This document shows positions 1 to 64,000 of a stretch of DNA of 64,000 nucleotides, in pieces. A model generated the notes under the pieces. It was not told the origin of the DNA. It saw only the letters and a list, made by a program, of their open reading frames with translations, and made no database searches. This DNA is from Spirochaetota bacterium (GTDB lineage: Bacteria > Spirochaetota > Spirochaetia > Treponematales > Rectinemataceae), in the NCBI GenBank assembly GCA_022711355.1, contig JAKLFE010000013.1:1-64000 (forward strand), read 5' to 3'. Position numbers and translations under genes: made by a program. Position 1 is the first letter of the stretch; the number at the start of each line of letters is the position of its first letter.

Positions 1-2
1 AC

Positions 3-1214
3 GCCGGGAAGTTCAAGGGCAAGGTCGTCACCATGGACGGCCCCTTCACCGACAACGACGCGGTGAAGTTCGAGATGTCGGTGAAGGCCTTCGAGGAGAA
101 GACCGGCATCAAGATCCAGTACAACGGGTCGAAGGAGTTCGAGGCCTCGATCGCCATCCGCGTCGACGGCGGCAACCCTCCCGACATCGCCGACTTCCCC
201 CAGCCGGGCCTGCTCGAGAACTTCGTCAAGAAGGGCAAGGTCGTCGACCTCAACAAGGCCCTCGATATGAAGAAGGTCAAGGCCAACTACCTCCAGAGCT
301 GGCTCGACATGGCCACGATGAAGGGCCCCAAGGGCCCGATCATGGCCGGCGTCTGGGGCCGGGTCAACGGCAAGAGCCTGGTCTGGTATCCCAAGAAGGA
401 GTTCGACGCCGCCGGCTACAAGGTCCCGACCACCTGGGCCGAGCTCGTGAAGCTCCAGGACCAGATCCGCAAGGACGGCGATGCGCCCTGGGCGGTCGGC
501 ATCGAGTCCGGCGCCGCCACCGGCTGGGCCGCCACCGACTGGATCGAGGAGCTCATGCTCCGCACCACGAGCCCCGCCAACTACGACAAGTGGGTCAAGG
601 GCGAGCTCAAGTTCGACAGCCCCGAGGTCCGCAAGGCCGTCCAGGCCATGGCCGACATCTGGTTCGCCGAGGGCAACGTCTACGGCGGCCGCAAGGCCAT
701 CGCCACCACCTCCTTCGGCGACGCGCCCAAGGTGATGTTCGACCAGCCCCCCAAGGCCTGGCTCCACAAGCAGGGCAACTTCATCACCGCCTTCTTCCCG
801 AACGACAAGGCCGCGGGCGTCGACTACGACTTCTTCTACCTCCCCGGCCTCGATCCCAAGTACGGCAAGCCCGTCCTCGTCGCCGGCGACATCTACGCCA
901 TGTTCAACGACCGCCCCGAGGTCCGCGCGGTGATGCAGTTCTTCGCCACCGGCGCCTCCGTCGAGGCCTGGGTCAAGTCGGGCGGGGCCATCTCCCCCCA
1001 CAAGGACGCCAAGCTCGAGTGGTACTCGAACGCCGTGGACCGCAAGGTCGCCGAGACCATCCAGAACGCCACCGCCGTCCGCTTCGACGGCTCCGACCTC
1101 ATGCCGGGCGCCGTGGGCGCGGGCTCCTTCTGGAAGCACATGACCGCCTACGTCTCCGGGGCCGAGACCCTCGACCAGGCCCTCAAGGCCATCGACGCCT
1201 CCTGGCCCAAGTGA
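3..1214 (+). CDS. Sugar ABC transporter substrate-binding protein, 5'-truncated by window edge
   Basis: Periplasmic solute-binding protein of an alpha-glucoside-type (AglE/MalE-like) ABC importer. The frame is already open at the left edge: codons before the first ATG (position 33) read AGKFKGKVVT and continue smoothly, so the signal peptide and true start lie outside the window. About 403 residues are visible. Typical cluster-1 extracellular solute-binding features are seen: an early VKAFEEKTGIKI segment, the NPPDIADFPQPG ligand-domain segment, and many aromatic residues (WFAEGNVYGG) expected in a sugar pocket. Two permease genes follow on the same strand, then a GH65 phosphorylase, which points to an alpha-linked glucose disaccharide as ligand. 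The substrate is inferred from neighbours only. A 192-nt gap with a large inverted repeat separates it from the first permease gene. Confidence 0.9.
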   Translation, partial: AGKFKGKVVTMDGPFTDNDAVKFEMSVKAFEEKTGIKIQYNGSKEFEASIAIRVDGGNPPDIADFPQPGLLENFVKKGKVVDLNKALDMKKVKANYLQSWLDMATMKGPKGPIMAGVWGRVNGKSLVWYPKKEFDAAGYKVPTTWAELVKLQDQIRKDGDAPWAVGIESGAATGWAATDWIEELMLRTTSPANYDKWVKGELKFDSPEVRKAVQAMADIWFAEGNVYGGRKAIATTSFGDAPKVMFDQPPKAWLHKQGNFITAFFPNDKAAGVDYDFFYLPGLDPKYGKPVLVAGDIYAMFNDRPEVRAVMQFFATGASVEAWVKSGGAISPHKDAKLEWYSNAVDRKVAETIQNATAVRFDGSDLMPGAVGAGSFWKHMTAYVSGAETLDQALKAIDASWPK

Positions 1215-1235
1215 CGGAGAGGACGGATAGGAGAG

Positions 1236-1381
1236 GATAAACGCGGAGGGCGCGGAGGAACGCAGAGGGAAGAGAGCATGAGGATCGAGGAATACGTGGA
1301 GGAATATCGGCATTCGCTTTCCTCTCCTACTCTTTCCCTTCTCTCCCTCCGCGTCCTCTGCGCCCTCTGCGTTTCGTCCTG
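1236..1381. repeat. Large imperfect inverted repeat between binding-protein and permease genes
   Basis: The left arm (about 1238-1276) is a purine-rich series of GCGGAGG/GCAGAGG units. The right arm (about 1341-1381) is its near-complement, made of CCTCCGC/CCTCTGC units. The arms pair over roughly 35 nt with two or three single-base gaps, enclosing a loop of about 65 nt. It lies wholly in the gap after the binding-protein stop and before the permease ribosome-binding site. A related element occurs at 25668-25796 in the other large sugar operon. Hairpins in this place often protect the upstream binding-protein mRNA and lower permease expression; that role is inference here. It resembles the dispersed CAGAGG-type hairpin repeats I recall from environmental genomes, but I cannot name a family. 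Confidence 0.75.
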
Positions 1382-1406
1382 ATCATTCTCGATAGAGGAG
1401 GCGAGC

Positions 1407-2486
1407 GTGGCGAAGGGTAGCAAGCTTCTCAGGGCGGCGGGACTCGTCCTCCTCCTCGCGGCCACCGTGGCCCTGCTCTACGGCGGCTACGCCTTCCTGC
1501 GCGACTTCAAGGGCCCCAAGCTCGTCGTCGTCCTCGTCGCCATAGCCTGGGGCCTTGGCTCGGTCGCCCTGCTCTACGCCGTCCTCAACGCGATGGCCGA
1601 GAGCCTCCCGCGCCCGGCCCGCGCCCTGGCCCTGCCCCTGGTCTTCGCCGGGCCGGCCCTCGCCCTCCTGTTCTGGTTCCTCGTCTTCCCGACCCTGCGG
1701 AGCCTCTGGCTCTCCTTCTTCGACGAGACGGGGACCCGCTTCGTGGCCCTCGCGAACTACCGCTTCGCCTTCGCCGACCGCATCATGCTCGAGTCCTTCC
1801 GGAACAACCTCCTGTGGATGGTCTTCGGGACCCTCCTCTGCGTCGGGCTCGGCCTCGTGATAGCGGTGCTCGCCGACCGAAGCCGCCTCGAGAAGCTCTA
1901 CAAGTCCCTCGTCTTCATGCCCATGGCCATCTCCTTCGTGGGGGCCGGCGTGATCTGGAAGTTCATGTACGCCTACAAGGGCGAGGGCACCGGGATCCAG
2001 GAAATCGGCCTCTTGAACGCGGCGGTCGTGGCCCTGGGCGGCAAGGCCCAGGCCTGGCTCCTCGTGCCCTTCTGGAACAACTTCCTCCTCATCGCCATCA
2101 TGGTCTGGCTCCAGACCGGCTACGCCATGGTCATCCTCTCCTCCTCCATCAAGGGCATACCCGCCGAGCTCCTCGAGGCGGCGCGCATCGACGGGGCGGA
2201 CGAGCTGCAGATCTTCTTCCGCATCATCATCCCCGCCATCGAGGGCAGCCTCGTCACCGTGTCCACCACCATCGTCATCTTCAGCCTGAAGCTCTTCGAC
2301 ATCGTGCGCGTCATGACGGGGGGCAACTACGGCACCAACGTCATCGCGAACGAGTTCTACATGCAGCAGTTCACCTACGGCCAGTCGGGCCGCGCCAGCG
2401 CCATCGCCATCGTCCTCCTCGTCGCCGTCGTGCCGGTCATGGCCTACAACCTGCGCCAGTTCGGCGAGCGGAGGGCCTTCAAATGA
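1407..2486 (+). CDS. Sugar ABC transporter permease (MalF/AglF type)
   Basis: Inner-membrane subunit, 359 residues, that pairs with the next permease to form the translocation channel. The GTG start is chosen because GAGGAGG lies 6-8 nt upstream. Two extra N-terminal membrane segments (residues about 9-31 and 39-62) precede the usual six-helix BPD_transp_1 core, which begins near residue 75. The EAA loop that contacts the ATPase is present near residues 250-270 (EAARIDGADELQIFFRIIIP). Its stop overlaps the start of the next gene by 4 nt (ATGA), which indicates translational coupling. No ATPase gene follows, so an ATP-binding subunit from elsewhere is presumably shared. The alpha-glucoside assignment rests on gene order with the GH65 enzyme. 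Confidence 0.92.
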   Translation: MAKGSKLLRAAGLVLLLAATVALLYGGYAFLRDFKGPKLVVVLVAIAWGLGSVALLYAVLNAMAESLPRPARALALPLVFAGPALALLFWFLVFPTLRSLWLSFFDETGTRFVALANYRFAFADRIMLESFRNNLLWMVFGTLLCVGLGLVIAVLADRSRLEKLYKSLVFMPMAISFVGAGVIWKFMYAYKGEGTGIQEIGLLNAAVVALGGKAQAWLLVPFWNNFLLIAIMVWLQTGYAMVILSSSIKGIPAELLEAARIDGADELQIFFRIIIPAIEGSLVTVSTTIVIFSLKLFDIVRVMTGGNYGTNVIANEFYMQQFTYGQSGRASAIAIVLLVAVVPVMAYNLRQFGERRAFK

Positions 2487-3610
2487 GGGGCGTGGCTTCT
2501 CGAGTTCGCGCAACGCGCCGCAAGAGCCTCGAGCCGCGGCGCTCCGGCCTCCTGGTCAACGCCGTCCTCGCCGCGATCTGCCTCGCCTGGACCCTCCCCA
2601 CCCTCGGCGTCCTCGTGACCTCCTTCCGCGACTCGCGGGACATCTTCAACTCCGGCTGGTGGACGGTCTTCCCGCATAGGTCCTGGGTCAAGGTCGGCGA
2701 GCTCAAGCTCGAGCCCGGGATCGACGTCGACGGGCCCATGACGCTCGAGGGGGCCACCGCGACCTTCGCCGAGTGGCGCGAGGGCGTCCAGGTCTCCGCC
2801 TCCCGCAAGCTCCAGTGGTACGGCAACAAGCGCACCCGCACCCTCCACGCCCAGGAGCTGCGCTGGGTCGGCTTCAGCCCCAAGCTGACCCTGGAGAACT
2901 ACGAGGGCGTCCTCTCCGGGGGAGAGGTGTCCTTCCGCGACGGGAACGGCAACACCATCACGCGGCGAGGCAACAACTTCTCCGACGCCGTGCTCAACTC
3001 CCTCGCCGTGGCCGTGCCCTCCACGGTCATCCCCATCCTCATAGCCGCCTTCGCCGCCTACGCCTTCGCCTGGATGGAGTTCCCGGGGCGCAAGGGACTC
3101 TTCGTCATCGTCGTCGCCCTCCTCGTCGTGCCCCTGCAGATCGCCCTCATCCCGGTGCTGCGCGACTTCACCAAGCTCGGCCTCAACGGCAGCTACCTCG
3201 CCATGTGGCTCGCCCACACGGGCTTCGGCCTGCCGCTCGCGGTCTACATCCTCTTCAACTACATAAGCCAGCTCCCGCGGGACATCTTCGAGTCGGCCTT
3301 CCTCGACGGGGCCACGCCCTTCTCTATGTTCCGCCTCCTCGTGATCCCCCTCTCGATCCCCGCCCTGGCCTCCTTCGCCATCTTCCAGTTCCTCTGGGTC
3401 TGGAACGACTACCTCGTGGCCCTCATCTTCCTCGGCGACAAGAACCGCGTGGTGACGAGCGCCCTCGCGGCCATGGTCGGGGAGAAGGGGCAGGACTGGC
3501 ACTTCCTCACCTCCGGCGCCTTCCTCAGCATGATCCTTCCCCTCGCCGTCTTCTTCGCCCTGCAGCGCTACTTCGTGCGCGGGCTCATGGCCGGCTCGGT
3601 GAAGGGCTGA
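2483..3610 (+). CDS. Sugar ABC transporter permease (MalG/AglG type)
   Basis: Second permease of the importer, 375 residues. The ATG at 2483 overlaps the previous stop (ATGA). After TM1 (residues about 17-38) there is an unusually long periplasmic segment of about 130 residues containing a segment with many charged and tryptophan residues, and the remaining five helices begin near residue 170. This long first loop is a known trait of AglG-like permeases. The EAA-type loop ESAFLDGATPFSMFRLLVIP lies near residues 270-290. The C-terminus GLMAGSVKG is the usual MalG-family ending. The upstream frame stays open to 1814 but is the out-of-frame shadow of the first permease. The next gene starts 37 nt downstream behind its own ribosome-binding site. 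Confidence 0.92.
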   Translation: MRGVASRVRATRRKSLEPRRSGLLVNAVLAAICLAWTLPTLGVLVTSFRDSRDIFNSGWWTVFPHRSWVKVGELKLEPGIDVDGPMTLEGATATFAEWREGVQVSASRKLQWYGNKRTRTLHAQELRWVGFSPKLTLENYEGVLSGGEVSFRDGNGNTITRRGNNFSDAVLNSLAVAVPSTVIPILIAAFAAYAFAWMEFPGRKGLFVIVVALLVVPLQIALIPVLRDFTKLGLNGSYLAMWLAHTGFGLPLAVYILFNYISQLPRDIFESAFLDGATPFSMFRLLVIPLSIPALASFAIFQFLWVWNDYLVALIFLGDKNRVVTSALAAMVGEKGQDWHFLTSGAFLSMILPLAVFFALQRYFVRGLMAGSVKG

Positions 3611-3647
3611 GGCCGGGGCCCGGCCGGGCGCCGACCAAGGAGATCCC

Positions 3648-5966
3648 ATGCCCCGCTCCATCTCGTCCTCCGGCCTCGACGCGCGGCGCCACGCCGTCGA
3701 GGAGTCCCTCTTCCACACGGCCAACGGCTACCTCGGGGTCCGCGCCTCCTTCGAGGAGGGCCCGCCCTCGGGCCCCGGGGGGCCGGCCGCCTCGATCCGC
3801 GGGACGTATATCAACGGCTTCTACGACACCCATCCCATACGGCATCCCGAGCTCCTCCACGGCTTCCCCGAGACCGGGGAGCGCATCGTCAACCTGCCCG
3901 ACGCCCAGACGATCGAGCTCTACGCCGACGGCGAGCGGCTGGCCCTCCGCGAGGGGGAGGCCGAGGGCTTCGCGCGCGAGCTGGACATGGACCGGGGGCT
4001 GGCCTCGCGCGAGTTCGCCTGGCGGACCGCCTCGGGCAAGCGCTTCGAGATTCGCATAACGCGCCTGTGCTCCTTCGAGCGCCCCTCCATCCTCGCGGTC
4101 GAGTACCGGGTCGCCTGCGGCCAGGCCGCCTCGATCCGCCTCGTCGCGCGGCTCGAGGGCGGGGTCGGGAATTTCCACGACCCCGCCGATCCCCGGGTCG
4201 CCGGGGAGGCCTGGAAGCCCCTCGAGCTCCTCGGGGCCCGGGCGCTCCCGGCGCGGGAGGGCCCGGGCGGCAGGGCCTGCGTCGCCGCGGGCCTCCGCTC
4301 GAGGACCCGCGGCACCGGCTTCCTCCTCGCCCTCCGGAGCGAGCTCGAGGGGCCCCCCCTCTCGCGGGGGAGCTCCCGCGCCGAGGCCTCGGGGGCCGCC
4401 CTCGAGCTCGAGCGCGAGGCCCGGGCCGGGGAGGAGCTCGTCTTCGTCAGGCGGAGCGCCTACGCCGACTCGATCCGTTGCCCCGAACCCGAGGCCGCCG
4501 CCGCCGAGGCCCTCGAGGCCGCGGGCAAGCTCGGCTTCGCGGCCCTGGCCGCCGAGCAGGAGGCCTGCCTCGGCGCCTTCTGGGAGGCTGCGGAGGCGCG
4601 GATCGAGGGGGATCCCGCGGCCGACGAGGCCCTCCAGTTCAGCCTCTTCCAGCTCTTCCAGGCCGCGCCCCGCGACGGACGCGCCAGCATCCCGGCCAAG
4701 GGCCTGTCGGGCGAGGGCTACGAGGGCCACTACTTCTGGGACTCCGAGATCTACATGCTCCCCTTCTTCGCCTACACGCAGCCGGAGCTCGCGCGGAGCA
4801 TGCTCCTGTACCGGCACGCCACCCTGGACGGCGCGCGCTCGCACGCCTGCGAGATGGGGCAGGCGCGGGGGGCGGCCTTCCCCTGGCGCACGATCGCCGG
4901 CCGGGAATGCTCGGCCTACTACCCCTCGGGCAGCGCCCAGTACCACATCGACGCCGACATAGCCTACGCCGTCTGGGCCTACTGGGAGGCCAGCCTGGAC
5001 CTGCCCTTCCTGGCCGGGGCCGGGGCCGAGCTCCTCTTCGAGACCGCCCGCACCTGGCTCGAGATCGGGCACTTCGGCCAAGGCGAGTTCCGCATCGAGT
5101 CCGTCACCGGGCCCGACGAGTACTCCTGCCTCGTCGACAACAACTTCTACACGAACGCGATGGCCGCCTTCAACCTGCGGGCCGCCGCGCGGGCCCGGGA
5201 GCTCCTGGCGGCCAGGGCGCCCGCGGAGCTCGCCCGGCTCGAGGCGCGGATCGGCCTCGGCCCCGAGGAGCCCGGCCTCTGGCTGCGCGCGGCCGAGGCG
5301 ATGTACCTGCCCTACGACGCGTCGCGCGACATCACGCCCCAGGACGACGGCTTCCTGCGCAAGGCCCGCTGGGACCTCGACGCCACGCCCCCGGGGGACT
5401 TCCCCCTCCTCCTCCACTACCACCACCTCGCCATCATCCGCCGCCAGGTCTGCAAGCAGGCCGACGCCGTCCTCGCCCACCTCCTCCTGCCGGAGTCCGC
5501 GGCCGAGAGCACCAAGCGAGCGAGCTTCGCGTACTACGAGGGGATCACGACCCACGATTCCTCCCTTTCCTACGCGGCCTTCAGCGCGATGGCCGCGCGG
5601 CTGGGCGAGCCCGAGAAGGCCTACCGCTACTTCTCGAAGGCCCTGCGCCTCGATCTCGACGACAGCCACGGCAACTCCCGCGACGGCCTCCACCTGGCCA
5701 ACATGGGGGGCTCCTGGCTGGCCCTCGCCCTCGGCTTCGGCGGCTTCCGGCCCGAAGGAGATCGCATAACCTTCGACCCGGTCCTGCCCCGGGCCTGGGA
5801 CGCGATCTCGTTCCGGATCCGCTACCGCGGGAGCTCGATCCGCCTCCGCTCCGCGCGGCGCCCGGGGGGCGGGGTCGCGACCCGCCTCGAGCTGGCCTCG
5901 GGCCCGCCCGTCGAGGTCTCGGTCGGCGGCGCGGCGGCGAAGCTCGAGGGCGTCCTCGAGCTGTAA
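3648..5966 (+). CDS. Glycoside hydrolase family 65 protein, probable disaccharide phosphorylase
   Basis: Cytoplasmic enzyme of 772 residues, the usual length for GH65 (maltose, trehalose and kojibiose phosphorylases). An N-terminal beta-sandwich opens with HTANGYLGVRASFEEG. The (alpha/alpha)6 barrel contains HYFWDSEIYMLPFF near residue 360 and the family signature TGPDEY, whose Glu491 is the expected general acid. KQADAVL and HDSSLS near residues 600-630 match the phosphate-binding elements of phosphorolytic members, so phosphorolysis to beta-glucose-1-phosphate plus glucose (or another acceptor) is favoured over hydrolysis. There is no signal peptide, which fits use of an imported disaccharide delivered by the upstream transporter. 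AAGGAG lies 5-6 nt before the ATG. Substrate linkage (maltose, trehalose, nigerose or kojibiose) cannot be read from sequence alone. Confidence 0.9.
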   Translation: MPRSISSSGLDARRHAVEESLFHTANGYLGVRASFEEGPPSGPGGPAASIRGTYINGFYDTHPIRHPELLHGFPETGERIVNLPDAQTIELYADGERLALREGEAEGFARELDMDRGLASREFAWRTASGKRFEIRITRLCSFERPSILAVEYRVACGQAASIRLVARLEGGVGNFHDPADPRVAGEAWKPLELLGARALPAREGPGGRACVAAGLRSRTRGTGFLLALRSELEGPPLSRGSSRAEASGAALELEREARAGEELVFVRRSAYADSIRCPEPEAAAAEALEAAGKLGFAALAAEQEACLGAFWEAAEARIEGDPAADEALQFSLFQLFQAAPRDGRASIPAKGLSGEGYEGHYFWDSEIYMLPFFAYTQPELARSMLLYRHATLDGARSHACEMGQARGAAFPWRTIAGRECSAYYPSGSAQYHIDADIAYAVWAYWEASLDLPFLAGAGAELLFETARTWLEIGHFGQGEFRIESVTGPDEYSCLVDNNFYTNAMAAFNLRAAARARELLAARAPAELARLEARIGLGPEEPGLWLRAAEAMYLPYDASRDITPQDDGFLRKARWDLDATPPGDFPLLLHYHHLAIIRRQVCKQADAVLAHLLLPESAAESTKRASFAYYEGITTHDSSLSYAAFSAMAARLGEPEKAYRYFSKALRLDLDDSHGNSRDGLHLANMGGSWLALALGFGGFRPEGDRITFDPVLPRAWDAISFRIRYRGSSIRLRSARRPGGGVATRLELASGPPVEVSVGGAAAKLEGVLEL

Positions 5967-6061
5967 GGCGCCCGGGCGCGGAGCATGGACGCCGCGCCGG
6001 GCTCCGGCTATCCTTGAAGCCGACGGGGACCGGCCGCCGGCCCCGGGAAATCGGAGGTTCC

Positions 6062-7075
6062 GTGGGAAGCAAGGCCTGGCTCGCCCCCTTGATCGCCTCG
6101 CTCGCGCTCTGCGCCGCCCGGGCAGCGGAGCCGATCCTCTTCCGCATCTCCGTCGAGAACGTCTCGACCCATTTCCAAGCCATGCACCTCAGGCGCTACG
6201 CCCAGGAGCTCGCGCTGCGGGCGGGACCGGCCCTCAAGGTGGAGTTCTACGACGGGGCCTCCCTCTCGCGCGACGCGGACGTGCTCGCGGCCCTCGCCCG
6301 CGGCTCGGCCGAGATGGCCGCGCCCGGCATCTGGCAGTTCGACCGCCTCGTCCCGGACACGGCCATCCTCATGCTCCCCTCCGCCTATGGGGCCGAGCGC
6401 GGGGCCCTGCGCCGGGCGGTCGACGGCCCCCTCGGCTCCTTCCTCGCGGGCCGGATCGAGGGAGCCCTCCCGGTGAAGCCCCTGGGCCCCTGGCTGGACC
6501 TCGGCTACGCCCACCTCTTCTCCTCGGGCCGGGGCATACGCTCGGCCGCCGACATCGCGGGCAGGCGCATTCGGGTCGCTGGAGGCCGGGGCAACGAGGA
6601 GCGGATCCGCGCCCTGGGCGGCAGCTTGGTCTCCATCCCCTCGCCCGACCTCGCCGCCTACCTCGAGCGGGGCCTCGTCGACGGCATCCTGAGCACCTAC
6701 GAGACGGTAGCCACCGCCGGCTTCGCCGCGCGCGGCCTCGAGCTGGCCTACGAGGATGGGGAGTACTATCCCTTCTATGTCCCCGTCGTCTCCCGGGCGG
6801 CCTGGGAGCGCCTGCCCGAGCGGATGAGGAGCCTGGTCGCGAGCCTGTGGGAGGAGCTCCTGCCGGAGGGCCGCGAGGCCTCGGCCCGCTCCCAGGAGGC
6901 GGCCAAGGCCGCCCTGGTCGCGGCCGGCATGACGATCGTGGTCCCGGGCTCCTCCGAATCCAGGAGGACCCGCTCCCAGCTCCTCGCCGAGGAGGGGGGC
7001 ATAGCCAGGCGCCTGGGCGTCTCCGACGAGGCCCTCGCCCTCCTGCGCTCGGCCTTCCCCGGGGAGAGGAGGTGA
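6062..7075 (+). CDS. TRAP-type (DctP family) periplasmic solute-binding protein
   Basis: 337 residues starting at GTG 6062, with GGAGG just upstream. A signal peptide of about 22 residues ends at ARA-AEP. The body shows the DctP pattern: FRISVENVSTHFQAMHLRRYAQEL at the N-terminus, a GxxEMAAPGIWQFDRL strand-helix, GRRIRVAGG in domain 2 (where the carboxylate-binding Arg normally sits) and GLVDGILSTYETV. These proteins bind carboxylated ligands such as dicarboxylates or sugar acids for DctQM permeases. No DctQ or DctM gene lies nearby. Instead the stop overlaps the start of a membrane histidine kinase by 4 nt (GTGA). That suggests the protein reports ligand to the kinase rather than feeding a transporter; this is inference from gene pairing. 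Confidence 0.85.
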   Translation: MGSKAWLAPLIASLALCAARAAEPILFRISVENVSTHFQAMHLRRYAQELALRAGPALKVEFYDGASLSRDADVLAALARGSAEMAAPGIWQFDRLVPDTAILMLPSAYGAERGALRRAVDGPLGSFLAGRIEGALPVKPLGPWLDLGYAHLFSSGRGIRSAADIAGRRIRVAGGRGNEERIRALGGSLVSIPSPDLAAYLERGLVDGILSTYETVATAGFAARGLELAYEDGEYYPFYVPVVSRAAWERLPERMRSLVASLWEELLPEGREASARSQEAAKAALVAAGMTIVVPGSSESRRTRSQLLAEEGGIARRLGVSDEALALLRSAFPGERR

Positions 7076-8559
7076 GCCGCCCCCCCGCCCGGCGCTGGGT
7101 CTTCTACGCCATCGCGGGAGGCGTCTTCGCGGCGGTCCTGGCCCTCGCAGCCCTCTCCTTCGCCTCGATGGCCTCGCTGGGCCGCCTCGCCCTCCAGTCC
7201 TCCGAGCGGCGCCTCCTCTCCGACGCCATGCTCCTCGCCCGCGCCATGGATGGCAGCCTCCGCCTCTCGGAAGCCGTCCTCGACGAGGCCGGGGCCAAGG
7301 CGCGCTCGGGCTCCTCGCTCCAGTCCGCCCTCGCCTTCGCCGCCCTGGCCCTCCCCGAGGCGGACAACGTCTACTACCTCGACCGGGACTTCGACGTGGT
7401 CGCCGCGGCCAGCGCCCGAGAAGCCCCCCTGCTCAGGGCTTCCCCCGGGATGCTGGGCCGGGCCGGCCTGAGCCCGGGAGGGGCGGTCTTCCTGGCCGAT
7501 GCCCCCGCCGAGGGAGGGCCCTGCCTGGTCAGCCTCAGGCCGGCCGCCGGCGGAGCCTCCTTCGCCGCCCTCTTCCGCTCCTCCCTCCTCGGCGTCCGCC
7601 TCTCCCTCCTCATGGATCCCGCCATCGGGAAGGTAGAGCTCGTGGACGCCGAGGGGCTGAGCCTCGAGCTCCTCGCCCCGAAGGTAGAGCGCTCCGGGCG
7701 AGCCTCCCTGGCGGCCTCCTTCGCCCTCTCGAATTATCCCCTCCAGGTACGGGTCGAGGCCGACCGGGAGACCATGCTCGGCCCCTCCGCGCAGCGGACC
7801 CGGGCCTTCATGCCCCTCGCCCTCGTCAGCGCCGCGGCCGCCCTCCTCCTCTTCGCCTACGCCCTCCGCCTCGAGCGGCGCGCGGCCATGGCCGACCGCC
7901 TCGACCAGGAGCTGGCCGCCAAGGTCCTCCTCCTGGGCGAGGTCAACCATCGCGTGAAGAACAACCTCTCCGTGGCCGGGAGCATCATCGGCCTGGGCGA
8001 GTCGGCCGTCCTCGACGCGCCCGACGAGGAGAAGGCCCTCATGGCGGCCGAGGTCCTCCGCGACGCCCGGGACAAGATCCTCTCCATGTCCATGCTCCAC
8101 GAGCAGCTGTACAAGCACTCCTCCTTCGCCGCGGTCGACTTGGGGGCCTACCTCGCCGACCTTGCCCGGCTCCTGGCCGAGTCCTACGCCTCCCGGTCGA
8201 TCGGCATCGAGGCCGAAGCCGAGGAGGGCCTCGTCCTCGGCATCAACAGCGCGCTGCCCGTGGCCCTCATCGTGACCGAGCTCGTCACGAACGCGAGCAA
8301 GCACGCCTTCCCCAGCCAGCGGGGCCGGATACGCATCCGCGCGGCGGCGGGGGAGGGAGGGGGGATCGAGATCGAGGTCCTGGACGACGGGGTCGGCATG
8401 GCCTGCGCCGCGGAGCGGGGCTTCGGCTCCCTCCTGGTCGAGCATCTCGCGGCCCAGGTCGGGGCCCGGCTCGAGGCCGGGGGCGCCTCGGGCGGCGGAT
8501 CCCGCTGGCGCCTCTCGCTGCCGCCCGAGGCCCTAGGGCCGGGTCGCGAGGGGGCGTAG
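7072..8559 (+). CDS. Membrane sensor histidine kinase, HisKA_2 type
   Basis: 495 residues starting at GTG 7072, overlapping the binding-protein stop. TM1 (residues about 10-32) and TM2 (about 245-265) bracket a periplasmic sensor segment of about 210 residues. A HisKA_2 dimerisation domain follows with GEVNHRVKNNL, where His293 is the expected phospho-acceptor, then an HATPase_c domain with N-box ELVTNASKHAF and G1 box DDGVGM. This architecture is typical of HWE/HisKA_2 kinases that signal to a separate response regulator. None is adjacent, so it is an orphan locally. Coupling to the TRAP binding protein suggests that the liganded protein docks on the periplasmic domain. Its 3' end overlaps the convergent DUF3820 gene by 27 nt. 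Confidence 0.88.
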   Translation: MSRPPARRWVFYAIAGGVFAAVLALAALSFASMASLGRLALQSSERRLLSDAMLLARAMDGSLRLSEAVLDEAGAKARSGSSLQSALAFAALALPEADNVYYLDRDFDVVAAASAREAPLLRASPGMLGRAGLSPGGAVFLADAPAEGGPCLVSLRPAAGGASFAALFRSSLLGVRLSLLMDPAIGKVELVDAEGLSLELLAPKVERSGRASLAASFALSNYPLQVRVEADRETMLGPSAQRTRAFMPLALVSAAAALLLFAYALRLERRAAMADRLDQELAAKVLLLGEVNHRVKNNLSVAGSIIGLGESAVLDAPDEEKALMAAEVLRDARDKILSMSMLHEQLYKHSSFAAVDLGAYLADLARLLAESYASRSIGIEAEAEEGLVLGINSALPVALIVTELVTNASKHAFPSQRGRIRIRAAAGEGGGIEIEVLDDGVGMACAAERGFGSLLVEHLAAQVGARLEAGGASGGGSRWRLSLPPEALGPGREGA

Positions 8560-8766
8560 GAGCGTCTCGAGGCCGTTGGCCTTGATCGCCAGGAGGGAGG
8601 CCAGCTGCTCGCCGAGCTCGCCTTGGGGGAAGCCCTGCCGCTCGAACCAGAGGACGTAGGCCTCGGGGAGGTCGATGAGGAGGCGGCCGGCGTACTTGCC
8701 GAAGGGCATGCGCGCCGCGGCCAGGCGCTCGAGGGCCGCCGTGTCGAAGGGCTCCTCCTCGCTCAT
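8533..8766 (-). CDS. Small DUF3820-family protein
   Basis: 77 residues. The first half contains RMPFGKYAGRLLIDLPEAYVLW, matching the DUF3820 core in which FGKYKG.. and a following tryptophan are conserved. Function in the family is not established; some members have been annotated as quorum-sensing-regulated virulence factors. The start at 8766 is chosen because it overlaps the stop of the upstream EamA gene (ATGA). The longer upstream frame is the shadow of that gene. The last 27 nt overlap the convergent kinase gene. Confidence 0.75.
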   Translation of the reverse strand: MSEEEPFDTAALERLAAARMPFGKYAGRLLIDLPEAYVLWFERQGFPQGELGEQLASLLAIKANGLETLLRPLATRP

Positions 8767-9644
8767 CGCCTGCCGCCCGAGGCGTGGACGAGGAGGCCGC
8801 AGAGCACGAGGGCCGCCCCCGCCGCGTCGAGGGCCCGGAAGCGCTCGCCGAGGACCAGGGTCGCCGAGGCGACGCCGAAGAGGGGCACGAGGAGGGAGAA
8901 GGGGGCGATCCGCGCCGCCCCGTGCCGCATGATCAGTCGGTTCCACAGGCCGTAGCCGAGGTAGGTGGCCATGAGGACGAGGTAGAGAAGGGCCGCCCCC
9001 GTCTTCCAGGACAGGGAGGAGAAGGCCGCCCCGATCGCCGCGGGGCCCTCGAGGGCGAGGGAGAGGAGGGCGAGGGGGAGGGGCGAGAAGAGGCTCGACC
9101 AGGCCACGAGGGAGAGGGCGCTCTCCCCGGGCATGGTCCTCGCGATGATGTTGGCCCCCGCCCAGCCCAGGGCCGCGAGGAGGATCAGGGCGAGGAGGAG
9201 GGCCGAGAGGCCCCCGCCCCCCTGGCCGGCCGAGGCGAAGATGGCGAGGCCGCCCGCCGCCAGGACCATGCCCGCGAGGCTCCTCGGCCTGAGCCGCTCC
9301 TTGAGGAAAAGGGCGGCGAGGAGGGCCGTGAGGAAGGCTTGGGACTGGAGGAGGATGGAGGAGAGCCCGGCCGGGGCCCCGAGCTTGATAGCCGAGAATA
9401 GGAAGCCGAACTGTCCCAGCCCCAGCGCGATCCCGTAGGCCGCGACCCTGGAGAGGGGGGCCCGCGGCCTGGGGATGAAGAGGACGGCGGGGAAGGCGCT
9501 CAGGGCGAAGCGGAGGGCGGCCAGCATGAGGGGCGGCATCCCCGCCACCCCGACCTTGATCACGATGAAGTTGAAGCCCCAGGCCGCGGCGATGAGGAGG
9601 GCCTCGCCTATGGCCGACGCGGGTAGCCGCTCGCGCTCGTTCAT
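8763..9644 (-). CDS. EamA/DMT-family transporter (RhaT/YdcZ-like exporter)
   Basis: Integral membrane protein of 293 residues with ten predicted helices in two EamA repeats (residues about 10-135 and 145-285). The N-terminal repeat has AAWGFNFIVIKVGVAGMPP, a common signature of the O-acetylserine/cysteine and threonine exporter branch of the drug/metabolite transporters. A more upstream ATG (9656) exists, but it overlaps a -10-like box (TATGCT, 9652-9657 on the minus strand), so the second Met (9644, MNERER) is preferred. The promoter would then give an almost leaderless mRNA. It is translationally coupled to the downstream DUF3820 gene. The substrate cannot be inferred. Confidence 0.85.
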   Translation of the reverse strand: MNERERLPASAIGEALLIAAAWGFNFIVIKVGVAGMPPLMLAALRFALSAFPAVLFIPRPRAPLSRVAAYGIALGLGQFGFLFSAIKLGAPAGLSSILLQSQAFLTALLAALFLKERLRPRSLAGMVLAAGGLAIFASAGQGGGGLSALLLALILLAALGWAGANIIARTMPGESALSLVAWSSLFSPLPLALLSLALEGPAAIGAAFSSLSWKTGAALLYLVLMATYLGYGLWNRLIMRHGAARIAPFSLLVPLFGVASATLVLGERFRALDAAGAALVLCGLLVHASGGRR

Positions 9645-9684
9645 GGGGCGGAGCATAGCGCGGATCGCGCGGCCGCGGCCAGGC

Positions 9685-11091
9685 CTACTCCCGGTACCAC
9701 AAGCTCAGGGGCTTGGCGAAGGCCCGCTTGCGGGCGAGGGCGAGGTAGATGCCGAGGACCACGACCAGGTAGACGGCGGCGACCCCGAACTCGGCCCAGT
9801 ACCAGTTCATGTCGTTCCTCGTGTAGGCCCAGGCCGGGAAGTTGATGGTCATGACGAAGGGTATGGCGAGGGCGAAGGTCAGGCCGGCCGAGAGCATGTA
9901 GTCCGAGGCGACCGAAGTCTTGAACTCGGGGTCGGTCACGCGGAGGAGTGCGAGGCCCGTTGAGAGGGTCCCCGTGTTGACGCCGTAGATCATCAGCATG
10001 CGCTCGAAGCGGTTGTCGTGGAACATGCGGGAGCACATCCAGGGCGTGACCACGAGGGTCATGACGCCGCAGATCGTCGTCATGAGGAGGATGGGGAACC
10101 AGTAGTGGAGCACGAAGGCGAGGGAGATGGCCGCCACCGAGCCGGCGAGCATGAAATCGACGGAGAAGCCCGTGAGGCGGGAGAGGGTATCGTCGTCGAG
10201 GAGGTGGTCGAGCTTCGCCGCCTCGACGAGGCGGCGCACGACGATGGCGATGATGGCGGAGAAGATGAAGTTGAGGCCCCAGAGGTTGGAGGCCAGCTGC
10301 ATCCCGGTCTCGCCGGCGAAGTGGAGGAGCCAGGTGAGGCCGCGGAGGAAGAGGTAGGACAGGAGGTAGGCGAAGACGACGGCTGAGGCGTGGAAGCTGA
10401 AGGAGTCGATGGAGTCCGAGTCGGTGGTCAGCCTCGCGCCGACCGGCCGCTCGGAGCCGCGGGGCACGATGCCCGTCAGGATGGCCCTGTCCTTGAGCGA
10501 CTCGAGCCCCTGGCCCTCGAGCCAGCCCCGCTTGCGCCCGAAGTTGATGAGCCAGATGCCGCCGAAGCAGCCCCAGATGTAGCCGATCGAGGCGACGGTG
10601 AGGCCGACGGTCGAGGCTCCCTCGAAGCCCATGGCCTCCCAGCCCTTGCCGATGGCGAAGGACTGGCCGGGGCCCGAGGCGAAGCCCAGGGGGAGGAAGA
10701 GGCCGAAGGAGGGGAATATCCGCGGCAGGAAGAAGAGGGTGACCGTGAGGCCGAGGAGGGCCTGGAGGGCGTAGCCGGAGAGGATCCCCCCGGCCATGCC
10801 CAGGACGCCGCCGCCCTTGTGGCCGCGGATCTTGGGCGGGGCCGAGCGGAGGGTCATGGCGATGAAGGAGACGTTGAGGAGGTGGTAGACCAGCTCGCCG
10901 AGGCGGTGGGCGGAGTAGCCCAGGGCCGGGAAGACGAAGTTGTAGATCGGCAGGAGGATGAAGCCCGCGGTCAGGGCGTTCGGTATGAGGTATTTCTGGA
11001 AAAAGCGGATCTTGGCCCGCAGGAGGGTGGCCAGGAGTATGGCGAGGGCGATGGCGCCGGCGTCGATGACGATCTTCCAGGAAAAATTCAT
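9685..11091 (-). CDS. Sodium:glutamate symporter family (GltS-like) transporter
   Basis: Inner-membrane protein of 468 residues with about 11-12 helices. The family-type glycine-rich re-entrant segment is present as GFASGPGQSFAIG near residues 135-150, corresponding to the GGHGTA-type loop of GltS. A second repeat carries the segment around TGFSVDFMLAGSVAAISLAF. The large hydrophilic segment around residues 190-225 is longer than in E. coli GltS (about 400 residues). It starts behind AAGGGGG. The expected role is Na+-driven uptake of glutamate or a related amino acid; the changed loop (SGPGQ for GHGTA) means the substrate may differ. Confidence 0.85.
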   Translation of the reverse strand: MNFSWKIVIDAGAIALAILLATLLRAKIRFFQKYLIPNALTAGFILLPIYNFVFPALGYSAHRLGELVYHLLNVSFIAMTLRSAPPKIRGHKGGGVLGMAGGILSGYALQALLGLTVTLFFLPRIFPSFGLFLPLGFASGPGQSFAIGKGWEAMGFEGASTVGLTVASIGYIWGCFGGIWLINFGRKRGWLEGQGLESLKDRAILTGIVPRGSERPVGARLTTDSDSIDSFSFHASAVVFAYLLSYLFLRGLTWLLHFAGETGMQLASNLWGLNFIFSAIIAIVVRRLVEAAKLDHLLDDDTLSRLTGFSVDFMLAGSVAAISLAFVLHYWFPILLMTTICGVMTLVVTPWMCSRMFHDNRFERMLMIYGVNTGTLSTGLALLRVTDPEFKTSVASDYMLSAGLTFALAIPFVMTINFPAWAYTRNDMNWYWAEFGVAAVYLVVVLGIYLALARKRAFAKPLSLWYRE

Positions 11092-11168
11092 GCGTCCCCC
11101 TTGTCCTGCCAGTGTAGCCTATGCCCGCGCGGCTGAGTAGGCCGTGGCCCTAGAATAGCGGGGCCCTT

Positions 11169-11963
11169 TCAGGCCCGGCCGCGGGCCTCGGCCTCGAACT
11201 CGTCGATGAGGGCGCGGGCTATGCTTCCCGAGGGGGGGATGGTCGGCAGCTCGTCGGGCCCGCACCAGCGGAGCTCCGCGATCTCGCGGCCGTCGGGGCG
11301 GGCCTCGCCCGAGCGCCACTCGGCCCGGAAGGCGAACATGAGCGAGTCGGGGAAGGGCCAGGGCTGGGAGCGGAGGTAGCGCAGGCCGCCTATCTCGATG
11401 CCCGCCTCCTCGCGCGCCTCGCGGATGGCGGTCTCCTCGAGCGTCTCGCCGGCCTCGACGAAGCCCGCGATGAGGCCGAAGCGCCCCGCGGGAAAGCGCG
11501 CGTTGTGCGCGAGGAGGATTTTCCCGCCCTTCGTGATGAGGAGTATCACGGCCGGGGAGATGCGGGGGAAGAAGACCCTGCCGCAGGCCGGGCAGCGGCG
11601 GCCGCCCGGCTCCTCGCCCTCGGGAGGGCAGTCCTCGAGGAGGCCGCCGCAGGCGCCGCAGTGCCGGGCGGTCTCGAGCCAGCGGAGGAGGGCCAGGCCC
11701 CGCAGGAGGGGCCGCGCCTCCTCCTGGCCGAGCTCCGCCAGGGCCTGCCGGACCGGGAGGCGGCTCGCGCCCCCCGCCTCGAGGGCCGCGGCCTCCGCCT
11801 CGCCGAAAAGAAAGGCCCGGTAGCTCCGGCCCTCCCACGCGAAGTCCCGGCTCAGGGCCGCGGCCGGCCCGCCCTCGAGGAGGCCCGGCGCCCCGGCTCC
11901 GGGCAGGAGGATATCCTGGCCTGAGAAGGCCAAGGCCGTCGGCGGCGTAGGAGCTGCTTCCAT
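11169..11963 (-). CDS. nudC: NAD(+) diphosphatase / RNA-decapping Nudix hydrolase NudC
   Basis: 264 residues, the usual length. A zinc ribbon with Cys102, Cys105, Cys124 and Cys127 is followed by the Nudix box at 167-189 (GFVEAGETLEET then REAREEAGI) and the NudC-specific SQPWPFPDSLM motif just after it. The family cleaves NADH/NAD+ to NMN plus AMP and removes NAD caps from RNA 5' ends in the cytoplasm. A TAGCAT -10-like box lies 9 nt upstream of the ATG with no clear ribosome-binding site, so the transcript may be nearly leaderless. It is not obviously part of an operon. Confidence 0.93.
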   Translation of the reverse strand: MEAAPTPPTALAFSGQDILLPGAGAPGLLEGGPAAALSRDFAWEGRSYRAFLFGEAEAAALEAGGASRLPVRQALAELGQEEARPLLRGLALLRWLETARHCGACGGLLEDCPPEGEEPGGRRCPACGRVFFPRISPAVILLITKGGKILLAHNARFPAGRFGLIAGFVEAGETLEETAIREAREEAGIEIGGLRYLRSQPWPFPDSLMFAFRAEWRSGEARPDGREIAELRWCGPDELPTIPPSGSIARALIDEFEAEARGRA

Positions 11964-12015
11964 GGTCTCGCCATGCTACCCCGGATGGGGAGGCCGAGGC
12001 GAGTCCCGCGGAAGC

Positions 12016-12789
12016 CTAGGGCGAGGGATGCTCGCCGCGATAGTGGATATGCATGTCGGCCGTCTCGTCGACGACCGTGAGCGTGTAGACGCAGCGGTCC
12101 CCCACTACGAGGTAGTGGGAGTAGTGGACGGGGACGTCGCCGCGGTCGTAGATCACCTTGGAGATCGAGAAGAGGGGATCCCCCGGCACGCAGTGGAGGA
12201 GCTCGGACTCCGCCAGCCCGGCGCGGATCACGCTCAGGGCCTTTACCGCCTTCGCGAAGACGATGCCGTAACGCTCCTTCATGATCGCGAAGGTCGATAC
12301 GTTGTCCTGCATGAGGTCGAAGATGCCGGGGTAGCGCTCCGTCGGGAAATAGGCGGTATCGATGCTGTAGGGCGTGCCGTCCTCGGACACGAGGCGGTGG
12401 AGCCTGATGAGCTCGGTCCCCGGGGCCACGCGGAGGTTGGCCGCTATGTCCTCGTCCGCCAGGACCATCTCCTTGGAGAGGATCCTGGTCGTCTTCGACG
12501 AGCTCTGGCCGGTGGCGCCTTCGCTGAAGGCGCCGAAGGAGAGGAGCCGGTTCTCGCCTTTGATGTAATCGACGAAGGTGCCCTTGCCCTGCTGGGAGGA
12601 GAGATAGCCCTCCGCGACCAGCTCCGAGATCGCCCTCCGGACCGTGATTCGGCTGATATTGTAGGCCGCGGCGAGGGCGATCTCGCTCGGCAGGCGCTCG
12701 CCGTGCTTGTACCTCCCCGAGACGATGTCGTGTATGACGGTCTGCTTGAGCTGCTCGTAAAGCGGGCGAGAACTGTCGGGCATCAACAT
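12016..12789 (-). CDS. frlR: GntR-family (HutC/UTRA) repressor of the fructoselysine operon
   Basis: 257 residues. The N-terminal winged helix (residues about 8-75) contains LPSEIALAAAYNISRITVRR and EGYLSSQQGKGTFV, the canonical GntR HTH and wing. A UTRA effector-binding domain covers about 95-245. It is the last gene of a six-gene minus-strand operon encoding fructoselysine uptake and breakdown, so it most likely senses a phosphorylated Amadori intermediate and represses the operon. A phased repeat just downstream of the frlB -10 box (17820-17853) is the obvious operator candidate. The gene starts 18 nt after frlD. Confidence 0.85.
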   Translation of the reverse strand: MLMPDSSRPLYEQLKQTVIHDIVSGRYKHGERLPSEIALAAAYNISRITVRRAISELVAEGYLSSQQGKGTFVDYIKGENRLLSFGAFSEGATGQSSSKTTRILSKEMVLADEDIAANLRVAPGTELIRLHRLVSEDGTPYSIDTAYFPTERYPGIFDLMQDNVSTFAIMKERYGIVFAKAVKALSVIRAGLAESELLHCVPGDPLFSISKVIYDRGDVPVHYSHYLVVGDRCVYTLTVVDETADMHIHYRGEHPSP

Positions 12790-12807
12790 CCGTCGCGCTC
12801 TTCCCTC

Positions 12808-13635
12808 TTACCTGTCGTCCAGGGGATGCGGGTAGCCGAAGGCCCCGTAGAAGCCGCAGGTCAGCGCCGCCCGCCCCGCCGCGTAGTCGAGCGCGCCGGC
12901 CATATCTCCCGAATCGTAGAAGCGGGTCAGGAAACCCGCGATGAAGCTGTCGCCGGCGCCCATCGTGTCGATCACCGCGGGAGCCGGCTTGACCGGCTGG
13001 TAGAAGCGCTTCCCTTCCCGCGAGAAAAGGGCGCCGCGCCCTCCCAGCGTGATGCCGACGATCTCGGCGCCGCGCTCGTGGCAACGCGAAATGATAGAGC
13101 CAAGCCGTTCCTCTGTCAATGCGGCGCCCGAGAAGAAGGCGAAGCGCAGGTGGGGGCAGACCTCGTCGATGTACCCGTCTTCGGCCTTCGTGGAGAAGTC
13201 GAAGGAGAGGTCGCAGGCCTCGGCGAGCTTCTCGAGCTCGGGCTCGACGCTCGAGAAGCAGCTCGTGTGGCAGCAGTCGAAGCTCCGTACGTAGTCGAGG
13301 TCGGGGGGGACGAGCCGCAGGCGGAGGACGTGCTGGACCGTGTCGCGCGGGCCCCCGACGAAGACGCGGTCGCCGTCGGGATTCAGGTTGACCCCGGGAT
13401 GGCCGCTCCGCCCGTAGGCCCTTCGCGAGCGTTCGAAGCTTACTCCCTCCGCCGCGAGGCAGCTCTTGATGTGCTTGGCGGCCCCGTCGTCGCCGAAGAC
13501 GCCGAGGTAGGCGGCGGCCCGGGCCCCGTCGCGCATGCAGTTGACGGCGACGTTGACCGCGTTGCCGCCGGGATAGTACAGCCCCTGGTCGAGGTAGCAG
13601 TCCACGACGTTGTCGCCCAAGCCTATGAGTCTCAT
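12808..13635 (-). CDS. frlD: PfkB-family sugar kinase, fructoselysine 6-kinase
   Basis: 275 residues of the ribokinase/PfkB fold. N-terminal GDNVVDCYLDQGLYYPGGNA (substrate Asp and GG lid motif) and C-terminal DTMGAGDSFIAGF (catalytic Asp and anion hole) are intact. The ending GFYGAFGYPHPL closely resembles the tail of E. coli-type FrlD. The enzyme phosphorylates fructoselysine at C6 in the cytoplasm, giving the substrate of FrlB, encoded in the same operon. It lies 13 nt downstream of the permease gene and 18 nt upstream of frlR. Confidence 0.9.
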   Translation of the reverse strand: MRLIGLGDNVVDCYLDQGLYYPGGNAVNVAVNCMRDGARAAAYLGVFGDDGAAKHIKSCLAAEGVSFERSRRAYGRSGHPGVNLNPDGDRVFVGGPRDTVQHVLRLRLVPPDLDYVRSFDCCHTSCFSSVEPELEKLAEACDLSFDFSTKAEDGYIDEVCPHLRFAFFSGAALTEERLGSIISRCHERGAEIVGITLGGRGALFSREGKRFYQPVKPAPAVIDTMGAGDSFIAGFLTRFYDSGDMAGALDYAAGRAALTCGFYGAFGYPHPLDDR

Positions 13636-13648
13636 GCTGCCTTGCCTT

Positions 13649-14503
13649 TCAGCCCTTGACGGAGCCCGCGGTCATGCCGCGGATGAACTGCTTCTGGGCC
13701 GCGATGAAGAAGAGGATCAGCGGGAGCGCCGAGATGGCCATGCCGGCGATGAGGGGCCCCCAGTCCACCTGGAGCGCGTCGCGGAAGCTCATGAGTCCGG
13801 CGGGTATGGTCCGGTACTTGTTCGAGTCGATGAAGATGATGGCGAAGAGGAACTCGTTCCAGGCGTAGTACGCGATGAGGATCGCGCTCGTGAAGAGTAT
13901 GGGACGCGACATCGGCATGAAGATCCGGCCGTAGGCCTGGAAGCTCGTGCAGCCGTCGATGATGGCGGATTCCTCGATCTCCTTCGGGATCGCCAGGAAG
14001 AAGGAGCGGATGAGGAGGGTGTTCAAGGGGAGGCGGAAGGCGATGTAGGGGATGATCATGGCGAGGTAGCCGTTGCGGATGCCGAGCCTGGTCAGGAGGC
14101 CGTACAGGGGGATGAGGCAGACCTGGGGATTGAGCATCATGCCGCCCATCACGAAGACCAGGGCGGACCTGGTCCATCGGGTCCGGAAGCGCGATAGGCC
14201 GTAGGCGCAGAGCGAGGCCAGGGCGATGACGCCGGCTATCGTGGTGAGGGTGACGACAAGGCTGTTCACGAAGTAGCCGGAGATACCGAACTTCCAGGCG
14301 TTGGCGTAGTTCCGCCACTGCGGGACCCTCGGGAGGGACCACATGGACAGGGATATCTCGTCCGAGGTCTTGAGGGAGGACATCATGATCCAGAACAGGG
14401 GATAGGCCACCATGGCGAAGCCGACGAGGAGGAGGGCGAGGACGGGGAGCTGGGCCGGGCCCAGGGAGTCCCTGCCCGGGCGGCGCTGGCTGTACGGGCG
14501 CAT
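13649..14503 (-). CDS. ABC transporter permease (MalG type), fructoselysine operon
   Basis: 284 residues with six predicted membrane helices. The EAA loop reads EESAIIDGCTSFQAYGRIFMP near residues 175-195, and the protein ends GMTAGSVKG as usual for the MalG branch. It is separated by only 3 nt from the preceding permease gene and is presumably translated with it. Together the two form the channel for an imported Amadori compound. E. coli uses a permease-type importer (FrlA) for fructoselysine, so an ABC system here is the alternative route used in some Firmicutes and other bacteria. No ATPase is encoded in the operon. Confidence 0.9.
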   Translation of the reverse strand: MRPYSQRRPGRDSLGPAQLPVLALLLVGFAMVAYPLFWIMMSSLKTSDEISLSMWSLPRVPQWRNYANAWKFGISGYFVNSLVVTLTTIAGVIALASLCAYGLSRFRTRWTRSALVFVMGGMMLNPQVCLIPLYGLLTRLGIRNGYLAMIIPYIAFRLPLNTLLIRSFFLAIPKEIEESAIIDGCTSFQAYGRIFMPMSRPILFTSAILIAYYAWNEFLFAIIFIDSNKYRTIPAGLMSFRDALQVDWGPLIAGMAISALPLILFFIAAQKQFIRGMTAGSVKG

Positions 14504-14506
14504 CCC

Positions 14507-15397
14507 TCACTCCTCCCCGGTCCTGAAGGACCGCAGCTGCAGGACCGCGAGGGCCGCCGAGATCCCGAAGATGAGCACCGCTAGAGTCGAGGCGTAGCCC
14601 ATCATGTCCTTGAAGAAGCCGGATTGGTACATGTGGACGGCGATGGTGATGGAGCTCGTGCCGGGGCCTCCTCCCTGCGTCAGGATATAGGGCTCGTTGA
14701 AGACCATGACCGAGCCGGTGACGGTGATCACCGAGGTGACGAAGAACATCTCCCTGACCTGGGGCAGGGTGATGACGAAGAACCTCCGCAGCTTGCTCGC
14801 CCCGTCGATCTCCGCCGCCTCGTAGAGCTCCTCGGGGATCTTCTGGATGGCGACGATGAAGAGCATCATCACGTAGCCCGTGCTCTGCCATTGCGAAACC
14901 GCGATCGTGGCGAAGATGGCGGTCTTCGAGGAGCCCAGCCAGGGCCTCGCCAGGGAGCCCAGGCCCACGAGCTCGAGGAAGCCGTTGAGGAGGCCGTCCA
15001 TCGGCCGGTAGATGAAGCCGAACAGGAGGCAGATGACCGATATCGAGATGACGACCGGGAGGAAGAAGGTGGTCCTGAAGAGCTGGCCCACGCGGCGGAA
15101 GGATCGATCTTCGAGGATAGCGGCCAGGACGAGGCCGAAGCATACCTGGCAAAGGACCGATATCACCGCGTAGCGGGCGTTGTTGCGCAAGGCGGTCCCG
15201 ACGGTCTTGTCGAGAAAGAGGTTCGCGTAATTCCCGAAGCCCACGAAGACCTTCTCGGGGGAGAACGCGGAGAAGCGGAAGAAGCTGAAGGCCAGGTTCT
15301 GGACGAGGGGGTAATACACGAAGGCCCCCAGGACCAGGATGCAGGGCATGATGAATAGGAGCGGCTCGGCCGCGGCTCTCACGTTGTTGCGCCTCAT
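14507..15397 (-). CDS. ABC transporter permease (MalF type), fructoselysine operon
   Basis: 296 residues with six membrane helices starting near residue 12. The EAA-type loop YEAAEIDGASKLRRFFVITLP lies around residues 192-212. GGAGG is positioned 10 nt before the ATG. It partners with the downstream MalG-type subunit. A 92-nt GC-rich gap separates it from the binding-protein gene upstream. The operon context (frlB, frlD, frlR) is what assigns the substrate as a fructosamine. Confidence 0.9.
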   Translation of the reverse strand: MRRNNVRAAAEPLLFIMPCILVLGAFVYYPLVQNLAFSFFRFSAFSPEKVFVGFGNYANLFLDKTVGTALRNNARYAVISVLCQVCFGLVLAAILEDRSFRRVGQLFRTTFFLPVVISISVICLLFGFIYRPMDGLLNGFLELVGLGSLARPWLGSSKTAIFATIAVSQWQSTGYVMMLFIVAIQKIPEELYEAAEIDGASKLRRFFVITLPQVREMFFVTSVITVTGSVMVFNEPYILTQGGGPGTSSITIAVHMYQSGFFKDMMGYASTLAVLIFGISAALAVLQLRSFRTGEE

Positions 15398-15489
15398 TTC
15401 TGCTGGCCTCCCGGATCCTCCGCGCGATCGAGGGCCGTCCGGGCGCCGTAGCGGGCCCGGGTGGCCCTCTCGCTGCGAGCGATCCTCGA

Positions 15490-16761
15490 TTACTTCTTAG
15501 CCTCGCTCCGCACGATCTTGGCGGCGGCCTGCACCTCGGCCATGACCTGGTCGATGGTCTTGTCCTTGGTGGCCACGGCCTGGGCGCCGCGCATGAAGGC
15601 GTCTGCTATCTTGATGTTGACCGCGTTGTCGAACCAGGGGGCCGAGCCCTCGACGCCGTTGATCAGCTCCACCGCGCCGATCAGCTCGGGGAAGGAGTTG
15701 TCCGGGGTCATGGCGCCGATGACGGCGACCGGGGCCCCGACGGCCTTCACGAACTGGGCCGCGTTCTGCTTCTCGTAGATGAACTTGAAGAACCTCTCGG
15801 CCGCCTCGGGATTCTTGCTCGTCGAGGAGAGCATGAAGCCCTCGGGGGCCCCGGTGAGTAGCCCGGGATCGCCCTTGCCGTCCTTGAAGGCCGGGAAATT
15901 GAAGTAGCCGTACTGGATGTCGGGGTTGCTCTTCCGGATGAGGCCGAACTCGGCGAGCTGGATGTAGATGACGGGAAGCTTGCCCGCGGCGAAGAGGGCG
16001 CGGGCGTCGGTGTGGGTGATGGAGGTCGCGTTCGGTCCCATGAAGTCCACGATCTTCTGGAAGCGCTCGAGGACGACGCGGTACCCGGGATCGGTGAACT
16101 CGCCCGTGGCCTCGTTGTAGTCCTTCGCGGTCACCGCGGGGGACAGGTAGCGCTGGAACATGGTGCCGAGGTAGTGGGAGATCGTCCAGGGGTCGGCGAG
16201 GCCCTCGATGATCGGGGTCGGGTAGCCTTTCTTCTTGAGGGTCGCGAAGGTCGCGAGCAGCTCGTCGAAGTCCTTCGGCTCCTTGGTAATCCCGGCCTTG
16301 GCGAAGATCGCCTTGTTGTAGGCGAAGACCTTGCCGTCGATGGTCTGGGGCATGCCGTAGACCTTGCCGTCGAAGGTGAAAGGCTTGACCTGGGACTGGA
16401 TGAAGCTCGCGGCGAAGGCCTTGTCCCTGGCGAGCAGGTCGTTGAGGGGCTTGATCCTGCCGGACTTCACGAGGTTGTAGGCGAAGCTGTCGGACCAGGA
16501 GCAGAAGACGTCGGGGATATCGTTCGACGAGACGAGGACGCGGATCTTCTCCTTGTAGGCGTCGTTTATCACGCTGTCCATCTCGATCTCGATGTCGGGG
16601 TTCCGCCGCTCGAACTCGGCGACGAGGGCGTCGAAGTAGCTCTTCCTCGGCTCGAGGGGCCATCGGTGGAAGAAGCGGATCGTCGTCTTCGCCCCTTGGG
16701 CCGCGGCGATCGAGGTCGCGATCACGAGGACCGCGAGCAAGGCCTGGATTCTTTTGGACAT
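15490..16761 (-). CDS. ABC transporter substrate-binding protein, probable fructoselysine-type ligand
   Basis: 423 residues. A Sec signal peptide (about 22 residues, ending AAAQGA) lacks a lipobox cysteine, so the protein should be free in the periplasm. The body is a cluster-1 extracellular solute-binding protein (FHRWPLEPRKSYFDALVAEF, VFAYNKAIFAKAGI, DPWTISHYLGTMFQRYL). AGGAGG lies 5-6 nt before the ATG. It is encoded between the deglycase gene and the permease genes, so its likely ligand is fructoselysine or another Amadori-modified amino acid; ligand specificity is inference. A very strong hairpin lies in the gap upstream. Confidence 0.88.
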   Translation of the reverse strand: MSKRIQALLAVLVIATSIAAAQGAKTTIRFFHRWPLEPRKSYFDALVAEFERRNPDIEIEMDSVINDAYKEKIRVLVSSNDIPDVFCSWSDSFAYNLVKSGRIKPLNDLLARDKAFAASFIQSQVKPFTFDGKVYGMPQTIDGKVFAYNKAIFAKAGITKEPKDFDELLATFATLKKKGYPTPIIEGLADPWTISHYLGTMFQRYLSPAVTAKDYNEATGEFTDPGYRVVLERFQKIVDFMGPNATSITHTDARALFAAGKLPVIYIQLAEFGLIRKSNPDIQYGYFNFPAFKDGKGDPGLLTGAPEGFMLSSTSKNPEAAERFFKFIYEKQNAAQFVKAVGAPVAVIGAMTPDNSFPELIGAVELINGVEGSAPWFDNAVNIKIADAFMRGAQAVATKDKTIDQVMAEVQAAAKIVRSEAKK

Positions 16762-16785
16762 GAAAGCCTCCTAGTGCTGAACTGG

Positions 16786-16807
16786 GCGGCCGCCATCCGG
16801 CGGCCGC
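16786..16807. repeat. Perfect intercistronic hairpin between frlB and the binding-protein gene
   Basis: Arms GCGGCCGCC and GGCGGCCGC (9 bp, all G:C) enclose the 4-nt loop ATCC. It lies in the 67-nt gap between frlB and the binding-protein ribosome-binding site. On the transcribed (minus) strand no U-tract follows, so it is not an intrinsic terminator. It is more likely a processing or stability hairpin that raises the binding-protein segment of the mRNA. Confidence 0.7.
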
Positions 16808-16828
16808 CGAGGGAAAGCCTGGGCTCGA

Positions 16829-17803
16829 TCAGTACTCCATCTTCCACATGTAGCGGCGAACGGAGAGGGGATGGCCGCGGTGCTCGGCGATCCGCTCCGC
16901 GTAGCAGCGGATCACGGCGCCGAAGATGGGCGCGGCGAAGCTGGTCTTGAGCTCCGCGGGCACGCCCTCCCAGTCGAAGTCGGCCGCGTCGATCAGGGTG
17001 ATCTTCCGGCAGTAGCGCTTGAGGAAGGCGTGGGCCCGCTCGTCGAGGGGCCGGGTGTCGCCGACGGTCTTCAGCATGACGAAGGGCACGTCGTAGTCGG
17101 TGATCTCGAAGGGGCCGTGGAAATACTCGCCCGAGTGGATCGCCGAGGAGTGTATCCACTGCATCTCTTGGAAAAGGCAGATGGAGAGGGAGTAGGCCTC
17201 CCCGTAGACGGGGCCCGAGCCCATGGTGTAGATGAGCCGCTCGCGCTTGTGGGAGGAGCCGAACTCGTCGGCCGCGGCGGCGAACTTGGCCTTGTTGCGC
17301 GCGAAGATGTCGTTGAGGCCCTTGACCGCCTCGAGGGCCGCCTGGTATTTCGGGCTGGGGGCGAGGGCCTCGAGGCAGCCGAAGGTGAAGCGGAGCGCCA
17401 TGCCGGCGCGATGCTCGTAGGCGTCTGTCTCCGGGCCCCAGTCGTACTGGAGGCCGTATTCCGCGGCCTTCCAGAGGGGCGAGTCCACGAGGTGGGCGTA
17501 GGCGACGGTGAGGGCTCCCTTCTTGCGCGCGTACTCGGCGGCGGCCACGGTCTCGGGGGTGTTCCCCGAGTGGGAGCAGAGCACGACGAGGGAATCCTTG
17601 CCCAGGCCCTTGTACCCGCGGTGGATGAATTCGTTGGAGCTCACGACGGCGGTCGGGATCCCGGTCTCGACATCGAAGGCGTACTGCTGGTTGTACATAT
17701 AGGCGAGCGAGCCGCCGCAGGCGACGAAGAAAATATTTCGAGGTGTACGGTTCTTGATCGCGGCTATCGCGGTCGAGAGCATCTGGGCATGGGTAGGGGC
17801 CAT
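16829..17803 (-). CDS. frlB: SIS-domain fructoselysine-6-phosphate deglycase
   Basis: 324 residues with two SIS folds. The N-terminal half has FVACGGSLAYMYNQQYAFD and CSHSGNTPETV (phosphosugar-binding Ser/Thr loop), and the second half has ESxEYFHGPFE-type sequence (SGEYFHGPFEITD). The C-terminus RRYMWKMEY is characteristic of FrlB. The enzyme cleaves fructoselysine-6-phosphate to lysine and glucose-6-phosphate in the cytoplasm, completing the pathway begun by FrlD. It is the first gene of the operon, with AGGAGG-type spacing (GGAGGT 4 nt before the ATG at 17803) and a textbook promoter upstream. Confidence 0.92.
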   Translation of the reverse strand: MAPTHAQMLSTAIAAIKNRTPRNIFFVACGGSLAYMYNQQYAFDVETGIPTAVVSSNEFIHRGYKGLGKDSLVVLCSHSGNTPETVAAAEYARKKGALTVAYAHLVDSPLWKAAEYGLQYDWGPETDAYEHRAGMALRFTFGCLEALAPSPKYQAALEAVKGLNDIFARNKAKFAAAADEFGSSHKRERLIYTMGSGPVYGEAYSLSICLFQEMQWIHSSAIHSGEYFHGPFEITDYDVPFVMLKTVGDTRPLDERAHAFLKRYCRKITLIDAADFDWEGVPAELKTSFAAPIFGAVIRCYAERIAEHRGHPLSVRRYMWKMEY

Positions 17804-17819
17804 GAATACCTCCGATATA

Positions 17820-17881
17820 ACATCTTAATACATCTTAAGACGTATTTAAACGTATTGTACATACACCTCTGCCGCTGTCAA
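17820..17881 (-). promoter_or_regulatory. frl operon sigma70 promoter with phased operator-like repeats
   Basis: Read on the minus strand, TTGACA (17876-17881), a 16-nt spacer and TACAAT (17854-17859) form a near-consensus promoter 50 nt upstream of frlB. Immediately downstream of the -10, at 17820-17853, four 10-bp units follow in plus-strand phase: ACATCTTAAT, ACATCTTAAG, ACGTATTTAA, ACGTATTGTA. Within them 17829-17846 forms an almost perfect 18-bp palindrome centred on CTTAAG. The AT-rich block is unlike the surrounding DNA and sits where a bound repressor would block initiation. FrlR binding is inferred. Confidence 0.8.
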
Positions 17882-17906
17882 GAGAAACTTGCAAAAAAGA
17901 GGGAGG

Positions 17907-19250
17907 CTAGCGGGCCGAAGCTACGGCCCGCGCCGAGGGCGGGGCGAAGCGGTCGCGCGGAAGGGAGCCGAAGCCCGAGGCGCGATAGGATTCGACGCGA
18001 TGGTCGAGGAAGTCGGTGAAGAGGATCCGGCTCCCGTCGGGCGAGACGGCGAGGCCGGTGGGCTGGGCCCCGCCCCACTGGCGGGCGACCACGGCGAGGC
18101 GCCGGGCGTCGATCGCGATGAGCTCCCCGGCGACCGGGCCCTTGCGCTCGTAGCCCTCCTCGCCGTCGGGCCCCCGCGTGCAGGCGTAGATCAGGCGGCC
18201 GTCGGGGGAGAGGGCGCAGCCGTTGGGGTTGGGGCCGAGGCGGAGCTCCGCGAGGAGCCTGCCCCGCGCGCAGTCGAAGGCGAAGAGGGAGCCTCGGCCC
18301 ATGTCGGTGGCGTAGAGCCGGCCGCGGTCGGGGTCGAGGACGAGGTGGCGCTTGGCTCCCCCGTCGGGGGCGTGGAAGGTCGCGAGCTCCATCGAGGCGA
18401 GGTCGAGGCGGAGGATGGCCCCGTCCGAGAAGCGGGCGATGTAGAGCCAGCGCCCGTCGGGGCTCGGGGCCAGGCCCCGGGGCGTGCCCCCCGTCTTGAT
18501 CCGAGCGAGGATCCTCCGGCTCGAGGTCTCGATGACGCAGACATCCTCGCTCACCCAGTTCGAGACGTAGGCCCGCGAGCCGTCGGGGGAGGATGCGATC
18601 ACCTTGGGATAGGAGCCCCCCGAGGGGAAGCTGTCCTTGTAGGCGAAGCTGTCCAGGTCGAAGGCGTGGATCCGCGAGCTGTGCATCTGGGAAACCCAGA
18701 TCTCGCGCGAGCGCGGGAAGAAGGCGCACTCCACGAAGCCCTCGGAGGCGGCGAAGGGGAGGGGAGGCTCGAGCCTCCCCAGGGGGGCGAGGCTCGCGGC
18801 GTCGAGGAGGTCGGCTCCCCGCCCCGAGAGGAGGGGTACGACGAGGAAGCGCCCGTCGGGGCTGAAGGCCAGGCTCTTGGGCCGGAGGCCCGTCGGGCCC
18901 ATGCGCTCCAGCTCGAGGGGGGAGCCGGCCCGCTCGAGCTTCTCCTCGAGGAGGAGGGGCCCCCGGGCGGGAAGGCCGGAGGGAGGGGGCAGCTCGAGGC
19001 TGATCCGCCGGGCGACGCAGCCCTCGGCGAGGATCAGGAGCTCCTGGGGCCCGGGCTCGAGGGAGGCCCAGCGGATCCCGTTCCGTCCCTGCCGGAGGGG
19101 GAGCTCCTCGCGCCCGCGGAAGACCAGGGCGCCGGGGGGCGCGAGACGGAGGCCCAGCTCGACGCGGCTCCGCGGGGGCTCGGCCTCCAGGGCGGCTCCG
19201 GAGCTCGCGGCGAGGAGGATGGAAAGGAGAACAGCCTGGCCGGCCCTCAT
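17907..19250 (-). CDS. Exported YVTN-type beta-propeller protein
   Basis: 447 residues. A signal peptide (about residues 1-22) is followed by a beta-sandwich-like N-terminal part (about 25-110) and a beta-propeller with repeated SPDGRFL, SPDGSRAYVSNW, SPDGRWLYIARF, DPDRGRLYATDM, SPDGRLIYACT and SPDGSRILFTDF units at about 40-residue spacing (about 115-430). These lactonase/YVTN-like repeats usually act in binding or as periplasmic or surface scaffolds; no catalytic residues are recognisable. Its ATG overlaps the stop of the upstream TPR lipoprotein gene (ATGA), so the two are co-translated and may act together. Function unknown. Confidence 0.85.
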   Translation of the reverse strand: MRAGQAVLLSILLAASSGAALEAEPPRSRVELGLRLAPPGALVFRGREELPLRQGRNGIRWASLEPGPQELLILAEGCVARRISLELPPPSGLPARGPLLLEEKLERAGSPLELERMGPTGLRPKSLAFSPDGRFLVVPLLSGRGADLLDAASLAPLGRLEPPLPFAASEGFVECAFFPRSREIWVSQMHSSRIHAFDLDSFAYKDSFPSGGSYPKVIASSPDGSRAYVSNWVSEDVCVIETSSRRILARIKTGGTPRGLAPSPDGRWLYIARFSDGAILRLDLASMELATFHAPDGGAKRHLVLDPDRGRLYATDMGRGSLFAFDCARGRLLAELRLGPNPNGCALSPDGRLIYACTRGPDGEEGYERKGPVAGELIAIDARRLAVVARQWGGAQPTGLAVSPDGSRILFTDFLDHRVESYRASGFGSLPRDRFAPPSARAVASAR

Positions 19251-20203
19251 CGCCCCGGGGCCTCGGCCCCGGCTTTGGCCGGCTCAGCGGCGGCGGAGGG
19301 AGCGCCGGAGAGGCCCTTCTCGGTCAGGAGCCGCGTGACCTCCTCGCGCTCGGCCAGGACGGGCTCGGCCAAGAGGGCCTCGGCCGCCTCGCGGTCGGCG
19401 AAGCCGGCCTCGAGGGCCTTCTTCAGGGCCTCGAGGCCCCCGCCCCCGTCCTCGGCCACGACGAGGCGGAGGCGGGCCAGGGAGAACCAGGCGAGCTTGC
19501 GCGCGGCGTCGGCCTGGACCGAGGCGGCCAGGCTCTCCATGGCCTCCGAGAAGCGGCGGGCCTCGGCGTAGAGGAGGCCGAGCCGCTCCAGGGCCTCGGC
19601 GTCGGCCTTGCCGAGCTTCCGCGCGGCCTCGAAGGCGGCGATGGCCTCGTCGCGGAGGCCGAGCTCGGAGCGGATGAGGCCGAGGAGGAGCCAGGCCTGG
19701 CCGTCCTCGCCCCGGGCCGCGAGGAGGCGCCCGAGCTCCTCGGCGGCCCGTTCCCGGTCGCCGGCCGCCCGCCGGAGGAGGGCCGCGTTGTAGACGGCGT
19801 CGGGGGCGTCGGGCTCGAGGGCGAGGAGCTCCTCGTAGCTGGCGAGGGCGGCCGCGGCGTCGCCCGACTTGTACTGGACGAAGGCCCTCGTCGCGATGAT
19901 CCGCGTATTGCCCGGGTCCTCCTCGTTGAGGGCGTCGAGGGCTACGAGGGCCGTCGCGTAGTCGCCGGCCTCGGCGAGGGAGCGGGCGAGGTTGAAGGAG
20001 GCTCCCTTGAGCTCGGGGTCGAGGGCGAAGGCCCGCGAGAAGGCCTCCCCGGCCTTCTTCCACTCGCCCTTGTCGAACCAGGCCGTACCCAGCTCGTACC
20101 AGCCGCGGGCGAGCTCCGAGCGGGGAGCCGAGGCGCAGGAGGCGAGCGCCAGGGCGAGGATGAGGGCGGCCGCGAGGACGGCCTTCGCTCGAGCCGGGGG
20201 CAT
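19247..20203 (-). CDS. TPR-repeat lipoprotein
   Basis: 318 residues starting at ATG 20203. The signal sequence ends in LALASC with Cys23 as lipidation site. At least five tetratricopeptide repeats follow (GWYELGTAWFDKGEWKKAGE, NLARSLAEAGDYATAL, AFVQYKSGDAAAALASYEEL, GLLYAEARRFSEAM and others). The long upstream frame is the shadow of the DUF1846 gene. TPR lipoproteins commonly scaffold envelope complexes. Overlap with the propeller gene downstream suggests a two-protein envelope assembly; the role itself is unknown. Confidence 0.85.
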   Translation of the reverse strand: MPPARAKAVLAAALILALALASCASAPRSELARGWYELGTAWFDKGEWKKAGEAFSRAFALDPELKGASFNLARSLAEAGDYATALVALDALNEEDPGNTRIIATRAFVQYKSGDAAAALASYEELLALEPDAPDAVYNAALLRRAAGDRERAAEELGRLLAARGEDGQAWLLLGLIRSELGLRDEAIAAFEAARKLGKADAEALERLGLLYAEARRFSEAMESLAASVQADAARKLAWFSLARLRLVVAEDGGGGLEALKKALEAGFADREAAEALLAEPVLAEREEVTRLLTEKGLSGAPSAAAEPAKAGAEAPGR

Positions 20204-20244
20204 GGCCGCATTGTGCCACGGATGGCGGGCCGCGGCGAGCCCCC

Positions 20245-21768
20245 TCATTCCACGAAGAGCCGCTTCGAGGCGAAGAGGGGATCGGAGGTCAGGTTGACCC
20301 CGAGCTTGCGCAGGCCCGCCTCGTCGCCGGGGGTCGGCACGTGGCTGAGGTGCATCTGGCAGCCGCGCAGGCCGCGCAGGGCGTCGAGGCAGGTCTGGAC
20401 CATGGGCGTCAGGGTCGCGCCGATGGAGAGGGCGATGAGGACCTCGTCGACGTCGAGGCTCGCGCTCTTGCCGCGGAGGACCTCGCGCTTGAGCCGGGCG
20501 ATGGACTCGATGACCAGGGGGGAAAGCAGGGGGATCGAGTCGGGCACCCCCGCCATGCGCTTGGCCCCGTTGATGACCGCGGCGGTGGCCGCGTGGAGGA
20601 GGGTGGAGTTCTTGCCGGTGACGATCTCGCCCGAGGGCAGCTGGAGGGCCGCCCCGCAGTAGACCGAGTCGACGCCCTTGGCCGCGCCGGCGGCCTGGGC
20701 GGCGGCCGCCGCCGCGCGCGCCGCCGGCACCACGGCCCGGTACTCCGGGCCGATGCCGAGCTCCTTCAAAAGGAGGTCGGCCTTCTCGAGGGAGGATCGG
20801 TCGGCCATGCCCGTCGTGTACTCGCTCGCGCAGCGGAGGTAGCGGCGCACGACCTCCTGCTTGGCCGCCTCGCGGCAGGCCTCGTCGTCCACGATGGCGA
20901 AGCCGGCGCGGTTCACGCCCATCTCCGTGGGCGAGCGGTATGCCCCCGGCTCGTCGGTTATCCGGTCGAGGATGGCCTTGAGGATGGGGAAGGACTCGAC
21001 GTCGCGGTTGTAGTTCACCGCCGCCTCCCCGGCGGCCTCGAGGTGGAAGGGGTCGATGAGGTTGAAGTCCTTGAGGTCGAGGGTCGCGGCCTCGTAGGCG
21101 ATGTTCACCGGGTGCTTGAGCGGGAGGCTCCAGATGGGGAAGGTCTCGAACTTGGCGTACATGGCCCGGTGCCCGAGGCGGTGGTCGTGGTAGACCTGGG
21201 AGAGGCAGGTGGCCATCTTGCCCGAGCCCGGCCCCGGGCCGGTCACGACCACGAGGGGCTTGGTGATCTCGACGCGGGGGTTGGCCCCGTAGCCCTGGTC
21301 CGAGACGATCGTGTCGATGTCGGTCGGGTAGCCCTTGGTGGGCTCGTGGGTGTAGACCCGGACGCCCCGGTTCTCGAGCTTGGTCTTGAAGGCCCGGGCG
21401 GCGGCCTGGCCCTCCCAGCGGGTGATGACGACGGCGGCGACGGAGAGGCCCCACTCGCCCAGGTCGTCGATGAGCTTCATCGCGTCGGCGTCGTAGGTGA
21501 TGCCGTAGTCGGCCCGGATCTTGCGGTGCTCGATGGCCCCCGCGTGGATGCAGAGCACGATCTCGGCCTCGCGCTCGAGCTCCTTGAGCAGCCGCACCTT
21601 GACGTTGGGGTCGTAGCCGGGCAGGACCCGTGCGGCGTGGAAGTCCGCGAGGATCTTCCCCCCGAACTCGAGGTAGAGCCGGCCCTCGAAGCGGCGCATC
21701 CGCTCCCGTATGTAGGCCGCCTGCTCGGCTATGTACTTCTCGTTGTCGAACGCGACGGCTCCCGCCAT
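20245..21768 (-). CDS. DUF1846 family protein
   Basis: 507 residues, full length for the family, which is common in Firmicutes, spirochaetes and other anaerobes and has no settled function. Visible features are RLYLEFGGKILADFHAARVL at the N-terminus, a P-loop-like GPGPGSGK at 177-184 with MATCLSQVYHD after it, and PTEMGVNRAGF in the middle. A poly-alanine stretch (residues about 349-365) appears to be a linker. There is no signal peptide, so it should be cytoplasmic. GGAGGT precedes the ATG. It stands alone, divergent from the ArsC-like gene. Confidence 0.88.
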   Translation of the reverse strand: MAGAVAFDNEKYIAEQAAYIRERMRRFEGRLYLEFGGKILADFHAARVLPGYDPNVKVRLLKELEREAEIVLCIHAGAIEHRKIRADYGITYDADAMKLIDDLGEWGLSVAAVVITRWEGQAAARAFKTKLENRGVRVYTHEPTKGYPTDIDTIVSDQGYGANPRVEITKPLVVVTGPGPGSGKMATCLSQVYHDHRLGHRAMYAKFETFPIWSLPLKHPVNIAYEAATLDLKDFNLIDPFHLEAAGEAAVNYNRDVESFPILKAILDRITDEPGAYRSPTEMGVNRAGFAIVDDEACREAAKQEVVRRYLRCASEYTTGMADRSSLEKADLLLKELGIGPEYRAVVPAARAAAAAAQAAGAAKGVDSVYCGAALQLPSGEIVTGKNSTLLHAATAAVINGAKRMAGVPDSIPLLSPLVIESIARLKREVLRGKSASLDVDEVLIALSIGATLTPMVQTCLDALRGLRGCQMHLSHVPTPGDEAGLRKLGVNLTSDPLFASKRLFVE

Positions 21769-21850
21769 GGACCACCTCCCGGACGGGAAGGCAGTCTACA
21801 CCGAGCCGCCCGCTTACGGCTACTCCGGCCGGCCCGGTATACTGGGAGCC

Positions 21851-22189
21851 ATGGGACTGCAGGTCTTCGGCACGAGGAAGTGCCCCGACACGCGCAAGGC
21901 CGAGCGCTGGCTCAAGGAGCGGGGCGTCAAGTACCAGTTCGTGGACCTCGCCGGGAAGGGCATGAGCCCGGGCGAGCTGCGGAGCGTCGCGGCCGCGCTG
22001 GGCATCGACGCGTTAGTCGACCAGGAAGGCGAGCGCTACGCCCGCCGCGGCTTGGCCTACCTGGAGGCCGACCTCGAGGAGGAGCTCCTCGCCGACCCCC
22101 TCCTCCTCAAGACCCCCGTCGTCCGGGACGGGAAGCGGGCCAGCGTCGGCTACCGGCCCGAGCTCTGGAAGGCCTGGCTCGGGGGCTGA
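21851..22189 (+). CDS. ArsC/Spx-family (YffB-like) thioredoxin-fold protein
   Basis: 112 residues. The fold starts MGLQVFGTRKCPDTRKAERW with Cys11 in the CxxTRKA motif of the YffB/Spx-like branch; the arsenate reductase CX5R arrangement is only partly kept. LLKTPVVRDGKRASVGYRPELW near the C-terminus is typical of this family (cis-Pro before Val). A redox or glutathione-linked reductase role is the family default; arsenate reduction is not indicated by context. A TATACT box (21838-21843) ends 7 nt before the ATG, leaving almost no leader. Confidence 0.85.
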   Translation: MGLQVFGTRKCPDTRKAERWLKERGVKYQFVDLAGKGMSPGELRSVAAALGIDALVDQEGERYARRGLAYLEADLEEELLADPLLLKTPVVRDGKRASVGYRPELWKAWLGG

Positions 22190-22193
22190 GGGC

Positions 22194-23795
22194 CTAGGGC
22201 CGATCCCGGCCCTCGTACTCGAAGCAGTCGAAATCCGCCGCGCTCCGCGCCGGCGTGCCCTGGGCGTTGGCGAACAGGCCGACCATCGTGCCGGTATGGT
22301 GCTTGCCCTCGGCCACGCCCTCGTCGGAGAGGAAGCTCGAGTCGGCGACCGTCCCGACGGTCCGCCAGCCTCCCTGGTCCGAGAGCTCCCGCGCGAGGAA
22401 GCGCCGGGCCTGGCCCTCGACCTCGACGCGGAGCTCGACGGCCGCCCTCCCGCCCGGATCGTCCAGGGGCAGCTCTCCGAGGACCCGTTTCCGACCGTTG
22501 CGGTTCTCGGCGAGCCTGAGCCGGAGGCCCCGCTCCCGGAGCAGGGCGAGGCTCACGTGGTTGCGCAGGCCGTAGTAGCAGGCCAGCCCGGCCTCGCCGC
22601 CTCCCTCGGGCGGGTCGAACTCGAGGCGGAGCGAGGCGGTATAGCGGTGCTCCGTCTCCCGCCTAAGCAGGGTATTCTTGGCGCCGATCGAGTCCAGGCC
22701 CCCGGGCCCGGTCAGGATCCGGAAGAAGCCGGGCCGCTCCGACAGCGACCAGGAGGAGGGGTCGGGATTGCGGGCGAACTCCCACTCGAGCCGGAGCCGC
22801 GGCGCCTCGAAGTCGTCGCGCCAGGGCCCGTTTCCGGGCCGCCGCGCCGGGGAGGCCGAGGGCAGGTTAGGCGCCGCTTGGATCTCGCTCGGCCCCCTGC
22901 CCTCGTTCACCGCGGGCCAGCCTTCCTCGGTCCAGCGCATCGGGTCCAGGGCGGTCTCGCGGCCGAGGGTGGTCCAGGGGCCGCCGTTCGGGCGGCCGCA
23001 GAGGTAGAGCATCCACCAGTCCCCGGCCGGGGTCTGGATCGGCGAGCCGTGGCCGCAGCGCTGGAGGGGGGCCGAGGGCTCGGCCTGGGTCAGGATGGGG
23101 TTATGCGGACACTCCTCGTAGGGCCCCGCGAGCTTCCGCGAGCGCGCGACGGTGACGCAGTGGCCGAAGCCGGTCCCCCCCTCGGCGAGGAAGGCGTAGT
23201 ACCAGCCGTCCTTGAGAAGGAGCCTGGGACCCTCGGCGCAGGGCCTGCCGGTCCCGGCCCAGGCCTGGAAGGCCTCGCCGGCGACGGCCTTCCCGTCGCT
23301 CGTGAGGGGGACCAGCGTGAGGCCCGGGGCTATGGCCATCCAGCGGCTCCCCTCCCCGTCGACGAAGAGGGAGGGATCGATGTTGTCGACCTCGAGGAAG
23401 ACGGGCCTCGACCAGGGGCCTTCGGGCCGCTCGGCGCAGGTATAGAGCTGCCTTCGCAGGGGCCAGGCTGTTCCCGGGCCCCCGGGTATCCCCTCGGGAG
23501 GGTTGTTGAGCCTGAGGGTGGCGTAGAGATGGAAGAGCCCGTCGTGGAAGGAGAGGTCGGGGGCCCAGATGCCGTGGGAGTCGGCGAGCTCCGAGAGATC
23601 CAGGTAGGAGCCCTCCGAGACCGCGTGGCCGACGATCTCCCAGTGCACGAGGTCCCGCGAACGCGAGATGGGCACGGCCGGGAAATACTGGAAGCTGGAG
23701 TTCGCGAGGTAGAAATCCTCCCCGACCCTCGTCGCCGAGGGGTCGGGGAAGAAGCCGCGGAGGACGGGGTTGCGGTAGCTCCCGCGCGGGCCCAT
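22194..23795 (-). CDS. Glycoside hydrolase family 43, beta-xylosidase/arabinofuranosidase type
   Basis: 533 residues without a signal peptide. A five-bladed propeller covers about 1-310. The three catalytic acidic residues are placed as expected: Asp18 in FFPDPS, the Asp in NIDPSLFVDGEG (pKa modulator), and the Glu in CAEGPRLLLKDGWYY (general acid). A C-terminal beta-sandwich (about 330-530; FDFEAP-like start, GLACYYGLRNHVSL, TVADSSFLSDEG) is the XynB-type domain. Cytoplasmic action on imported xylo- or arabino-oligosaccharides is inferred. It lies 9 nt downstream of the permease gene, so it belongs to the same operon as the Lpl-type importer. Confidence 0.9.
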   Translation of the reverse strand: MGPRGSYRNPVLRGFFPDPSATRVGEDFYLANSSFQYFPAVPISRSRDLVHWEIVGHAVSEGSYLDLSELADSHGIWAPDLSFHDGLFHLYATLRLNNPPEGIPGGPGTAWPLRRQLYTCAERPEGPWSRPVFLEVDNIDPSLFVDGEGSRWMAIAPGLTLVPLTSDGKAVAGEAFQAWAGTGRPCAEGPRLLLKDGWYYAFLAEGGTGFGHCVTVARSRKLAGPYEECPHNPILTQAEPSAPLQRCGHGSPIQTPAGDWWMLYLCGRPNGGPWTTLGRETALDPMRWTEEGWPAVNEGRGPSEIQAAPNLPSASPARRPGNGPWRDDFEAPRLRLEWEFARNPDPSSWSLSERPGFFRILTGPGGLDSIGAKNTLLRRETEHRYTASLRLEFDPPEGGGEAGLACYYGLRNHVSLALLRERGLRLRLAENRNGRKRVLGELPLDDPGGRAAVELRVEVEGQARRFLARELSDQGGWRTVGTVADSSFLSDEGVAEGKHHTGTMVGLFANAQGTPARSAADFDCFEYEGRDRP

Positions 23796-23804
23796 CGGCG
23801 TGGG

Positions 23805-24671
23805 CTACTCCTTGACCGAGCCCATGGTCACGCCCGCGATGAAGTAGCGCTGGGCGAAGGGGTAGATGACGAAGAAGGGCAGCATGGCCACGACGACTCC
23901 CGCGTTCTTCACCATGTTCGCGAAGCCGATGATCGCCGGGTCGTTGATGTTCTGCTCGCTCAGGATGAGGTCGCGGAGCTTTATCTGGAAGTTGTAGTAG
24001 TCGGTCTTGGAGATGTACATGACGTAGCGGAAGAACTCGTTCCAGTACTCGACCGCGAAGAACAGGCCTATCGAGGCGAGGGCCGCGGTCGACAGGGGGA
24101 GGACGATCGACCAGAAGACCTGGGGAGGCGTCGCCCCGTCGATCTCGGCCGACTCGAACAGGCTCTCCGGGATCTGCTCGAAGAAGCTCCGCATGAGGAT
24201 CATGTTGAAGACGTTGACGCTCGGGGGAAGGAGGACGGCCCAGAGCGTGTTGGTCATGTGCAGGCCCTTGAGCACGAGGAAGGTGGGCACGAGGCCGCCG
24301 TTGAAGACCATCGTGACGAAGATGAACTTCGCGAAGAAGCCGCGGCCGACGAGCTTCTTCTGCCTGAGCACGTAGGCCCCGAGGGTGGCCATGGTCAGCC
24401 CGAGGGCCGTGCCGCAGACCGTCGTGACGATCGAGACCAGGAGGGGCTGGCGGAGGTTGGGGTTGGTGAAGATGCTCTTGTAGGCCTCGATCGAGGGGTT
24501 CTTGGGCCAGAAGTTGAGGCCGTAGATGGTGCTGCGGTCGAAGGAGTCCGAGATCACCTTGGCCAGGGGCACCAGCATCAGGACGAGGAGGAGGAACATG
24601 AAAAACACGTTGCAGATCCGGAAGATCGAGCGGCCCGCGTGGCCGTTCCGGAGCGAAAAGACTTCCCTCAC
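23805..24671 (-). CDS. ABC transporter permease (LplC/MalG type)
   Basis: 288 residues starting at GTG 24671 behind GGGGGAG. Six membrane helices; the EAA-type loop is FESAEIDGATPPQVFWSIVLP near residues 180-200, and the ending AGVTMGSVKE is typical for LplC. The upstream open frame is the shadow of the LplB-type gene. It forms the channel with that subunit for the binding protein encoded upstream. The substrate is probably a hemicellulose-derived oligosaccharide, judged from the two GH43 genes beside it. Confidence 0.92.
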   Translation of the reverse strand: MREVFSLRNGHAGRSIFRICNVFFMFLLLVLMLVPLAKVISDSFDRSTIYGLNFWPKNPSIEAYKSIFTNPNLRQPLLVSIVTTVCGTALGLTMATLGAYVLRQKKLVGRGFFAKFIFVTMVFNGGLVPTFLVLKGLHMTNTLWAVLLPPSVNVFNMILMRSFFEQIPESLFESAEIDGATPPQVFWSIVLPLSTAALASIGLFFAVEYWNEFFRYVMYISKTDYYNFQIKLRDLILSEQNINDPAIIGFANMVKNAGVVVAMLPFFVIYPFAQRYFIAGVTMGSVKE

Positions 24672-24685
24672 GCTACTCCCCCTTC

Positions 24686-25603
24686 CTACAGGACGCTCGA
24701 GCCGCGGATCTTCCTGTTGATGGCGTCGGTGCCGAGGACGAGGAAGAGGCCGATGAAGGACTTGAACAGGTCGATGGCGGTGCCCATGCCGTAGTTGCCC
24801 TGCTGCACGCCGACGCGGTAGGCGAAGGTGGTCAGCACGTCGGTGGCGTTGTAGACGTTCGGGTTCTGGAGCACGAAGACCGATTCGAAGATGTTCATGA
24901 CCTTGCCGAGGTTGAGGATGAACACGATGAGGATGGTCGTGACGATGGCGGGGAGGGTGACCGAGAAGACCTGCCGCAGCCTCCCGGCCCCGTCCATCTC
25001 GGCCGCCTCGTAGAGCTCGGGGTTCACTCCCGAGAGGGCCGCGAGGTAGATGATGGTGCCCCAGCCGGTCTCCTTCCAGCGCACGATGAAGAAGTAGATC
25101 GGCGTCCACCACTTCTGCTGGGCCAGGAAGTAGATCGGCTCGATCCCGAGCTCCTGGAGGACGTTGTTCACGATGCCCACCTGGGGCGAGAGGATGAGGG
25201 TGAAGATCGAGGACACGACGACCCAGGACATGAAGTGGGGCAGGTAGAGGATGGTCTGCACGAGGCCCTTGGCCTTCCGCGAGACGAGCTCGTTGAGCAG
25301 GAGGGCGACCGTCACGGAGAGGATGGTCGAGAGCACGAGGTTCGTGATGCTGTAGAAGAGGGTGTTGCCGAAGGCCCTCCAGAACTGCGGGGCCCTGATC
25401 CCGACGAAGAGGTCGGCGAAGTTGTCCAGGCCGATGAACTTGCGGGCGAAGGGAGTGAACTTGTAGAAGGCCAGCGAGACGCCGACCATCGGCACGTAAT
25501 TGAATATGATGACGAATACCAGGACCGGCGCGAACATGGCGTAGTACATCCAGTCGTTGCGGATCTGCCTGCGCGTCCTGTCCCAATCGCGCGCCTTTAC
25601 CAT
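24686..25603 (-). CDS. ABC transporter permease (LplB type)
   Basis: 305 residues. The start at 25603 (MVKARDWDRTRR) is chosen because GGAGGAGTG lies directly upstream; the longer upstream frame runs through the repeat element. Six helices; FNYVPMVGVSLAFYKFTPF and FIGLDNFADLF are hallmark segments of LplB proteins, and the EAA-type loop is YEAAEMDGAGRLRQVFSVTLP. It partners with the LplC-type permease 14 nt downstream. Expression relative to the binding protein may be set by the hairpin element in the 235-nt gap upstream. Confidence 0.93.
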   Translation of the reverse strand: MVKARDWDRTRRQIRNDWMYYAMFAPVLVFVIIFNYVPMVGVSLAFYKFTPFARKFIGLDNFADLFVGIRAPQFWRAFGNTLFYSITNLVLSTILSVTVALLLNELVSRKAKGLVQTILYLPHFMSWVVVSSIFTLILSPQVGIVNNVLQELGIEPIYFLAQQKWWTPIYFFIVRWKETGWGTIIYLAALSGVNPELYEAAEMDGAGRLRQVFSVTLPAIVTTILIVFILNLGKVMNIFESVFVLQNPNVYNATDVLTTFAYRVGVQQGNYGMGTAIDLFKSFIGLFLVLGTDAINRKIRGSSVL

Positions 25604-25667
25604 CACTCCTCCATGAAAGCGAAAATCGCAGCAGCGAGGAAAGAGAGAGCTGTCCAGTAGGGGAAAG

Positions 25668-25796
25668 ACCACAGAGGCACAGAGGCACAGAGGGAATATG
25701 GGAGAGAAAGAAAGTATGATATCCGGATGGGGTCGCCTTTCTTCGCGGGTCACCCTTCCCTCTTTCTTCCTCTTGACTCTGTGCCTCTGTGGTTCA
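25668..25796. repeat. Large inverted repeat (CACAGAGG type) between binding-protein and permease genes
   Basis: The left arm (about 25668-25715) consists of tandem ACAGAGGC units followed by a purine-rich run. The right arm (about 25757-25796) is its near-complement, ending in GTGCCTCTGTGGTT. The ends pair almost perfectly over 17-18 nt (ACCACAGAGGCACAGAG against its complement) and more loosely inward, with a loop of about 45 nt. Position and composition match the element at 1236-1381, although that one has GCAGAGG units. Both fill the gap between binding-protein and permease genes. Sequence family unknown to me; likely an mRNA-level control element or a mobile hairpin repeat. Confidence 0.75.
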
Positions 25797-25838
25797 ATTC
25801 TCCCTTACGTCAGCCTTTTCTCTGTCGTCGAAAAGCCC

Positions 25839-27263
25839 TTACTTCTTGTTGATCGCCGCGAGCATGGTCTCGACGTACTTCGCGGAATCCTTCTTGTACG
25901 CGGCGAGGCCTTCCTCGATCGTCATCTGCCCGAAGACGATCTTGGTGACGTACTGGGTCTTGATGTTGTTGAGCTCGGGCAGGAGCTCCAGGTACTTCTC
26001 GTTGGCCGGCGGGAGGCCGTAGGCGACGGAGTTGGCCTGGAACATCTTGAGGGACTCGGAGATCATGGGATCCGGCTTCCAGTTGGGCTGCCAGTTGGTG
26101 ACCGGGAGCTCGGGGCTGATGACCGCCTTCAGGAAGAGCTTCTTGGGGTCCTGGAGGGAGGGGAGCCACTTGATCTGGCCGTCCTCGATCTTGTGGAAGA
26201 CGCCCTCGGTGCCGAAGGTGGCCCAGGTCTGGCCCTTGCCGCCGTCGAGGACGAACTCGTGGAAGTACTTGAACAGGCCCTCGGGGTTCTTGGCGTTGGC
26301 CGTGATGGCGTAGGTCGTCGCGGGCCGCTCGACGTACTTGGTCTCCTTGATCGGCGGGATGGGCCTGGTGATCGCGTTCGGCACGTTCTTCGTGATGAGG
26401 TTGTGGAGGTTGAGGTTCCAGGTGCCGGCCCAGTAGTTGAAGCAGCCGACCGTGCCCGAGGCCCACTTGTCGCGGGCGTTCGAGGTCTTGTTGGTGATGA
26501 TCTCCTTGTCGATGAGGCCCTCGGCGTAGGCGTCGCGCATGCGCTTGAGCGCCTTGGCCATGTTGGGCTCGGTCATGCCGTCGACCCACTTGGAGCCCTT
26601 CTTCACGAAGTCGGGGGTCGCGTCCTGGTAGAACTCGCGGAGGTAGATGTCCAGGGGGTACTCGGAGTTCACGAGGCCGGCCGAGGTGATCGGGATGACC
26701 TTCTCGGGCGGGAGGCCGTCGGGGTTCTTGTTCTTGAACAGGCGGAGCATGTTGATGAACTCGTCGTAGTTCTTCGGGGGCTTCAGGCCGAGCTTGTCCA
26801 GCCAGTCGCCGCGGACGTAGGTGATGGTCCCGTTGCCGCGCTCGAAGGGGATGCCGTAGAGCTTGCCGTCGATCTTGAGGGCCTCGACCACGGCGGGATC
26901 GGCGAGGCGCTTCTTGAAGTCGGACTTGTTGTAGAGCTTGGTCAGGTCGTAGAGGGCCCCGGCGTCGGCGTACTTGGTGTACCAGTTGCCGCTCATGATG
27001 AGGATGTCGGGGATGTCGCCGGTGGAGAAGGCGAGGTTGACCTTGTTGTAGTACTCGTTGTGGACGGGGTGGTTGAGGACGAGGTCGATCCCCGTGAGGT
27101 CCTTGAAACCGTCGACGAGCTGCTGCTCGCCGTTCTCCTTGACCTGGAAGGTGCCGTCGACCATCAGCTTGATGGACGCGGGCTTGGCCTGGGCGAGGAG
27201 CGGCAGGGCCGCGACCGCCGCGACGAGGGCGATGGCGAGCGCCGCTTTGGCGAATCTGCTCAT
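25839..27263 (-). CDS. ABC transporter substrate-binding protein (LplA type)
   Basis: 474 residues with a Sec signal peptide (about 26 residues, ending PLLAQA) and no lipobox. The LplA-like body contains HPVHNEYYNKVNLAFSTGD, DILIMSGNWYTKYADAGALYDL and GIPFERGNGTITYVR. The long length and aromatic content fit oligosaccharide binding. It is the first transporter gene in the minus-strand order (binding protein, LplB, LplC, GH43). AGGAGGT lies 6 nt upstream of the ATG. The ligand is probably xylo- or arabino-oligosaccharide, inferred from the flanking GH43 genes. Confidence 0.9.
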   Translation of the reverse strand: MSRFAKAALAIALVAAVAALPLLAQAKPASIKLMVDGTFQVKENGEQQLVDGFKDLTGIDLVLNHPVHNEYYNKVNLAFSTGDIPDILIMSGNWYTKYADAGALYDLTKLYNKSDFKKRLADPAVVEALKIDGKLYGIPFERGNGTITYVRGDWLDKLGLKPPKNYDEFINMLRLFKNKNPDGLPPEKVIPITSAGLVNSEYPLDIYLREFYQDATPDFVKKGSKWVDGMTEPNMAKALKRMRDAYAEGLIDKEIITNKTSNARDKWASGTVGCFNYWAGTWNLNLHNLITKNVPNAITRPIPPIKETKYVERPATTYAITANAKNPEGLFKYFHEFVLDGGKGQTWATFGTEGVFHKIEDGQIKWLPSLQDPKKLFLKAVISPELPVTNWQPNWKPDPMISESLKMFQANSVAYGLPPANEKYLELLPELNNIKTQYVTKIVFGQMTIEEGLAAYKKDSAKYVETMLAAINKK

Positions 27264-27339
27264 GGATACCTCCTGTAGGGAATCGGGCTATCGTTGGATC
27301 GCGGCGGGGCCTCGGGCCCGGCCGCCGTGCATCCTCCCT

Positions 27340-27388
27340 ATTCTACCCGGAATTGTAGAATTATCCCGACGCCTGCTTGGACAATTCC
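27340..27388 (-). promoter_or_regulatory. Putative promoter and operator of the LplA operon
   Basis: On the minus strand TAGAAT (27340-27345) is a good -10 box about 75 nt upstream of the binding-protein ATG; no strong -35 is visible. An inverted repeat with 8-bp arms GGAATTGT (27349-27356) and ACAATTCC (27381-27388) lies just upstream, with its right arm inside the 3' end of the preceding hydrolase gene. The AT-rich arms in a GC-rich setting suggest a regulator site. No regulator gene is adjacent. Confidence 0.45.
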
Positions 27389-28533
27389 GACATCCTCGGC
27401 CGCCCCGAGCCCGCCTGGCGGCCTCCCGCGGCCTCTTCCCAGGTCTCCCGGAGCCAGGCGAAGGCCCCTTCCTGGTCCTCGACCGAAAAGACATGGCCTC
27501 CCGGGCGGAGCTCGGCCCGGAAGCGCCCATTGGCGCCGAAGGCCCGGTAGATGGCCGAGGTTCGCGCGTAGGCCTCGCGCAGGGAGGCCAGGGGGAAGAG
27601 GCGGTCGTCCAGGCCGTGGAGCATGTACAGGGGCTTGGGGGCCGCCAGCCCGGCCAGGTCGGGAAAGTCCATGAGGCGGGAGAGGCCCGGATGGGTCATG
27701 GCGAAGGCGGATTGGCCGCGGAGGCGGTTCCCGCCCGGGGCCATGAGGCCGGACAGGGTCCCGAAGCTGCAGATCGCCACCGCGGCGCGGACCTCGTCGG
27801 AGAGGGCGGCCAGCTGCCAGGAGCGGAAGGCCCCCATCGAGAAGCCGACCGCGGCCAGGCGGGCGGGATCGGCCTCGGGCAGCGATGCCAGGAAGGCCGC
27901 GGCCGCCTCGTCCTCGGCGGCGATGAGGCCGGCCCAGGAGGAGCCGAGGCCGAGGAGGTTGCTCGCGACGGCCTGCTGGCTCTCGTAGCCGCCGCAGGCC
28001 CGGTCGCCCCAGCCCAGGGCGTCGACGCAGAGGGCTATGCAGCCGCGCCTGGCCAGCTCGTCCCCGACGAAGCGGCCCCCGTAGTTGGCCGCCGCCCACT
28101 CGGCCGCGGCCGCGGCGCGGGGATGGCCCGCCGGCGGGGAGATCATCTTCTCCTTGCCTATGTCGAAGCGGGCCCCGTGGTCGTGGAGGAGGAGGGCGGC
28201 GGGGAAGGGGCCTCGGCCCTCGGGAACGGCGAGGTAGGCCCTGCTCCGTCGATGCCTCCCGATGCGGAGGCTGAGGACGCGGAGCTCGTAGCCCTCCCGG
28301 GCTTCCGCCGCCTCGAGCCGCGGCTCGGGATCGAGGCCGCGGCAGTCCTCGAGGAGGAGGGCGCGGAAGGCCTCCCTGCCGCGCCGCTTCCAGGCTTCGG
28401 GATCGGGTTCCCCGCCCCGGGGCCCCGCTTCGCCTCCCTTCCAGCCGAAGGGGAAGTCCAGGGCCGCCAGGGCCGCCTCGTGCCAGGCGGGCAGGCCCTC
28501 GGAGCTCAGGCCGTCGTTCAGTTCCAGGTCCAT
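27361..28533 (-). CDS. Alpha/beta hydrolase, possible carbohydrate esterase
   Basis: 390 residues from ATG 28533 (a TTG 36 nt upstream is possible but less likely). The alpha/beta-hydrolase triad is visible: nucleophile elbow GFSMGAF, acid in HGLDDRLFP, and histidine in GGHVFSVEDQ. YLAVPEGRGPFPAALLLHDHGARF marks the first strands and oxyanion region. The arrangement resembles dienelactone-hydrolase and acetyl-xylan-esterase-like proteins of polysaccharide loci. No signal peptide, so an intracellular deacetylase or esterase acting on imported oligosaccharides is likely. It lies upstream of the LplA gene on the same strand. Confidence 0.82.
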   Translation of the reverse strand: MDLELNDGLSSEGLPAWHEAALAALDFPFGWKGGEAGPRGGEPDPEAWKRRGREAFRALLLEDCRGLDPEPRLEAAEAREGYELRVLSLRIGRHRRSRAYLAVPEGRGPFPAALLLHDHGARFDIGKEKMISPPAGHPRAAAAAEWAAANYGGRFVGDELARRGCIALCVDALGWGDRACGGYESQQAVASNLLGLGSSWAGLIAAEDEAAAAFLASLPEADPARLAAVGFSMGAFRSWQLAALSDEVRAAVAICSFGTLSGLMAPGGNRLRGQSAFAMTHPGLSRLMDFPDLAGLAAPKPLYMLHGLDDRLFPLASLREAYARTSAIYRAFGANGRFRAELRPGGHVFSVEDQEGAFAWLRETWEEAAGGRQAGSGRPRMSELSKQASG

Positions 28534-28652
28534 GGCTTCGATATGGGGGCCGGTCCCCGGCCTTGTCAAGGCTCGGGAGCCCCGAGGCGGCTCGCGTCCG
28601 GGCTTCCCGCGGGCGGCGCGGCGGTGCTAGCATCCGGCGGCAGGAGGCGGAG

Positions 28653-30251
28653 ATGGAGCAGCGGGACGCAGGGCCCTGGCGGGCCGACCTGGGCGACGGA
28701 AGCTACCGCAATCCGGTGCTCCACGCCGACTATTCGGATCCCGACGCCATCCGCGTCGGCGAGGACTTCTTCCTCGTCTCCTCGAGCTTCTCCCACTTCC
28801 CCGGCCTCCCCCTCCTCCACTCGAGGGACCTGGTCAACTGGAGGATCGCCAACCACGTCCTCCCCCGCTTCGAGGAGCCGGGCTACGACCGGCCCCGCCA
28901 CGGCTGCGGGGCCTGGGCGCCGAGCCTCCGCTACCACGGGGGCTTCTTCTGGCTCTTCTTCGGCGCCCCCGACGAGGGCATCTTCATGTGCAAGGCCGCC
29001 GATCCCTTCGGGGCCTGGGACCCGCCCCGACTCGTCCACCGGGCCTCGGGCTGGATCGATCCCTGCCCCTTCTGGGACGAGGACGGCCGGGCCTGGCTCG
29101 TCCACGCCTTCGCGCGGAGCCGCTGCGGCATCAAGCACCGGCTCGAGCTCTGCCCCATGGCCCCCGACGCATCCGCCCTCCTCGGCGAGGGGCGGACCGT
29201 CTTCGAGGACGCCGAGCGGCACCCGACCATGGAGGGCCCGAAGCTGTACAAGCGCGGGCCCTGGTACTACATCTTCGCCCCCGCGGGCGGGGTCAAGCCG
29301 GGCTGGCAGGTCGTCCTCCGCTCGCGGGACCTGTACGGCCCCTACGAGGACCGGACCGTCCTCCACCAGGGCGCCACCGCGGTGAACGGGCCCCACCAGG
29401 GAGCCTGGGTCGAGCTGGCCTCGGGCGAGTCCTGGTTCCTCCATTTCCAGGACAAGGAGGCCTACGGCCGGGTCGTCCACCTCCAGCCCATGGCCTGGGA
29501 GGAGGGCTGGCCCCGCATCGGCGTGGACCTGGACGGGGACGGGATCGGCGAGCCGGTGGCCCAGTTCCGAAAGCCCGTCGCGGGCGCGGCGCCCCTCGCC
29601 CCCGCGAGCTCGGACGGCTTCGACGGGGGGCGGCTCGGCCTCCAGTGGCAGTGGCAGGCCAACCCGCGGGAGGAGTGGCTTTCCCTCGCCGAGCGTCCCG
29701 GCCGCTGCCGGCTCCGCGCGATCGCCCTGCCGCCCCCCGCCGCCGAGGCGGCGGAAGGCCCCGCGCCGGTCCCGGCCGGCCCGCCGACCCTCTACGAGGC
29801 GCCCAATCTCCTTTTGCAGAAGTTCCCCGCGCCCGAGTTCCGGGCGACCGTCCGCGTCGAGCTCTCGCCCGACGCCGAGGGCGACCGGGCCGGCCTCGCG
29901 GTCTTCGGCCAGCGCTACCGCTACCTGGCCCTGGGACGGGACGGCTCCGGGGCGGCGCGCCTGTCCCTCGTGGAAGGGGAGGCCGAAGCGCTCCCCGCGC
30001 GGGAGCGGGAGCTCGCCGCCGTCCCCCTGGGCTCGCTCGGAGCGAGCCTGCGCGTGTCGGTCTCCGAGGGCGCGGTATGCGAGTTCAGCTACAGCGCGGA
30101 GGGCGGCCGCTTCGCGCCGATCGGCGGCCCCTTCGCCGCCGCGCCGGGGATCTGGGTGGGCGCCAAGGTCGGCGTCTTCGCGGTCAACGCCGAGGGCAGC
30201 GCCTCGGCGGGCTTCGCCGACTTCGACGACTTCCTCGTCGAGGGGCCCTGA
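28653..30251 (+). CDS. Glycoside hydrolase family 43, XynB-type
   Basis: 532 residues from ATG 28653, preceded by AGGAGG. Propeller domain (about 18-320) with Asp29 in YSDPD, Asp in WIDPCPFWDEDG and Glu in TMEGPKLYKRGPWYY as the expected catalytic set. A C-terminal concanavalin-like beta-sandwich spans about 325-530. It is paralogous to the GH43 at 22194-23795 but clearly diverged (for example LVSSSFSHFPGLPLLHSRDLVNW against ANSSFQYFPAVPISRSRDLVHW). No signal peptide. It is divergent from the hydrolase gene and is followed 3 nt later by an unidentified gene, so the pair forms a small plus-strand operon. Confidence 0.9.
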   Translation: MEQRDAGPWRADLGDGSYRNPVLHADYSDPDAIRVGEDFFLVSSSFSHFPGLPLLHSRDLVNWRIANHVLPRFEEPGYDRPRHGCGAWAPSLRYHGGFFWLFFGAPDEGIFMCKAADPFGAWDPPRLVHRASGWIDPCPFWDEDGRAWLVHAFARSRCGIKHRLELCPMAPDASALLGEGRTVFEDAERHPTMEGPKLYKRGPWYYIFAPAGGVKPGWQVVLRSRDLYGPYEDRTVLHQGATAVNGPHQGAWVELASGESWFLHFQDKEAYGRVVHLQPMAWEEGWPRIGVDLDGDGIGEPVAQFRKPVAGAAPLAPASSDGFDGGRLGLQWQWQANPREEWLSLAERPGRCRLRAIALPPPAAEAAEGPAPVPAGPPTLYEAPNLLLQKFPAPEFRATVRVELSPDAEGDRAGLAVFGQRYRYLALGRDGSGAARLSLVEGEAEALPARERELAAVPLGSLGASLRVSVSEGAVCEFSYSAEGGRFAPIGGPFAAAPGIWVGAKVGVFAVNAEGSASAGFADFDDFLVEGP

Positions 30252-30254
30252 GCC

Positions 30255-31385
30255 GTGGCCGGGGCCGAGGAGGCAGGGATCGGGGCCGCCCTCGCGGGGA
30301 TGGAGGCCCTTTTCGGCGGCTTCTACGAGTGGCTCGCCGGGCAGTACGACGAGGCCTCCGGGGGCTTCTTCTACGCGCGGAGCTCCCGGCTCCTGCCCGG
30401 CTTCGAGCCCGACATCGAGTCGAGCGCCCAGGCCCTGAGCGTCCTCGAGCGCTCCGGCCTCCTGCCCCTCCTCGACCCGGGCCGCCGCGCGGCCATGGCG
30501 GCCTTCTTCCGAGCTAGGCAGGATCCCGTGAGCGGCCTCTTCCTCGACCGGGACCCGGCCATGCGCGAGGACCAGGTCATGGTCGCGCGGGCGATGCAGT
30601 ACTCCCTCCGCTCCCTCGCCCTCCTCGGCTCGGGCCCGGCCCACCCCCTCCCGCCGCCGGAGGCCGCCCCTTCCTTCATGGCCAGCCCCGGCTCCTACGT
30701 CGCGTGGCTCCGCGGGGTCGACCTGCGGAACGCCTGGCGGGGCTGCGACCTCATGATGTCGGCCAACCACTACCTCGAGCGCCTCGGCCCGGCGGAGCGC
30801 GAGCGCTTCGTCGGCGCGGCCCGAGCCTGCTTCGAGGAGATGCAGGAGCCCGCCAGCGGGCTCTGGGGCGGGGGCCCGCCCTACGTCCGGCTCTCCGGCG
30901 CCTTCAAGATGGGCATGTTCTACTCCCGCTTCGAGCTCCCCCTGCCGAGGCCCGGAGCCCTCTATCGGAGCCTCCTGGGCTGCCTGCGGAGCGAGGAGGC
31001 CCAGGACCTCTGCTGGGTCCGCAATCCCGTCGACCTCCTCGCCTCCCTCCGCGGCCTGGTCGCGGCGCCCCGCGGGGAGCTGGCCGAGGCCCTCGGGATC
31101 ACGGCCCGGAACCTCGCCCGCTTCCTGCGGCCGGACGGCGGATTCTCGCGCGAGCTCCGCGGCTCTCCTCCGGCGCCTAACGTGGCCCAGGTCAAGGAGG
31201 GCGAGGAGTACCCCGCCATGCCCGCCCCCGTCAGGCTCGGGGCCGGGCTCGCCGAGGGCGACATGAACGCGGGCACCCAGGCCCTCCTGATCTTCAGGCT
31301 CGCCGGTGTCCTCGCCGGGACGGGCCCGGCCGTCCCCGGCGGGAGCGGGGCCTTCCTGGCCCGCCTCGGCCGCCGGGGCCCCTGA
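30255..31385 (+). CDS. Unidentified protein, possible (alpha/alpha) toroid
   Basis: 376 residues from GTG 30255, 3 nt after the GH43 stop; GAGGGG lies about 10 nt upstream. I do not recognise the family. The sequence is helical with repeated glycine/aromatic turns (DEASGGFFYARSS, QDPVSGLFLDRDP, EPASGLWGGGPPYVRLSG, RPDGGFSREL), a pattern seen in (alpha/alpha)6 or terpenoid-cyclase-like toroids, including polysaccharide lyases and unsaturated glucuronyl hydrolases. There is no signal peptide. The link to GH43 suggests sugar processing; the function is otherwise unknown. Confidence 0.7.
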   Translation: MAGAEEAGIGAALAGMEALFGGFYEWLAGQYDEASGGFFYARSSRLLPGFEPDIESSAQALSVLERSGLLPLLDPGRRAAMAAFFRARQDPVSGLFLDRDPAMREDQVMVARAMQYSLRSLALLGSGPAHPLPPPEAAPSFMASPGSYVAWLRGVDLRNAWRGCDLMMSANHYLERLGPAERERFVGAARACFEEMQEPASGLWGGGPPYVRLSGAFKMGMFYSRFELPLPRPGALYRSLLGCLRSEEAQDLCWVRNPVDLLASLRGLVAAPRGELAEALGITARNLARFLRPDGGFSRELRGSPPAPNVAQVKEGEEYPAMPAPVRLGAGLAEGDMNAGTQALLIFRLAGVLAGTGPAVPGGSGAFLARLGRRGP

Positions 31386-31397
31386 TCCCCGGCGATA

Positions 31398-31426
31398 TTG
31401 CCCCGCGGCCTCCCCGTCGCTATCCT
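31398..31426 (+). promoter_or_regulatory. Putative promoter of the patatin gene, close to its start codon
   Basis: TTGCCC (31398-31403), a 17-nt spacer and TATCCT (31421-31426) resemble a sigma70 promoter. The ATG at 31433 lies 6 nt after the -10, with no ribosome-binding site, so the mRNA would be leaderless. Confidence 0.4.
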
Positions 31427-31432
31427 TGCCCC

Positions 31433-33739
31433 ATGAAGCACGGAGCCCAGCGCGCCTCGGCCGGCCGAGCCCGGGGAAGCCACCTCCTCCTCGCCCTCCT
31501 CCTCTCGCTCCCGCCCCTCCCGCTCCGGGCCGCGCCCGCGGGGGAGGCCCCGGCCGCCCCCGCGGGCGACCCGGCCTCGCGCCCCCGCGTCGCCCTCGTC
31601 CTCCAGGGGGGCGGGGCCATGGGGCTCGCCCACGTCGGGGTCCTGAAGCTGATCGACCAGCTGGGAATCCCCGTCGACATCGTGGTCGGCACCAGCATGG
31701 GCTCCATCGTCGGCGGCCTCTACTCGATCGGCTACGGCGCCGAGGAGCTCGAGCGGCTCACCCTCGGGGCCGACTGGCTCGAGCTCTTCTTCGCGAAGAG
31801 CCTGCCCGCCGACGAGAAGTACTGGGACCGGGTCGACCGCTCCCGCTACGCCATATCCCTGGACTTCGACCGCTCCGGCACGAAGCTCTCCGCGGGCCTC
31901 CTCTCCGATCGGAGGATCCTCGCCTACCTCGATCGCCTAACGCTCTCCGTTCCGGCCGAGGCCGACTTCGATTCCCTGCCCCGCCGCTTCAGGGCCGTGG
32001 CCACCGACATCGCCACGGGGGAGCGCGTGGTCCTGGGCCGCGGCTCGCTCGCCGACGCGATGCGCGCGAGCATGGGCATACCGGGGGTCTTCGCCCCGTA
32101 CCGCCTGGGCGGGCGCTACCTCGTGGACGGGGGGCTCGTCGACAACCTCCCGATCGACCTGGCGCGCGAGCTCGGGGCCGAAATCGTGATCGCGGTCCAG
32201 CTCTCGGGCGGCGAGCGCTTCTCCGAGGAGGAGCTGGGCCGCTCGCCGCTGGCCTCGCTGACCCGGAGCATCGACATCATGACGGACATGAACGTCCTGC
32301 CCCAGCTCCCCAGGGCGAGCTACGTGCTGAACGTCGACTTGACGGGCTACACGACGGCGGACTTCCTCCGGGGGGCGGAGATCCTGGCCGTCGGCGAGCG
32401 AGCCGCCCTCGAGCGCCGGGGCGACTTCGAGGAGCTCCGGTCGCGGATCCTCGGTCCCGGGGGCGCCGCGGCCGAGGCTCCCCCGAGGCCGGCGCCTCCT
32501 CGCGTCGACCGGGTCCTCGTCGTGGGCGCCGAAGGCAAGGAGGAGGCCAAGACCCTGTCGCTGCTCCTTCCCCTCGAAGGCGGCCTCGCGGACGAGGCGG
32601 TCCTCGAGGAGGCCGTCGGCTACCTCGAGCGGCGAGGCGCCTACAGCTCGATCCGCCTCCAGAGCGAGGAGCGCGGCCGGCAGTCCCTCCTCGTCCTCAG
32701 GCTCCAGAAAAGCCCTCCCGAGAGGAACGCCGTCCGCCTGGGCTTCGCCTCCGAGGCGAGCTACACGACCTCGATCGGCAGCCGGGACATCATCGCCCCC
32801 GGCCTCGTCTTCCGCGGCCTGACGAGCCCGGGCTCGAAGCTCACGATCGACTTCTCGCTCAACGACCAGCCCGGCCTCGGAGCGGCCTTCCTCCAGCCCC
32901 TCGGCGAGCGCCTCTTCGCCGAGCTCTCCTTCCTGGCCTCGTCGAGCGTCGACACCTACGTCACCGACGACCTGGAGGGGCGCTCCTTCCAGATCAACCG
33001 GCAGAGCGTCGCGTGGAGGCTCGGCTTCACCCCTTTCAACTGGGCCGAGATCGCGGCGAGCCTCCGCTACGACGAGATACCCCATACCGGCTCCTATCCC
33101 GACCTGCCCGCGGGCCCCGACGTCGAGGCGGCGCCGATCGCCTCCCTGAGCTTCGAGCTGTCCCTCCTGGACTCCCCCATCTTCCCGCAGAAGGGGGTCC
33201 ACGCGGCGGCCGGATACCAGCAGGGGATCCCGGGCATCGGCGGCTCGCGGGCCTTCAGGACCTTCGAGACCTCGGGCTGCCTCGTCTCCTCGATCGACGT
33301 CCCCCTCTCGCTCGAGCTCGAGTGGGAGTACGGGACGGACTTCAGCGAGCGGGGGGACGATGACGACGCGGCCCCCGCCTACTACAAGCCCGACCTCGCC
33401 AATCGCCGCATGTTCCCGGGCCTCATGGACGCCGGCGAGCGGATGGGAGGCCACGTCCTGGGCCTGAGCCTCCTCGGGAAGTACCAGCTCAACTGGTCGA
33501 CCCGGGCCCTGGGCCTGCCGGCCTTCGCCCTCCTCCACGGCTCGGCGGGCACCGCGCTCCAGGACCTCGCCCAGGCGGGGTCCTTCAAGGACTACAGCCA
33601 CGCCACCGCCGATATCGGGCTCGGCCTGCGCGTCAACGACGCCTTCGGCCTCATGATGCGGGTGGGCATGGCCCGAGGCCTCGACGAGGTCCCCAAGGGC
33701 TTCGTCGCCATCGACCTAGGAGCCTTCGGGATGAGGTGA
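31433..33739 (+). CDS. Patatin-like phospholipase fused to surface-antigen beta-barrel (PlpD-type autotransporter)
   Basis: 768 residues. After a signal peptide (about 1-33) a patatin domain (about 52-330) has oxyanion loop GGGAMG, nucleophile Ser88 in GTSMG, and catalytic Asp232 in DGGLVDN. A POTRA-like segment (about 355-425; RVDRVLVVGAEGKEEAKTLS) leads into a 16-stranded-type Omp85/surface-antigen barrel (about 435-768) ending in the aromatic-rich AIDLGAFGMR. This is the type Vd secretion layout in which the lipase is exposed or released through its own barrel. It proves an outer membrane. It stands alone, with a promoter-like box at its start. Confidence 0.9.
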   Translation: MKHGAQRASAGRARGSHLLLALLLSLPPLPLRAAPAGEAPAAPAGDPASRPRVALVLQGGGAMGLAHVGVLKLIDQLGIPVDIVVGTSMGSIVGGLYSIGYGAEELERLTLGADWLELFFAKSLPADEKYWDRVDRSRYAISLDFDRSGTKLSAGLLSDRRILAYLDRLTLSVPAEADFDSLPRRFRAVATDIATGERVVLGRGSLADAMRASMGIPGVFAPYRLGGRYLVDGGLVDNLPIDLARELGAEIVIAVQLSGGERFSEEELGRSPLASLTRSIDIMTDMNVLPQLPRASYVLNVDLTGYTTADFLRGAEILAVGERAALERRGDFEELRSRILGPGGAAAEAPPRPAPPRVDRVLVVGAEGKEEAKTLSLLLPLEGGLADEAVLEEAVGYLERRGAYSSIRLQSEERGRQSLLVLRLQKSPPERNAVRLGFASEASYTTSIGSRDIIAPGLVFRGLTSPGSKLTIDFSLNDQPGLGAAFLQPLGERLFAELSFLASSSVDTYVTDDLEGRSFQINRQSVAWRLGFTPFNWAEIAASLRYDEIPHTGSYPDLPAGPDVEAAPIASLSFELSLLDSPIFPQKGVHAAAGYQQGIPGIGGSRAFRTFETSGCLVSSIDVPLSLELEWEYGTDFSERGDDDDAAPAYYKPDLANRRMFPGLMDAGERMGGHVLGLSLLGKYQLNWSTRALGLPAFALLHGSAGTALQDLAQAGSFKDYSHATADIGLGLRVNDAFGLMMRVGMARGLDEVPKGFVAIDLGAFGMR

Positions 33740-33782
33740 GATAAGGTCGCCTAACGCGAAGCCACCCTCGCGGCGGCCGCCC

Positions 33783-35039
33783 TCAGTCCTTCCTCTGCAC
33801 CACCTTGGTCTCCGGGCTGTATCCCAGGTCCCTCGCCAGGGCCGCGCTGGCCTTGAGCAGGCTCTCGGCCGCCTGGACGCTCGGGGCCTTCAGCCTGAGG
33901 GCCTTGGCCTGGGCAGGGCCGTAGGCGAGGGCGTAGGCCTGCTCGACGAGCTTCTCGAGCGCGATGGGCGATCCCGCCGGGACGGCGAGCAGGGCGTAGG
34001 CGAGGAGGACCTCGTCCCTGGCCGGGAAGCCGTACTTCGCCCGGCAGAGCTCCAGCTTGGCCACGAGGGCCCGGTGCTCCTCGTAGCCCTTCATGGACTC
34101 GAGGCCGTAGAACTGGGCGACCCGGTAGGCCTCGCCGTCGCCGAAGCCCTTCTCCGCGGCCTTCCGGAGCTCGGCCACGCTCTTCATGTTCCGCTTCTTG
34201 AGCAGCTCCCCGGTGCCCAGGACGAGGCCCTGCTCCTCCTGCAGGCGCTTGGCGTACTGGGCGTAGGAGCCGTAGTTGGCGATCCGGGTCAGGTAGAAGA
34301 GGACGGCGTCGGACTCGGCGAGATCCTTCTTGCGGCGAGCGTCCTTCTTGTCCAGGCGGAGCCGCGGGGCCGAGCCAACCTTGAGCTCGACGTAGTACAG
34401 GTCGTCGATCAGCGGCGCGATCGCCCCCCCGGACCACTCGGCGACCTTGGCCAGCTCCGCGCCCGGCCGGTACTCGGGCTTCTTGGAGCTGCGGTCGAGG
34501 AGGTAGCAGAGCCAGCCGCAGCTCTCGAGGTTCCTCTCGAGGTCCTTCCGCGACAGGAGGCCGGAGAAGGACTTGTCCTTCTCGACCGCCCCCTTGTCGA
34601 GGTAGCCGAGCTCGGCCGCGAGGCGGTAGTCGGCGCCGTCGCGGAAGTGCTCGCGGTCGAAGTAGCGGGCCTCGTCCACGCCCTTGAGCCCGTTGTCCCG
34701 CGCGAGGTAGTACAGCTCCCCGGAGGGATACGCGAGCTTGTCGCCGGCGCGGTAGTCCTCGATCGTCCGGTAGCCCCCGCTCTTGAAGGCGTAGAGGTAG
34801 GAGCCCGAGGGGAAGTAGAAGTACTCCCCGTTGACGAAGATGTCCCGCGCCTTGCCCTCCTTGGCGAGGCGTACGAAGTCCTCGAGGCTCGCGAGCTCGA
34901 TGCGGTTCTGGCCGCTGACCTCGCTCACCTTCGAGTACTGGAACTGCTGCCCGGCGAGCGCGCCGCCCGCGGCGAGGCACAAGGCCGCCGCCGCGGCCAG
35001 CCTCGCGAGCCTCCCGCCCCTGTCCTGCTGCCTTGTCAT
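33783..35039 (-). CDS. Exported protein of unknown function
   Basis: 418 residues with a signal peptide (about 12-30, ending GGALAG). I do not recognise the family. The mature protein is rich in Tyr, Lys and Glu, with several YxxG/DxxY segments (FVNGEYFYFPSGSYLYAF, GELYYLARDNG) and a helical C-terminal half. A TATACA box (35048-35053, minus strand) lies 8 nt upstream of the ATG, with TTGACG 15 nt further up. It is convergent with the patatin gene, 43 nt apart. Periplasmic location is likely. Confidence 0.75.
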   Translation of the reverse strand: MTRQQDRGGRLARLAAAAALCLAAGGALAGQQFQYSKVSEVSGQNRIELASLEDFVRLAKEGKARDIFVNGEYFYFPSGSYLYAFKSGGYRTIEDYRAGDKLAYPSGELYYLARDNGLKGVDEARYFDREHFRDGADYRLAAELGYLDKGAVEKDKSFSGLLSRKDLERNLESCGWLCYLLDRSSKKPEYRPGAELAKVAEWSGGAIAPLIDDLYYVELKVGSAPRLRLDKKDARRKKDLAESDAVLFYLTRIANYGSYAQYAKRLQEEQGLVLGTGELLKKRNMKSVAELRKAAEKGFGDGEAYRVAQFYGLESMKGYEEHRALVAKLELCRAKYGFPARDEVLLAYALLAVPAGSPIALEKLVEQAYALAYGPAQAKALRLKAPSVQAAESLLKASAALARDLGYSPETKVVQRKD

Positions 35040-35119
35040 GGGCGCAGTGTATACCAGCCCTCATCCCCCGTCAAAGCCGGCTTTGCTGAGCGAGGCGCTT
35101 AGGTATGGCCTCGCGCGCC

Positions 35120-35866
35120 CTAGGCGTCCCGGCCCGCGGCCTGGCCCGCGTCGTAGATGACCGGCATCCTGCCCTTCCAGGTCTCCCAGAGCTCGCCCTT
35201 CGCCAGGAGCTCGGCCATGAAGGCGGCCACGTTGACGCGGCTGGTCTTCCCGGGGTCGAAGAGGGGGCTGCGGCGCGGGGCCTCGTAGAGCTCGTAGGGG
35301 GAGGGGGAGGGGGAGGGGGCGTCGACGAGGCCGTCGGGCCGGACGGCCACCCACTCGATCGCGGGGTCGTCGCGGCCGACGACCTCGGCCAGGTAGGTGG
35401 CGGCCGCGATGTTGTCCCTGTGGGGCGGGAGGACGAGGGTCAGCGCGGCGAGGATGGCCCGCTCCGCGGCCGAGCGGGCCTCGCGGAGCTCCCGGTCCTC
35501 GCTCGCGGTGGTGCTCATGAGGACGAGCTTGCGCTTGCCCCCGCCGCCCCTCCTGAGCGCCTCGCAGCAGCCCTGTATCGCCCCGCGGACCAGGAGGCGG
35601 GGCGCTCCGTAGATGCCCTTGAGCGTGATGTTGTGGCCGAGGCAGGAGACGATCGCGTCGCAGCCTTCGACGAGGCCCGCGAGCGCCGCCTGGTCGAGCT
35701 CGGCGATGGAGCCCCGGCGGACCTCCACCGAGGCCAGGTCGATCGGCTCCTCGCCCAGGCTCGCGCCCTCCCGCAGGAGGGCCCTGACCTCGATGCCTCG
35801 CTGGGCCAGCTGCCTGACCGCCAGCTTGCCGGTGGCGCCGCTCGCGCCGAGTACCAACGCTTTCAT
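35120..35866 (-). CDS. NAD(P)-binding Rossmann protein (atypical SDR / NmrA-like)
   Basis: 248 residues starting at ATG 35866 with GGAGGGA upstream. GASGATGKLAVRQL is the glycine-rich dinucleotide motif of extended or atypical short-chain dehydrogenases, and LVLMSTTAS plus WVAVRPDGL are typical of YwnB/NmrA-like proteins. The catalytic YxxxK is not evident, so a reductase or redox-sensing role cannot be separated. Residues around 195-205 are an SPSPSP repeat encoded by a GGGGGA microsatellite (35297-35319 on the plus strand). Confidence 0.85.
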   Translation of the reverse strand: MKALVLGASGATGKLAVRQLAQRGIEVRALLREGASLGEEPIDLASVEVRRGSIAELDQAALAGLVEGCDAIVSCLGHNITLKGIYGAPRLLVRGAIQGCCEALRRGGGGKRKLVLMSTTASEDRELREARSAAERAILAALTLVLPPHRDNIAAATYLAEVVGRDDPAIEWVAVRPDGLVDAPSPSPSPYELYEAPRRSPLFDPGKTSRVNVAAFMAELLAKGELWETWKGRMPVIYDAGQAAGRDA

Positions 35867-35949
35867 AGGCTCCCTCCGAGTTCCGCGCGCAGCGCGGATG
35901 CCGCGCCTCACCCCGGCATGATACGCGCTTCCCCGGCGGAGCGCCAGGG

Positions 35950-37527
35950 CTAGGCCGGGGCCCCGGCCCCGCCGACCTTGAAGAAGGCTATGGCCTCGCG
36001 CAGGCGGCCGGCGTGGCCCGCGAGCTCCTCGGCCGAGGAGGCGAGCTCCTCGGCGGCCGCCGAGTTGGCCTGGATCACCGTGTCGAGCTGGCCGATCGCC
36101 TTCTGCACCTGCTGGGTCCCCACGCTCTGCTCCCTGCTCGCCGAGGAGACCTCCTGCATGAGGTCCGCGGTCCTCCGGATGTCGGGCACGATGCGCGACA
36201 TGATGCCCCCGGCCTCCTCGGCCACCGCGACCGAGTCGCGGGAGAGGACCGATATCTCGACGGCGGCCTTCTGCGAGCGCTCGGCGAGCTTGCGCACCTC
36301 GCTCGCGACGACGGCGAAGCCCTTGCCCGCCTCGCCAACCCGGGCGGCCTCGATCGCGGCGTTCAGGGCGAGGAGGTTGGTCTGGCGGGCGATCTCCTCG
36401 ATGATCGCGGTGCTCGAGGCGATCCGCCTCATCGCGTCGACGGTGTCGCCCATCGTCTTGCCGCTCTCCTCGGCGTCGAGGGCGGTCTTGCGCGAGAGCT
36501 CCTCGGTGGCCGCCGAGTTGTCCATGTTCTGCCTGGTCGCGGCCGCCATCTGCTCCATCGAGGCGGAGACCTCCTCCGCGCTCGCGGCCTGCTCGGACGA
36601 TCCCTGCGAGAGGGCCTGGGAGCTCTCGCTGATCTGGAGGCTGCCGGCCTCGATCTCCCCGGACACGGACCCGATGGCGAGCAGGACCTCCTTGAGCTTC
36701 GCCGTCATGGCCTCGAGGGCCCGGGCGAGGTCGCCCACCTCGTCGCGCGAGGCGAGGAGGGCGCGGGGGATCTCGACGTCGAGGCGGCCCTCCGCGACCT
36801 TCCGCGCGTGGCCGATCGCCTCGATCACCATGCCCGATACGCGCCTGCCGAGGACGGCCGCCGCGGCCGAGACGAGGCCCAGGACGGCCGCGAGGGCCGC
36901 GGCCGCCAGGACGAGCCTCTTGCGCAGGGTCGCGAGCATGGCCGCCCGCTCGGCGGCGACGGCCACGTCGATGTCGTCGACGTAGTTGCCGGTGCCGACG
37001 ACCCAGCCGTAGGGCTCGAAGGCCAGGGAGAAGCTGCGCTTGGGCAGGCTCTAGGTCTGCCCCGCCTTCGGGAACCAGTAGTCGGAGTAGCCGCCCCCGG
37101 CGAGGCCCTGCCTGATGATCGACTGCATGTAGAGGTTGCCCCTCGTGTCCTTGGCCTCGTAGCGGTTCGTGCCCTCGGTCTTGTTGCCCAGGAGGACGAT
37201 GTTGTTCCCCTTCGCGTCGTCGATCCAGAAGTAGCCGGTCTTGTCGTAGCGCAGCTCCCGCACGAGGTCGGCCGCGAGCTTCCGCGTCGCCGCCTCGGCG
37301 CCCGGGCGCCCGGCCACCTTCTCGACCGCGGCGAGGAGGCTCACCGCGGTCTCGACCTCGGTGCGGGCGTTCCGGTCGAAGTTGGCCCTGAGCGCGGCCT
37401 CGAGGCTCCGGACCTGCGCGCCGGAGACGTCGAGCATGATGGCGATCAGGACGCCCCCGCCCACGAGGCCGGCGGCCAGGGCCGCCGCGAAGGACAAGGC
37501 TACGATCTTCGTCGAGAGGCTCCGCAT
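35950..37527 (-). pseudogene. Methyl-accepting chemotaxis protein interrupted by an in-frame amber codon
   Basis: One continuous minus-strand frame encodes TM1 (residues about 8-30), an sCache_2 sensor (about 35-185), TM2, HAMP, and a full MA signalling domain with the hairpin [22 protein letters not shown]. Codon 159 is TAG (37051-37053). It sits between FPKAGQT and [19 protein letters not shown], a stretch that reads straight through in other sCache_2 receptors, normally with Glu or a similar residue at this place; GAG to TAG is a single change. No frameshift is present, and both halves keep coding character. The start has GGAGGT upstream. Options are a recent nonsense mutation, an assembly error, or suppression. 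Other genes here end in TAG, so genome-wide recoding is unlikely. Confidence 0.88.
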
Positions 37528-37623
37528 GGCCCACCTCCGAGTACCTTCGGATGGGCTTCGAGCGGGTTCCCCCGGCAGGCGGGGATACTCGCCGGCCCGC
37601 TGAATTAAAAATAGCTCGCTTCA

Positions 37624-37651
37624 AGCCTATAGCCCCCGGGGCCCCTGTCAA
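37624..37651 (-). promoter_or_regulatory. Putative promoter of the chemoreceptor gene
   Basis: On the minus strand TTGACA (37646-37651), a 16-nt spacer and TAGGCT (37624-37629) form a sigma70-like promoter about 97 nt upstream of the chemoreceptor ATG. The AT-rich leader between is unusual for this genome. Confidence 0.45.
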
Positions 37652-37696
37652 GCCTCTCGATACGAGCTTCCCGCCGCGGCGGGAGCGGGCTTTCAT

Positions 37697-37724
37697 GGAC
37701 AGGCCGGGAGACTCATGCTAGACT
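37697..37724 (+). promoter_or_regulatory. Putative promoter of the FbpA-type binding-protein gene
   Basis: TGGACA (37697-37702), a 16-nt spacer and TAGACT (37719-37724) lie about 79 nt upstream of the ATG at 37803. The leader is GC-rich with self-complementary stretches, but I see no known riboswitch. Confidence 0.45.
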
Positions 37725-37802
37725 TGGCTAAAGAAACAGCGCGACTCCGCGTCTCCGGGGCAGGGCCTCGCCGGCGGAGCCGCGCGTACGGAAGGAGTGT
37801 TC

Positions 37803-38792
37803 ATGAAGAAGCTGTTCGCTCTCTGCCTCGTCCTCGCCTGCCTCGTCGGCCCCGCGGCCGCCGAGGAGCTCATGGCCTACGCCTCGGTGGAGCAGGACCT
37901 GGCCGTCCTCCTCTTCACCGCCTTCGAGAAGGAGACCGGGATCAAGGTCAACTTCGTCCGCCTGGGCTCGGGCGAGATGGAGGCGCGCGTCGAGGCCGAG
38001 AAGGCCGATCCCCAGGCCTCCATCTGGGTCGGCGGCGTCGGCACCAACCACATCTCCGCCCAGAACAAGGGCCTGACCGCGCCCTACAAGTCCAAGGCCG
38101 CCGCGAACATCCCCGCCCAGTTCAAGGACAAGGACGGCTACTGGGCCGGCCTCTACCTCGGCCCCCTAGCCATCTCCACCAACCTCGACCGGGCCAAGGA
38201 GCTCGGGATCAAGCCGCCCAAGAGCTGGAACGACCTGCTCAAGCCCGAGTACAAGGGCAAGTTCCGCGTCGCCTTCCCCGGCTCCTCCGGCACGGGCTAC
38301 AACGTCCTCACCACCATGATCTACCTCAACAAGATGGACGAGGAGAAGGCCTTCGCCTGGCTCAAGAAGTTCGCCGACGCCTGCGAGAAGTTCGAGCGCT
38401 CCGGCCCCGCCCCCACCAACTACGTGGCGACCGGCGAGATCCCCATCGCCATCGGCTACGCCCACGACGCGGTCCGCGCCAAGTCCAAGGGCGCCAACAT
38501 CGAGATCAACATCCCCTCCGAGGGCGTCGGCTTCGAGCTGGCCTCCATGTCCCTGATCAAGGACGGGAAGCAGCCCGTCCTGGCCAAGAAGCTCTACGAC
38601 TGGGTCCTCGGCCCCTCGGGCCAGCAGATCCTCTCCGACTTCTTCGTCGTGCCCGTGCAGAAGGGCGCCAAGGTCCACCCCATGGCCATCCCGCTCAACA
38701 AGATCAAGACGGTCAACCAGGATTCCATGTGGGACGCCCAGAACAAGGCCCGCCTCCAGGAGCGCTTCACCAAGGAGATCGGGAACAAGTAG
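37803..38792 (+). CDS. ABC transporter substrate-binding protein, Fe(III)/2-aminoethylphosphonate type
   Basis: 329 residues from ATG 37803 (AAGGAG 5 nt upstream; the GTG at 37797 overlaps that site). Signal peptide of about 20 residues ending AAA-EEL. The mature protein is a family-1 FbpA-like binding protein: LMAYASVEQDLAVLLFTAFEKETG, the metal or phosphonate-domain segment ASIWVGGVG, GTGYNVLTTM, and SNFVG-like C-terminal DFFVVPVQKGAKV. The tyrosine pair that binds iron in FbpA is not clearly conserved, so iron is uncertain. It is convergent with the matching ATPase and permease genes, which is unusual. Confidence 0.85.
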   Translation: MKKLFALCLVLACLVGPAAAEELMAYASVEQDLAVLLFTAFEKETGIKVNFVRLGSGEMEARVEAEKADPQASIWVGGVGTNHISAQNKGLTAPYKSKAAANIPAQFKDKDGYWAGLYLGPLAISTNLDRAKELGIKPPKSWNDLLKPEYKGKFRVAFPGSSGTGYNVLTTMIYLNKMDEEKAFAWLKKFADACEKFERSGPAPTNYVATGEIPIAIGYAHDAVRAKSKGANIEINIPSEGVGFELASMSLIKDGKQPVLAKKLYDWVLGPSGQQILSDFFVVPVQKGAKVHPMAIPLNKIKTVNQDSMWDAQNKARLQERFTKEIGNK

Positions 38793-38814
38793 TCCCCGAG
38801 CCGCGGGATTCGAA

Positions 38815-38841
38815 AAAGGCCGCGCCTCGGGCGCGGCCTTT
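38815..38841. terminator. Bidirectional intrinsic terminator
   Basis: Perfect 12-bp stem AAAGGCCGCGCC / GGCGCGGCCTTT with loop TCG between two convergent genes. An A-run on the left gives a U-tract for minus-strand transcripts; TTTCCTTT follows on the right for plus-strand ones. Confidence 0.9.
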
Positions 38842-38871
38842 CCTTTACCCGGGCCGGCGGCCCGGGCGGGC

Positions 38872-39966
38872 TCAATCCTCCGGCAGGACCCGGACGAGCC
38901 GCGGCTCGAAATGGAGGGAGACGGGGCTGCCCTCGGGCCAGATCCGCTTGCTCGTGGGATCGTCGATCTGCACGAGGATGTCCCCGAACTCGGTGGCGAC
39001 GAAGCTCTCCACGCTCGAGCCCAGGTAGATGTTGGCGGCGACCTTGCCCTCGAGGAGGCCCGTGCCGGGCTCTCCCAGCCTGAGGGACTCGGGCCTGGCC
39101 ATGACGGCCGCCTTGCTCCCCGCCGCCATGCCCGCGACGCCCAGGGGCACGGTGAAGCGCTTGCTCTTCAGGGCGCAGGCGTAGCCCGAGCCCTCGGCGC
39201 CCAGGATCTCCACGGGGAAGAAGGCCACCTTGCCCACGAAGCCCGCGACGAACTTGGACTGGGGGTTCTCGTAGATGTCCGAGGCGGTGCCGATCTGCTT
39301 GATCAGCCCGTCCCGCATGACGATGACCCGGTCCGAGAGGCTCATGGCCTCGGTCCGGTCGTGGGTGACGTAGACCGCGGTGATCCCCAGGGCCTTCTGG
39401 ATGCGGCGGATCTCGACCCGCATCTGCTCGCGCAGGAGGGCGTCGAGGTTGGAGAGGGGCTCGTCCAGGAGGAGGACTGAGGGCTCGACGATGAGGCTGC
39501 GGGCGAGGGCGACGCGCTGTTGCTGGCCGCCGGAGAGCCGCCCCGGCGAGCGCGAGGCCAGGGCCTCCAGGCCGACGAGCTTCAGCGTCTCGCCCACCTT
39601 GGCGGCGATCGCGGCCTTGGGCATCTTCCTGATCCGGAGGCCGTAGGCCACGTTGTCGAAGACGTTCATATGGGGGAACAGGCCGTAGCTCTGGAAGACC
39701 GTGGCCTTGTCCCGGGCGTGGGCCGGTAGGTAGGTCACGTCGTCGTCGCCGATGTGGATCTTGCCCTGGGTGGGGAGCTCGAAGCCGGCGATCATCCGGA
39801 GCGTGGTGGTCTTGCCGCAGCCCGATGGCCCCAGGAGGGTGACGAGCTCGCTGGGCTCGATGGTGAAGGACACGTCGTCGACGGCGGTGACGGTCTTGCC
39901 CCCCGAGGGATCCTTGAAGCGCTTGGTCACGCGGTCGACGCGTATGGAGACGGATTTCTTTTCCAT
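38872..39966 (-). CDS. ABC transporter ATP-binding protein (FbpC/PotA type)
   Basis: 364 residues. Walker A GPSGCGKT (46-53), signature LSGGQ (144-148), Walker B VLLLDEP (164-170) and switch His in VYVTHDRTEA are all intact. A TOBE-type C-terminal domain (about 270-360; ESLRLGEPG, GSVSLHFEPRLVRVL) is present. It energises the permease encoded immediately upstream (2-nt spacing). It is the only transport ATPase in the window and belongs to the ferric/phosphonate/thiamine importer branch, so it is not obviously the shared sugar ATPase. Confidence 0.93.
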   Translation of the reverse strand: MEKKSVSIRVDRVTKRFKDPSGGKTVTAVDDVSFTIEPSELVTLLGPSGCGKTTTLRMIAGFELPTQGKIHIGDDDVTYLPAHARDKATVFQSYGLFPHMNVFDNVAYGLRIRKMPKAAIAAKVGETLKLVGLEALASRSPGRLSGGQQQRVALARSLIVEPSVLLLDEPLSNLDALLREQMRVEIRRIQKALGITAVYVTHDRTEAMSLSDRVIVMRDGLIKQIGTASDIYENPQSKFVAGFVGKVAFFPVEILGAEGSGYACALKSKRFTVPLGVAGMAAGSKAAVMARPESLRLGEPGTGLLEGKVAANIYLGSSVESFVATEFGDILVQIDDPTSKRIWPEGSPVSLHFEPRLVRVLPED

Positions 39967-39968
39967 GC

Positions 39969-42176
39969 TCAGGCCTCCTGGGTGCCGCTCTTCTCGAGCA
40001 TGACGCTCTGCTTGAAGAGGAGGCGGATGACGCCGAAAGCGGCGAGGACGATGGCGATGAGGGTGACGGAGGTGACGCTCGCCAAGCCGAACTTGACGTT
40101 CTCCGAGTAGTTGTAGACGAGGACGGTCATGTGGTACCAGTTGGGCGACACCAGGAAGATGATGGTGCTCACCGCGGTCATGGCCCGGACGAAGGTGAAG
40201 GACATGGTGGACACGAAGGCCGGCCGGATGAGGGGCAGGGTGATCGTCCTGAAGACGGCGGAGGGCCCGGCGCCGAGGTCGGCCGCCGCCTCCTCGATGG
40301 CGGGATCCACCTGCCTCAGGGTGGAGGAGCCGTTCTCCAGGCCGAAGGGCATCTCCCGGATCACGTAGGCGACGACGAGTATGGCTCCCGTGCCCACGAG
40401 GACGATGGGCGCCTTGTTGAAGGCCAGGACGAAGCTGATGCCGACGAGGGTGCCGGGTATGGCGAAGGGCGCGAGGATGAGGAACTCGAGGAGCCGCTTC
40501 CCGGGGAAGCGCTTCCGCACGAGGATGTACGCCGCCGTCATGCCGAGGAAGCCCGCGATGGGGGCGGAGATCGCCGCGAGGGTCGTGGTGTCCAGCATCG
40601 ACTTCCCGCCGCGCCGGAAGGCCTCGCCGAAGTTCTCCAGCGTGAAGCTGTAGTCGATGCCCCAGTTGCGCACGAAGCAGCCGGCCACGATGGTCAGGTA
40701 CATGCCGACGATGAAGCCGAGGAACAGGACTATGAAGCCCGCCAGGGCGGCCTTCACCGGCGGGCTCGTGAGGTCGTAGAGCCTCGTGGAGGGCTTGCCG
40801 GTCACCGTGACGTAGGACCTGCGGGTGATCCAGTAGCGCTGCACGAGGAAGGCCACTATGGTCGGGAGGAGGAGGACCAGGGCGTAGACGGTGCCGTGGT
40901 CGACGCGGCTCATGCCCACCACCTCGAGGTAGGCCTCGACCGAGAGGACCTTGAAGCCGCCGGCCAGGAGGAGGGGATTGGCGAAGTCCGCGATGGCGGT
41001 GGTGAACACGAGGAGCCAGGCCGAGAGGATCCCCGGCAGGGAGAGGGGGAGGGTGACCTTGAGGAAGGTCTTGAGCTTCCCCGCCCGCAGGTCCATGGAG
41101 GCCTCCTCGGTGGTGGCGTCGATGGCCTGGAGCACCCCCTCGATGGACGAGAAGGCGATCGTGAACATGGTGAGGGTCTGGATGGCCACGAGGCCCCCGA
41201 GCCCGTAGATGGGCCCCGATCCGATGCCGAGGAGCTTCTTGGTGATGAAGCCGTTGTTGCCGAACAGGAGGATCAGCGAGAGGGTCAGGGAGAAGGGCGG
41301 CGAGATGATGGGCAGGGTGGCCAGGGCCTTGATGACCCTCCTGCGGCGGGGGGAGATGGCCGTCCTGGTGGTGTAGAAGGCGAAGACGTAGCCGATCAGC
41401 GTCGAGACGCTGGCGGTGACCAGGCCGAGGAGGCAGGAGTTGCGGAGGGCGGTCCAGATCTTGGGCTGGGCCAGGATCTTCCTCCAGAGGTCGAGGCCGA
41501 TCCGGCCCTCCTGCATGACGCTCAGCTTGAAGGCCTCGTACAGGGGGTAGACCACGAAGGCGCCGACGATGACGAAGAGGACGAGGATGGCGTAGCCGAC
41601 GATGGGCTCGCGCGAGAAGAGGGCGGCCCCGAGCACCGCCAGGACGGCGAAGGCGAGGATGAGGGCGAAGGCCAGGAGGAGCTTGTCGAAGCTCCGTGCC
41701 TCGTTCTCGTCGCCCATGAAGACGGCGGTGCCGGTCACGTTGGAGTCCGCGTCCATGAGGGGCACGTAGACCGGGTAGATCCTCCGCCCGCCCACGAGGT
41801 AGGAGGTCTTGGAGAAGAACTTCTCCTGGTAGGCCACGCTCTCCATGGCCGCGGCGTAGTCCGCCGAGGCGGAGAGCTGGGCCAGGAGCTCCTCGTCCTC
41901 GGGCCCCGTCGAGGCCAGGACCGGATTCCCCTGGGGATCCCCGGCGAGGTAGAGGATCTTGAGGCCCTTGTCCGTGGCGCTCACCCGCTCCTTCCAGGCG
42001 GAGAAGGCCTCGGGGTCCCCGGGGATGGACTCCGCCAGGGAGGCGATGTGCTTGGTCTGGCTCGATCGTATGTAGCCGTGGAAGGTGTCGGAGATGCTTA
42101 CGAACATCCAGGACACGAAGGCCAGGACGAGGGCCGATACGAGGCCGAATATAAGGAGCTTCCGGGGCGTGAACAT
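39969..42176 (-). CDS. Fused ABC permease (FbpB type) with extra N-terminal periplasmic segment
   Basis: 735 residues from ATG 42176 (GAGGAG upstream). The C-terminal part (about 190-735) contains two BPD_transp_1 modules in tandem, as in FbpB, with EAA loops DATTEEASMDLRAGKLKTFL and DPAIEEAAADLGAGPSAVF. The N-terminus is unusual: TM (about 7-28), a periplasmic stretch of about 125 residues (about 30-155) and another TM (about 165-185). The stretch KILYLAGDPQGNPVLAS, GGRRIYPVYVPLMDADS and GTAVFMGDE resembles a small Cache-like sensor. Such a segment is not part of standard FbpB. Transcription probably starts at 42220, giving a leader with an 8-bp hairpin. Confidence 0.85.
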   Translation of the reverse strand: MFTPRKLLIFGLVSALVLAFVSWMFVSISDTFHGYIRSSQTKHIASLAESIPGDPEAFSAWKERVSATDKGLKILYLAGDPQGNPVLASTGPEDEELLAQLSASADYAAAMESVAYQEKFFSKTSYLVGGRRIYPVYVPLMDADSNVTGTAVFMGDENEARSFDKLLLAFALILAFAVLAVLGAALFSREPIVGYAILVLFVIVGAFVVYPLYEAFKLSVMQEGRIGLDLWRKILAQPKIWTALRNSCLLGLVTASVSTLIGYVFAFYTTRTAISPRRRRVIKALATLPIISPPFSLTLSLILLFGNNGFITKKLLGIGSGPIYGLGGLVAIQTLTMFTIAFSSIEGVLQAIDATTEEASMDLRAGKLKTFLKVTLPLSLPGILSAWLLVFTTAIADFANPLLLAGGFKVLSVEAYLEVVGMSRVDHGTVYALVLLLPTIVAFLVQRYWITRRSYVTVTGKPSTRLYDLTSPPVKAALAGFIVLFLGFIVGMYLTIVAGCFVRNWGIDYSFTLENFGEAFRRGGKSMLDTTTLAAISAPIAGFLGMTAAYILVRKRFPGKRLLEFLILAPFAIPGTLVGISFVLAFNKAPIVLVGTGAILVVAYVIREMPFGLENGSSTLRQVDPAIEEAAADLGAGPSAVFRTITLPLIRPAFVSTMSFTFVRAMTAVSTIIFLVSPNWYHMTVLVYNYSENVKFGLASVTSVTLIAIVLAAFGVIRLLFKQSVMLEKSGTQEA

Positions 42177-42196
42177 GGCTACTCCTCGATGGGATC

Positions 42197-42232
42197 GGCC
42201 CCGCATCTCGCCGCGGGGCCGGCTTTACTATA
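42197..42232 (-). promoter_or_regulatory. Promoter -10 box and 5'-end hairpin of the fused permease gene
   Basis: On the minus strand TATAGT (42227-42232) is a strong -10 box. The predicted transcript start, about 7 nt on, is followed at once by a hairpin with 8-bp arms GGCCCCGC / GCGGGGCC (42197-42220) and then the ribosome-binding site. A stem at the extreme 5' end often protects mRNA from decay. No known riboswitch core is recognisable. Confidence 0.5.
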
Positions 42233-42291
42233 CGACGGATCCGGGAAACTGGGTAGCCCGGAGCCGCGGGCGGCCGGGGCCGGAGCCCCGC

Positions 42292-42885
42292 CTATTCGCC
42301 CCGGTAGAGCTCGGGGAAGAGGCTGCGCTCCACCATCTGGACCAGGAGGTGGATCACCATGGCGTGGAGCTCCTGGACGTGGTCGGAGTAGGGGCCCGCC
42401 GGGGTCGCGATGGCGAGGTCGGCGAGCCCGGCCAGGGCGCAGCCCCGCCGGCCCGTGAGCGCGACCGTCCGCATGCCCCGCGCCCGCGCGGCCCTCGCGG
42501 CGGCCAGCACGTTCGCGCTCTCGCCGCTCGTGCTGATGGCCAGGAGGAGGCCCCCCTCGCGGCCATGGGCCTCGACGAAGCGCGAGAAGACCGAGTCCCA
42601 GCCGAAGTCGTTGGCGCAGCAGGAGAGGTGGGAGGCGTCGGACGCGGCGAGGGCGGGGAGGGGCCGACGGTCCCTGCGGTAGCGCCCCGAGCACTCCTCC
42701 GCGAAGTGCATGGCGTCGCAGAGCGAGCCCCCGTTGCCGCAGGAGAGGACCGTCCCGCCGGCCGAGAAGGTATCGGCCATCAGCCTTCCGGCCTCCGCGA
42801 TCAGCTCCAGGGTCCCGCGGTCGGAGAGGAGGGCCTCGAGCGCCCCTTTGGCCTCCGCGAGCCCGCGTTCGACGATATCGACCAC
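42292..42885 (-). CDS. gmhA: Sedoheptulose-7-phosphate isomerase
   Basis: 197 residues starting at GTG 42885 with GAGGTG upstream. The SIS fold has family motifs CGNGGSLCDAMHFAEECSGRYR (substrate loop with Ser), LSCCANDFGWDSVFSR, ISTSGES and DHVQELHAMVIH, where the conserved Glu and His of the active site lie. It isomerises sedoheptulose-7-phosphate to D-glycero-D-manno-heptose-7-phosphate, the first step of the LPS heptose or surface-heptose pathway. Presence implies a heptose-containing envelope. Other heptose genes are not in the window. Confidence 0.93.
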   Translation of the reverse strand: MVDIVERGLAEAKGALEALLSDRGTLELIAEAGRLMADTFSAGGTVLSCGNGGSLCDAMHFAEECSGRYRRDRRPLPALAASDASHLSCCANDFGWDSVFSRFVEAHGREGGLLLAISTSGESANVLAAARAARARGMRTVALTGRRGCALAGLADLAIATPAGPYSDHVQELHAMVIHLLVQMVERSLFPELYRGE

Positions 42886-42997
42886 GATAGCACCTCGCTC
42901 CCGCCCATGGTAGCGGCCCGAGGTGCCTCGCGCAAGCGCCGGCGCGGGCCGCGCGGGGCCCCGCGCCCCGCCTACGGGCCCGGAAGCGAGGCCTCGG

Positions 42998-43300
42998 CTA
43001 TCGCCGCCGCTCCCGCTCCTCCGGGCCGACGTAGAGGTAGACCATGAGGTCGAAGAGCTCCCGCAGCCCGTCGCCCCATCCGAGCATCGAGCCGCTCAGG
43101 ACCCAGGACTCGAGCCCGGAGACCGAGCGCCGGAGGAGGGCCAGGCGCTCGGCGGGCCGGCGTTTCCGCGTGTAGGGGGGATCCGTCGGCTGCCAGTAGA
43201 AATCGTCGGAGTCGAACCAGGGCCAGCCCCGCCGCTGGGCGAGGAGCCTGCCCAAGGTCGAGGTTCCGGAACCGCAGGGCCCCAGGAGATGGATCTTCAC
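42998..43300 (-). pseudogene. Truncated P-loop kinase-like protein
   Basis: 100 residues with Walker A GPCGSGTST at 7-15 and the FDSDDFYW motif found in shikimate/adenylate-kinase-like proteins of roughly 170-190 residues. The frame stops at TAG after YVGPEERERRR, which is just where the lid and second half should begin. Nothing resembling the missing half is seen in the 110 nt before gmhA, so the 3' part is deleted. A short functional protein cannot be excluded. GGAG lies upstream of the ATG. Confidence 0.6.
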
Positions 43301-43321
43301 GGCGGCTCCTCCGAAGGTCCC

Positions 43322-43921
43322 TCAGTTCGTCTTGAAGTAGGCGTAGAAGAGCTCGTTCACCACCGTCTCGACCTGCTTCGCGCTCTCCACGACGGAATCG
43401 AGGAGGTTCTCCCGCTCGAGGCAGTTGCTGCTCTCGCCGTAGAGGTTGATGGAGCTGTAGATGATCTGGAGGGGGTTGCGGATGTGGTGGTACAGCTCGT
43501 GGATGAAGGATTGCTTGACGGCCTCGAAGTCGCGGTCCCCCACGAGGTTGCGGACCGTGACCGCCACCGGCTGCTTGCGGAGCTGGGCGATCTCCTCGAC
43601 GATCCGGGCGTAGGTGACGCAGGCGACGTACTCGCCCGCGGCGTCGAAGACCGGCAGGACGGAGCACTTCTCCGCCTCCATGGCCTCGATCGCCCGTTCG
43701 ACGTCGTCGTCGAGGTAGATGGCCGGCTTGGGCCGGACGCAGTCGACCACCAGCTGGTGGCCGAGGAGGAGGACGTCCGCGGGCGTGACGATCCCGTAGA
43801 AGCGGAGCTCGTCCATGACGACGAGGTAGCCGCGCTCGACCAGCTCCTCCTCGACCGATCCGACGCCCGCGAAGGGCGCGACGACGTAGCCGTCAGTTCG
43901 GAGACACATCCTCACCAGCAT
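43322..43921 (-). CDS. CBS-domain protein with orphan histidine-kinase-like H-box
   Basis: 199 residues. Residues about 38-120 form a CBS-type pair (VMDELRFYGIVTPADVLLL, CSVLPVFDAAGEYVACVTYARI), which in other proteins binds adenine nucleotides. Residues about 132-199 look like a histidine-kinase dimerisation helix pair with HELYHHIRNPLQII (His141 or His145/146 as possible phospho-acceptors). No ATPase domain follows, so it cannot phosphorylate itself. It may be a phosphotransfer or decoy partner for another kinase. The start at 43921 overlaps the end of the upstream gene by 29 nt; Met at 43909 is an alternative. Confidence 0.75.
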   Translation of the reverse strand: MLVRMCLRTDGYVVAPFAGVGSVEEELVERGYLVVMDELRFYGIVTPADVLLLGHQLVVDCVRPKPAIYLDDDVERAIEAMEAEKCSVLPVFDAAGEYVACVTYARIVEEIAQLRKQPVAVTVRNLVGDRDFEAVKQSFIHELYHHIRNPLQIIYSSINLYGESSNCLERENLLDSVVESAKQVETVVNELFYAYFKTN

Positions 43922-44267
43922 GCAGCTCCCCTTTTATATTTCTCTGGAATATGTGGACGTCGAAGTTGACCTTGATCGACTCGCCTCTCGCGACGTAGGG
44001 GAAGACGTATTCCGACAGTATGTCCAGGACCTGCTCCTTGCGGAGCTTGGTGAGGAGGCTCTTGCTGATGATGATCGCCTCGACGTTCCGCTCGCCCTCC
44101 ACCTCGATCATCTCGAAGGAGTCCGGGGAGATGAGCTGGAAGGAGTGCAGGACCCCCATCTTGCCCTGGGGGACCTTCTTGCCGAGGACGAGGATGTCGG
44201 TCACCGGCGGGAGCTTGATCGCCTCGAAGTCGAGGTCGACCACGAAGGAGGTCTCGGATATCTGCAT
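43893..44267 (-). CDS. Small protein of unknown function upstream of the CBS/H-box gene
   Basis: 124 residues, acidic, no signal peptide or membrane segment. I do not recognise the family. Its 3' end overlaps the CBS/H-box gene by 29 nt in another frame, so the two are almost certainly co-expressed. FDVHIFQRNIKGELHAGEDV at the end and a mostly beta/alpha pattern with ILVLGKKVPQGKMGVLHSF suggest a compact domain. A regulatory partner role is conceivable but unsupported beyond gene order. Confidence 0.7.
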   Translation of the reverse strand: MQISETSFVVDLDFEAIKLPPVTDILVLGKKVPQGKMGVLHSFQLISPDSFEMIEVEGERNVEAIIISKSLLTKLRKEQVLDILSEYVFPYVARGESIKVNFDVHIFQRNIKGELHAGEDVSPN

Positions 44268-44289
44268 GCGAATCCCTCGATATCGCCGG

Positions 44290-44318
44290 ATGCTACCTCG
44301 ATTCCGGGCCTAGATCAA
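44290..44318 (-). promoter_or_regulatory. Promoter of the small-protein/CBS operon
   Basis: On the minus strand TTGATC (44313-44318), a 17-nt spacer and TAGCAT (44290-44295) make a good sigma70-type promoter about 22 nt upstream of the ATG at 44267. The leader would be short. Confidence 0.6.
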
Positions 44319-44494
44319 GCTAATTGTTGTTAATGCCGGGCGAGTTGGGCGAAACAGCGGCCCCGCGGGCTGGTAAATCGGTTTTCCTCCCGGCTCGGCC
44401 GGCGCCGCCTGCCTCGCATAACGTCGTTTTTTCACTGAGGGCGGCTCGCCGGGCGCTGGAAATGGGGTATACTTGCCCTTGGAAGAAGCGGCTC

Positions 44495-45745
44495 GTGGAA
44501 TTCACCTACCGACTGATCGACAGCCTCCTGCTCTCCGCGGTGGCCCTCGCCCTCGGCGCCTATGCCCTCAGGCAGGACCCGAGGAGCGGGCTGAACCGGC
44601 TCCTCCTCCTCATCTGCCTCTGCTTCGTCGTCAGGAACACGACCGCCCTCCTCGCCTTCGCCGCCCTCAAGGAGCGCGAGGAGATCGTCGCCCTGTTCAA
44701 GGCCAACTTCCTCTTCCACGCCATTATCTTCTCGATGAACCTCCACTTCTTCCTCCTCCTGCGCGGGAAGAAGGGACCGCCTGCCTGGGCCCTCGCCCTC
44801 GTCTACCTCCCCATGCTCGCCCTGAGCCTCGCCGCCATCCTCGACCACGAGCGCTTCGTCCGCTTCGCGTTTCGGGACGGCGAGTGGCGGATCGCGCTGC
44901 CGCCGCGGGCGGGCCGGGCCTGGTTCCGCGCCTACACCTGGACTACGCTGCTGTACCTGACCGCGACGATGCTCGCCGCGCTGCGCTCGCTCCTGCGGGC
45001 CGCCACGAGGCGCGAGCGCCGGCAGGCCTTGATTCTCATCTGCGGCTTCTCGGCCTACTTCGCCTCGCAGGCGGCCCTGCCCCTCCTGCGGAGGGCAACC
45101 GCCCCGAGCCTCCTCGTCTATCCCCTCTTCGCCTACATCCTCAGCCTCTGCTACGCGACGCTGCGCTACCGCTTCCTCGCCCCCCGGCCCTCGCCGATGA
45201 CCGAGGAGCTCATCGCCCACATCGGCGACGCGGTCTTCCTCCTCGATCGGGACTTCGCCGTCGCCCACGCGAACCCGGCCGCCGAGCGGATCCTGGCCGC
45301 GCCGTCGGGAACCGTGGAGGGCCGGCCCTTCCCCTCCCTGGCCAGGGAGGGCGGGAAGGTCGCCGAGGTCCTCGCGAGCTTCCAGGCCGGGCCCGAGCTC
45401 TCGCTCGGCCTCCGGCTGGCCTTCGCCCGGGGCGAGGACGAGGCGGCGGCCGCCTGCTACCTTTCGAAGGTGAAGGACCGCTTCGCGGACCTCGTGGGGA
45501 TACTCGTCATCGCGAGGGAGCTGCCGGGGCGGAAGGAATTCCAGGGCCTCTACCGGATCACGGGCAGGGAGCTGGAGGTCGTCGACCGGATCCTCGCGGG
45601 CGAGACGAACCAGTCGATCGGAGCTTCCCTCGGCATCTCGGAGCGGACCGTGGAGGCCCACTGCCTCCACGTCTACGCCAAGCTCGACGTCAAGAACAAG
45701 GCCGAGCTCGTGAGGCTCTGCGCCAAGTTCGACCTCCTGCCCTGA
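44495..45745 (+). CDS. Membrane-bound LuxR-family regulator with PAS domain
   Basis: 416 residues from GTG 44495; ATG 44462 is an in-frame alternative, but a TATACT -10-like box (44468-44473) lies between them. Seven membrane helices occupy about 5-235 (histidine-kinase 7TM-like region). A PAS-like domain follows (about 245-340; DAVFLLDRDFAVAHANPAAERI). The C-terminal HTH has ITGRELEVVDRILAGETNQS and GISERTVEAHCLHVYAKLDV, the LuxR/GerE DNA-binding signature. Such one-piece membrane regulators sense an envelope or lipophilic signal and bind DNA directly. The target is unknown; it is divergent from the CBS/H-box operon, a plausible target by position. Confidence 0.88.
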   Translation: MEFTYRLIDSLLLSAVALALGAYALRQDPRSGLNRLLLLICLCFVVRNTTALLAFAALKEREEIVALFKANFLFHAIIFSMNLHFFLLLRGKKGPPAWALALVYLPMLALSLAAILDHERFVRFAFRDGEWRIALPPRAGRAWFRAYTWTTLLYLTATMLAALRSLLRAATRRERRQALILICGFSAYFASQAALPLLRRATAPSLLVYPLFAYILSLCYATLRYRFLAPRPSPMTEELIAHIGDAVFLLDRDFAVAHANPAAERILAAPSGTVEGRPFPSLAREGGKVAEVLASFQAGPELSLGLRLAFARGEDEAAAACYLSKVKDRFADLVGILVIARELPGRKEFQGLYRITGRELEVVDRILAGETNQSIGASLGISERTVEAHCLHVYAKLDVKNKAELVRLCAKFDLLP

Positions 45746-45766
45746 GGCCGGGCGCGGGGCCCCGTC

Positions 45767-45784
45767 GCCGGGGCGCGCCCCGGC
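45767..45784. terminator. Perfect GC palindrome between convergent genes
   Basis: GCCGGGGCGCGCCCCGGC is an 18-bp perfect palindrome in the 39-nt gap between the LuxR and hemerythrin genes, preceded by another GC-rich self-complementary stretch. There is no U-tract on either side, so termination is only suggested by position. Confidence 0.4.
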
Positions 45785-46201
45785 TCAGGCGAGCGGGCCG
45801 AGGTCCTTGTCGCCCAGGAGCTGCCGGTACTGCATGTCCTCCTTGCGTATGTGGTTCCTGACCCAGTCGGTGAGGAAGGTGAGGACATCGACGCTGATGC
45901 CCAGCTCCTTGCGCTCGATCTTGCCTGCGAGCTCGGCCACGCTCCGCAGGAGCTCGGCGTGCTGGCGGGCGTGCTCCTCGCGCCGCTCGTAGCCGTAGAG
46001 CTCGAAGGCCTTCTCCTCGGTCGCGAAGTGGTACTTGGTGTAGGAGCCGAGCTCCGAGAAGATGTGCTCCAGCACGGAGCTCCCCTTGCCGCCCCGCATC
46101 GCCTCGTGCAGCTCGTTGACCAGGGCGATCAGCCTCCGGTGCTGCGCGTCGATCGTCGGGTTGCCGGTCTCGAGGCTCGCGTCCCAATCCATGAATGCCA
46201 T
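45785..46201 (-). CDS. Bacteriohemerythrin
   Basis: 138 residues from ATG 46201, a stand-alone four-helix hemerythrin. All seven di-iron ligands of the family can be placed: His21, His58, Glu62, His77, His81, His117 and Asp122. These proteins bind O2 reversibly in the cytoplasm of microaerophiles and anaerobes. It is probably an oxygen store, sensor or detoxifier. GGAGGG lies upstream of the start. The AT-rich leader (46220-46260) holds the direct repeat TTCGC-TATA-TTCGC of unknown meaning. Confidence 0.93.
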   Translation of the reverse strand: MAFMDWDASLETGNPTIDAQHRRLIALVNELHEAMRGGKGSSVLEHIFSELGSYTKYHFATEEKAFELYGYERREEHARQHAELLRSVAELAGKIERKELGISVDVLTFLTDWVRNHIRKEDMQYRQLLGDKDLGPLA

Positions 46202-46302
46202 GCGTCCCTCCTCGCTGCGGCCGGATGATATTACTGATTCGCTATATTCGCAATGCCCATATGGGGAAGCGGCCTCGACGCGGGTACGGGGTCCCGAGGA
46301 GC

Positions 46303-46533
46303 CTAGCGGCCCGGCCCGCCGCCCTCGATGGCCCGGTCGATCTTCCTGCTCTCGGCCTCGAGGAGGCGGAGCTGGGCCTGGGCCTTCTGGAGCTCGAGCT
46401 CGGCGATCTCCTTGCGGCAGGCGAGCTCGGCCATGCGGTTCCGCTCGCGCTTGCCCAGGTAGATGAAGCCGAAGATTATCGTCGGCAGGGCGACGAAGAT
46501 GCTGAGCAGGGCCACGACGCCCTCGGCATCCAT
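46303..46533 (-). CDS. Small single-pass membrane protein with coiled coil
   Basis: 76 residues. One membrane helix (about 5-27) is followed by a charged alpha-helical coiled coil (ERNRMAELACRKEIAELELQ onward). The layout resembles PspB-like or other membrane-anchored coiled-coil adaptors, but no family signature is recognised. It lies 12 nt after the next small membrane-protein gene and is probably co-transcribed with it. Confidence 0.6.
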   Translation of the reverse strand: MDAEGVVALLSIFVALPTIIFGFIYLGKRERNRMAELACRKEIAELELQKAQAQLRLLEAESRKIDRAIEGGGPGR

Positions 46534-46545
46534 GCGCGGCCCCCT

Positions 46546-46785
46546 TCAGCCCAGCGCCGCGAAGACGGCGACGCCCCGGCTCCCCGCGACGAGGAGGAGG
46601 ATCCCGAGGAGTACGGGTACCGCGACGTAGCTGGCGAAGTGCCAGATCGCCCCGGCCTTGGCCCCCCAGCGGGCCTTCATGGCCTCGAGCTTCCTGAAGA
46701 GGGAAGGCTTCGCGAACCACATGATCCCGGAGAAGAGCCCGTATCCGAGGATGGCCAGCCCGATCCCGAAGGTGATCCAGTTCAT
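46546..46785 (-). CDS. Small two-pass membrane protein
   Basis: 79 residues with two membrane helices (about 3-22 and 50-72) joined by a basic cytoplasmic loop (FRKLEAMKARWGAKAG). Family not recognised. Paired with the downstream 76-residue membrane protein. Both are short but have sound codon bias and plausible starts. Confidence 0.6.
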   Translation of the reverse strand: MNWITFGIGLAILGYGLFSGIMWFAKPSLFRKLEAMKARWGAKAGAIWHFASYVAVPVLLGILLLVAGSRGVAVFAALG

Positions 46786-46898
46786 CCAGCTGCTCCGTAG
46801 CGAAAGATCGACGGGCCCGGGCCCGCCGGCGATGCCGCGCCGAGAGCATACACTCTTTCCCCGAGGCGAGGAAGGGCTCCGACTGGGCGGAGGCGCTC

Positions 46899-47807
46899 TC
46901 AGGCGGGCCCGGCAGCGCGGAAGCGCTGCATGGTGATCTCCCTCCCGCTCGCGTGGTGGCCGCTCGTGCCCTTCGCGGCGATCGCCTCGAGCCCCCCCGA
47001 GCTGGCGACGATGCCGGCGGCCTTGCTGAAGGAGCAGCCGCCCTCGCAGCGCATGCGCTTACGGCCGACCTTGACGAGGATGCGCGCGCGGGCGGCCTCG
47101 AGCTCGACCCGGTAGAGGTCCATGCACTCGGCCTCGCCGGCCCGGGCGAAGCCGACCAGGTAGATCCCTCCATCGGCCTGGGTCAGGAGGTTGATGGTCT
47201 GGTAGCTCGGGAACTCCTCGTCCAGCCAGCCCTCCCTGCAGGCCTCGTCCCAGGCCCAGGTCTCCCGGAAGGAGAAGCGCGAGGCGTGGATATCCCCCAC
47301 GAGGGAGTAGAAGTCGATGGTCCTGCAATCCCAGCTGCCGGCGGCGAGGAGCCAGCCTCCCTCCAGGGGCGCGAGGCCCACCGCCCCGGCGGTCGAGGCG
47401 TGGCCGCGCCCCGCGCGCCGGACCGTCGGGCCCTCGAGGAGGCGGAGTCCTTCCGGCGCGAGCTCGTAGAAGCGGACTTCCGACGCGTCCTGGGCCGCGT
47501 TCTCGATGCCGACGGCGAGGATATCGCCGACGATCTGGAAGCCGCCGGCGTGGTTCCAGGGGTAGTCGTCGAGGCAGATCACCTCGGCTACCCGGCCGCC
47601 CGAGGCGGCGAGGTCGGCGACCACCAGGTAGGCCTTCTCGTTCGAGCTGCTCGTGATGTAGGCCCGCTCCGGGCCCGAGCCGGCGAGCTGGATGCCCTGG
47701 AAGTGTCCGCCGGGGAAGAGGGGCCTCCCGGATCGATCGATGGAGCAGAGGGTCCCCCGCTCGTCGATGGCGGCGAAGGACGCTTCGATATTAGCAAGTC
47801 GATCCAT
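46899..47807 (-). CDS. Cytoplasmic protein of unknown function, beta-propeller-like
   Basis: 302 residues from ATG 47807; AGGAGG lies 8 nt upstream, so the longer TTG-initiated frame is rejected. Repeated Trp/Gly strands (PWNHAGGFQIVGDILAVG, GGWLLAAGSWDCRTIDFYSL, DGGIYLVGFARAG) suggest a propeller. A cysteine pair near the end (MRCEGGCSF) is notable. No signal peptide. No known family or clear operon partner. Confidence 0.65.
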   Translation of the reverse strand: MDRLANIEASFAAIDERGTLCSIDRSGRPLFPGGHFQGIQLAGSGPERAYITSSSNEKAYLVVADLAASGGRVAEVICLDDYPWNHAGGFQIVGDILAVGIENAAQDASEVRFYELAPEGLRLLEGPTVRRAGRGHASTAGAVGLAPLEGGWLLAAGSWDCRTIDFYSLVGDIHASRFSFRETWAWDEACREGWLDEEFPSYQTINLLTQADGGIYLVGFARAGEAECMDLYRVELEAARARILVKVGRKRMRCEGGCSFSKAAGIVASSGGLEAIAAKGTSGHHASGREITMQRFRAAGPA

Positions 47808-47844
47808 GGCGCCTAACCTCCTATAGGGCAAGCCGCGGGCCGGC

Positions 47845-48660
47845 CTAGAACCTCGTCCTCCGCAGGAGGCTCTCGGCGATAGCCCTGATGCCCGGATCGT
47901 CGACGGCGAAGTAGAGGCTGCGCAGGAGGTTGCGCGCGTTGCCGCGCAGGACCTGCCGCCGCGGGATGTCCTCCGGCCGCTCGTACGCGACCAGGGTCGG
48001 GAGCCAGGCCGAGACCAGCTCGCGGCCCGCCTCGCCGCGCCGGAGGATGGGCGCTATCGCCGCGGCCGTGCGCTCGTCCTCGTTGTCCCTGAGGTAGCGC
48101 CCGCTCCCGAGGAACTTGGCCCGGATCAGGACGAGGAGCTCCCCGAGCTCGGCGAGGCCGAGCTCGGGCCTCCCCGCCAGGAGGGCGAAGACGTCGGCCG
48201 TATGGGCGACCGAGTGCGCCCAACCCTTGCCCGGGATGTAGCCTTCGAGGTCATTCTCGTCGGCATAGGCGCCGCAGACCCGCTCGAAGACCCGGGCCAC
48301 CGCGCCGCGATCGAGGAAGGGCGCCTTCCCGTCCAGCTCGAGGACGAGGGCGACCAGGAGCATCGAGAAGGAGCGCGTGAACACCCCGTCGCCCTCGGCC
48401 TCGCCGATGCGCCAGCGGAGGAAGCGGTCGGAGAGGCAGGCCTCCAGGATGCCGCGTACCGTACCTTCCGGCAGCCTGCCCGCGGGGATCCAGGCCGCGA
48501 AGGCCTCGTAGATCAGGTCGTCGCGCAGGTAGCCGTCGGGATCGCCGAGGCGGGAGAGCATCTCCTCGACGAGGGGTTCGAGCTCGCCGCCGGGGGGGAA
48601 GGCGAAGGCGCGGGCCTTGATCGCCTCGAGCTCTCGGACAAGGTCCTCTTTCGTTCGCAT
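47845..48660 (-). CDS. DUF2785 family protein
   Basis: 271 residues. The helical family core is clear: DGYLRDDLIYEAFAAWI near residue 40, GKGWAHSVAHTADVFALLA near 145, and RDNEDERTAAAI near 190. The family is of unknown function and is scattered in Firmicutes and others. No signal peptide. It may be co-transcribed with the methyltransferase gene 24 nt upstream. Confidence 0.82.
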   Translation of the reverse strand: MRTKEDLVRELEAIKARAFAFPPGGELEPLVEEMLSRLGDPDGYLRDDLIYEAFAAWIPAGRLPEGTVRGILEACLSDRFLRWRIGEAEGDGVFTRSFSMLLVALVLELDGKAPFLDRGAVARVFERVCGAYADENDLEGYIPGKGWAHSVAHTADVFALLAGRPELGLAELGELLVLIRAKFLGSGRYLRDNEDERTAAAIAPILRRGEAGRELVSAWLPTLVAYERPEDIPRRQVLRGNARNLLRSLYFAVDDPGIRAIAESLLRRTRF

Positions 48661-48684
48661 ATCGTACCGCCTTTTTACGCCGCC

Positions 48685-49479
48685 TTATTTCCGGGCGACG
48701 CAGAGGACGTGATGGGCGGCGCCGAGGAGGGAGGGGCGCTCGGAATGCCGGAAGGAGAACTCGATCCAGCGCTCCCGCGCCTCCGCCGGAAGGCTCAGGA
48801 GCTCCGGCTCGCGGAGGCAGCAGATGCCCTCGGCGGAGGCCACCGACTCGACGCGGAGGCCGAATCCCTCGAGGTAGGCGCGCAGGCCCAGGGGCTCGAC
48901 GAAGCGGGCGCGGGTGAAGCCCGTGTCGAAGTCGCTGTTCGCGCCCCGCGCGATGGTGCCCTCGAGCTCCTCCTCCCAGGCCGCGATCCGCTCGGGGTGC
49001 CGCTTGAGGAGGGAGAGGGCCTGGGCCATCTCGGTGATGAAGGCGAAGACCATGAAGCCGTCGCGCGCGACGAGCCGCCGGCACTCGGCGATGACCGCCG
49101 CTCGCTCCGCCTCGAGCTCGAGGTGGTAGAGGGGACCCATGCAGAGGACGCAGTCGAAGGACTCGTCCTCGAGCCAGGGCAGGCTCCGCGCGTCGCCGGC
49201 GGTCGCCCGCTCCAGCCGGAGGCCGAGCTCCTCCGCCCTGCGCCGGGCGAACTCGACGTTGCGCGGCGAGAGGTCGATGAGGCTGACCCGGTGCCCGAGC
49301 GAGGCGTAGTGGAGGGCATACCTCCCCGGCCCGCCCCCGAGGTCGAGGATCCGGCTCGCGGGCCGCAGGCGCCGCTCGATGTGCCGCTTCGAGAGCTCGA
49401 ACTCCAGGGGATGGCGGTCCATCCGGGTCCACTCGATCTCCACCGCCCCGTCGTAGTAGTCCCGCACCAGGTCGGACAT
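48685..49479 (-). CDS. SAM-dependent methyltransferase (class I)
   Basis: 264 residues from ATG 49479 (GGGAG upstream). Motif I is ILDLGGGPGRYAL (near residue 46), motif II VSLIDLSPRNVEFA, and FDCVLCMGPLYHL is the post-motif region of UbiE/COQ5-type small-molecule methyltransferases. Substrate unknown. The upstream extension to 49713 lacks coding character. Confidence 0.87.
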   Translation of the reverse strand: MSDLVRDYYDGAVEIEWTRMDRHPLEFELSKRHIERRLRPASRILDLGGGPGRYALHYASLGHRVSLIDLSPRNVEFARRRAEELGLRLERATAGDARSLPWLEDESFDCVLCMGPLYHLELEAERAAVIAECRRLVARDGFMVFAFITEMAQALSLLKRHPERIAAWEEELEGTIARGANSDFDTGFTRARFVEPLGLRAYLEGFGLRVESVASAEGICCLREPELLSLPAEARERWIEFSFRHSERPSLLGAAHHVLCVARK

Positions 49480-49759
49480 GTGCGTAGCTCCCTCCCTCGC
49501 CGCGGAGCGGCGGTCGCGCACGGTACGTCGCCTCCTTGAACCGCTCGCCAAAGTCAAGGCCGCCAGAGATAGTATCACTGGTCGCATCGCTCCGTCACTC
49601 CGCTTCGCCAGGATCATCCGGGCGTCGCAGCCCCGACTCCGGCAAAGGGGCGAGCGCTGATCGCCTTGGGGCATGGCCCCCGGCCGGACTTCGCCAGCCG
49701 CATCCCGGGACACCGTTTCTCCTCGAGCAGCCTGCCGAGGGGTATCGGGGAAAAAATAC
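49480..49759. other. Intergenic region without a recognised gene
   Basis: About 280 nt between the divergent methyltransferase and MarR genes. I see short frames only, no RNA gene and no strong hairpin. Base composition falls toward the right, where the MarR promoter begins with a run of A residues (49751-49756). Confidence 0.5.
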
Positions 49760-49789
49760 TTGACAGTGTCATGTAAATGTCCTTAGTAT
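49760..49789 (+). promoter_or_regulatory. Promoter and probable operator of the MarR-GNAT-DTD2 operon
   Basis: Consensus TTGACA (49760-49765), an 18-nt spacer and TAGTAT (49784-49789) precede the GTG start (49796) by 6 nt, so the mRNA likely begins at the start codon. TGACAGTGTCA (49761-49771) is an 11-bp palindrome overlapping the -35, with a further TGTC half-site at 49778-49781, suitable for MarR self-binding. Confidence 0.65.
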
Positions 49790-49795
49790 GGCTGC

Positions 49796-50248
49796 GTGGA
49801 CGCACCTAAGGGGATCGTGGCCGATATCCGGGCATTCAATCGCTTCTACACAGGCGTGCTCGGCCTGCTCGATAGGCACTTCCTGAGGAGCCGGTACTCG
49901 CTCACCGAGGTCCGCGTCCTGTACGAACTGGCCCACAATGAGGATTGCGCCGCCAAGACGATCCTGGCTGCGACGGGCCTGGACCAAGGCTATCTCAGTA
50001 GGATCCTCAACTCGTTCATAAGGAAGGGCTTGCTGGAAAGGAACCGATCGCCCGAAGACGGGCGCTGCGGCATCCTCGCCCTGACCCGCGAAGGCCGGGC
50101 ATGCATAGCGGCGATCGAGGCGGAGCAGGTTGCGGCTATCGATACGCTGGTTCGAGCGTTGACGACCGAGGAGAGGCGCGAGCTCGTCCGGAACATGAAC
50201 CGGATACAGGCTCTCCTGAAAGGCTCCGGGACCAGAAAAGGAGGGTAG
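49796..50248 (+). CDS. MarR-family transcriptional regulator
   Basis: 150 residues from GTG 49796; the nearby ATG at 49788 is out of frame. The winged helix shows SLTEVRVLYELAH, LDQGYLSRILNSFIRKGLL (recognition helix) and RSPEDGRCGILALTREG (wing). Dimerisation helices flank it. No ribosome-binding site is evident, which agrees with a leaderless mRNA. It probably represses its own operon, which continues 3 nt later with a GNAT gene. Base composition is lower in GC than in the left half of the window, suggesting acquisition. Confidence 0.87.
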   Translation: MDAPKGIVADIRAFNRFYTGVLGLLDRHFLRSRYSLTEVRVLYELAHNEDCAAKTILAATGLDQGYLSRILNSFIRKGLLERNRSPEDGRCGILALTREGRACIAAIEAEQVAAIDTLVRALTTEERRELVRNMNRIQALLKGSGTRKGG

Positions 50249-50251
50249 AGC

Positions 50252-50764
50252 ATGGAGGCTATGACGGCCAAGGACGTGGCAATTCGGAGCGAGCTGAAGC
50301 CGGGGGATCTCGGGTACCTGATCCATCTGCACGGCCTGCTGTACGCCCGCGAGTACGGCTATGGTCTCGGCTTCGAGTCCTATGTCGCCGAGGGGCTCTG
50401 CGAGTTCTGCTCCCGCTACGATCCCGATGCAGACAGGCTGTGGATCTGCGAGGCCGGGGGGCGCATGGTCGGATCCCTCTTCGCCATGCACCGCCCCGAG
50501 GCCGCGCAGCTACGCTACTTCCTGGTCGATCCGGCGTATCGCGGTCAAGGGCTCGGGACCCGGCTCATGGGCTCGTGCATGGATTTCCTCCGCGAGCGCG
50601 GCTATGCGAGAGCCTACTTATGGACGACGGACGAGCTCATCGAGGCGGCCAGGATCTACGAGCGCTTCGGGTTCAGGCTGGGGGAGGAAAGGGAATCGAC
50701 CACCTTCGGCAAGCGCCTGGTGGAGCGGCGATACCAGGTGGAGCTCCGCTCGCCGACGCCATGA
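50252..50764 (+). CDS. GNAT-family N-acetyltransferase
   Basis: 170 residues behind AAGGAGGG. Acetyl-CoA-binding motif A is YFLVDPAYRGQGLGTRLM (near residues 90-107) and motif B is ARIYERFGFRLGEE. Acceptor unknown. It sits between a MarR regulator (3 nt upstream) and a D-aminoacyl-tRNA deacylase gene (13 nt downstream), so acetylation of a toxic amino acid or analogue, perhaps a D-amino acid, is a reasonable hypothesis. Confidence 0.87.
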   Translation: MEAMTAKDVAIRSELKPGDLGYLIHLHGLLYAREYGYGLGFESYVAEGLCEFCSRYDPDADRLWICEAGGRMVGSLFAMHRPEAAQLRYFLVDPAYRGQGLGTRLMGSCMDFLRERGYARAYLWTTDELIEAARIYERFGFRLGEERESTTFGKRLVERRYQVELRSPTP

Positions 50765-50777
50765 CGGAGGTGGAACC

Positions 50778-51776
50778 ATGGGAGGACTCAAGAGAGCGGT
50801 GTACTTCTTCTGCGCCGACGCCATAGATAAGGTCGCGGGCAACGTGCTCGAAGCAGCGCGAGAGTTGTTCCAGCTGGAGGACGCGGGGACTGCTGTCGAC
50901 GGCTGGCCGGTGCTCAAGGCGTCGCATAGATCGGGCGAGGAATTCCACTTCGTCAGGACGGCTAAGGTCGTGAGCCACGACTACCCGCACTACCTGCCTA
51001 TATTATGCGATCTTTTCGGCGACTTCGACATCGCGGGAGTCGTTACCTGGCACGGCGGCCAGAACGCCCCGCCGCGCGTGCTGACCACCCATACTACCGG
51101 TGACGTGGCATCCGGCAATTTCGGTCCCGCCGATCCGGCCAGGATGCGAGCGCTGGTTCTGGCGTTGGAGAAGAACCGCATCGAGTCGGGCCTCGACGGC
51201 TTCCGCACCTTGACCGAGGCTACGCATTGGTCAGGTATGGTTTACGATGGTGGACCGCCCGAGCTGCTTCCCCGATACGGAGTACCGCTCCTCGACATCG
51301 AGATCGGCAGCGAGCCGGAGTCATGGGCGGATCCCGTCGCCGGGAGAGCGATCGCCCGTTCCCTGGCGGGAATATTCGAGCACGACGGGGCCCGGGTACG
51401 GAATCTCCTATGCGCTGGGGGAGTGCACTTCGAGCCGGCCTTCGTAGGCGCCGTCCTCGATCGAGCCGGTCCGGTCGCCTTTGCCGTATCCCACATCCTC
51501 GCTAATCAATGGCTCATCTCTGGAGGCTACGACGCCTCGACCGGGCTGCGCAAGCTAGAATCATGCGTCGCATCGATACGGGGAGGAATAGACGGAATAG
51601 TCTTCCACGACAACCTGAAGGGGCCGTACAAGGATAGTCTCCGAGAGCTCGGGAGGAAGCTGGGAATACCCGCTTTCAAGCACCAGGCGCTGAGGGATCC
51701 AGGTGCGATCAAGTGGGTTGATAGATCGCCTAACGCCTCTGATGGTATAATCGGCCCGACGCTGGCGCGGAGCTAG
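50778..51776 (+). CDS. DTD2/GEK1-type D-aminoacyl-tRNA deacylase
   Basis: 332 residues from ATG 50778 (GGAGG upstream). It aligns by eye with the archaeal/plant DTD2 family: HGGQNAPPRVLTTHTTGD (family SRHxSxxxxPALTTHVTGN), LTEATHW, VPLLDIEIGSEPESW (family PSFFIEIGSSEEEW), LLCAGGVHFEP (family GIGGGHYAP) and AFAVSHILANQW (family FGHILPKY). DTD2 removes D-amino acids from tRNA as a metal-dependent esterase. Several positions are changed (GGVHFEP for GGGHYAP), so activity may be altered. The family is typical of Archaea and plants and uncommon in bacteria. Confidence 0.8.
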   Translation: MGGLKRAVYFFCADAIDKVAGNVLEAARELFQLEDAGTAVDGWPVLKASHRSGEEFHFVRTAKVVSHDYPHYLPILCDLFGDFDIAGVVTWHGGQNAPPRVLTTHTTGDVASGNFGPADPARMRALVLALEKNRIESGLDGFRTLTEATHWSGMVYDGGPPELLPRYGVPLLDIEIGSEPESWADPVAGRAIARSLAGIFEHDGARVRNLLCAGGVHFEPAFVGAVLDRAGPVAFAVSHILANQWLISGGYDASTGLRKLESCVASIRGGIDGIVFHDNLKGPYKDSLRELGRKLGIPAFKHQALRDPGAIKWVDRSPNASDGIIGPTLARS

Positions 51777-51804
51777 GGTATCCTTTCCAAGCGAGACACC
51801 TATC

Positions 51805-52386
51805 CTATCTCCCCCTCGTCCCGAGCCTGAAGCGAACGACGCAGTAGATCAGGAGGTCGACGAGGAAGATGTAGACGATGAAGCCGCTGTTGGCGAAGGT
51901 CCAGGACTCCAGGGTCAGGAGGGTCAGGACGACGCCGACGCAGGTCGCCAGCCAGGGCCAGGCGAGCTCGGTCTCCGGGTGCCGGTAGGCCTTGACGAGG
52001 GTCGGGAGGGCGGCCAGGGCGTCGGCCAGGATGCTCAGGAGGATGGCCAGGTTGCCGACCTTCGTGATCAGCCAGAGGGCCAGGCCGAGGAGGGAGAGGA
52101 AGCCGCAGGCCAGGTCGAAGCGGCTGACCTTCCACTCGGCCTTCCTGTTGATGAAGGTGGCGGCGAAGGTCAACAGGGGGAGGAAGCCGGTGCTGAAGGT
52201 CATGAGGGCCTCGAGGCCCACCCCCTGCTGGACCTGGGCGGCGAAGGCTATCATCGGGACGATGGACCAGAGGAGGAATGAGACCCGGTTCGGCTTGACC
52301 CTGCCCCTGAGCGTATCCCCGAGGTAGGCGACCGCGCCTCCCGAGCCGATGAGGGTGCCTACCAGGACGAAGTTTTTATCCAGCAT
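51805..52386 (-). CDS. Multi-pass membrane protein resembling PQ-loop/SWEET proteins
   Basis: 193 residues with about seven membrane helices. Two similar halves each carry a proline-containing turn (PNRVSFLLWSIVPMIAFAAQ and DALAALPTLVKAYRHPETE) like the PQ-loop or MtN3/SemiSWEET repeats, which suggests transport of a small solute. Family assignment is tentative. GGAG precedes the ATG. A 27-bp palindrome lies 29 nt upstream of the start. Confidence 0.6.
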   Translation of the reverse strand: MLDKNFVLVGTLIGSGGAVAYLGDTLRGRVKPNRVSFLLWSIVPMIAFAAQVQQGVGLEALMTFSTGFLPLLTFAATFINRKAEWKVSRFDLACGFLSLLGLALWLITKVGNLAILLSILADALAALPTLVKAYRHPETELAWPWLATCVGVVLTLLTLESWTFANSGFIVYIFLVDLLIYCVVRFRLGTRGR

Positions 52387-52414
52387 CGCTTGCTCCCGAC
52401 GCGATGGTAGAGTC

Positions 52415-52441
52415 TATCTATGACAGGGCCTGTCATAGATA
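52415..52441. promoter_or_regulatory. 27-bp perfect palindrome upstream of the membrane-protein gene
   Basis: TATCTATGACAGG and its exact complement flank a single G (13-bp arms). It lies in the 102-nt gap between two minus-strand genes. No U-tract follows on the minus strand, so it is a better candidate for a dimeric regulator site than a terminator. Confidence 0.6.
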
Positions 52442-52488
52442 TTCCGCGGCCCCGCGAGAATCGCCGGAAGGCCGAGGCGCGCCTAGGC

Positions 52489-53394
52489 TTACTTCCTCAG
52501 CTCGGCCAGGCGGCGATTGGCGCGGTCGACGAGCTGGCGGTTCGGCGCGGCGAGGAGGAGCTCGTAGAACCTGATCGCCGCGGCCTTGTCGCCCTTGACC
52601 TCGTTGAGGTAGGCCAGGTTGCCGATCACGACGTAGTCCGAGCCGTCGAGCTCGTAGGCCTTCAGGAAGGAGCGCTCGGCGCTCGGGAGGTCGCCCAGCT
52701 GGGCGTGGGCCAGTGCGTTGTCGTTGTAGGCGACGACGCTGTCCGGGCAGGAGGCGATCAGCCGGGCGCTCAGGTCCCGCGCGTAGCCGAGGGCCTCGGG
52801 GCTCTGGAGCTCGAACCACTCGCGGATGTAGTCGTGCAACGCGTCGATGAAACCGGCCCGGCCGTCCTCGAAGGGGAGGCCGTCGCTCCAATACCAGGCG
52901 CCCCGGTTCGCGTCGTGCCGCTCGAGGGTCCTGATCAGGTAGTCCTTCTCGGCCTCGTAGGCGCGGAGCTCGGCGAGGAGGCGGGTCTTGCCGAAGCGCA
53001 TGTCCAGGCGGTCGGGGGCCCGCTGCAGCCCCTCGTTGATCACCGCGAGGGCCTTCCCGGCGTACTCGGGGTCGTAGTCGACCTCGCCGTACATATAGCC
53101 GACCTTCTTCCCGGTATCGCTATCGGCTATCTCGAAGTAATCGCCCTTCCTCGGCGGTTTCTGCCCCCCGAAGACGATCCGCTCGCTCCGCGCCATGTTG
53201 AGGTAGTAGTTGAAGAAGCCGATGCAGAGCTCGGGATCCTCCGGAGCCTTGGACTTCCAGGACTCGAGGTAGGACTGCAGCTCCTCCATCTTGCCGTCGT
53301 TGAGGAGCTTGATGTAGCCCGCCTTGTCCTCGGCCGCGCCGGCGGCCATAGCCAGGGCCAGCAGCGCCGCCCCGAGCAGCATTCGCTTTCTCAT
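52489..53394 (-). CDS. Exported TPR-like protein of unknown function
   Basis: 301 residues with signal peptide (about 1-20, ending AAGAAE). Helical repeats run through the protein, and the last third has clear TPR units (VVAYNDNALAHAQLGDLPSAERSFLKAYELDGSDYVVIGNLAYL split over residues about 215-260). The middle has GYMYGEVDYDPEYAGKALAVINEGL. Periplasmic location is likely. No family beyond TPR is recognised. Confidence 0.75.
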   Translation of the reverse strand: MRKRMLLGAALLALAMAAGAAEDKAGYIKLLNDGKMEELQSYLESWKSKAPEDPELCIGFFNYYLNMARSERIVFGGQKPPRKGDYFEIADSDTGKKVGYMYGEVDYDPEYAGKALAVINEGLQRAPDRLDMRFGKTRLLAELRAYEAEKDYLIRTLERHDANRGAWYWSDGLPFEDGRAGFIDALHDYIREWFELQSPEALGYARDLSARLIASCPDSVVAYNDNALAHAQLGDLPSAERSFLKAYELDGSDYVVIGNLAYLNEVKGDKAAAIRFYELLLAAPNRQLVDRANRRLAELRK

Positions 53395-53440
53395 GCCAGA
53401 CTCCTCCGGCCATCACCATACCCGGCCGCGGCGCGGGAGT

Positions 53441-53935
53441 CTAGCCTGCATTCCGCCCGTAGGCCTCCTCGAGCCTCGCGAGGTCGAACTTCTTCATCGC
53501 CATGTAGGCCTCGGTCACGCGCTTGCGCTGCTCCGGGCTGCCCTTTTGCAGCATCTCGTTGAGCCGCTCGGGCAGGATCTGCCAGGAGAGGCCGAACCTG
53601 TCCTGGAGCCAGCCGCACTGCTCGGCCTCCGGGCGGGCCGACAGGCGCTCCCAGTAGTAGTCGATCTCGGCCTGGCTCGCGCATTCGACGGTGAAGGAGA
53701 CCGAGGGGTTGAAGGCGAACTCCGGTCCGGCGTTGAGGGCCAGGAAGGGCGTGCCCCTGATCTCGAACTCGATGGCCACGATGTCGCCGGCCTTGTGCCC
53801 CGTGATCTCCTCGCCCACCTCGGTGTAGCGATCCATCGAGAGGATCCTGCCGTCCTTGAAAACCGACAGGTAGAAATCGACCGCCTCCTTGGCGGTATTG
53901 TTGAACCAAAGGCAGGGAACGATCCGTCTCGCCAT
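53441..53935 (-). CDS. PhnB/VOC-family glyoxalase-fold protein
   Basis: 164 residues with AGGAGG upstream. It matches the 3-demethylubiquinone-9 3-methyltransferase-like (PhnB) family: IVPCLWFNNTAKEAVDFYLSVF, FLALNAGPEFAFNPSVSFTVEC and GWLQDRFGLSWQILPERL. The fold is a paired beta-alpha-beta3 module. The function in this family is generally unknown; a methyltransferase role is not supported. Confidence 0.88.
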   Translation of the reverse strand: MARRIVPCLWFNNTAKEAVDFYLSVFKDGRILSMDRYTEVGEEITGHKAGDIVAIEFEIRGTPFLALNAGPEFAFNPSVSFTVECASQAEIDYYWERLSARPEAEQCGWLQDRFGLSWQILPERLNEMLQKGSPEQRKRVTEAYMAMKKFDLARLEEAYGRNAG

Positions 53936-54300
53936 GGAAAACCTCCTTGCGCGCGTCGAGGGCGGCCCGGTCGTAGCAGAGGCTCCGCCTGAGCCGCGGG
54001 CTCCCCGCCCGTCTCCCCCATCCCGAGCAGGGAGAGGAGCTCCCTCACCTCACGCGCATCGAGCCTCGGCTGCGCCTTCATTGCTAGGCCTTCTATTATA
54101 TATAAAAATACTAATATAAGAGGGCCCGATCAAGGCGTGGTCGGGGAGGATCTGGAGCGGAATCGCGGCAAAAAAGCGGCCTCTACGTACCAGCACGGAT
54201 GACGCAGGCGGCTCGATGGGGTAGTCCTTCCCCCGCATCGACGGCCCGCGATCTCGTGGTCGATCCTGACCGCCCCGCTTCGGGGAGAGGAGTACCAGGT
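53936..54300. other. Intergenic region with an AT-rich island
   Basis: Between the divergent VOC and lipoprotein genes. A very AT-rich stretch at 54091-54120 contains TATAAT for the minus strand (54095-54100) and is the probable promoter of the VOC gene. A frame opening at ATG 54081 runs antiparallel into the VOC gene out of frame and has no family signature; it may be a leader peptide or chance. No RNA gene was recognised. Confidence 0.45.
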
Positions 54301-55104
54301 ATGGCATCACGCAGCGCTCTTTACCCGCTCATCGTCGCCCTCGGCCTGCTCGCGGCCGCCTGCTCCAGCGGAGGCGGGGGCTCGCAGCGGGTCGGGCTGG
54401 CCGATCCGCGCTTCGGCTACATCGCCCCGAAATGGGATACGAAGGTCAGGAGCCTGGACATGCACGACTACTGGCTGAGCTTCTCGGGCGGCATCGTCGA
54501 TCGCAGGGGCGCGAACTACTACCTCCTGCCGAAGTCCTCGGGCGGAGCGAGCTGCTCCGACCGCTTCCGCGCCGCGTCGGACTATTTCCAGGCCTGGTGC
54601 GGCGTCTACACGGTCGAGGACGACGCGAGCGGCGCCTACGCGATCAACGAGAGCGGCGAGGTGGATATACAGGCCATACTCGAGCTGGCCCAAGCCGATC
54701 AGAACGCCTGGCTTGCCGCCTACGGAGATACGAGCGGCAGCGCCTGGGGCGACGTGACCATGTATAGCGTCGAGGAGGCCGAGATCGACGGATGCGCAGG
54801 CTGGAAGATCTCCGGACCGATGAACTCGAACGTCGACGTGGGAACGGGCAATCCCGCGACGGGCCTCGAGCCCCTCGCATTGCCGGATGAGAGCCTGTGG
54901 ATCGACGATGTCGGCTCCCACCAGCTGGTGTCGCTGAACGGCGTCTTCTACGTCTGGCACTCGGCGGAGACCAAGGAGCTGAACGTGGCCTACTACAACG
55001 GCGTGGTCTACCTGGATAAGCACTCCGCCTGGCATAACACCCTCCCGAAGGTCCAGGCCGAGCTGGAGCAGATGGCCAGGGCCATCAGCGTCTACGAGGA
55101 ATGA
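54301..55104 (+). CDS. Lipoprotein of unknown function
   Basis: 267 residues from ATG 54301. The signal ends LLAAAC with Cys21 as lipidation site, followed by a Ser/Gly linker. The mature part is acidic and Tyr/Trp rich, with repeated SGxI and WC residues (YFQAWCGVYTVEDDASGAYA, GCAGWKISGPMNSNVDVGTG). Family not recognised. The GAGAGGAG upstream supports the start. It is convergent with the GNAT-YoaP gene. Confidence 0.7.
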   Translation: MASRSALYPLIVALGLLAAACSSGGGGSQRVGLADPRFGYIAPKWDTKVRSLDMHDYWLSFSGGIVDRRGANYYLLPKSSGGASCSDRFRAASDYFQAWCGVYTVEDDASGAYAINESGEVDIQAILELAQADQNAWLAAYGDTSGSAWGDVTMYSVEEAEIDGCAGWKISGPMNSNVDVGTGNPATGLEPLALPDESLWIDDVGSHQLVSLNGVFYVWHSAETKELNVAYYNGVVYLDKHSAWHNTLPKVQAELEQMARAISVYEE

Positions 55105-55112
55105 GCGGCGCT

Positions 55113-55154
55113 CGGGACGCGCGGGGCGAAGCGGCGAGGACGGGCCCCGCGTCC
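55113..55154. terminator. GC-rich hairpin between convergent genes
   Basis: GGGACGCGCGGGGC and GCCCCGCGTCCC form an imperfect stem of about 12 bp around a loop of roughly 14 nt in the 61-nt gap. No U-tract; terminator role inferred from position. Confidence 0.35.
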
Positions 55155-55165
55155 CCCGCGCTGCC

Positions 55166-55933
55166 TCATTTCCTCAGTATCCGCTCCAGCTGCTCGAGAT
55201 CGGGCAGCAAATTCAGGGTCACGAAGCTCCCTTTATAGAACAGCGCCCAGTTGTTGAAGACGCAGGGCAGCTCCTTCGCCTTCCGCAGGCTGTCCACGTG
55301 GACCAAGGAGACGGGGATCTCGTTCGCCGCGCAGTAGCGCTCGATCAGCTCGAGGTTCTGCTGTATAAAGGGGCACTGCGAATCGTAGTAGATGGTGAGC
55401 TCTTGACTGCCTATCGTTTCCCTTTTCGCGTTAGGCGCGAACTTCGGCTTCGTGCCGTCGAAGGAGAGGGCGAGCAGCTCATAGCCCGAGCCGGTGGCGT
55501 CGACCGGCGCGAAGCCGTACTTCTTCGCGAAGGATTGGTCGGATAGCCAGGCCTTCTGCTTGGCCGCCCCGAGCATGCAGATGCCGGATTTGCCCTTCGC
55601 CTTGGCGTCGGCTATGCAATACTCCATGAGGGATTTCGCGTAGCCTTTCCCCTTGCAGCCGCCGGAGACCCAGAGGCAATACAGGTAGACGTAGTTGTCG
55701 CCCGTGACGGGAACCCAGGCCGTCTCGAGGGGAGCGTACTCGATGAACGCAGGATCCTTCGCGTCGACCTTCCGGAACACATGGCCTTCCTCGAGCCGCT
55801 CGGAGAGCCAGCGCTTTTTCGCCTCGATGCCGGGATGCGGCTTCCTGCTGCGGATGATGCAGCTGACATGCTCGGTGAGCAGGTTGTCCGGCCTCAGGTT
55901 CACGAACTCGTTTTTCAGATCCGCATTTCCCAT
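55166..55933 (-). CDS. GNAT acetyltransferase with C-terminal YoaP-like domain
   Basis: 255 residues from ATG 55933. The N-terminal GNAT part (about 10-170) has CLWVSGGCKGKGYAKSLMEY as the acetyl-CoA loop. The C-terminal part (about 195-255) is a YoaP-like thioredoxin-related domain with YYDSQCPFIQQNLELIERY (a CPF/CP-type site) and GSFVTLNLL. The fusion is known in Firmicutes. Acceptor unknown; a peptide or antibiotic target is often supposed. The gene has lower GC than the left half of the window. Confidence 0.82.
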   Translation of the reverse strand: MGNADLKNEFVNLRPDNLLTEHVSCIIRSRKPHPGIEAKKRWLSERLEEGHVFRKVDAKDPAFIEYAPLETAWVPVTGDNYVYLYCLWVSGGCKGKGYAKSLMEYCIADAKAKGKSGICMLGAAKQKAWLSDQSFAKKYGFAPVDATGSGYELLALSFDGTKPKFAPNAKRETIGSQELTIYYDSQCPFIQQNLELIERYCAANEIPVSLVHVDSLRKAKELPCVFNNWALFYKGSFVTLNLLPDLEQLERILRK

Positions 55934-56011
55934 TCGACTACCCCGCGATCGATATCCCCGCCGCCCAGGGCTCGGGATCCGCGGTAAGTAGAGCACCGAA
56001 GGAGGAGTTTT

Positions 56012-56851
56012 TCAATACGCGATCTTGTCGCGCAAGAAGCTGCCCCGATCCAAATCGTCGAAGGCCTCATTCAGTTCTTCCCTGGTGTTCATGACGATAG
56101 GCCCGCCCCAGGCTATCGGTTCAGCGAGGGACCGTGAGCTCATGAACAGGACCTGGGCGTTTGCATCCCCCGCCCTGATCTTTACCTGGTCGCCCGGGGA
56201 GAGCTTTACCGCCGTTTTTTCCCTGACTAGCTCGCCGCCGACATAGGCCTCTCCCAGGAGCGTGAAGAGCGTCACCGATCGCGCGCTATCGGTCTCTACG
56301 ACCGCGGAGGCATGCGCATCGAGGTGGATATCGTAATAATCCAGGGGAAGATAGCCGCTGGTATACCCTGTTCTCCCTTCGTATGCGCCTGCGAGCAATC
56401 GTAGTTTTCCCTCTTTTAGCTCGATCTCTTCGATCTCCGCGGTTTTTATGCTGTGATACGCCGGACTGACCATTTTATCCTTCGCGGGGAGGTTCAGCCA
56501 AAGCTGCACGCCGAGCAGCCGCTCCGCCGCCGGCAGCCGCTCTTCGTGCATGATGCCGGAACCCGCGGTCATCCACTGGACTTCGCCATCGCCGATGGTC
56601 TCCTCGTTGCCGAGACTGTCCTTGTGGGTCATGGCGCCATGGTACACATAGCTGATCGTCTCGATGCCCCGGTGCGGGTGGAGGGGGAATCCCGCGGTAT
56701 ACTCGGCGGGATTTCGGCTGTCGAAGGAATCCATCAGCAAGAGCGGATCGTAGTCCGCGACGGTCCTGTTCCCGAGAACCCGTACCAAGTGCACGCCAGC
56801 TCCATCCTGAGTCCTGAACCCGGTTACCTGGTGCTGTATGGTTCTTTCCAT
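56012..56851 (-). CDS. Pirin family protein
   Basis: 279 residues, bicupin fold. The metal ligands of the N-terminal cupin are present: His58 and His60 in LHPHRGIETISYV, and His102 and Glu104 in GIMHEERL. The C-terminal pirin_C domain covers about 170-275. Bacterial pirins include quercetinases and redox-responsive regulators; which applies is unknown. GAGGAGG is found upstream. A TATACT box lies at the left of the leader. Confidence 0.92.
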   Translation of the reverse strand: MERTIQHQVTGFRTQDGAGVHLVRVLGNRTVADYDPLLLMDSFDSRNPAEYTAGFPLHPHRGIETISYVYHGAMTHKDSLGNEETIGDGEVQWMTAGSGIMHEERLPAAERLLGVQLWLNLPAKDKMVSPAYHSIKTAEIEEIELKEGKLRLLAGAYEGRTGYTSGYLPLDYYDIHLDAHASAVVETDSARSVTLFTLLGEAYVGGELVREKTAVKLSPGDQVKIRAGDANAQVLFMSSRSLAEPIAWGGPIVMNTREELNEAFDDLDRGSFLRDKIAY

Positions 56852-56924
56852 TGGGCAGCCTCCTCGGCGATGGCTCCCTAGAAGTATAGACGATAGCCCC
56901 GCTCTTGTTGCCAGTACGATAGAC

Positions 56925-58835
56925 CTAGGGCGTTATGGGAAAGACCGCGGCGCCGTCGTCGAGCCGGCAGGCGAGGAGCCGCCCGTCCTCGCTCAGCGAG
57001 AGGTCGTCGACGCCGAAGCCGCACTTCAGCAGGGATATCTTGCCCAGGTCGGCGCAGGAGAGGAGGGCGAGGGCGGAGGCGCCGCTATCCTTCCGGCCGG
57101 CGAGGGCGGCGGCCAGGAAGCTCCCGTCCTTCGAGAAGGCGAGCGAGCGGCAGATCCACTCGCCGTCGTTCGCCTTGGCCAGCTGCTTGCCCTTCGCGAG
57201 CTCGTAGACCGCGACGAAGCTCTCGCCGCCGGCCGCGAGCCGGCTCCCGTCGGGGCTGATCGCGAGGGCGTGCAGCTCCTTCTTGTCCTGCTGGACCTCC
57301 GCGCTCCAGGCGAGCTTGCCCGTGCGCGCGGACCAGAGGCGCAGCGTCCCGTTCGAGGCGCAGGCGGCGAGGGAGCTCCCGTCGGGAGCGAAGGCGAAGT
57401 CCGTGATCCGCAAGCCGGGAGCGAGGGCCTCGAAGTCGCGGGCCTTGCCCGTGGCCAGGTCGATCAGCCTGAGGCCCTGCCGGTCCTTCTTGACGACGAC
57501 GACCGCCGCCGCCTGGCCGTCGGGCGAGGGCTTGGCGCGGAGGAATTCCTTCTTGGCGTCGAGGACCGATGCGAGGGCCGTGCCCCCGGCTAGCTCGGCC
57601 GCGGCGTACATGAAGAGCCCCTCCTCCCTGGCGATGAGGAGGCGCTTGCCGTCGAGCGAGTACTCCGCGCCGCGAGCGCGCCCCGGCTGGCGGGAGAGCG
57701 GCGCCGCGGCGACTCCCCGCGCGCCGTCGAGGAAGTGGAGGGAGGAGACGGGGGAGCCGACGCGGGCGGCCTCGCAGGCTGCCAGGACACGGCCGTCGGG
57801 CGAGAGGGCGATGTCGGCGAAGCCGCTCGAGGAGCAGCCGGTCTCGAGGAGCCTTCCGTCCTTCGCGTCGTAGACCCTGAGGCCCGACTCGTAGAGCCGA
57901 AGGAGGAGGGCGCCGTCGGGCGAGAGCGCGATCCCGCCGCCGCCCCCGGCCTCCGCCACGGCGAGGACCCGCTCGCCCGTCGCGAGGTCCCAGGAGGAGA
58001 GGCCCGAGCCGGAATCGTCCGAGCTGAACAGGCGCTTGCCTTCGGGATCGAAGGCCGTCGCCCTGCTGCCCGGCAGGGCGCGCAGCAGGGAAGCGTCCGC
58101 CGTCTTCCTGACCGCGATCTCCGGGCCGCCCTTCCGCGGCCCCTCGAGGGCGACCCGCTCGTAGGCCAGGAGGCTCCCGTCGGGGCTGAGGGAGCAGGCG
58201 CCCTTGACCGCCTCCTCCGCGGCGGCGACCCGCGCCGAGCCCTTCGCGTCGTAGACCTCGATCCCCCTGTCCCCGCAGGCCACGATGCGCGATCCCCCCG
58301 AGCAGAAGCCGGCCCAGAGGAGGCGCCCCACTGAGGGGCTCACGCGGCTTGCGTAGGAGCCCGCGAGGTTCCACAGGTCGAAGCCCGAAGCGCCCCCCGA
58401 GATGCCGTCGGAGAGGAGGAGGGCGCCGTCCGGGCTGAACTCGAGGCGCCTGATGAAGCGCCCGCCGTTCCCGAGCCGCTTGAAGGCGACGAGGGTCGCG
58501 GCGTCGACGAGGTAGATATCCCCCGACTCCTCCGCCACGGCGAGGGGCCCGCCATCGCGGCTCGCCGCGACCGCGACGAGGGCCTTCGCGCCTTTGTTGA
58601 TCTTCGTCAGGCCCAGAAGCGACAGGGTCCTGGCGTCCCGGAGCTGGAGCTCGCCGTACTTGCCGACGCTCAGGATACGGGAGCCCTCCTGAGTCAGGAG
58701 GGAGGCGTTGCCATCGTCATACGAGAAGCCGATCCGCCACCAGAGCGGCTCCGGGCCGATCGCCTGAGCCGCCGCCCCCGAGACGAGGATCGCGCGGATC
58801 ACGAGGACCAGGGCCGCCAGCGCCGCTTTTCTCAT
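56925..58835 (-). CDS. Exported WD40-type beta-propeller protein
   Basis: 636 residues from ATG 58835 (AAGGAG 6 nt upstream). Signal peptide about 1-24 (ending GAAAQ). The rest is built of WD40-like units with recurring SPDGxLLA (for example FSPDGALLLSD, SPDGSLLAYER, APDGSSLAACASNGTLRLWS, SPDGSRLAAGGESFVAVYEL), enough for one large or two consecutive propellers. No catalytic domain. Likely a periplasmic scaffold. It is separate from, and not closely similar to, the YVTN propeller at 17907-19250. Confidence 0.85.
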   Translation of the reverse strand: MRKAALAALVLVIRAILVSGAAAQAIGPEPLWWRIGFSYDDGNASLLTQEGSRILSVGKYGELQLRDARTLSLLGLTKINKGAKALVAVAASRDGGPLAVAEESGDIYLVDAATLVAFKRLGNGGRFIRRLEFSPDGALLLSDGISGGASGFDLWNLAGSYASRVSPSVGRLLWAGFCSGGSRIVACGDRGIEVYDAKGSARVAAAEEAVKGACSLSPDGSLLAYERVALEGPRKGGPEIAVRKTADASLLRALPGSRATAFDPEGKRLFSSDDSGSGLSSWDLATGERVLAVAEAGGGGGIALSPDGALLLRLYESGLRVYDAKDGRLLETGCSSSGFADIALSPDGRVLAACEAARVGSPVSSLHFLDGARGVAAAPLSRQPGRARGAEYSLDGKRLLIAREEGLFMYAAAELAGGTALASVLDAKKEFLRAKPSPDGQAAAVVVVKKDRQGLRLIDLATGKARDFEALAPGLRITDFAFAPDGSSLAACASNGTLRLWSARTGKLAWSAEVQQDKKELHALAISPDGSRLAAGGESFVAVYELAKGKQLAKANDGEWICRSLAFSKDGSFLAAALAGRKDSGASALALLSCADLGKISLLKCGFGVDDLSLSEDGRLLACRLDDGAAVFPITP

Positions 58836-58967
58836 CCGATGCTCCTTATCCGCCCATGACGCGCGGGTCGCGTCGGTCGCGCATCGCAGTATGGCATAGG
58901 GAGAAGGTCGACGCAACGAGAGCCGAGGCCAGGGTTACAGCTCTCGCTGCTTTCGCCGCGATGCGCG

Positions 58968-59666
58968 CTACGAGGAGCTCGCCGCGCGGTGGCCGTATCC
59001 CGGGCGTTCCCCGCGCGGCCGCTTCACGCCGAAGACCAGGAGCCAGAGGATGGCCGCGACCTCGGCGACGACCGAGACGAGGAGTATTTCCCCCGCGGCG
59101 CCGGGGACCAGGATCCGCAGGAGCGCGTCCGCCATGTAGCCCGAGCTGCCCAATGTCATGAGGAGCATGCCCAGAGCCTTGGGCATGAAACCGGACTTGA
59201 AGACGAGGTAGCCGAAGGGCAGCATCCAGAGCCCGAAGAGAAGCCCTATCGGGATAGCCAGGGCCTGGTAGAGGCGGAGGAGGAGCATGCCTTGCGCCTG
59301 CTCCCCGGCCAGGAAGGCGCCGAGCGCCGCGAGCTCGGCGCCGGTGTTGAATACCGTCATGCCCACGGCGATGGCCACCAGGGCGAGCATCGCCCGGGCG
59401 AGGCCCCGCCCGACTTCCTCGAGCAGGCTATACAAGAACAGCGCGGTGCAGAGGAAGGCCAGCTCGGTGACGATATCGCCGGCTACGCTCCAGCGGAGCA
59501 GGGCCTCCGAGCCCAGGATATTCCGGCCCGTGGCGGCGGCGTCGCCCATCGCGAACAGCGAAGCGCGCAGCATTTCGGGCCAGGCGGCGAAGGCGACGAC
59601 GAGAAAGCAGGCTCCCGCCAGCCTGGCCTTCCGCTTGCGAGTACGATATAGCTCCCGTTCATCCAT
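58968..59666 (-). CDS. DUF4386 family membrane protein
   Basis: 232 residues with six predicted helices. Family features include RKARLAGACFLVVAF at the N-terminus and LLRLYQALAIPIGLLFGLW plus MLPFGYLVFKSGFMPKALG in the centre. Function of DUF4386 is unknown. It has its own promoter whose -10 box overlaps a TetR-type palindrome, and the tetR-like gene is divergent, so repression by that regulator is likely. Confidence 0.85.
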   Translation of the reverse strand: MDERELYRTRKRKARLAGACFLVVAFAAWPEMLRASLFAMGDAAATGRNILGSEALLRWSVAGDIVTELAFLCTALFLYSLLEEVGRGLARAMLALVAIAVGMTVFNTGAELAALGAFLAGEQAQGMLLLRLYQALAIPIGLLFGLWMLPFGYLVFKSGFMPKALGMLLMTLGSSGYMADALLRILVPGAAGEILLVSVVAEVAAILWLLVFGVKRPRGERPGYGHRAASSS

Positions 59667-59707
59667 GGCAGCAGCCCTCCTGCCTCCCTTCTATGAGGAA
59701 GGCTGAT

Positions 59708-59779
59708 TACACTATACAGTGTAGTGTGGATAAGGTCAAGACAAAGTACACCGATTGGTGTACAATTCCACCGGTGGAA
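59708..59779. promoter_or_regulatory. Divergent promoters with three palindromes (TetR-type operators)
   Basis: Minus-strand promoter: TTGACC (59734-59739), 17-nt spacer, TATAGT (59711-59716). Plus-strand promoter: AAGACA (59738-59743), 17-nt spacer, TACAAT (59761-59766). Three perfect palindromes overlie them: TACACT-ATAC-AGTGTA (59708-59723) on the minus -10, GTACACC-GATT-GGTGTAC (59746-59763) on the plus spacer and -10, and TTCCACCGGTGGAA (59766-59779) just after it. The first two share a TACAC half-site and 4-bp centre, so one dimeric regulator could bind both. Confidence 0.75.
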
Positions 59780-59782
59780 GCC

Positions 59783-60433
59783 ATGAAGCAGAATGAGCGG
59801 GGAAGCGCGCCGGGCAGGCGCGATACGAGCGAGAAGCGGGAATCCATCGTCGACGCCGCGATCGAGGTCTTCCTGGCCGAAGGCTACGAGAAGGCGAGCA
59901 TGGATCGCATCGCCCAGGCGGCGGCGGCCTCGAAGCGGACCGTGTACAACCACTTCGCCAGCAAGGAGCTCCTCCTGCGCGCCGTCCTCGAGCGCTTCGA
60001 CGAGGAGATGCGCAGCCTGAAGGCGATCGCCTACGATCCGAAAAGGCCCGTGGAGGAGCAGCTCGGCCGCTTCGCCGAGGCCGAGCTGGCGGTCGTCCGG
60101 AACAAGACCTGGCTGGGCTTGATACGCTTCCTCCTCGCGATCTTCGGCAGCTATCCGGAGCTAGCCCGCGAAACGATGGCCAAGCACGCCTCCTCGGAGA
60201 GCGGCCTGACCGCCTGGATGCGGGCCGCGATCCGCGACGGCAAGCTCTCGGCCGAGGATCCCGTACTCGCCTCGCGGGTCTTCTCCGCCATGCTGGGAGG
60301 AGCCTTCACCTGGCCGGCGGTCTACCAAGGCGGGCCTCCCGACTCCGGCGCCACGGAGCTGCAGGCGGAGCTGATCGGGGCCTTCCTGGATCGGTATGGG
60401 AAGAAGGCGAAGGCGGCGAAGCCGAAGCCATGA
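59783..60433 (+). CDS. TetR-family transcriptional regulator
   Basis: 216 residues from ATG 59783. The HTH is IVDAAIEVFLAEGYEKASMD followed by RIAQAAAASKRTVYNHFASK. The C-terminal ligand domain contains the TetR_C/AefR-like stretch WLGLIRFLLAIFGSYPELAR. Lys/Ala-rich tail KKAKAAKPKP. It most likely represses itself and the divergent DUF4386 gene through the palindromes upstream. Confidence 0.9.
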   Translation: MKQNERGSAPGRRDTSEKRESIVDAAIEVFLAEGYEKASMDRIAQAAAASKRTVYNHFASKELLLRAVLERFDEEMRSLKAIAYDPKRPVEEQLGRFAEAELAVVRNKTWLGLIRFLLAIFGSYPELARETMAKHASSESGLTAWMRAAIRDGKLSAEDPVLASRVFSAMLGGAFTWPAVYQGGPPDSGATELQAELIGAFLDRYGKKAKAAKPKP

Positions 60434-60456
60434 GCCCGGGCGGCCTCCGGGGCGGC

Positions 60457-61419
60457 TCAGAAGGCCAGGCGCCGGATGGCGAGATCCCGGCCCAGCCCAT
60501 CCTCGACCAGCCGGATGGAGTAGGGGATCTGCTCTCTGAGGTCGCTCGAGGCGTAGCTGAACTCGATAACGCCTGCATCCTCATCGGCGCCCGTCGCGAT
60601 CGTCCCGGAGAGGGCGATCTCGCCTATCGTGTCCTGGACCCAGCGATACTCGCCCCTGCCGAGCTCCTCGTAGCTGAGCTTCCGATCCTCGAGGTAGCCG
60701 CCCTCCGCATCGCAGAGGTTCCAGTACAGATCGATATCGACCTTGCTTTCCGCAAGCGTTAACGCAGCGAGCTCGTCCTGGTAGAGGAGCGAAGCCTCGG
60801 CCTTCCAGTCGCTCTCCGTGGGCTTGACGCTCATCGTGAAGCTATCGATGCCTATCGAGGTCCCGCTCAGGACGCTCTCGTTGAGCACCGTGTCGGAATC
60901 GACCACGAGGCTCATCGCCACCGAGAATCGCAGCGCGCTCGGAATGGCGCAGGAGGCCTTCACCTCCCCCTCGATCGTCTCGAGATAGATAGGGAGGAGG
61001 ATGTTCTTGCTATACTCGAGGGCTATCGATAGGGAGATAGTGTTGCCATCCTCCGAGGCCTCGACGATCGCGAAGGCGGCGGCCGACTTGTCATCGAGAG
61101 CGGCCAGAATGGCATCCTCGATGATCGCCGAGAGGCGCTCGTAGTTGCAGGGCTCGTCGCTGCCCAGGTACTCGGACAAGGCGGCATCGCAGCTATAGAG
61201 CTCGTCGATATCGTCATCGATGAAGTCCTCGATCCTATAGCCATTGGAACCGAGCAGGATCGTCGGAACCTCCCGCACCCGCAGGAGCTCGACGATCGTC
61301 CCCGTGAGCCCCTCGTAGGGGATCTTGGGCGAAGCGGCATCCTCCGGCCCCGCGGCGAAGGCCAGGCTGACGGAGGCCACCAGGAGCAGCAGGATGGAAG
61401 GGGTTTTGATCGTTCGCAT
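60457..61419 (-). CDS. Exported acidic protein of unknown function
   Basis: 320 residues with a signal peptide (about 1-22, ending AFA-AGP). Very acidic, with alternating beta strands in the second half (VKASCAIPSALRFSVAMSLV, TSIGIDSFTMSVKPTE). Two or three cysteines could form a disulfide. No family recognised. It starts 21 nt after the alpha/beta hydrolase gene and is convergent with the TetR gene. Confidence 0.7.
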   Translation of the reverse strand: MRTIKTPSILLLLVASVSLAFAAGPEDAASPKIPYEGLTGTIVELLRVREVPTILLGSNGYRIEDFIDDDIDELYSCDAALSEYLGSDEPCNYERLSAIIEDAILAALDDKSAAAFAIVEASEDGNTISLSIALEYSKNILLPIYLETIEGEVKASCAIPSALRFSVAMSLVVDSDTVLNESVLSGTSIGIDSFTMSVKPTESDWKAEASLLYQDELAALTLAESKVDIDLYWNLCDAEGGYLEDRKLSYEELGRGEYRWVQDTIGEIALSGTIATGADEDAGVIEFSYASSDLREQIPYSIRLVEDGLGRDLAIRRLAF

Positions 61420-61440
61420 ACTCCCTCATCGACCGGCGCA

Positions 61441-62139
61441 TTAAGCGCCGAGATAGTCCTTCATGAACTCGATCGCCGCCGGTTTCCTCAGTATCGAGAG
61501 ATGGGTACAGGCATCGATCTTGCGGAGCGAGGCGCCGGGGACGCTCTCCGCGATGTCGAGGATGTGCTCCTCCTTGATCATGTCGTCCGCGGCGTACAGG
61601 ACCGCGACGCCGCTCCGGATCGCCCGAAGATCCTCGCGCGTCAGGCCGCTATCCTTCAGCATGAGCTCGAAGCGCATCGCGCTCCTGCGCATGCCCAGGG
61701 CGCGGAAGACCCGATGGAAGGCCCTGATCAGCCGCAAGGATCCCTCGACCGTCCCCGAGACCAGGTAGTTCGGCGAGACCGCGACGAGCCGGTCGAAGAG
61801 CTCGGGAGCCTTGAGCGCGAGATAGAGGGCGATGTTCCCCCCGTCGCTGTAGCCGATGACCCTCGCCTTCGCTATGCCGCGAGCCCCGCAGAAGGCGATG
61901 ACGTCCTCGCTGTACCGCTCGATCGAATAACACTCGTCCGTAGAGACGCTCTGCCCATGCCCCCGGGAGTCGAGGGCGTAGGTATGGCAGGCCGCGAAGT
62001 GCCTCGTTTGATACTCGCGGAACACGCGCTTGCTGCCCGAGTTGCCGTGGAGGAGGATGAGGACCGGCCCCTCGCCGCATTCGGTATAGGCGACCTCGAT
62101 GTCGGCGAGCTTCTGGAACTTGGTTTCCAGCTTCCTCAT
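61441..62139 (-). CDS. Alpha/beta hydrolase
   Basis: 232 residues. Oxyanion loop HGNSGS, nucleophile elbow GYSDGG (Ser near residue 99), acid in YAADDMI and histidine in CTHLSIL form a complete triad. The compact cap fits the 3-oxoadipate enol-lactonase/esterase-like branch. No signal peptide. Substrate unknown. Probably co-transcribed with the downstream exported protein. Confidence 0.88.
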   Translation of the reverse strand: MRKLETKFQKLADIEVAYTECGEGPVLILLHGNSGSKRVFREYQTRHFAACHTYALDSRGHGQSVSTDECYSIERYSEDVIAFCGARGIAKARVIGYSDGGNIALYLALKAPELFDRLVAVSPNYLVSGTVEGSLRLIRAFHRVFRALGMRRSAMRFELMLKDSGLTREDLRAIRSGVAVLYAADDMIKEEHILDIAESVPGASLRKIDACTHLSILRKPAAIEFMKDYLGA

Positions 62140-62183
62140 GAAGCCTCCTCATGCGGCGACGGGGCCGCGCTCGGCTCGATTCG

Positions 62184-62735
62184 CTACTTCCGCAGCTTGA
62201 GCTCCAGGCCCAGCTCGGCGGCGATCCTCGCCAGCTCATCTTTCAGCGCCGCGGCCTTTTGCTTCGCGTCCATCGCCCGGGGCAGGGACTCCGCCTTCTC
62301 AAGTAGGAGCTCCAGGCTCTCCAAGGGCAGGTCGTTCGCCGCCAGGCAGTAGAGCCCCTTAGCCCTGCCATCGTTATAGCCTTCCAGCAGGCTGCGGAGG
62401 ATCTCATGCCGGCGGTCCAGCCGCGCGCGGTATGCAGCGAGATCGCTTTTTGCCTCCGCGAGATTCGACCTGACGCGCTTGTAGGAAATGAAGGAGTCGC
62501 AGCCGCTCTCGCTCTCGTATTTTTTGCAGGGGTAGGCGGAGCACTGGAAACAGTACTCCACCTTGTCATGCTTCTTGTTGCAGGTGGCCACCGCGCAGGT
62601 CGGATGCAGCCGCGCGAAGCCCTCGCCACCGCAGCCGGGGCAGGTGGAGGAGCCCTCGGCGTTGAACCTCGGGCAGAGGCAGCAGTTCAAGCCGCAGAGC
62701 GAGAAGAGCGGATCCTTCCTGATCATAGTCTCCAT
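62184..62735 (-). CDS. DUF3795 family cysteine-rich protein
   Basis: 183 residues. The N-terminal half holds cysteine clusters CGLNCCLCPRF, STCPGCGGEG, CAVATCNKKH and YCFQCSAYPCKKYE, the DUF3795 pattern, which could bind zinc or an Fe-S centre. The C-terminal half is helical. Function unknown; the family is frequent in strict anaerobes. Confidence 0.88.
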   Translation of the reverse strand: METMIRKDPLFSLCGLNCCLCPRFNAEGSSTCPGCGGEGFARLHPTCAVATCNKKHDKVEYCFQCSAYPCKKYESESGCDSFISYKRVRSNLAEAKSDLAAYRARLDRRHEILRSLLEGYNDGRAKGLYCLAANDLPLESLELLLEKAESLPRAMDAKQKAAALKDELARIAAELGLELKLRK

Positions 62736-62968
62736 GGCTGACTCCTCGGCGTTCCCCTTTTCCTAGATCGCGCGGGCCTACTCAGCCCCAACGTTATCGG
62801 ATTCGCCTTCTCTCCTGTGATGTGAGTCGTGGTACACCCATCATACGGAGGCTGAGCCCCCATTCTTCTTCCCCTACGACCAAGGGCTATGGACAGGAAA
62901 CCGGCAAATCCTCCCCGACCAATTCCGGTAAAGTACCACCGACCGCGACACATGACTTCGCTTCGTCG
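62736..62968. other. Intergenic region without a recognised gene
   Basis: 233 nt between two minus-strand genes. Base composition is near neutral, lower in GC than the rest of the window. No RNA gene, hairpin or promoter stands out. Confidence 0.4.
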
Positions 62969-63511
62969 CTAGAGATATCGCCTGACCACCTTGGCGTTCC
63001 CAGCTTCGACGACCGAGAAGCCCGTCCTCTCGTACATCGCGAAGGGCCCGTTCCAGCTTCCGTATTCCGACCTGGCCCCTTTTTTGGGATAGGCCTCGAG
63101 GATGGAATAGCCTTTCCCTTTCGCGTCCTTGACGATCCTGTCCAGCAAGCTTTGCGCTATACCCTGACCACGGCGCTCTTTCTCGACGAGAAAGCAAACG
63201 ATCGATAGCACCTTCTCATTCCCATCATGTCTGTCGCTCAAGCGCGGATACCTGGCTTTGTCATTGGCGTTGACCCATCCCACGACCTTCCCCTCTTCAT
63301 AGGCCATATAGCCGCGCATCCTTCCGGTCTCGATGAGCCACTTCGCGTAGTCCTTCCTTCTGTTGCTCGAGCTCGCGTATTCCGCTGGCTTGGGATAAAA
63401 GAAAGCCGTGCAGTAACAGCCCCGCCAATCCGGGTGATCCTCGAAGGCCCGGTTTTCGAAGAAATCGAACCAGTCGGACATACGGTCAGGCTGCAGTTCC
63501 TTGATGACCAT
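62969..63511 (-). CDS. GNAT-family N-acetyltransferase
   Basis: 180 residues. Acetyl-CoA loop VEKERRGQGIAQSLLDRIV and C-terminal FAMYERTGFSVVEAG are typical. The N-terminus DWFDFFENRAFEDHPDWRGC is common in the branch annotated with GNAT YhbS-like proteins. Acceptor unknown. GC content is lower than in the left half of the window. Confidence 0.87.
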   Translation of the reverse strand: MVIKELQPDRMSDWFDFFENRAFEDHPDWRGCYCTAFFYPKPAEYASSSNRRKDYAKWLIETGRMRGYMAYEEGKVVGWVNANDKARYPRLSDRHDGNEKVLSIVCFLVEKERRGQGIAQSLLDRIVKDAKGKGYSILEAYPKKGARSEYGSWNGPFAMYERTGFSVVEAGNAKVVRRYL

Positions 63512-63703
63512 AGGGGCTCTCCTTGCGAGAGAAACATCTATACCCAGAAGAGCATGATAGCATACCAGATTCTCCGATCAATACTCGGAAGGAGCATGGA
63601 TCGATCGTCCCGATAGCGAGCACGCGATTCGCGAATTTGGCAGTAGAGCGGACTCCGACAGCCCTAAGGAAGGCTTGAGAGCAGGTAGGGCACGTTCAGA
63701 CAG
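63512..63703. other. Non-coding stretch near the right edge
   Basis: About 190 nt with no long frame and no recognised RNA, between the GNAT gene and an IS remnant. Probably the scar of insertion and deletion. Confidence 0.4.
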
Positions 63704-63830
63704 CTAGGCCCTCGAGTTTATAGCGGCGGCCTGTTTGGCCGCTTCACTCTTGAACTCATCAGAATAGATCGCGACTCCCCCGGACACCTCCTTTGGCTAC
63801 CATTGTAGCCTGAAAGTGTCTACCTTTTCG
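63704..63830 (-). mobile_element. Remnant of the 5' end of an IS3-type element
   Basis: On the minus strand a 27-residue frame (63704-63787) contains YSDEFKSEAAKQAAAINSRA, which matches the N-terminal helix of IS3-family OrfA proteins (pattern YSDEFKxEAVKQ). It ends in TAG, where the HTH should continue. Upstream, at about 63808-63830, TGAAAGTGTCTACCTTTTC resembles a terminal inverted repeat of this group, and GGCTAC-CATT-GTAGCC (63795-63810) is a hairpin at the boundary. The rest of the element is missing, so this is a fragment. Confidence 0.55.
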
Positions 63831-63848
63831 GAGGAAGTTTAGTCATTG

Positions 63849-64000
63849 ATGTATCCTGCACCACTGGATTTTGCTTCTCCTGAGGTAGAAGTGAGAGCGA
63901 CATCCCTTCTGGCGCCATATCGACGGCTCTATCGAGATTGTCTTCTTGTGCTCAGTGATTCGCCAATAGGGATGAGAGTCAGGTCTGACATTCAAGTAGA
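63849..64000 (+). CDS. Partial ORF running off the right edge
   Basis: An ATG at 63849 opens a frame of 50 codons with no stop before the window ends, beginning MYPAPLDFASPEVEVRATSL. GGAGGA lies about 13 nt upstream, rather far for a ribosome-binding site. Family not recognisable from this length. It lies next to the IS remnant and may belong to the mobile region. Confidence 0.35.
   Translation, partial: MYPAPLDFASPEVEVRATSLLAPYRRLYRDCLLVLSDSPIGMRVRSDIQV

Follow-up and report, generated by a model that had tools for sequence, protein, structure and literature searches.

A conserved spirochaete gene pair joins a small unnamed protein to a CBS-headed histidine kinase hairpin that has no ATPase domain

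Two overlapping genes on the reverse strand of the window (the whole stretch of 64,000 nucleotides analysed here) encode a small protein of an unnamed family, referred to below as the partner, and a protein in which a pair of CBS domains leads into the DHp hairpin of a histidine kinase and then ends. This gene pair is real, conserved, and more general than first thought. In the reading favoured here, whose chances we put at about even, it is an instance of a rare signalling module of two genes, and its DHp-only protein would act as an ATP-independent phosphatase or phosphotransferase on receiver domains under the control of the partner and the CBS pair. What is new is a variant of the kinase-derived, ATPase-less phosphotransfer proteins, together with the partner family itself. 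The preliminary description of this DNA overlooked that the partner is the defining element of the pair and is found with full kinases and with a GGDEF-EAL protein as well.

The gene pair

The partner gene (43893..44267, reverse strand) encodes 124 residues of a family recognisable by 'LPP..DIL.LG...P.GK', with a predicted ferredoxin-like fold, and the CBS-DHp gene (43322..43921, reverse strand) encodes 199 residues and no ATPase domain. The two share 29 nt (43893..43921, reverse strand), in agreement with the preliminary description of a 124-residue gene overlapping a 199-residue CBS and H-box gene. Four relatives have overlaps of 23, 4, 4 and 4 nt, pointing to translational coupling of the two genes. 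The same description placed a good promoter upstream; the element TTGATC-17-TAGCAT does exist (44290..44318, reverse strand), yet it matches only 8 of 12 consensus bases and is weak, and a promoter scan with a threshold of 9 of 12 consensus bases listed no site.

A divergent gene on the forward strand (44324-45745) encodes a 473-residue protein with a 7TM region of the histidine kinase type (HisKA_7TM), a PAS domain and then a LuxR-type DNA-binding domain, and no kinase part between them. Control of the pair by this gene, as suggested earlier, is unsupported: at the other loci compared, the LuxR gene does not adjoin the pair. Farther along, a bacteriohemerythrin-like sequence (45785-46187, reverse strand; named by eye from its translation) lies at the C terminus of a longer open frame. 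On the other side, a 100-residue nucleotide-kinase-like gene (42998-43300, reverse strand), seemingly shorter than usual for its family, starts 21 nt downstream of the CBS-DHp gene. No cognate response regulator lies beside the window pair.

The partner and the proteins beside it

The partner was found at eight distinct loci: in the window, in G071, G040, G030, L024, G578 and G506, and on Cupriavidus pMOL30. It is present in four of 98 relatives (the window included), four of 390 genomes of the order and four of 392 genomes of the phylum, samples that overlap and whose counts are not additive. The L024 partner is one more, from a contig scan of genomes, and five records of Cupriavidus plasmids or chromids hold one identical partner protein, matched at E 2e-5 from the window query and at 2e-13 from the G506 query. 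The classes of G578 (46 genomes) and G506 (48 genomes) and the G071 family (23 genomes) yielded no new members when searched, and a search of genome contigs with the CBS-DHp protein alone gave 0 relatives among 47 stretches. Viral contigs searched with partner alignments were likewise empty (0 of 9 and 0 of 37 stretches), and tblastn of phages with the partner gave no result.

At all eight loci, in two phyla, the partner adjoins or is fused to a signalling protein, which bears out the two-gene neighbourhood for which the preliminary description had proposed a search. It lies directly upstream at seven of them, overlapping the downstream gene by 29 nt in the window, 23 nt in G071 and 4 nt in G040, L024 and G506, or set apart by 52 nt in G578 and 9 nt on pMOL30; in G030, the remaining locus, it forms a fusion with the DHp hairpin and there is no CBS pair. 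The output that follows the partner is DHp-only in the window, G071, G040 and G030; CBS-HisKA-HATPase-REC (487 aa) in L024; CBS-PAS-HisKA-HATPase-REC (614 aa) in G578; HisKA-HATPase (351 aa) in G506, where a decayed CBS region no longer scores; and CBS-PAS-GGDEF-EAL (705 aa) on pMOL30. A profile of the CBS module (E 1e-10) matched four of the 390 genomes of the order, namely the three with both partner and CBS pair, plus G175, whose CBS-DHp protein has no partner upstream. Because G030 does without the CBS pair and G175 without an upstream partner, neither half of the module is strictly required.

The G175 gene (L045 3283-3945, forward strand) is adjoined on the other strand by an HD-type signalling protein, named by eye. 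The G030 fusion (L021 5404-5982, reverse strand) is flanked on one side by an HsdR-like restriction gene and on the other by a divergent gene for a 1314-residue hybrid kinase (L021 6376-10320, forward strand), the names at this locus being given partly by eye. An anti-phage role of the pair was unsupported in the PADLOC search, though this copy lies near the HsdR-like gene.

Partner and CBS-DHp protein might also be functionally unrelated and joined by chance, a reading with which the partnerless G175 protein and the different output on pMOL30 would agree. Against it stand the pairing at eight of eight loci in two phyla with outer neighbours that vary from locus to locus, the overlaps of 4 to 29 nt at five loci and, above all, the G030 fusion; a chance joining is highly improbable. 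Across seven pairs (G030, which has no CBS, was left out) the identities of partner and CBS module correlate with r 0.66, a value reached in 196 of 5040 permutations and one in which shared ancestry is uncontrolled. Between the window and G071, differences at the three codon positions are 0.26, 0.23 and 0.47 in the partner gene, a third-position excess, and 0.43, 0.40 and 0.42 in the CBS-DHp gene, which is near saturation and lends no support for selection.

Nine partner residues (L19, P20, D24, G29, P33, G35, F51, L72 and E96) are invariant in the eight sequences. At curated cut-offs, neither Pfam nor NCBIfam has a family for the window partner, and PHROG and PADLOC models do not match it either; the partner part of the G030 fusion matches phrog_7948, of unknown function, weakly over residues 60-116 (E 0.0025). 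In an AlphaFold2 model (7 rows, pLDDT 73.5) a beta strand precedes a beta-alpha-beta-beta-alpha-beta unit. Fold matches to this model are weak (best Foldseek E 0.1, best Z 3.7), and ferredoxin-like proteins are in the list, including PII-like proteins at Z about 3; a PDB sequence search with the partner profile returned nothing below E 0.16. A ferredoxin-like fold is likely from the model, and a PII-like one is a lead only: PII-like proteins such as CPII, SbtB and PstA have the ferredoxin-like arrangement that is predicted for the partner but show no sequence match to it, and a Z this low may mean just that common arrangement.

The CBS-DHp protein

The CBS pair occupies residues 1-112 of the window protein (43586..43921, reverse strand) and scores 35.4 bits against Pfam CBS, above the cut-off of 24. 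When modelled (residues 2-112), it superimposes on 1pbj with Z 15.3 and an rmsd of 1.7 over 110 residues, in keeping with a tandem CBS fold. The motif tied to adenine-nucleotide binding by CBS domains, G-h-x-T-x-x-D, is kept in the first CBS domain of the window protein (residue 43) and in five of eight CBS modules altogether, those of G071, G506 and pMOL30 having lost it. PHROGs, NCBIfam and PADLOC gave nothing beyond weak hits, either to kinases or CBS proteins in general or by chance; a weak match of the CBS part to PglX in PADLOC (E 0.0056) was taken as chance.

The DHp hairpin follows at residues 132-196 (43334..43528, reverse strand) and carries His145, His146 (+1), Asn149 (+4), Pro150 and Gln152. 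With the protein scanned alone, this segment scores 24.8 bits against Pfam HisKA, just below the cut-off of 26.9; in the genome search it reached 26.7 bits (27 with neighbours) and was marked above the cut-off, and its G071 orthologue lies clearly above with 33.7 bits. In an AlphaFold2 model from a six-row alignment (mean pLDDT 81), the CBS pair leads through a joining helix into a hairpin of two long helices, which run over residues 132-161 and 167-196. The fold search with this model was filled by CBS chains and the DHp part was assessed by profile alone: a profile of four DHp segments matched histidine kinases among solved structures, best 7z8n (E 1.2e-5). Hpt was not among the matches of the protein in a Pfam scan at E 1. 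Profile, model and alignment agree on a DHp hairpin with a phospho-acceptor histidine of the HisKA histidine kinase kind, and it is here that the H-box of the preliminary description finds its place.

An ending without an ATPase domain

The preliminary description had reported no catalytic domain. Pfam likewise detects none, and a search of the 64-kb window with the ATPase domains of three kinase relatives as queries gave no HATPase_c match at E 0.1. In control comparisons of the three domains with one another's loci, four of six gave E 3e-9 or better and two of six were unlisted at E 0.001, so a very diverged domain could escape. Nor was a kinase domain located downstream, where the earlier account had allowed that a corrected sequence might restore one. 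The five diverged DHp-only proteins, one of them fused to the partner, all stop after the second DHp helix, and because they share this end point, a sequencing error or false stop in the window is ruled out. Among 148 HisKA matches in five genomes, three lie in open frames of less than 300 aa and all three belong to the CBS-DHp family; of the other members, that of G040 has a longer open frame and that of G030 went unmatched in this count.

The common ending also bears on whether the protein could be the decaying remnant of a hybrid kinase like that of L024 or G578. Such full-length relatives do exist, and the distribution of the pair is sparse (four of 390 genomes of the order, four of 392 of the phylum). 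However, four other proteins, at 28-40% identity to the window protein, share the short end and an invariant His-box, the frame is open in all five DHp-only proteins, and decay would not remove the acid beside the histidine yet spare the histidine. That the protein is a remnant seems quite improbable.

The histidine box

The boxes of the five DHp-only proteins read HHIRNPLQ (window), HHVKNPLQ (G071), HHTGNPLQ (G040), HNIKNPLQ (G175) and HTTKNPIQ (G030). His145, Asn149, Pro150 and Gln152, in window numbering, are invariant in these five known sequences, an alignment of little depth, and the position of His145 is kept in eight of eight once three kinase relatives are counted. The alignment proposed in the preliminary description thereby singles out His145 among its candidate histidines: position 141 is H, A, K, A and A in the same order of genomes, and His146 varies too. 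The residue at +1 is H, H, H, N and T, so that the acid is lost in all five; D or E stands there in the three kinase relatives (HDFNN, HDFNN and HELLN) and in each of the 29 HisKA matches that the window's genome has besides this protein (26 by pattern, three by eye).

In the portion of Willett and Kirby (PMC3510030) drawn on here, CrdS and three further HisKA kinases depended on the +1 acid for their kinase activity alone and on the Asn or Thr at +4 for their phosphatase activity alone; the histidine was variably needed for phosphatase activity, and only modestly in CrdS. Taken with the residue pattern, these results mean that the family has lost the acid on which autokinase activity depends and has kept the asparagine required for phosphatase activity and the histidine required for phosphotransfer. 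The asparagine at +4, as an inheritance from kinase ancestors, does not by itself show phosphatase use.

The preliminary description had proposed either a phosphotransfer role, which fits, or a kinase-dimer decoy, which in its pure form fits less well because a decoy would not need the histidine. Such a decoy would form mixed dimers with a true kinase and lower or redirect its activity, leaving the histidine unused. DHp hairpins do dimerise, as is established for HisKA and Spo0B, and the ATPase domain is absent, but the conserved residues are His145, Asn149, Pro150 and Gln152, with the histidine and asparagine at the active site and not just in the dimer core; we regard a decoy as unlikely. 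It is improbable, too, that the ATPase domain of another kinase phosphorylates His145 in trans and that the protein then feeds a response regulator. His145 is invariant, the G030 fusion is divergent to the 1314-residue hybrid kinase, and the ATPase domain of that kinase is the sole one found in the five DHp-only stretches examined; against this, no kinase gene lies beside the window pair, and five of five have lost the +1 acid on which, according to the same portion of PMC3510030, histidine phosphorylation depends in HisKA kinases.

Proposed working of the module

A phosphatase or phosphotransferase gated by partner and CBS pair could work as follows. The input would consist of the ferredoxin-like partner and the N-terminal CBS pair, and the output domain would be exchangeable, being the DHp hairpin alone in five spirochaete genomes, the window's included. 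We tentatively see in partner and CBS pair a portable cytoplasmic input in two pieces that has been attached to kinases, to c-di-GMP enzymes and, in spirochaetes, to an energy-gated DHp-only phosphatase or phosphotransferase without an ATPase domain. With a kinase attached, this input would tune autophosphorylation, and with GGDEF-EAL, c-di-GMP; with the hairpin alone, it would control the dephosphorylation of receiver domains or the transfer of phosphate from them. The DHp-only protein would not be expected to autophosphorylate, because the ATPase domain is absent and the acid beside the histidine is lost. Its hairpin, presumably dimeric, would dock on the receiver domain of a response regulator and either strip the phosphate or relay it via His145. 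The switch would lie in the helix joining CBS to DHp, through which partner and CBS-bound nucleotide would act: the putative nucleotide ligand, or binding of the partner in a presumed contact with the CBS pair, would turn this helix and so set the hairpin dimer.

Comparison with known systems

The dimeric histidine phosphotransferases Spo0B and ChpT come closest in function. Both, like the window protein, have a kinase-like helical hairpin with a phospho-acceptor histidine and no autokinase apparatus, and both pass phosphate to receiver domains, a step that for the window protein is predicted only. Spo0B retains a C-terminal domain as well. ChpT does not autophosphorylate with ATP and keeps a C-terminal domain of an atypical ATP-binding fold, as given in the part of PMC3433190 used here. 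In the window protein, unlike in these two, the C-terminal ATPase-like domain is absent (five of five stop after the second helix); what it has in addition is a CBS pair and a partner gene. The PhyT/PhyP-type regulators of alphaproteobacteria are kinase-derived, with a broken ATPase domain, and are described as phosphotransferases or proposed to be phosphatases, PhyT being described as a phosphotransferase with a degenerate ATPase domain (PMC5898713). In contrast to the window protein, they are membrane-anchored, carry an HRxxN motif and have the degenerate ATPase domain remaining, and the excerpt of that paper available to us mentions no CBS pair.

The HisKA kinases with N-terminal CBS in L024 and G578 have the CBS module and the preceding partner in common with the window protein, which is without their HATPase domain and without their +1 acid. 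RMET_RS30470, the CBS-PAS-GGDEF-EAL protein of pMOL30, has a homologous partner, RMET_RS30465, directly upstream and an N-terminal CBS region, as in the window, whereas its output is c-di-GMP turnover; in the sections of PMC6629876 consulted it appears only as a bifunctional DGC/PDE of the pMOL30 metal-resistance island, with the upstream gene unmentioned. Membership of NmpRSTU was rejected, the make-up given in the excerpt of its source not being shared. In titles and abstract beginnings searched for CBS-plus-DHp proteins, ATPase-less HisKA proteins and this pair, a coverage with most subscription journals outside it, the pair is unreported.

Significance

Phosphotransferases that descend from kinases form a small set, and the examples in this comparison retain a broken ATPase domain. 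A sensor-equipped form reduced to the hairpin, in which the kinase acid is gone and the histidine and the phosphatase asparagine are kept, would be a natural separation-of-function mutant, and it would show how little of a histidine kinase suffices for response-regulator control. Its steady placement next to CBS-headed signalling proteins marks the unannotated partner family as a new sensor subunit that can be put to the test, and the well-studied plasmid pMOL30 carries a copy.
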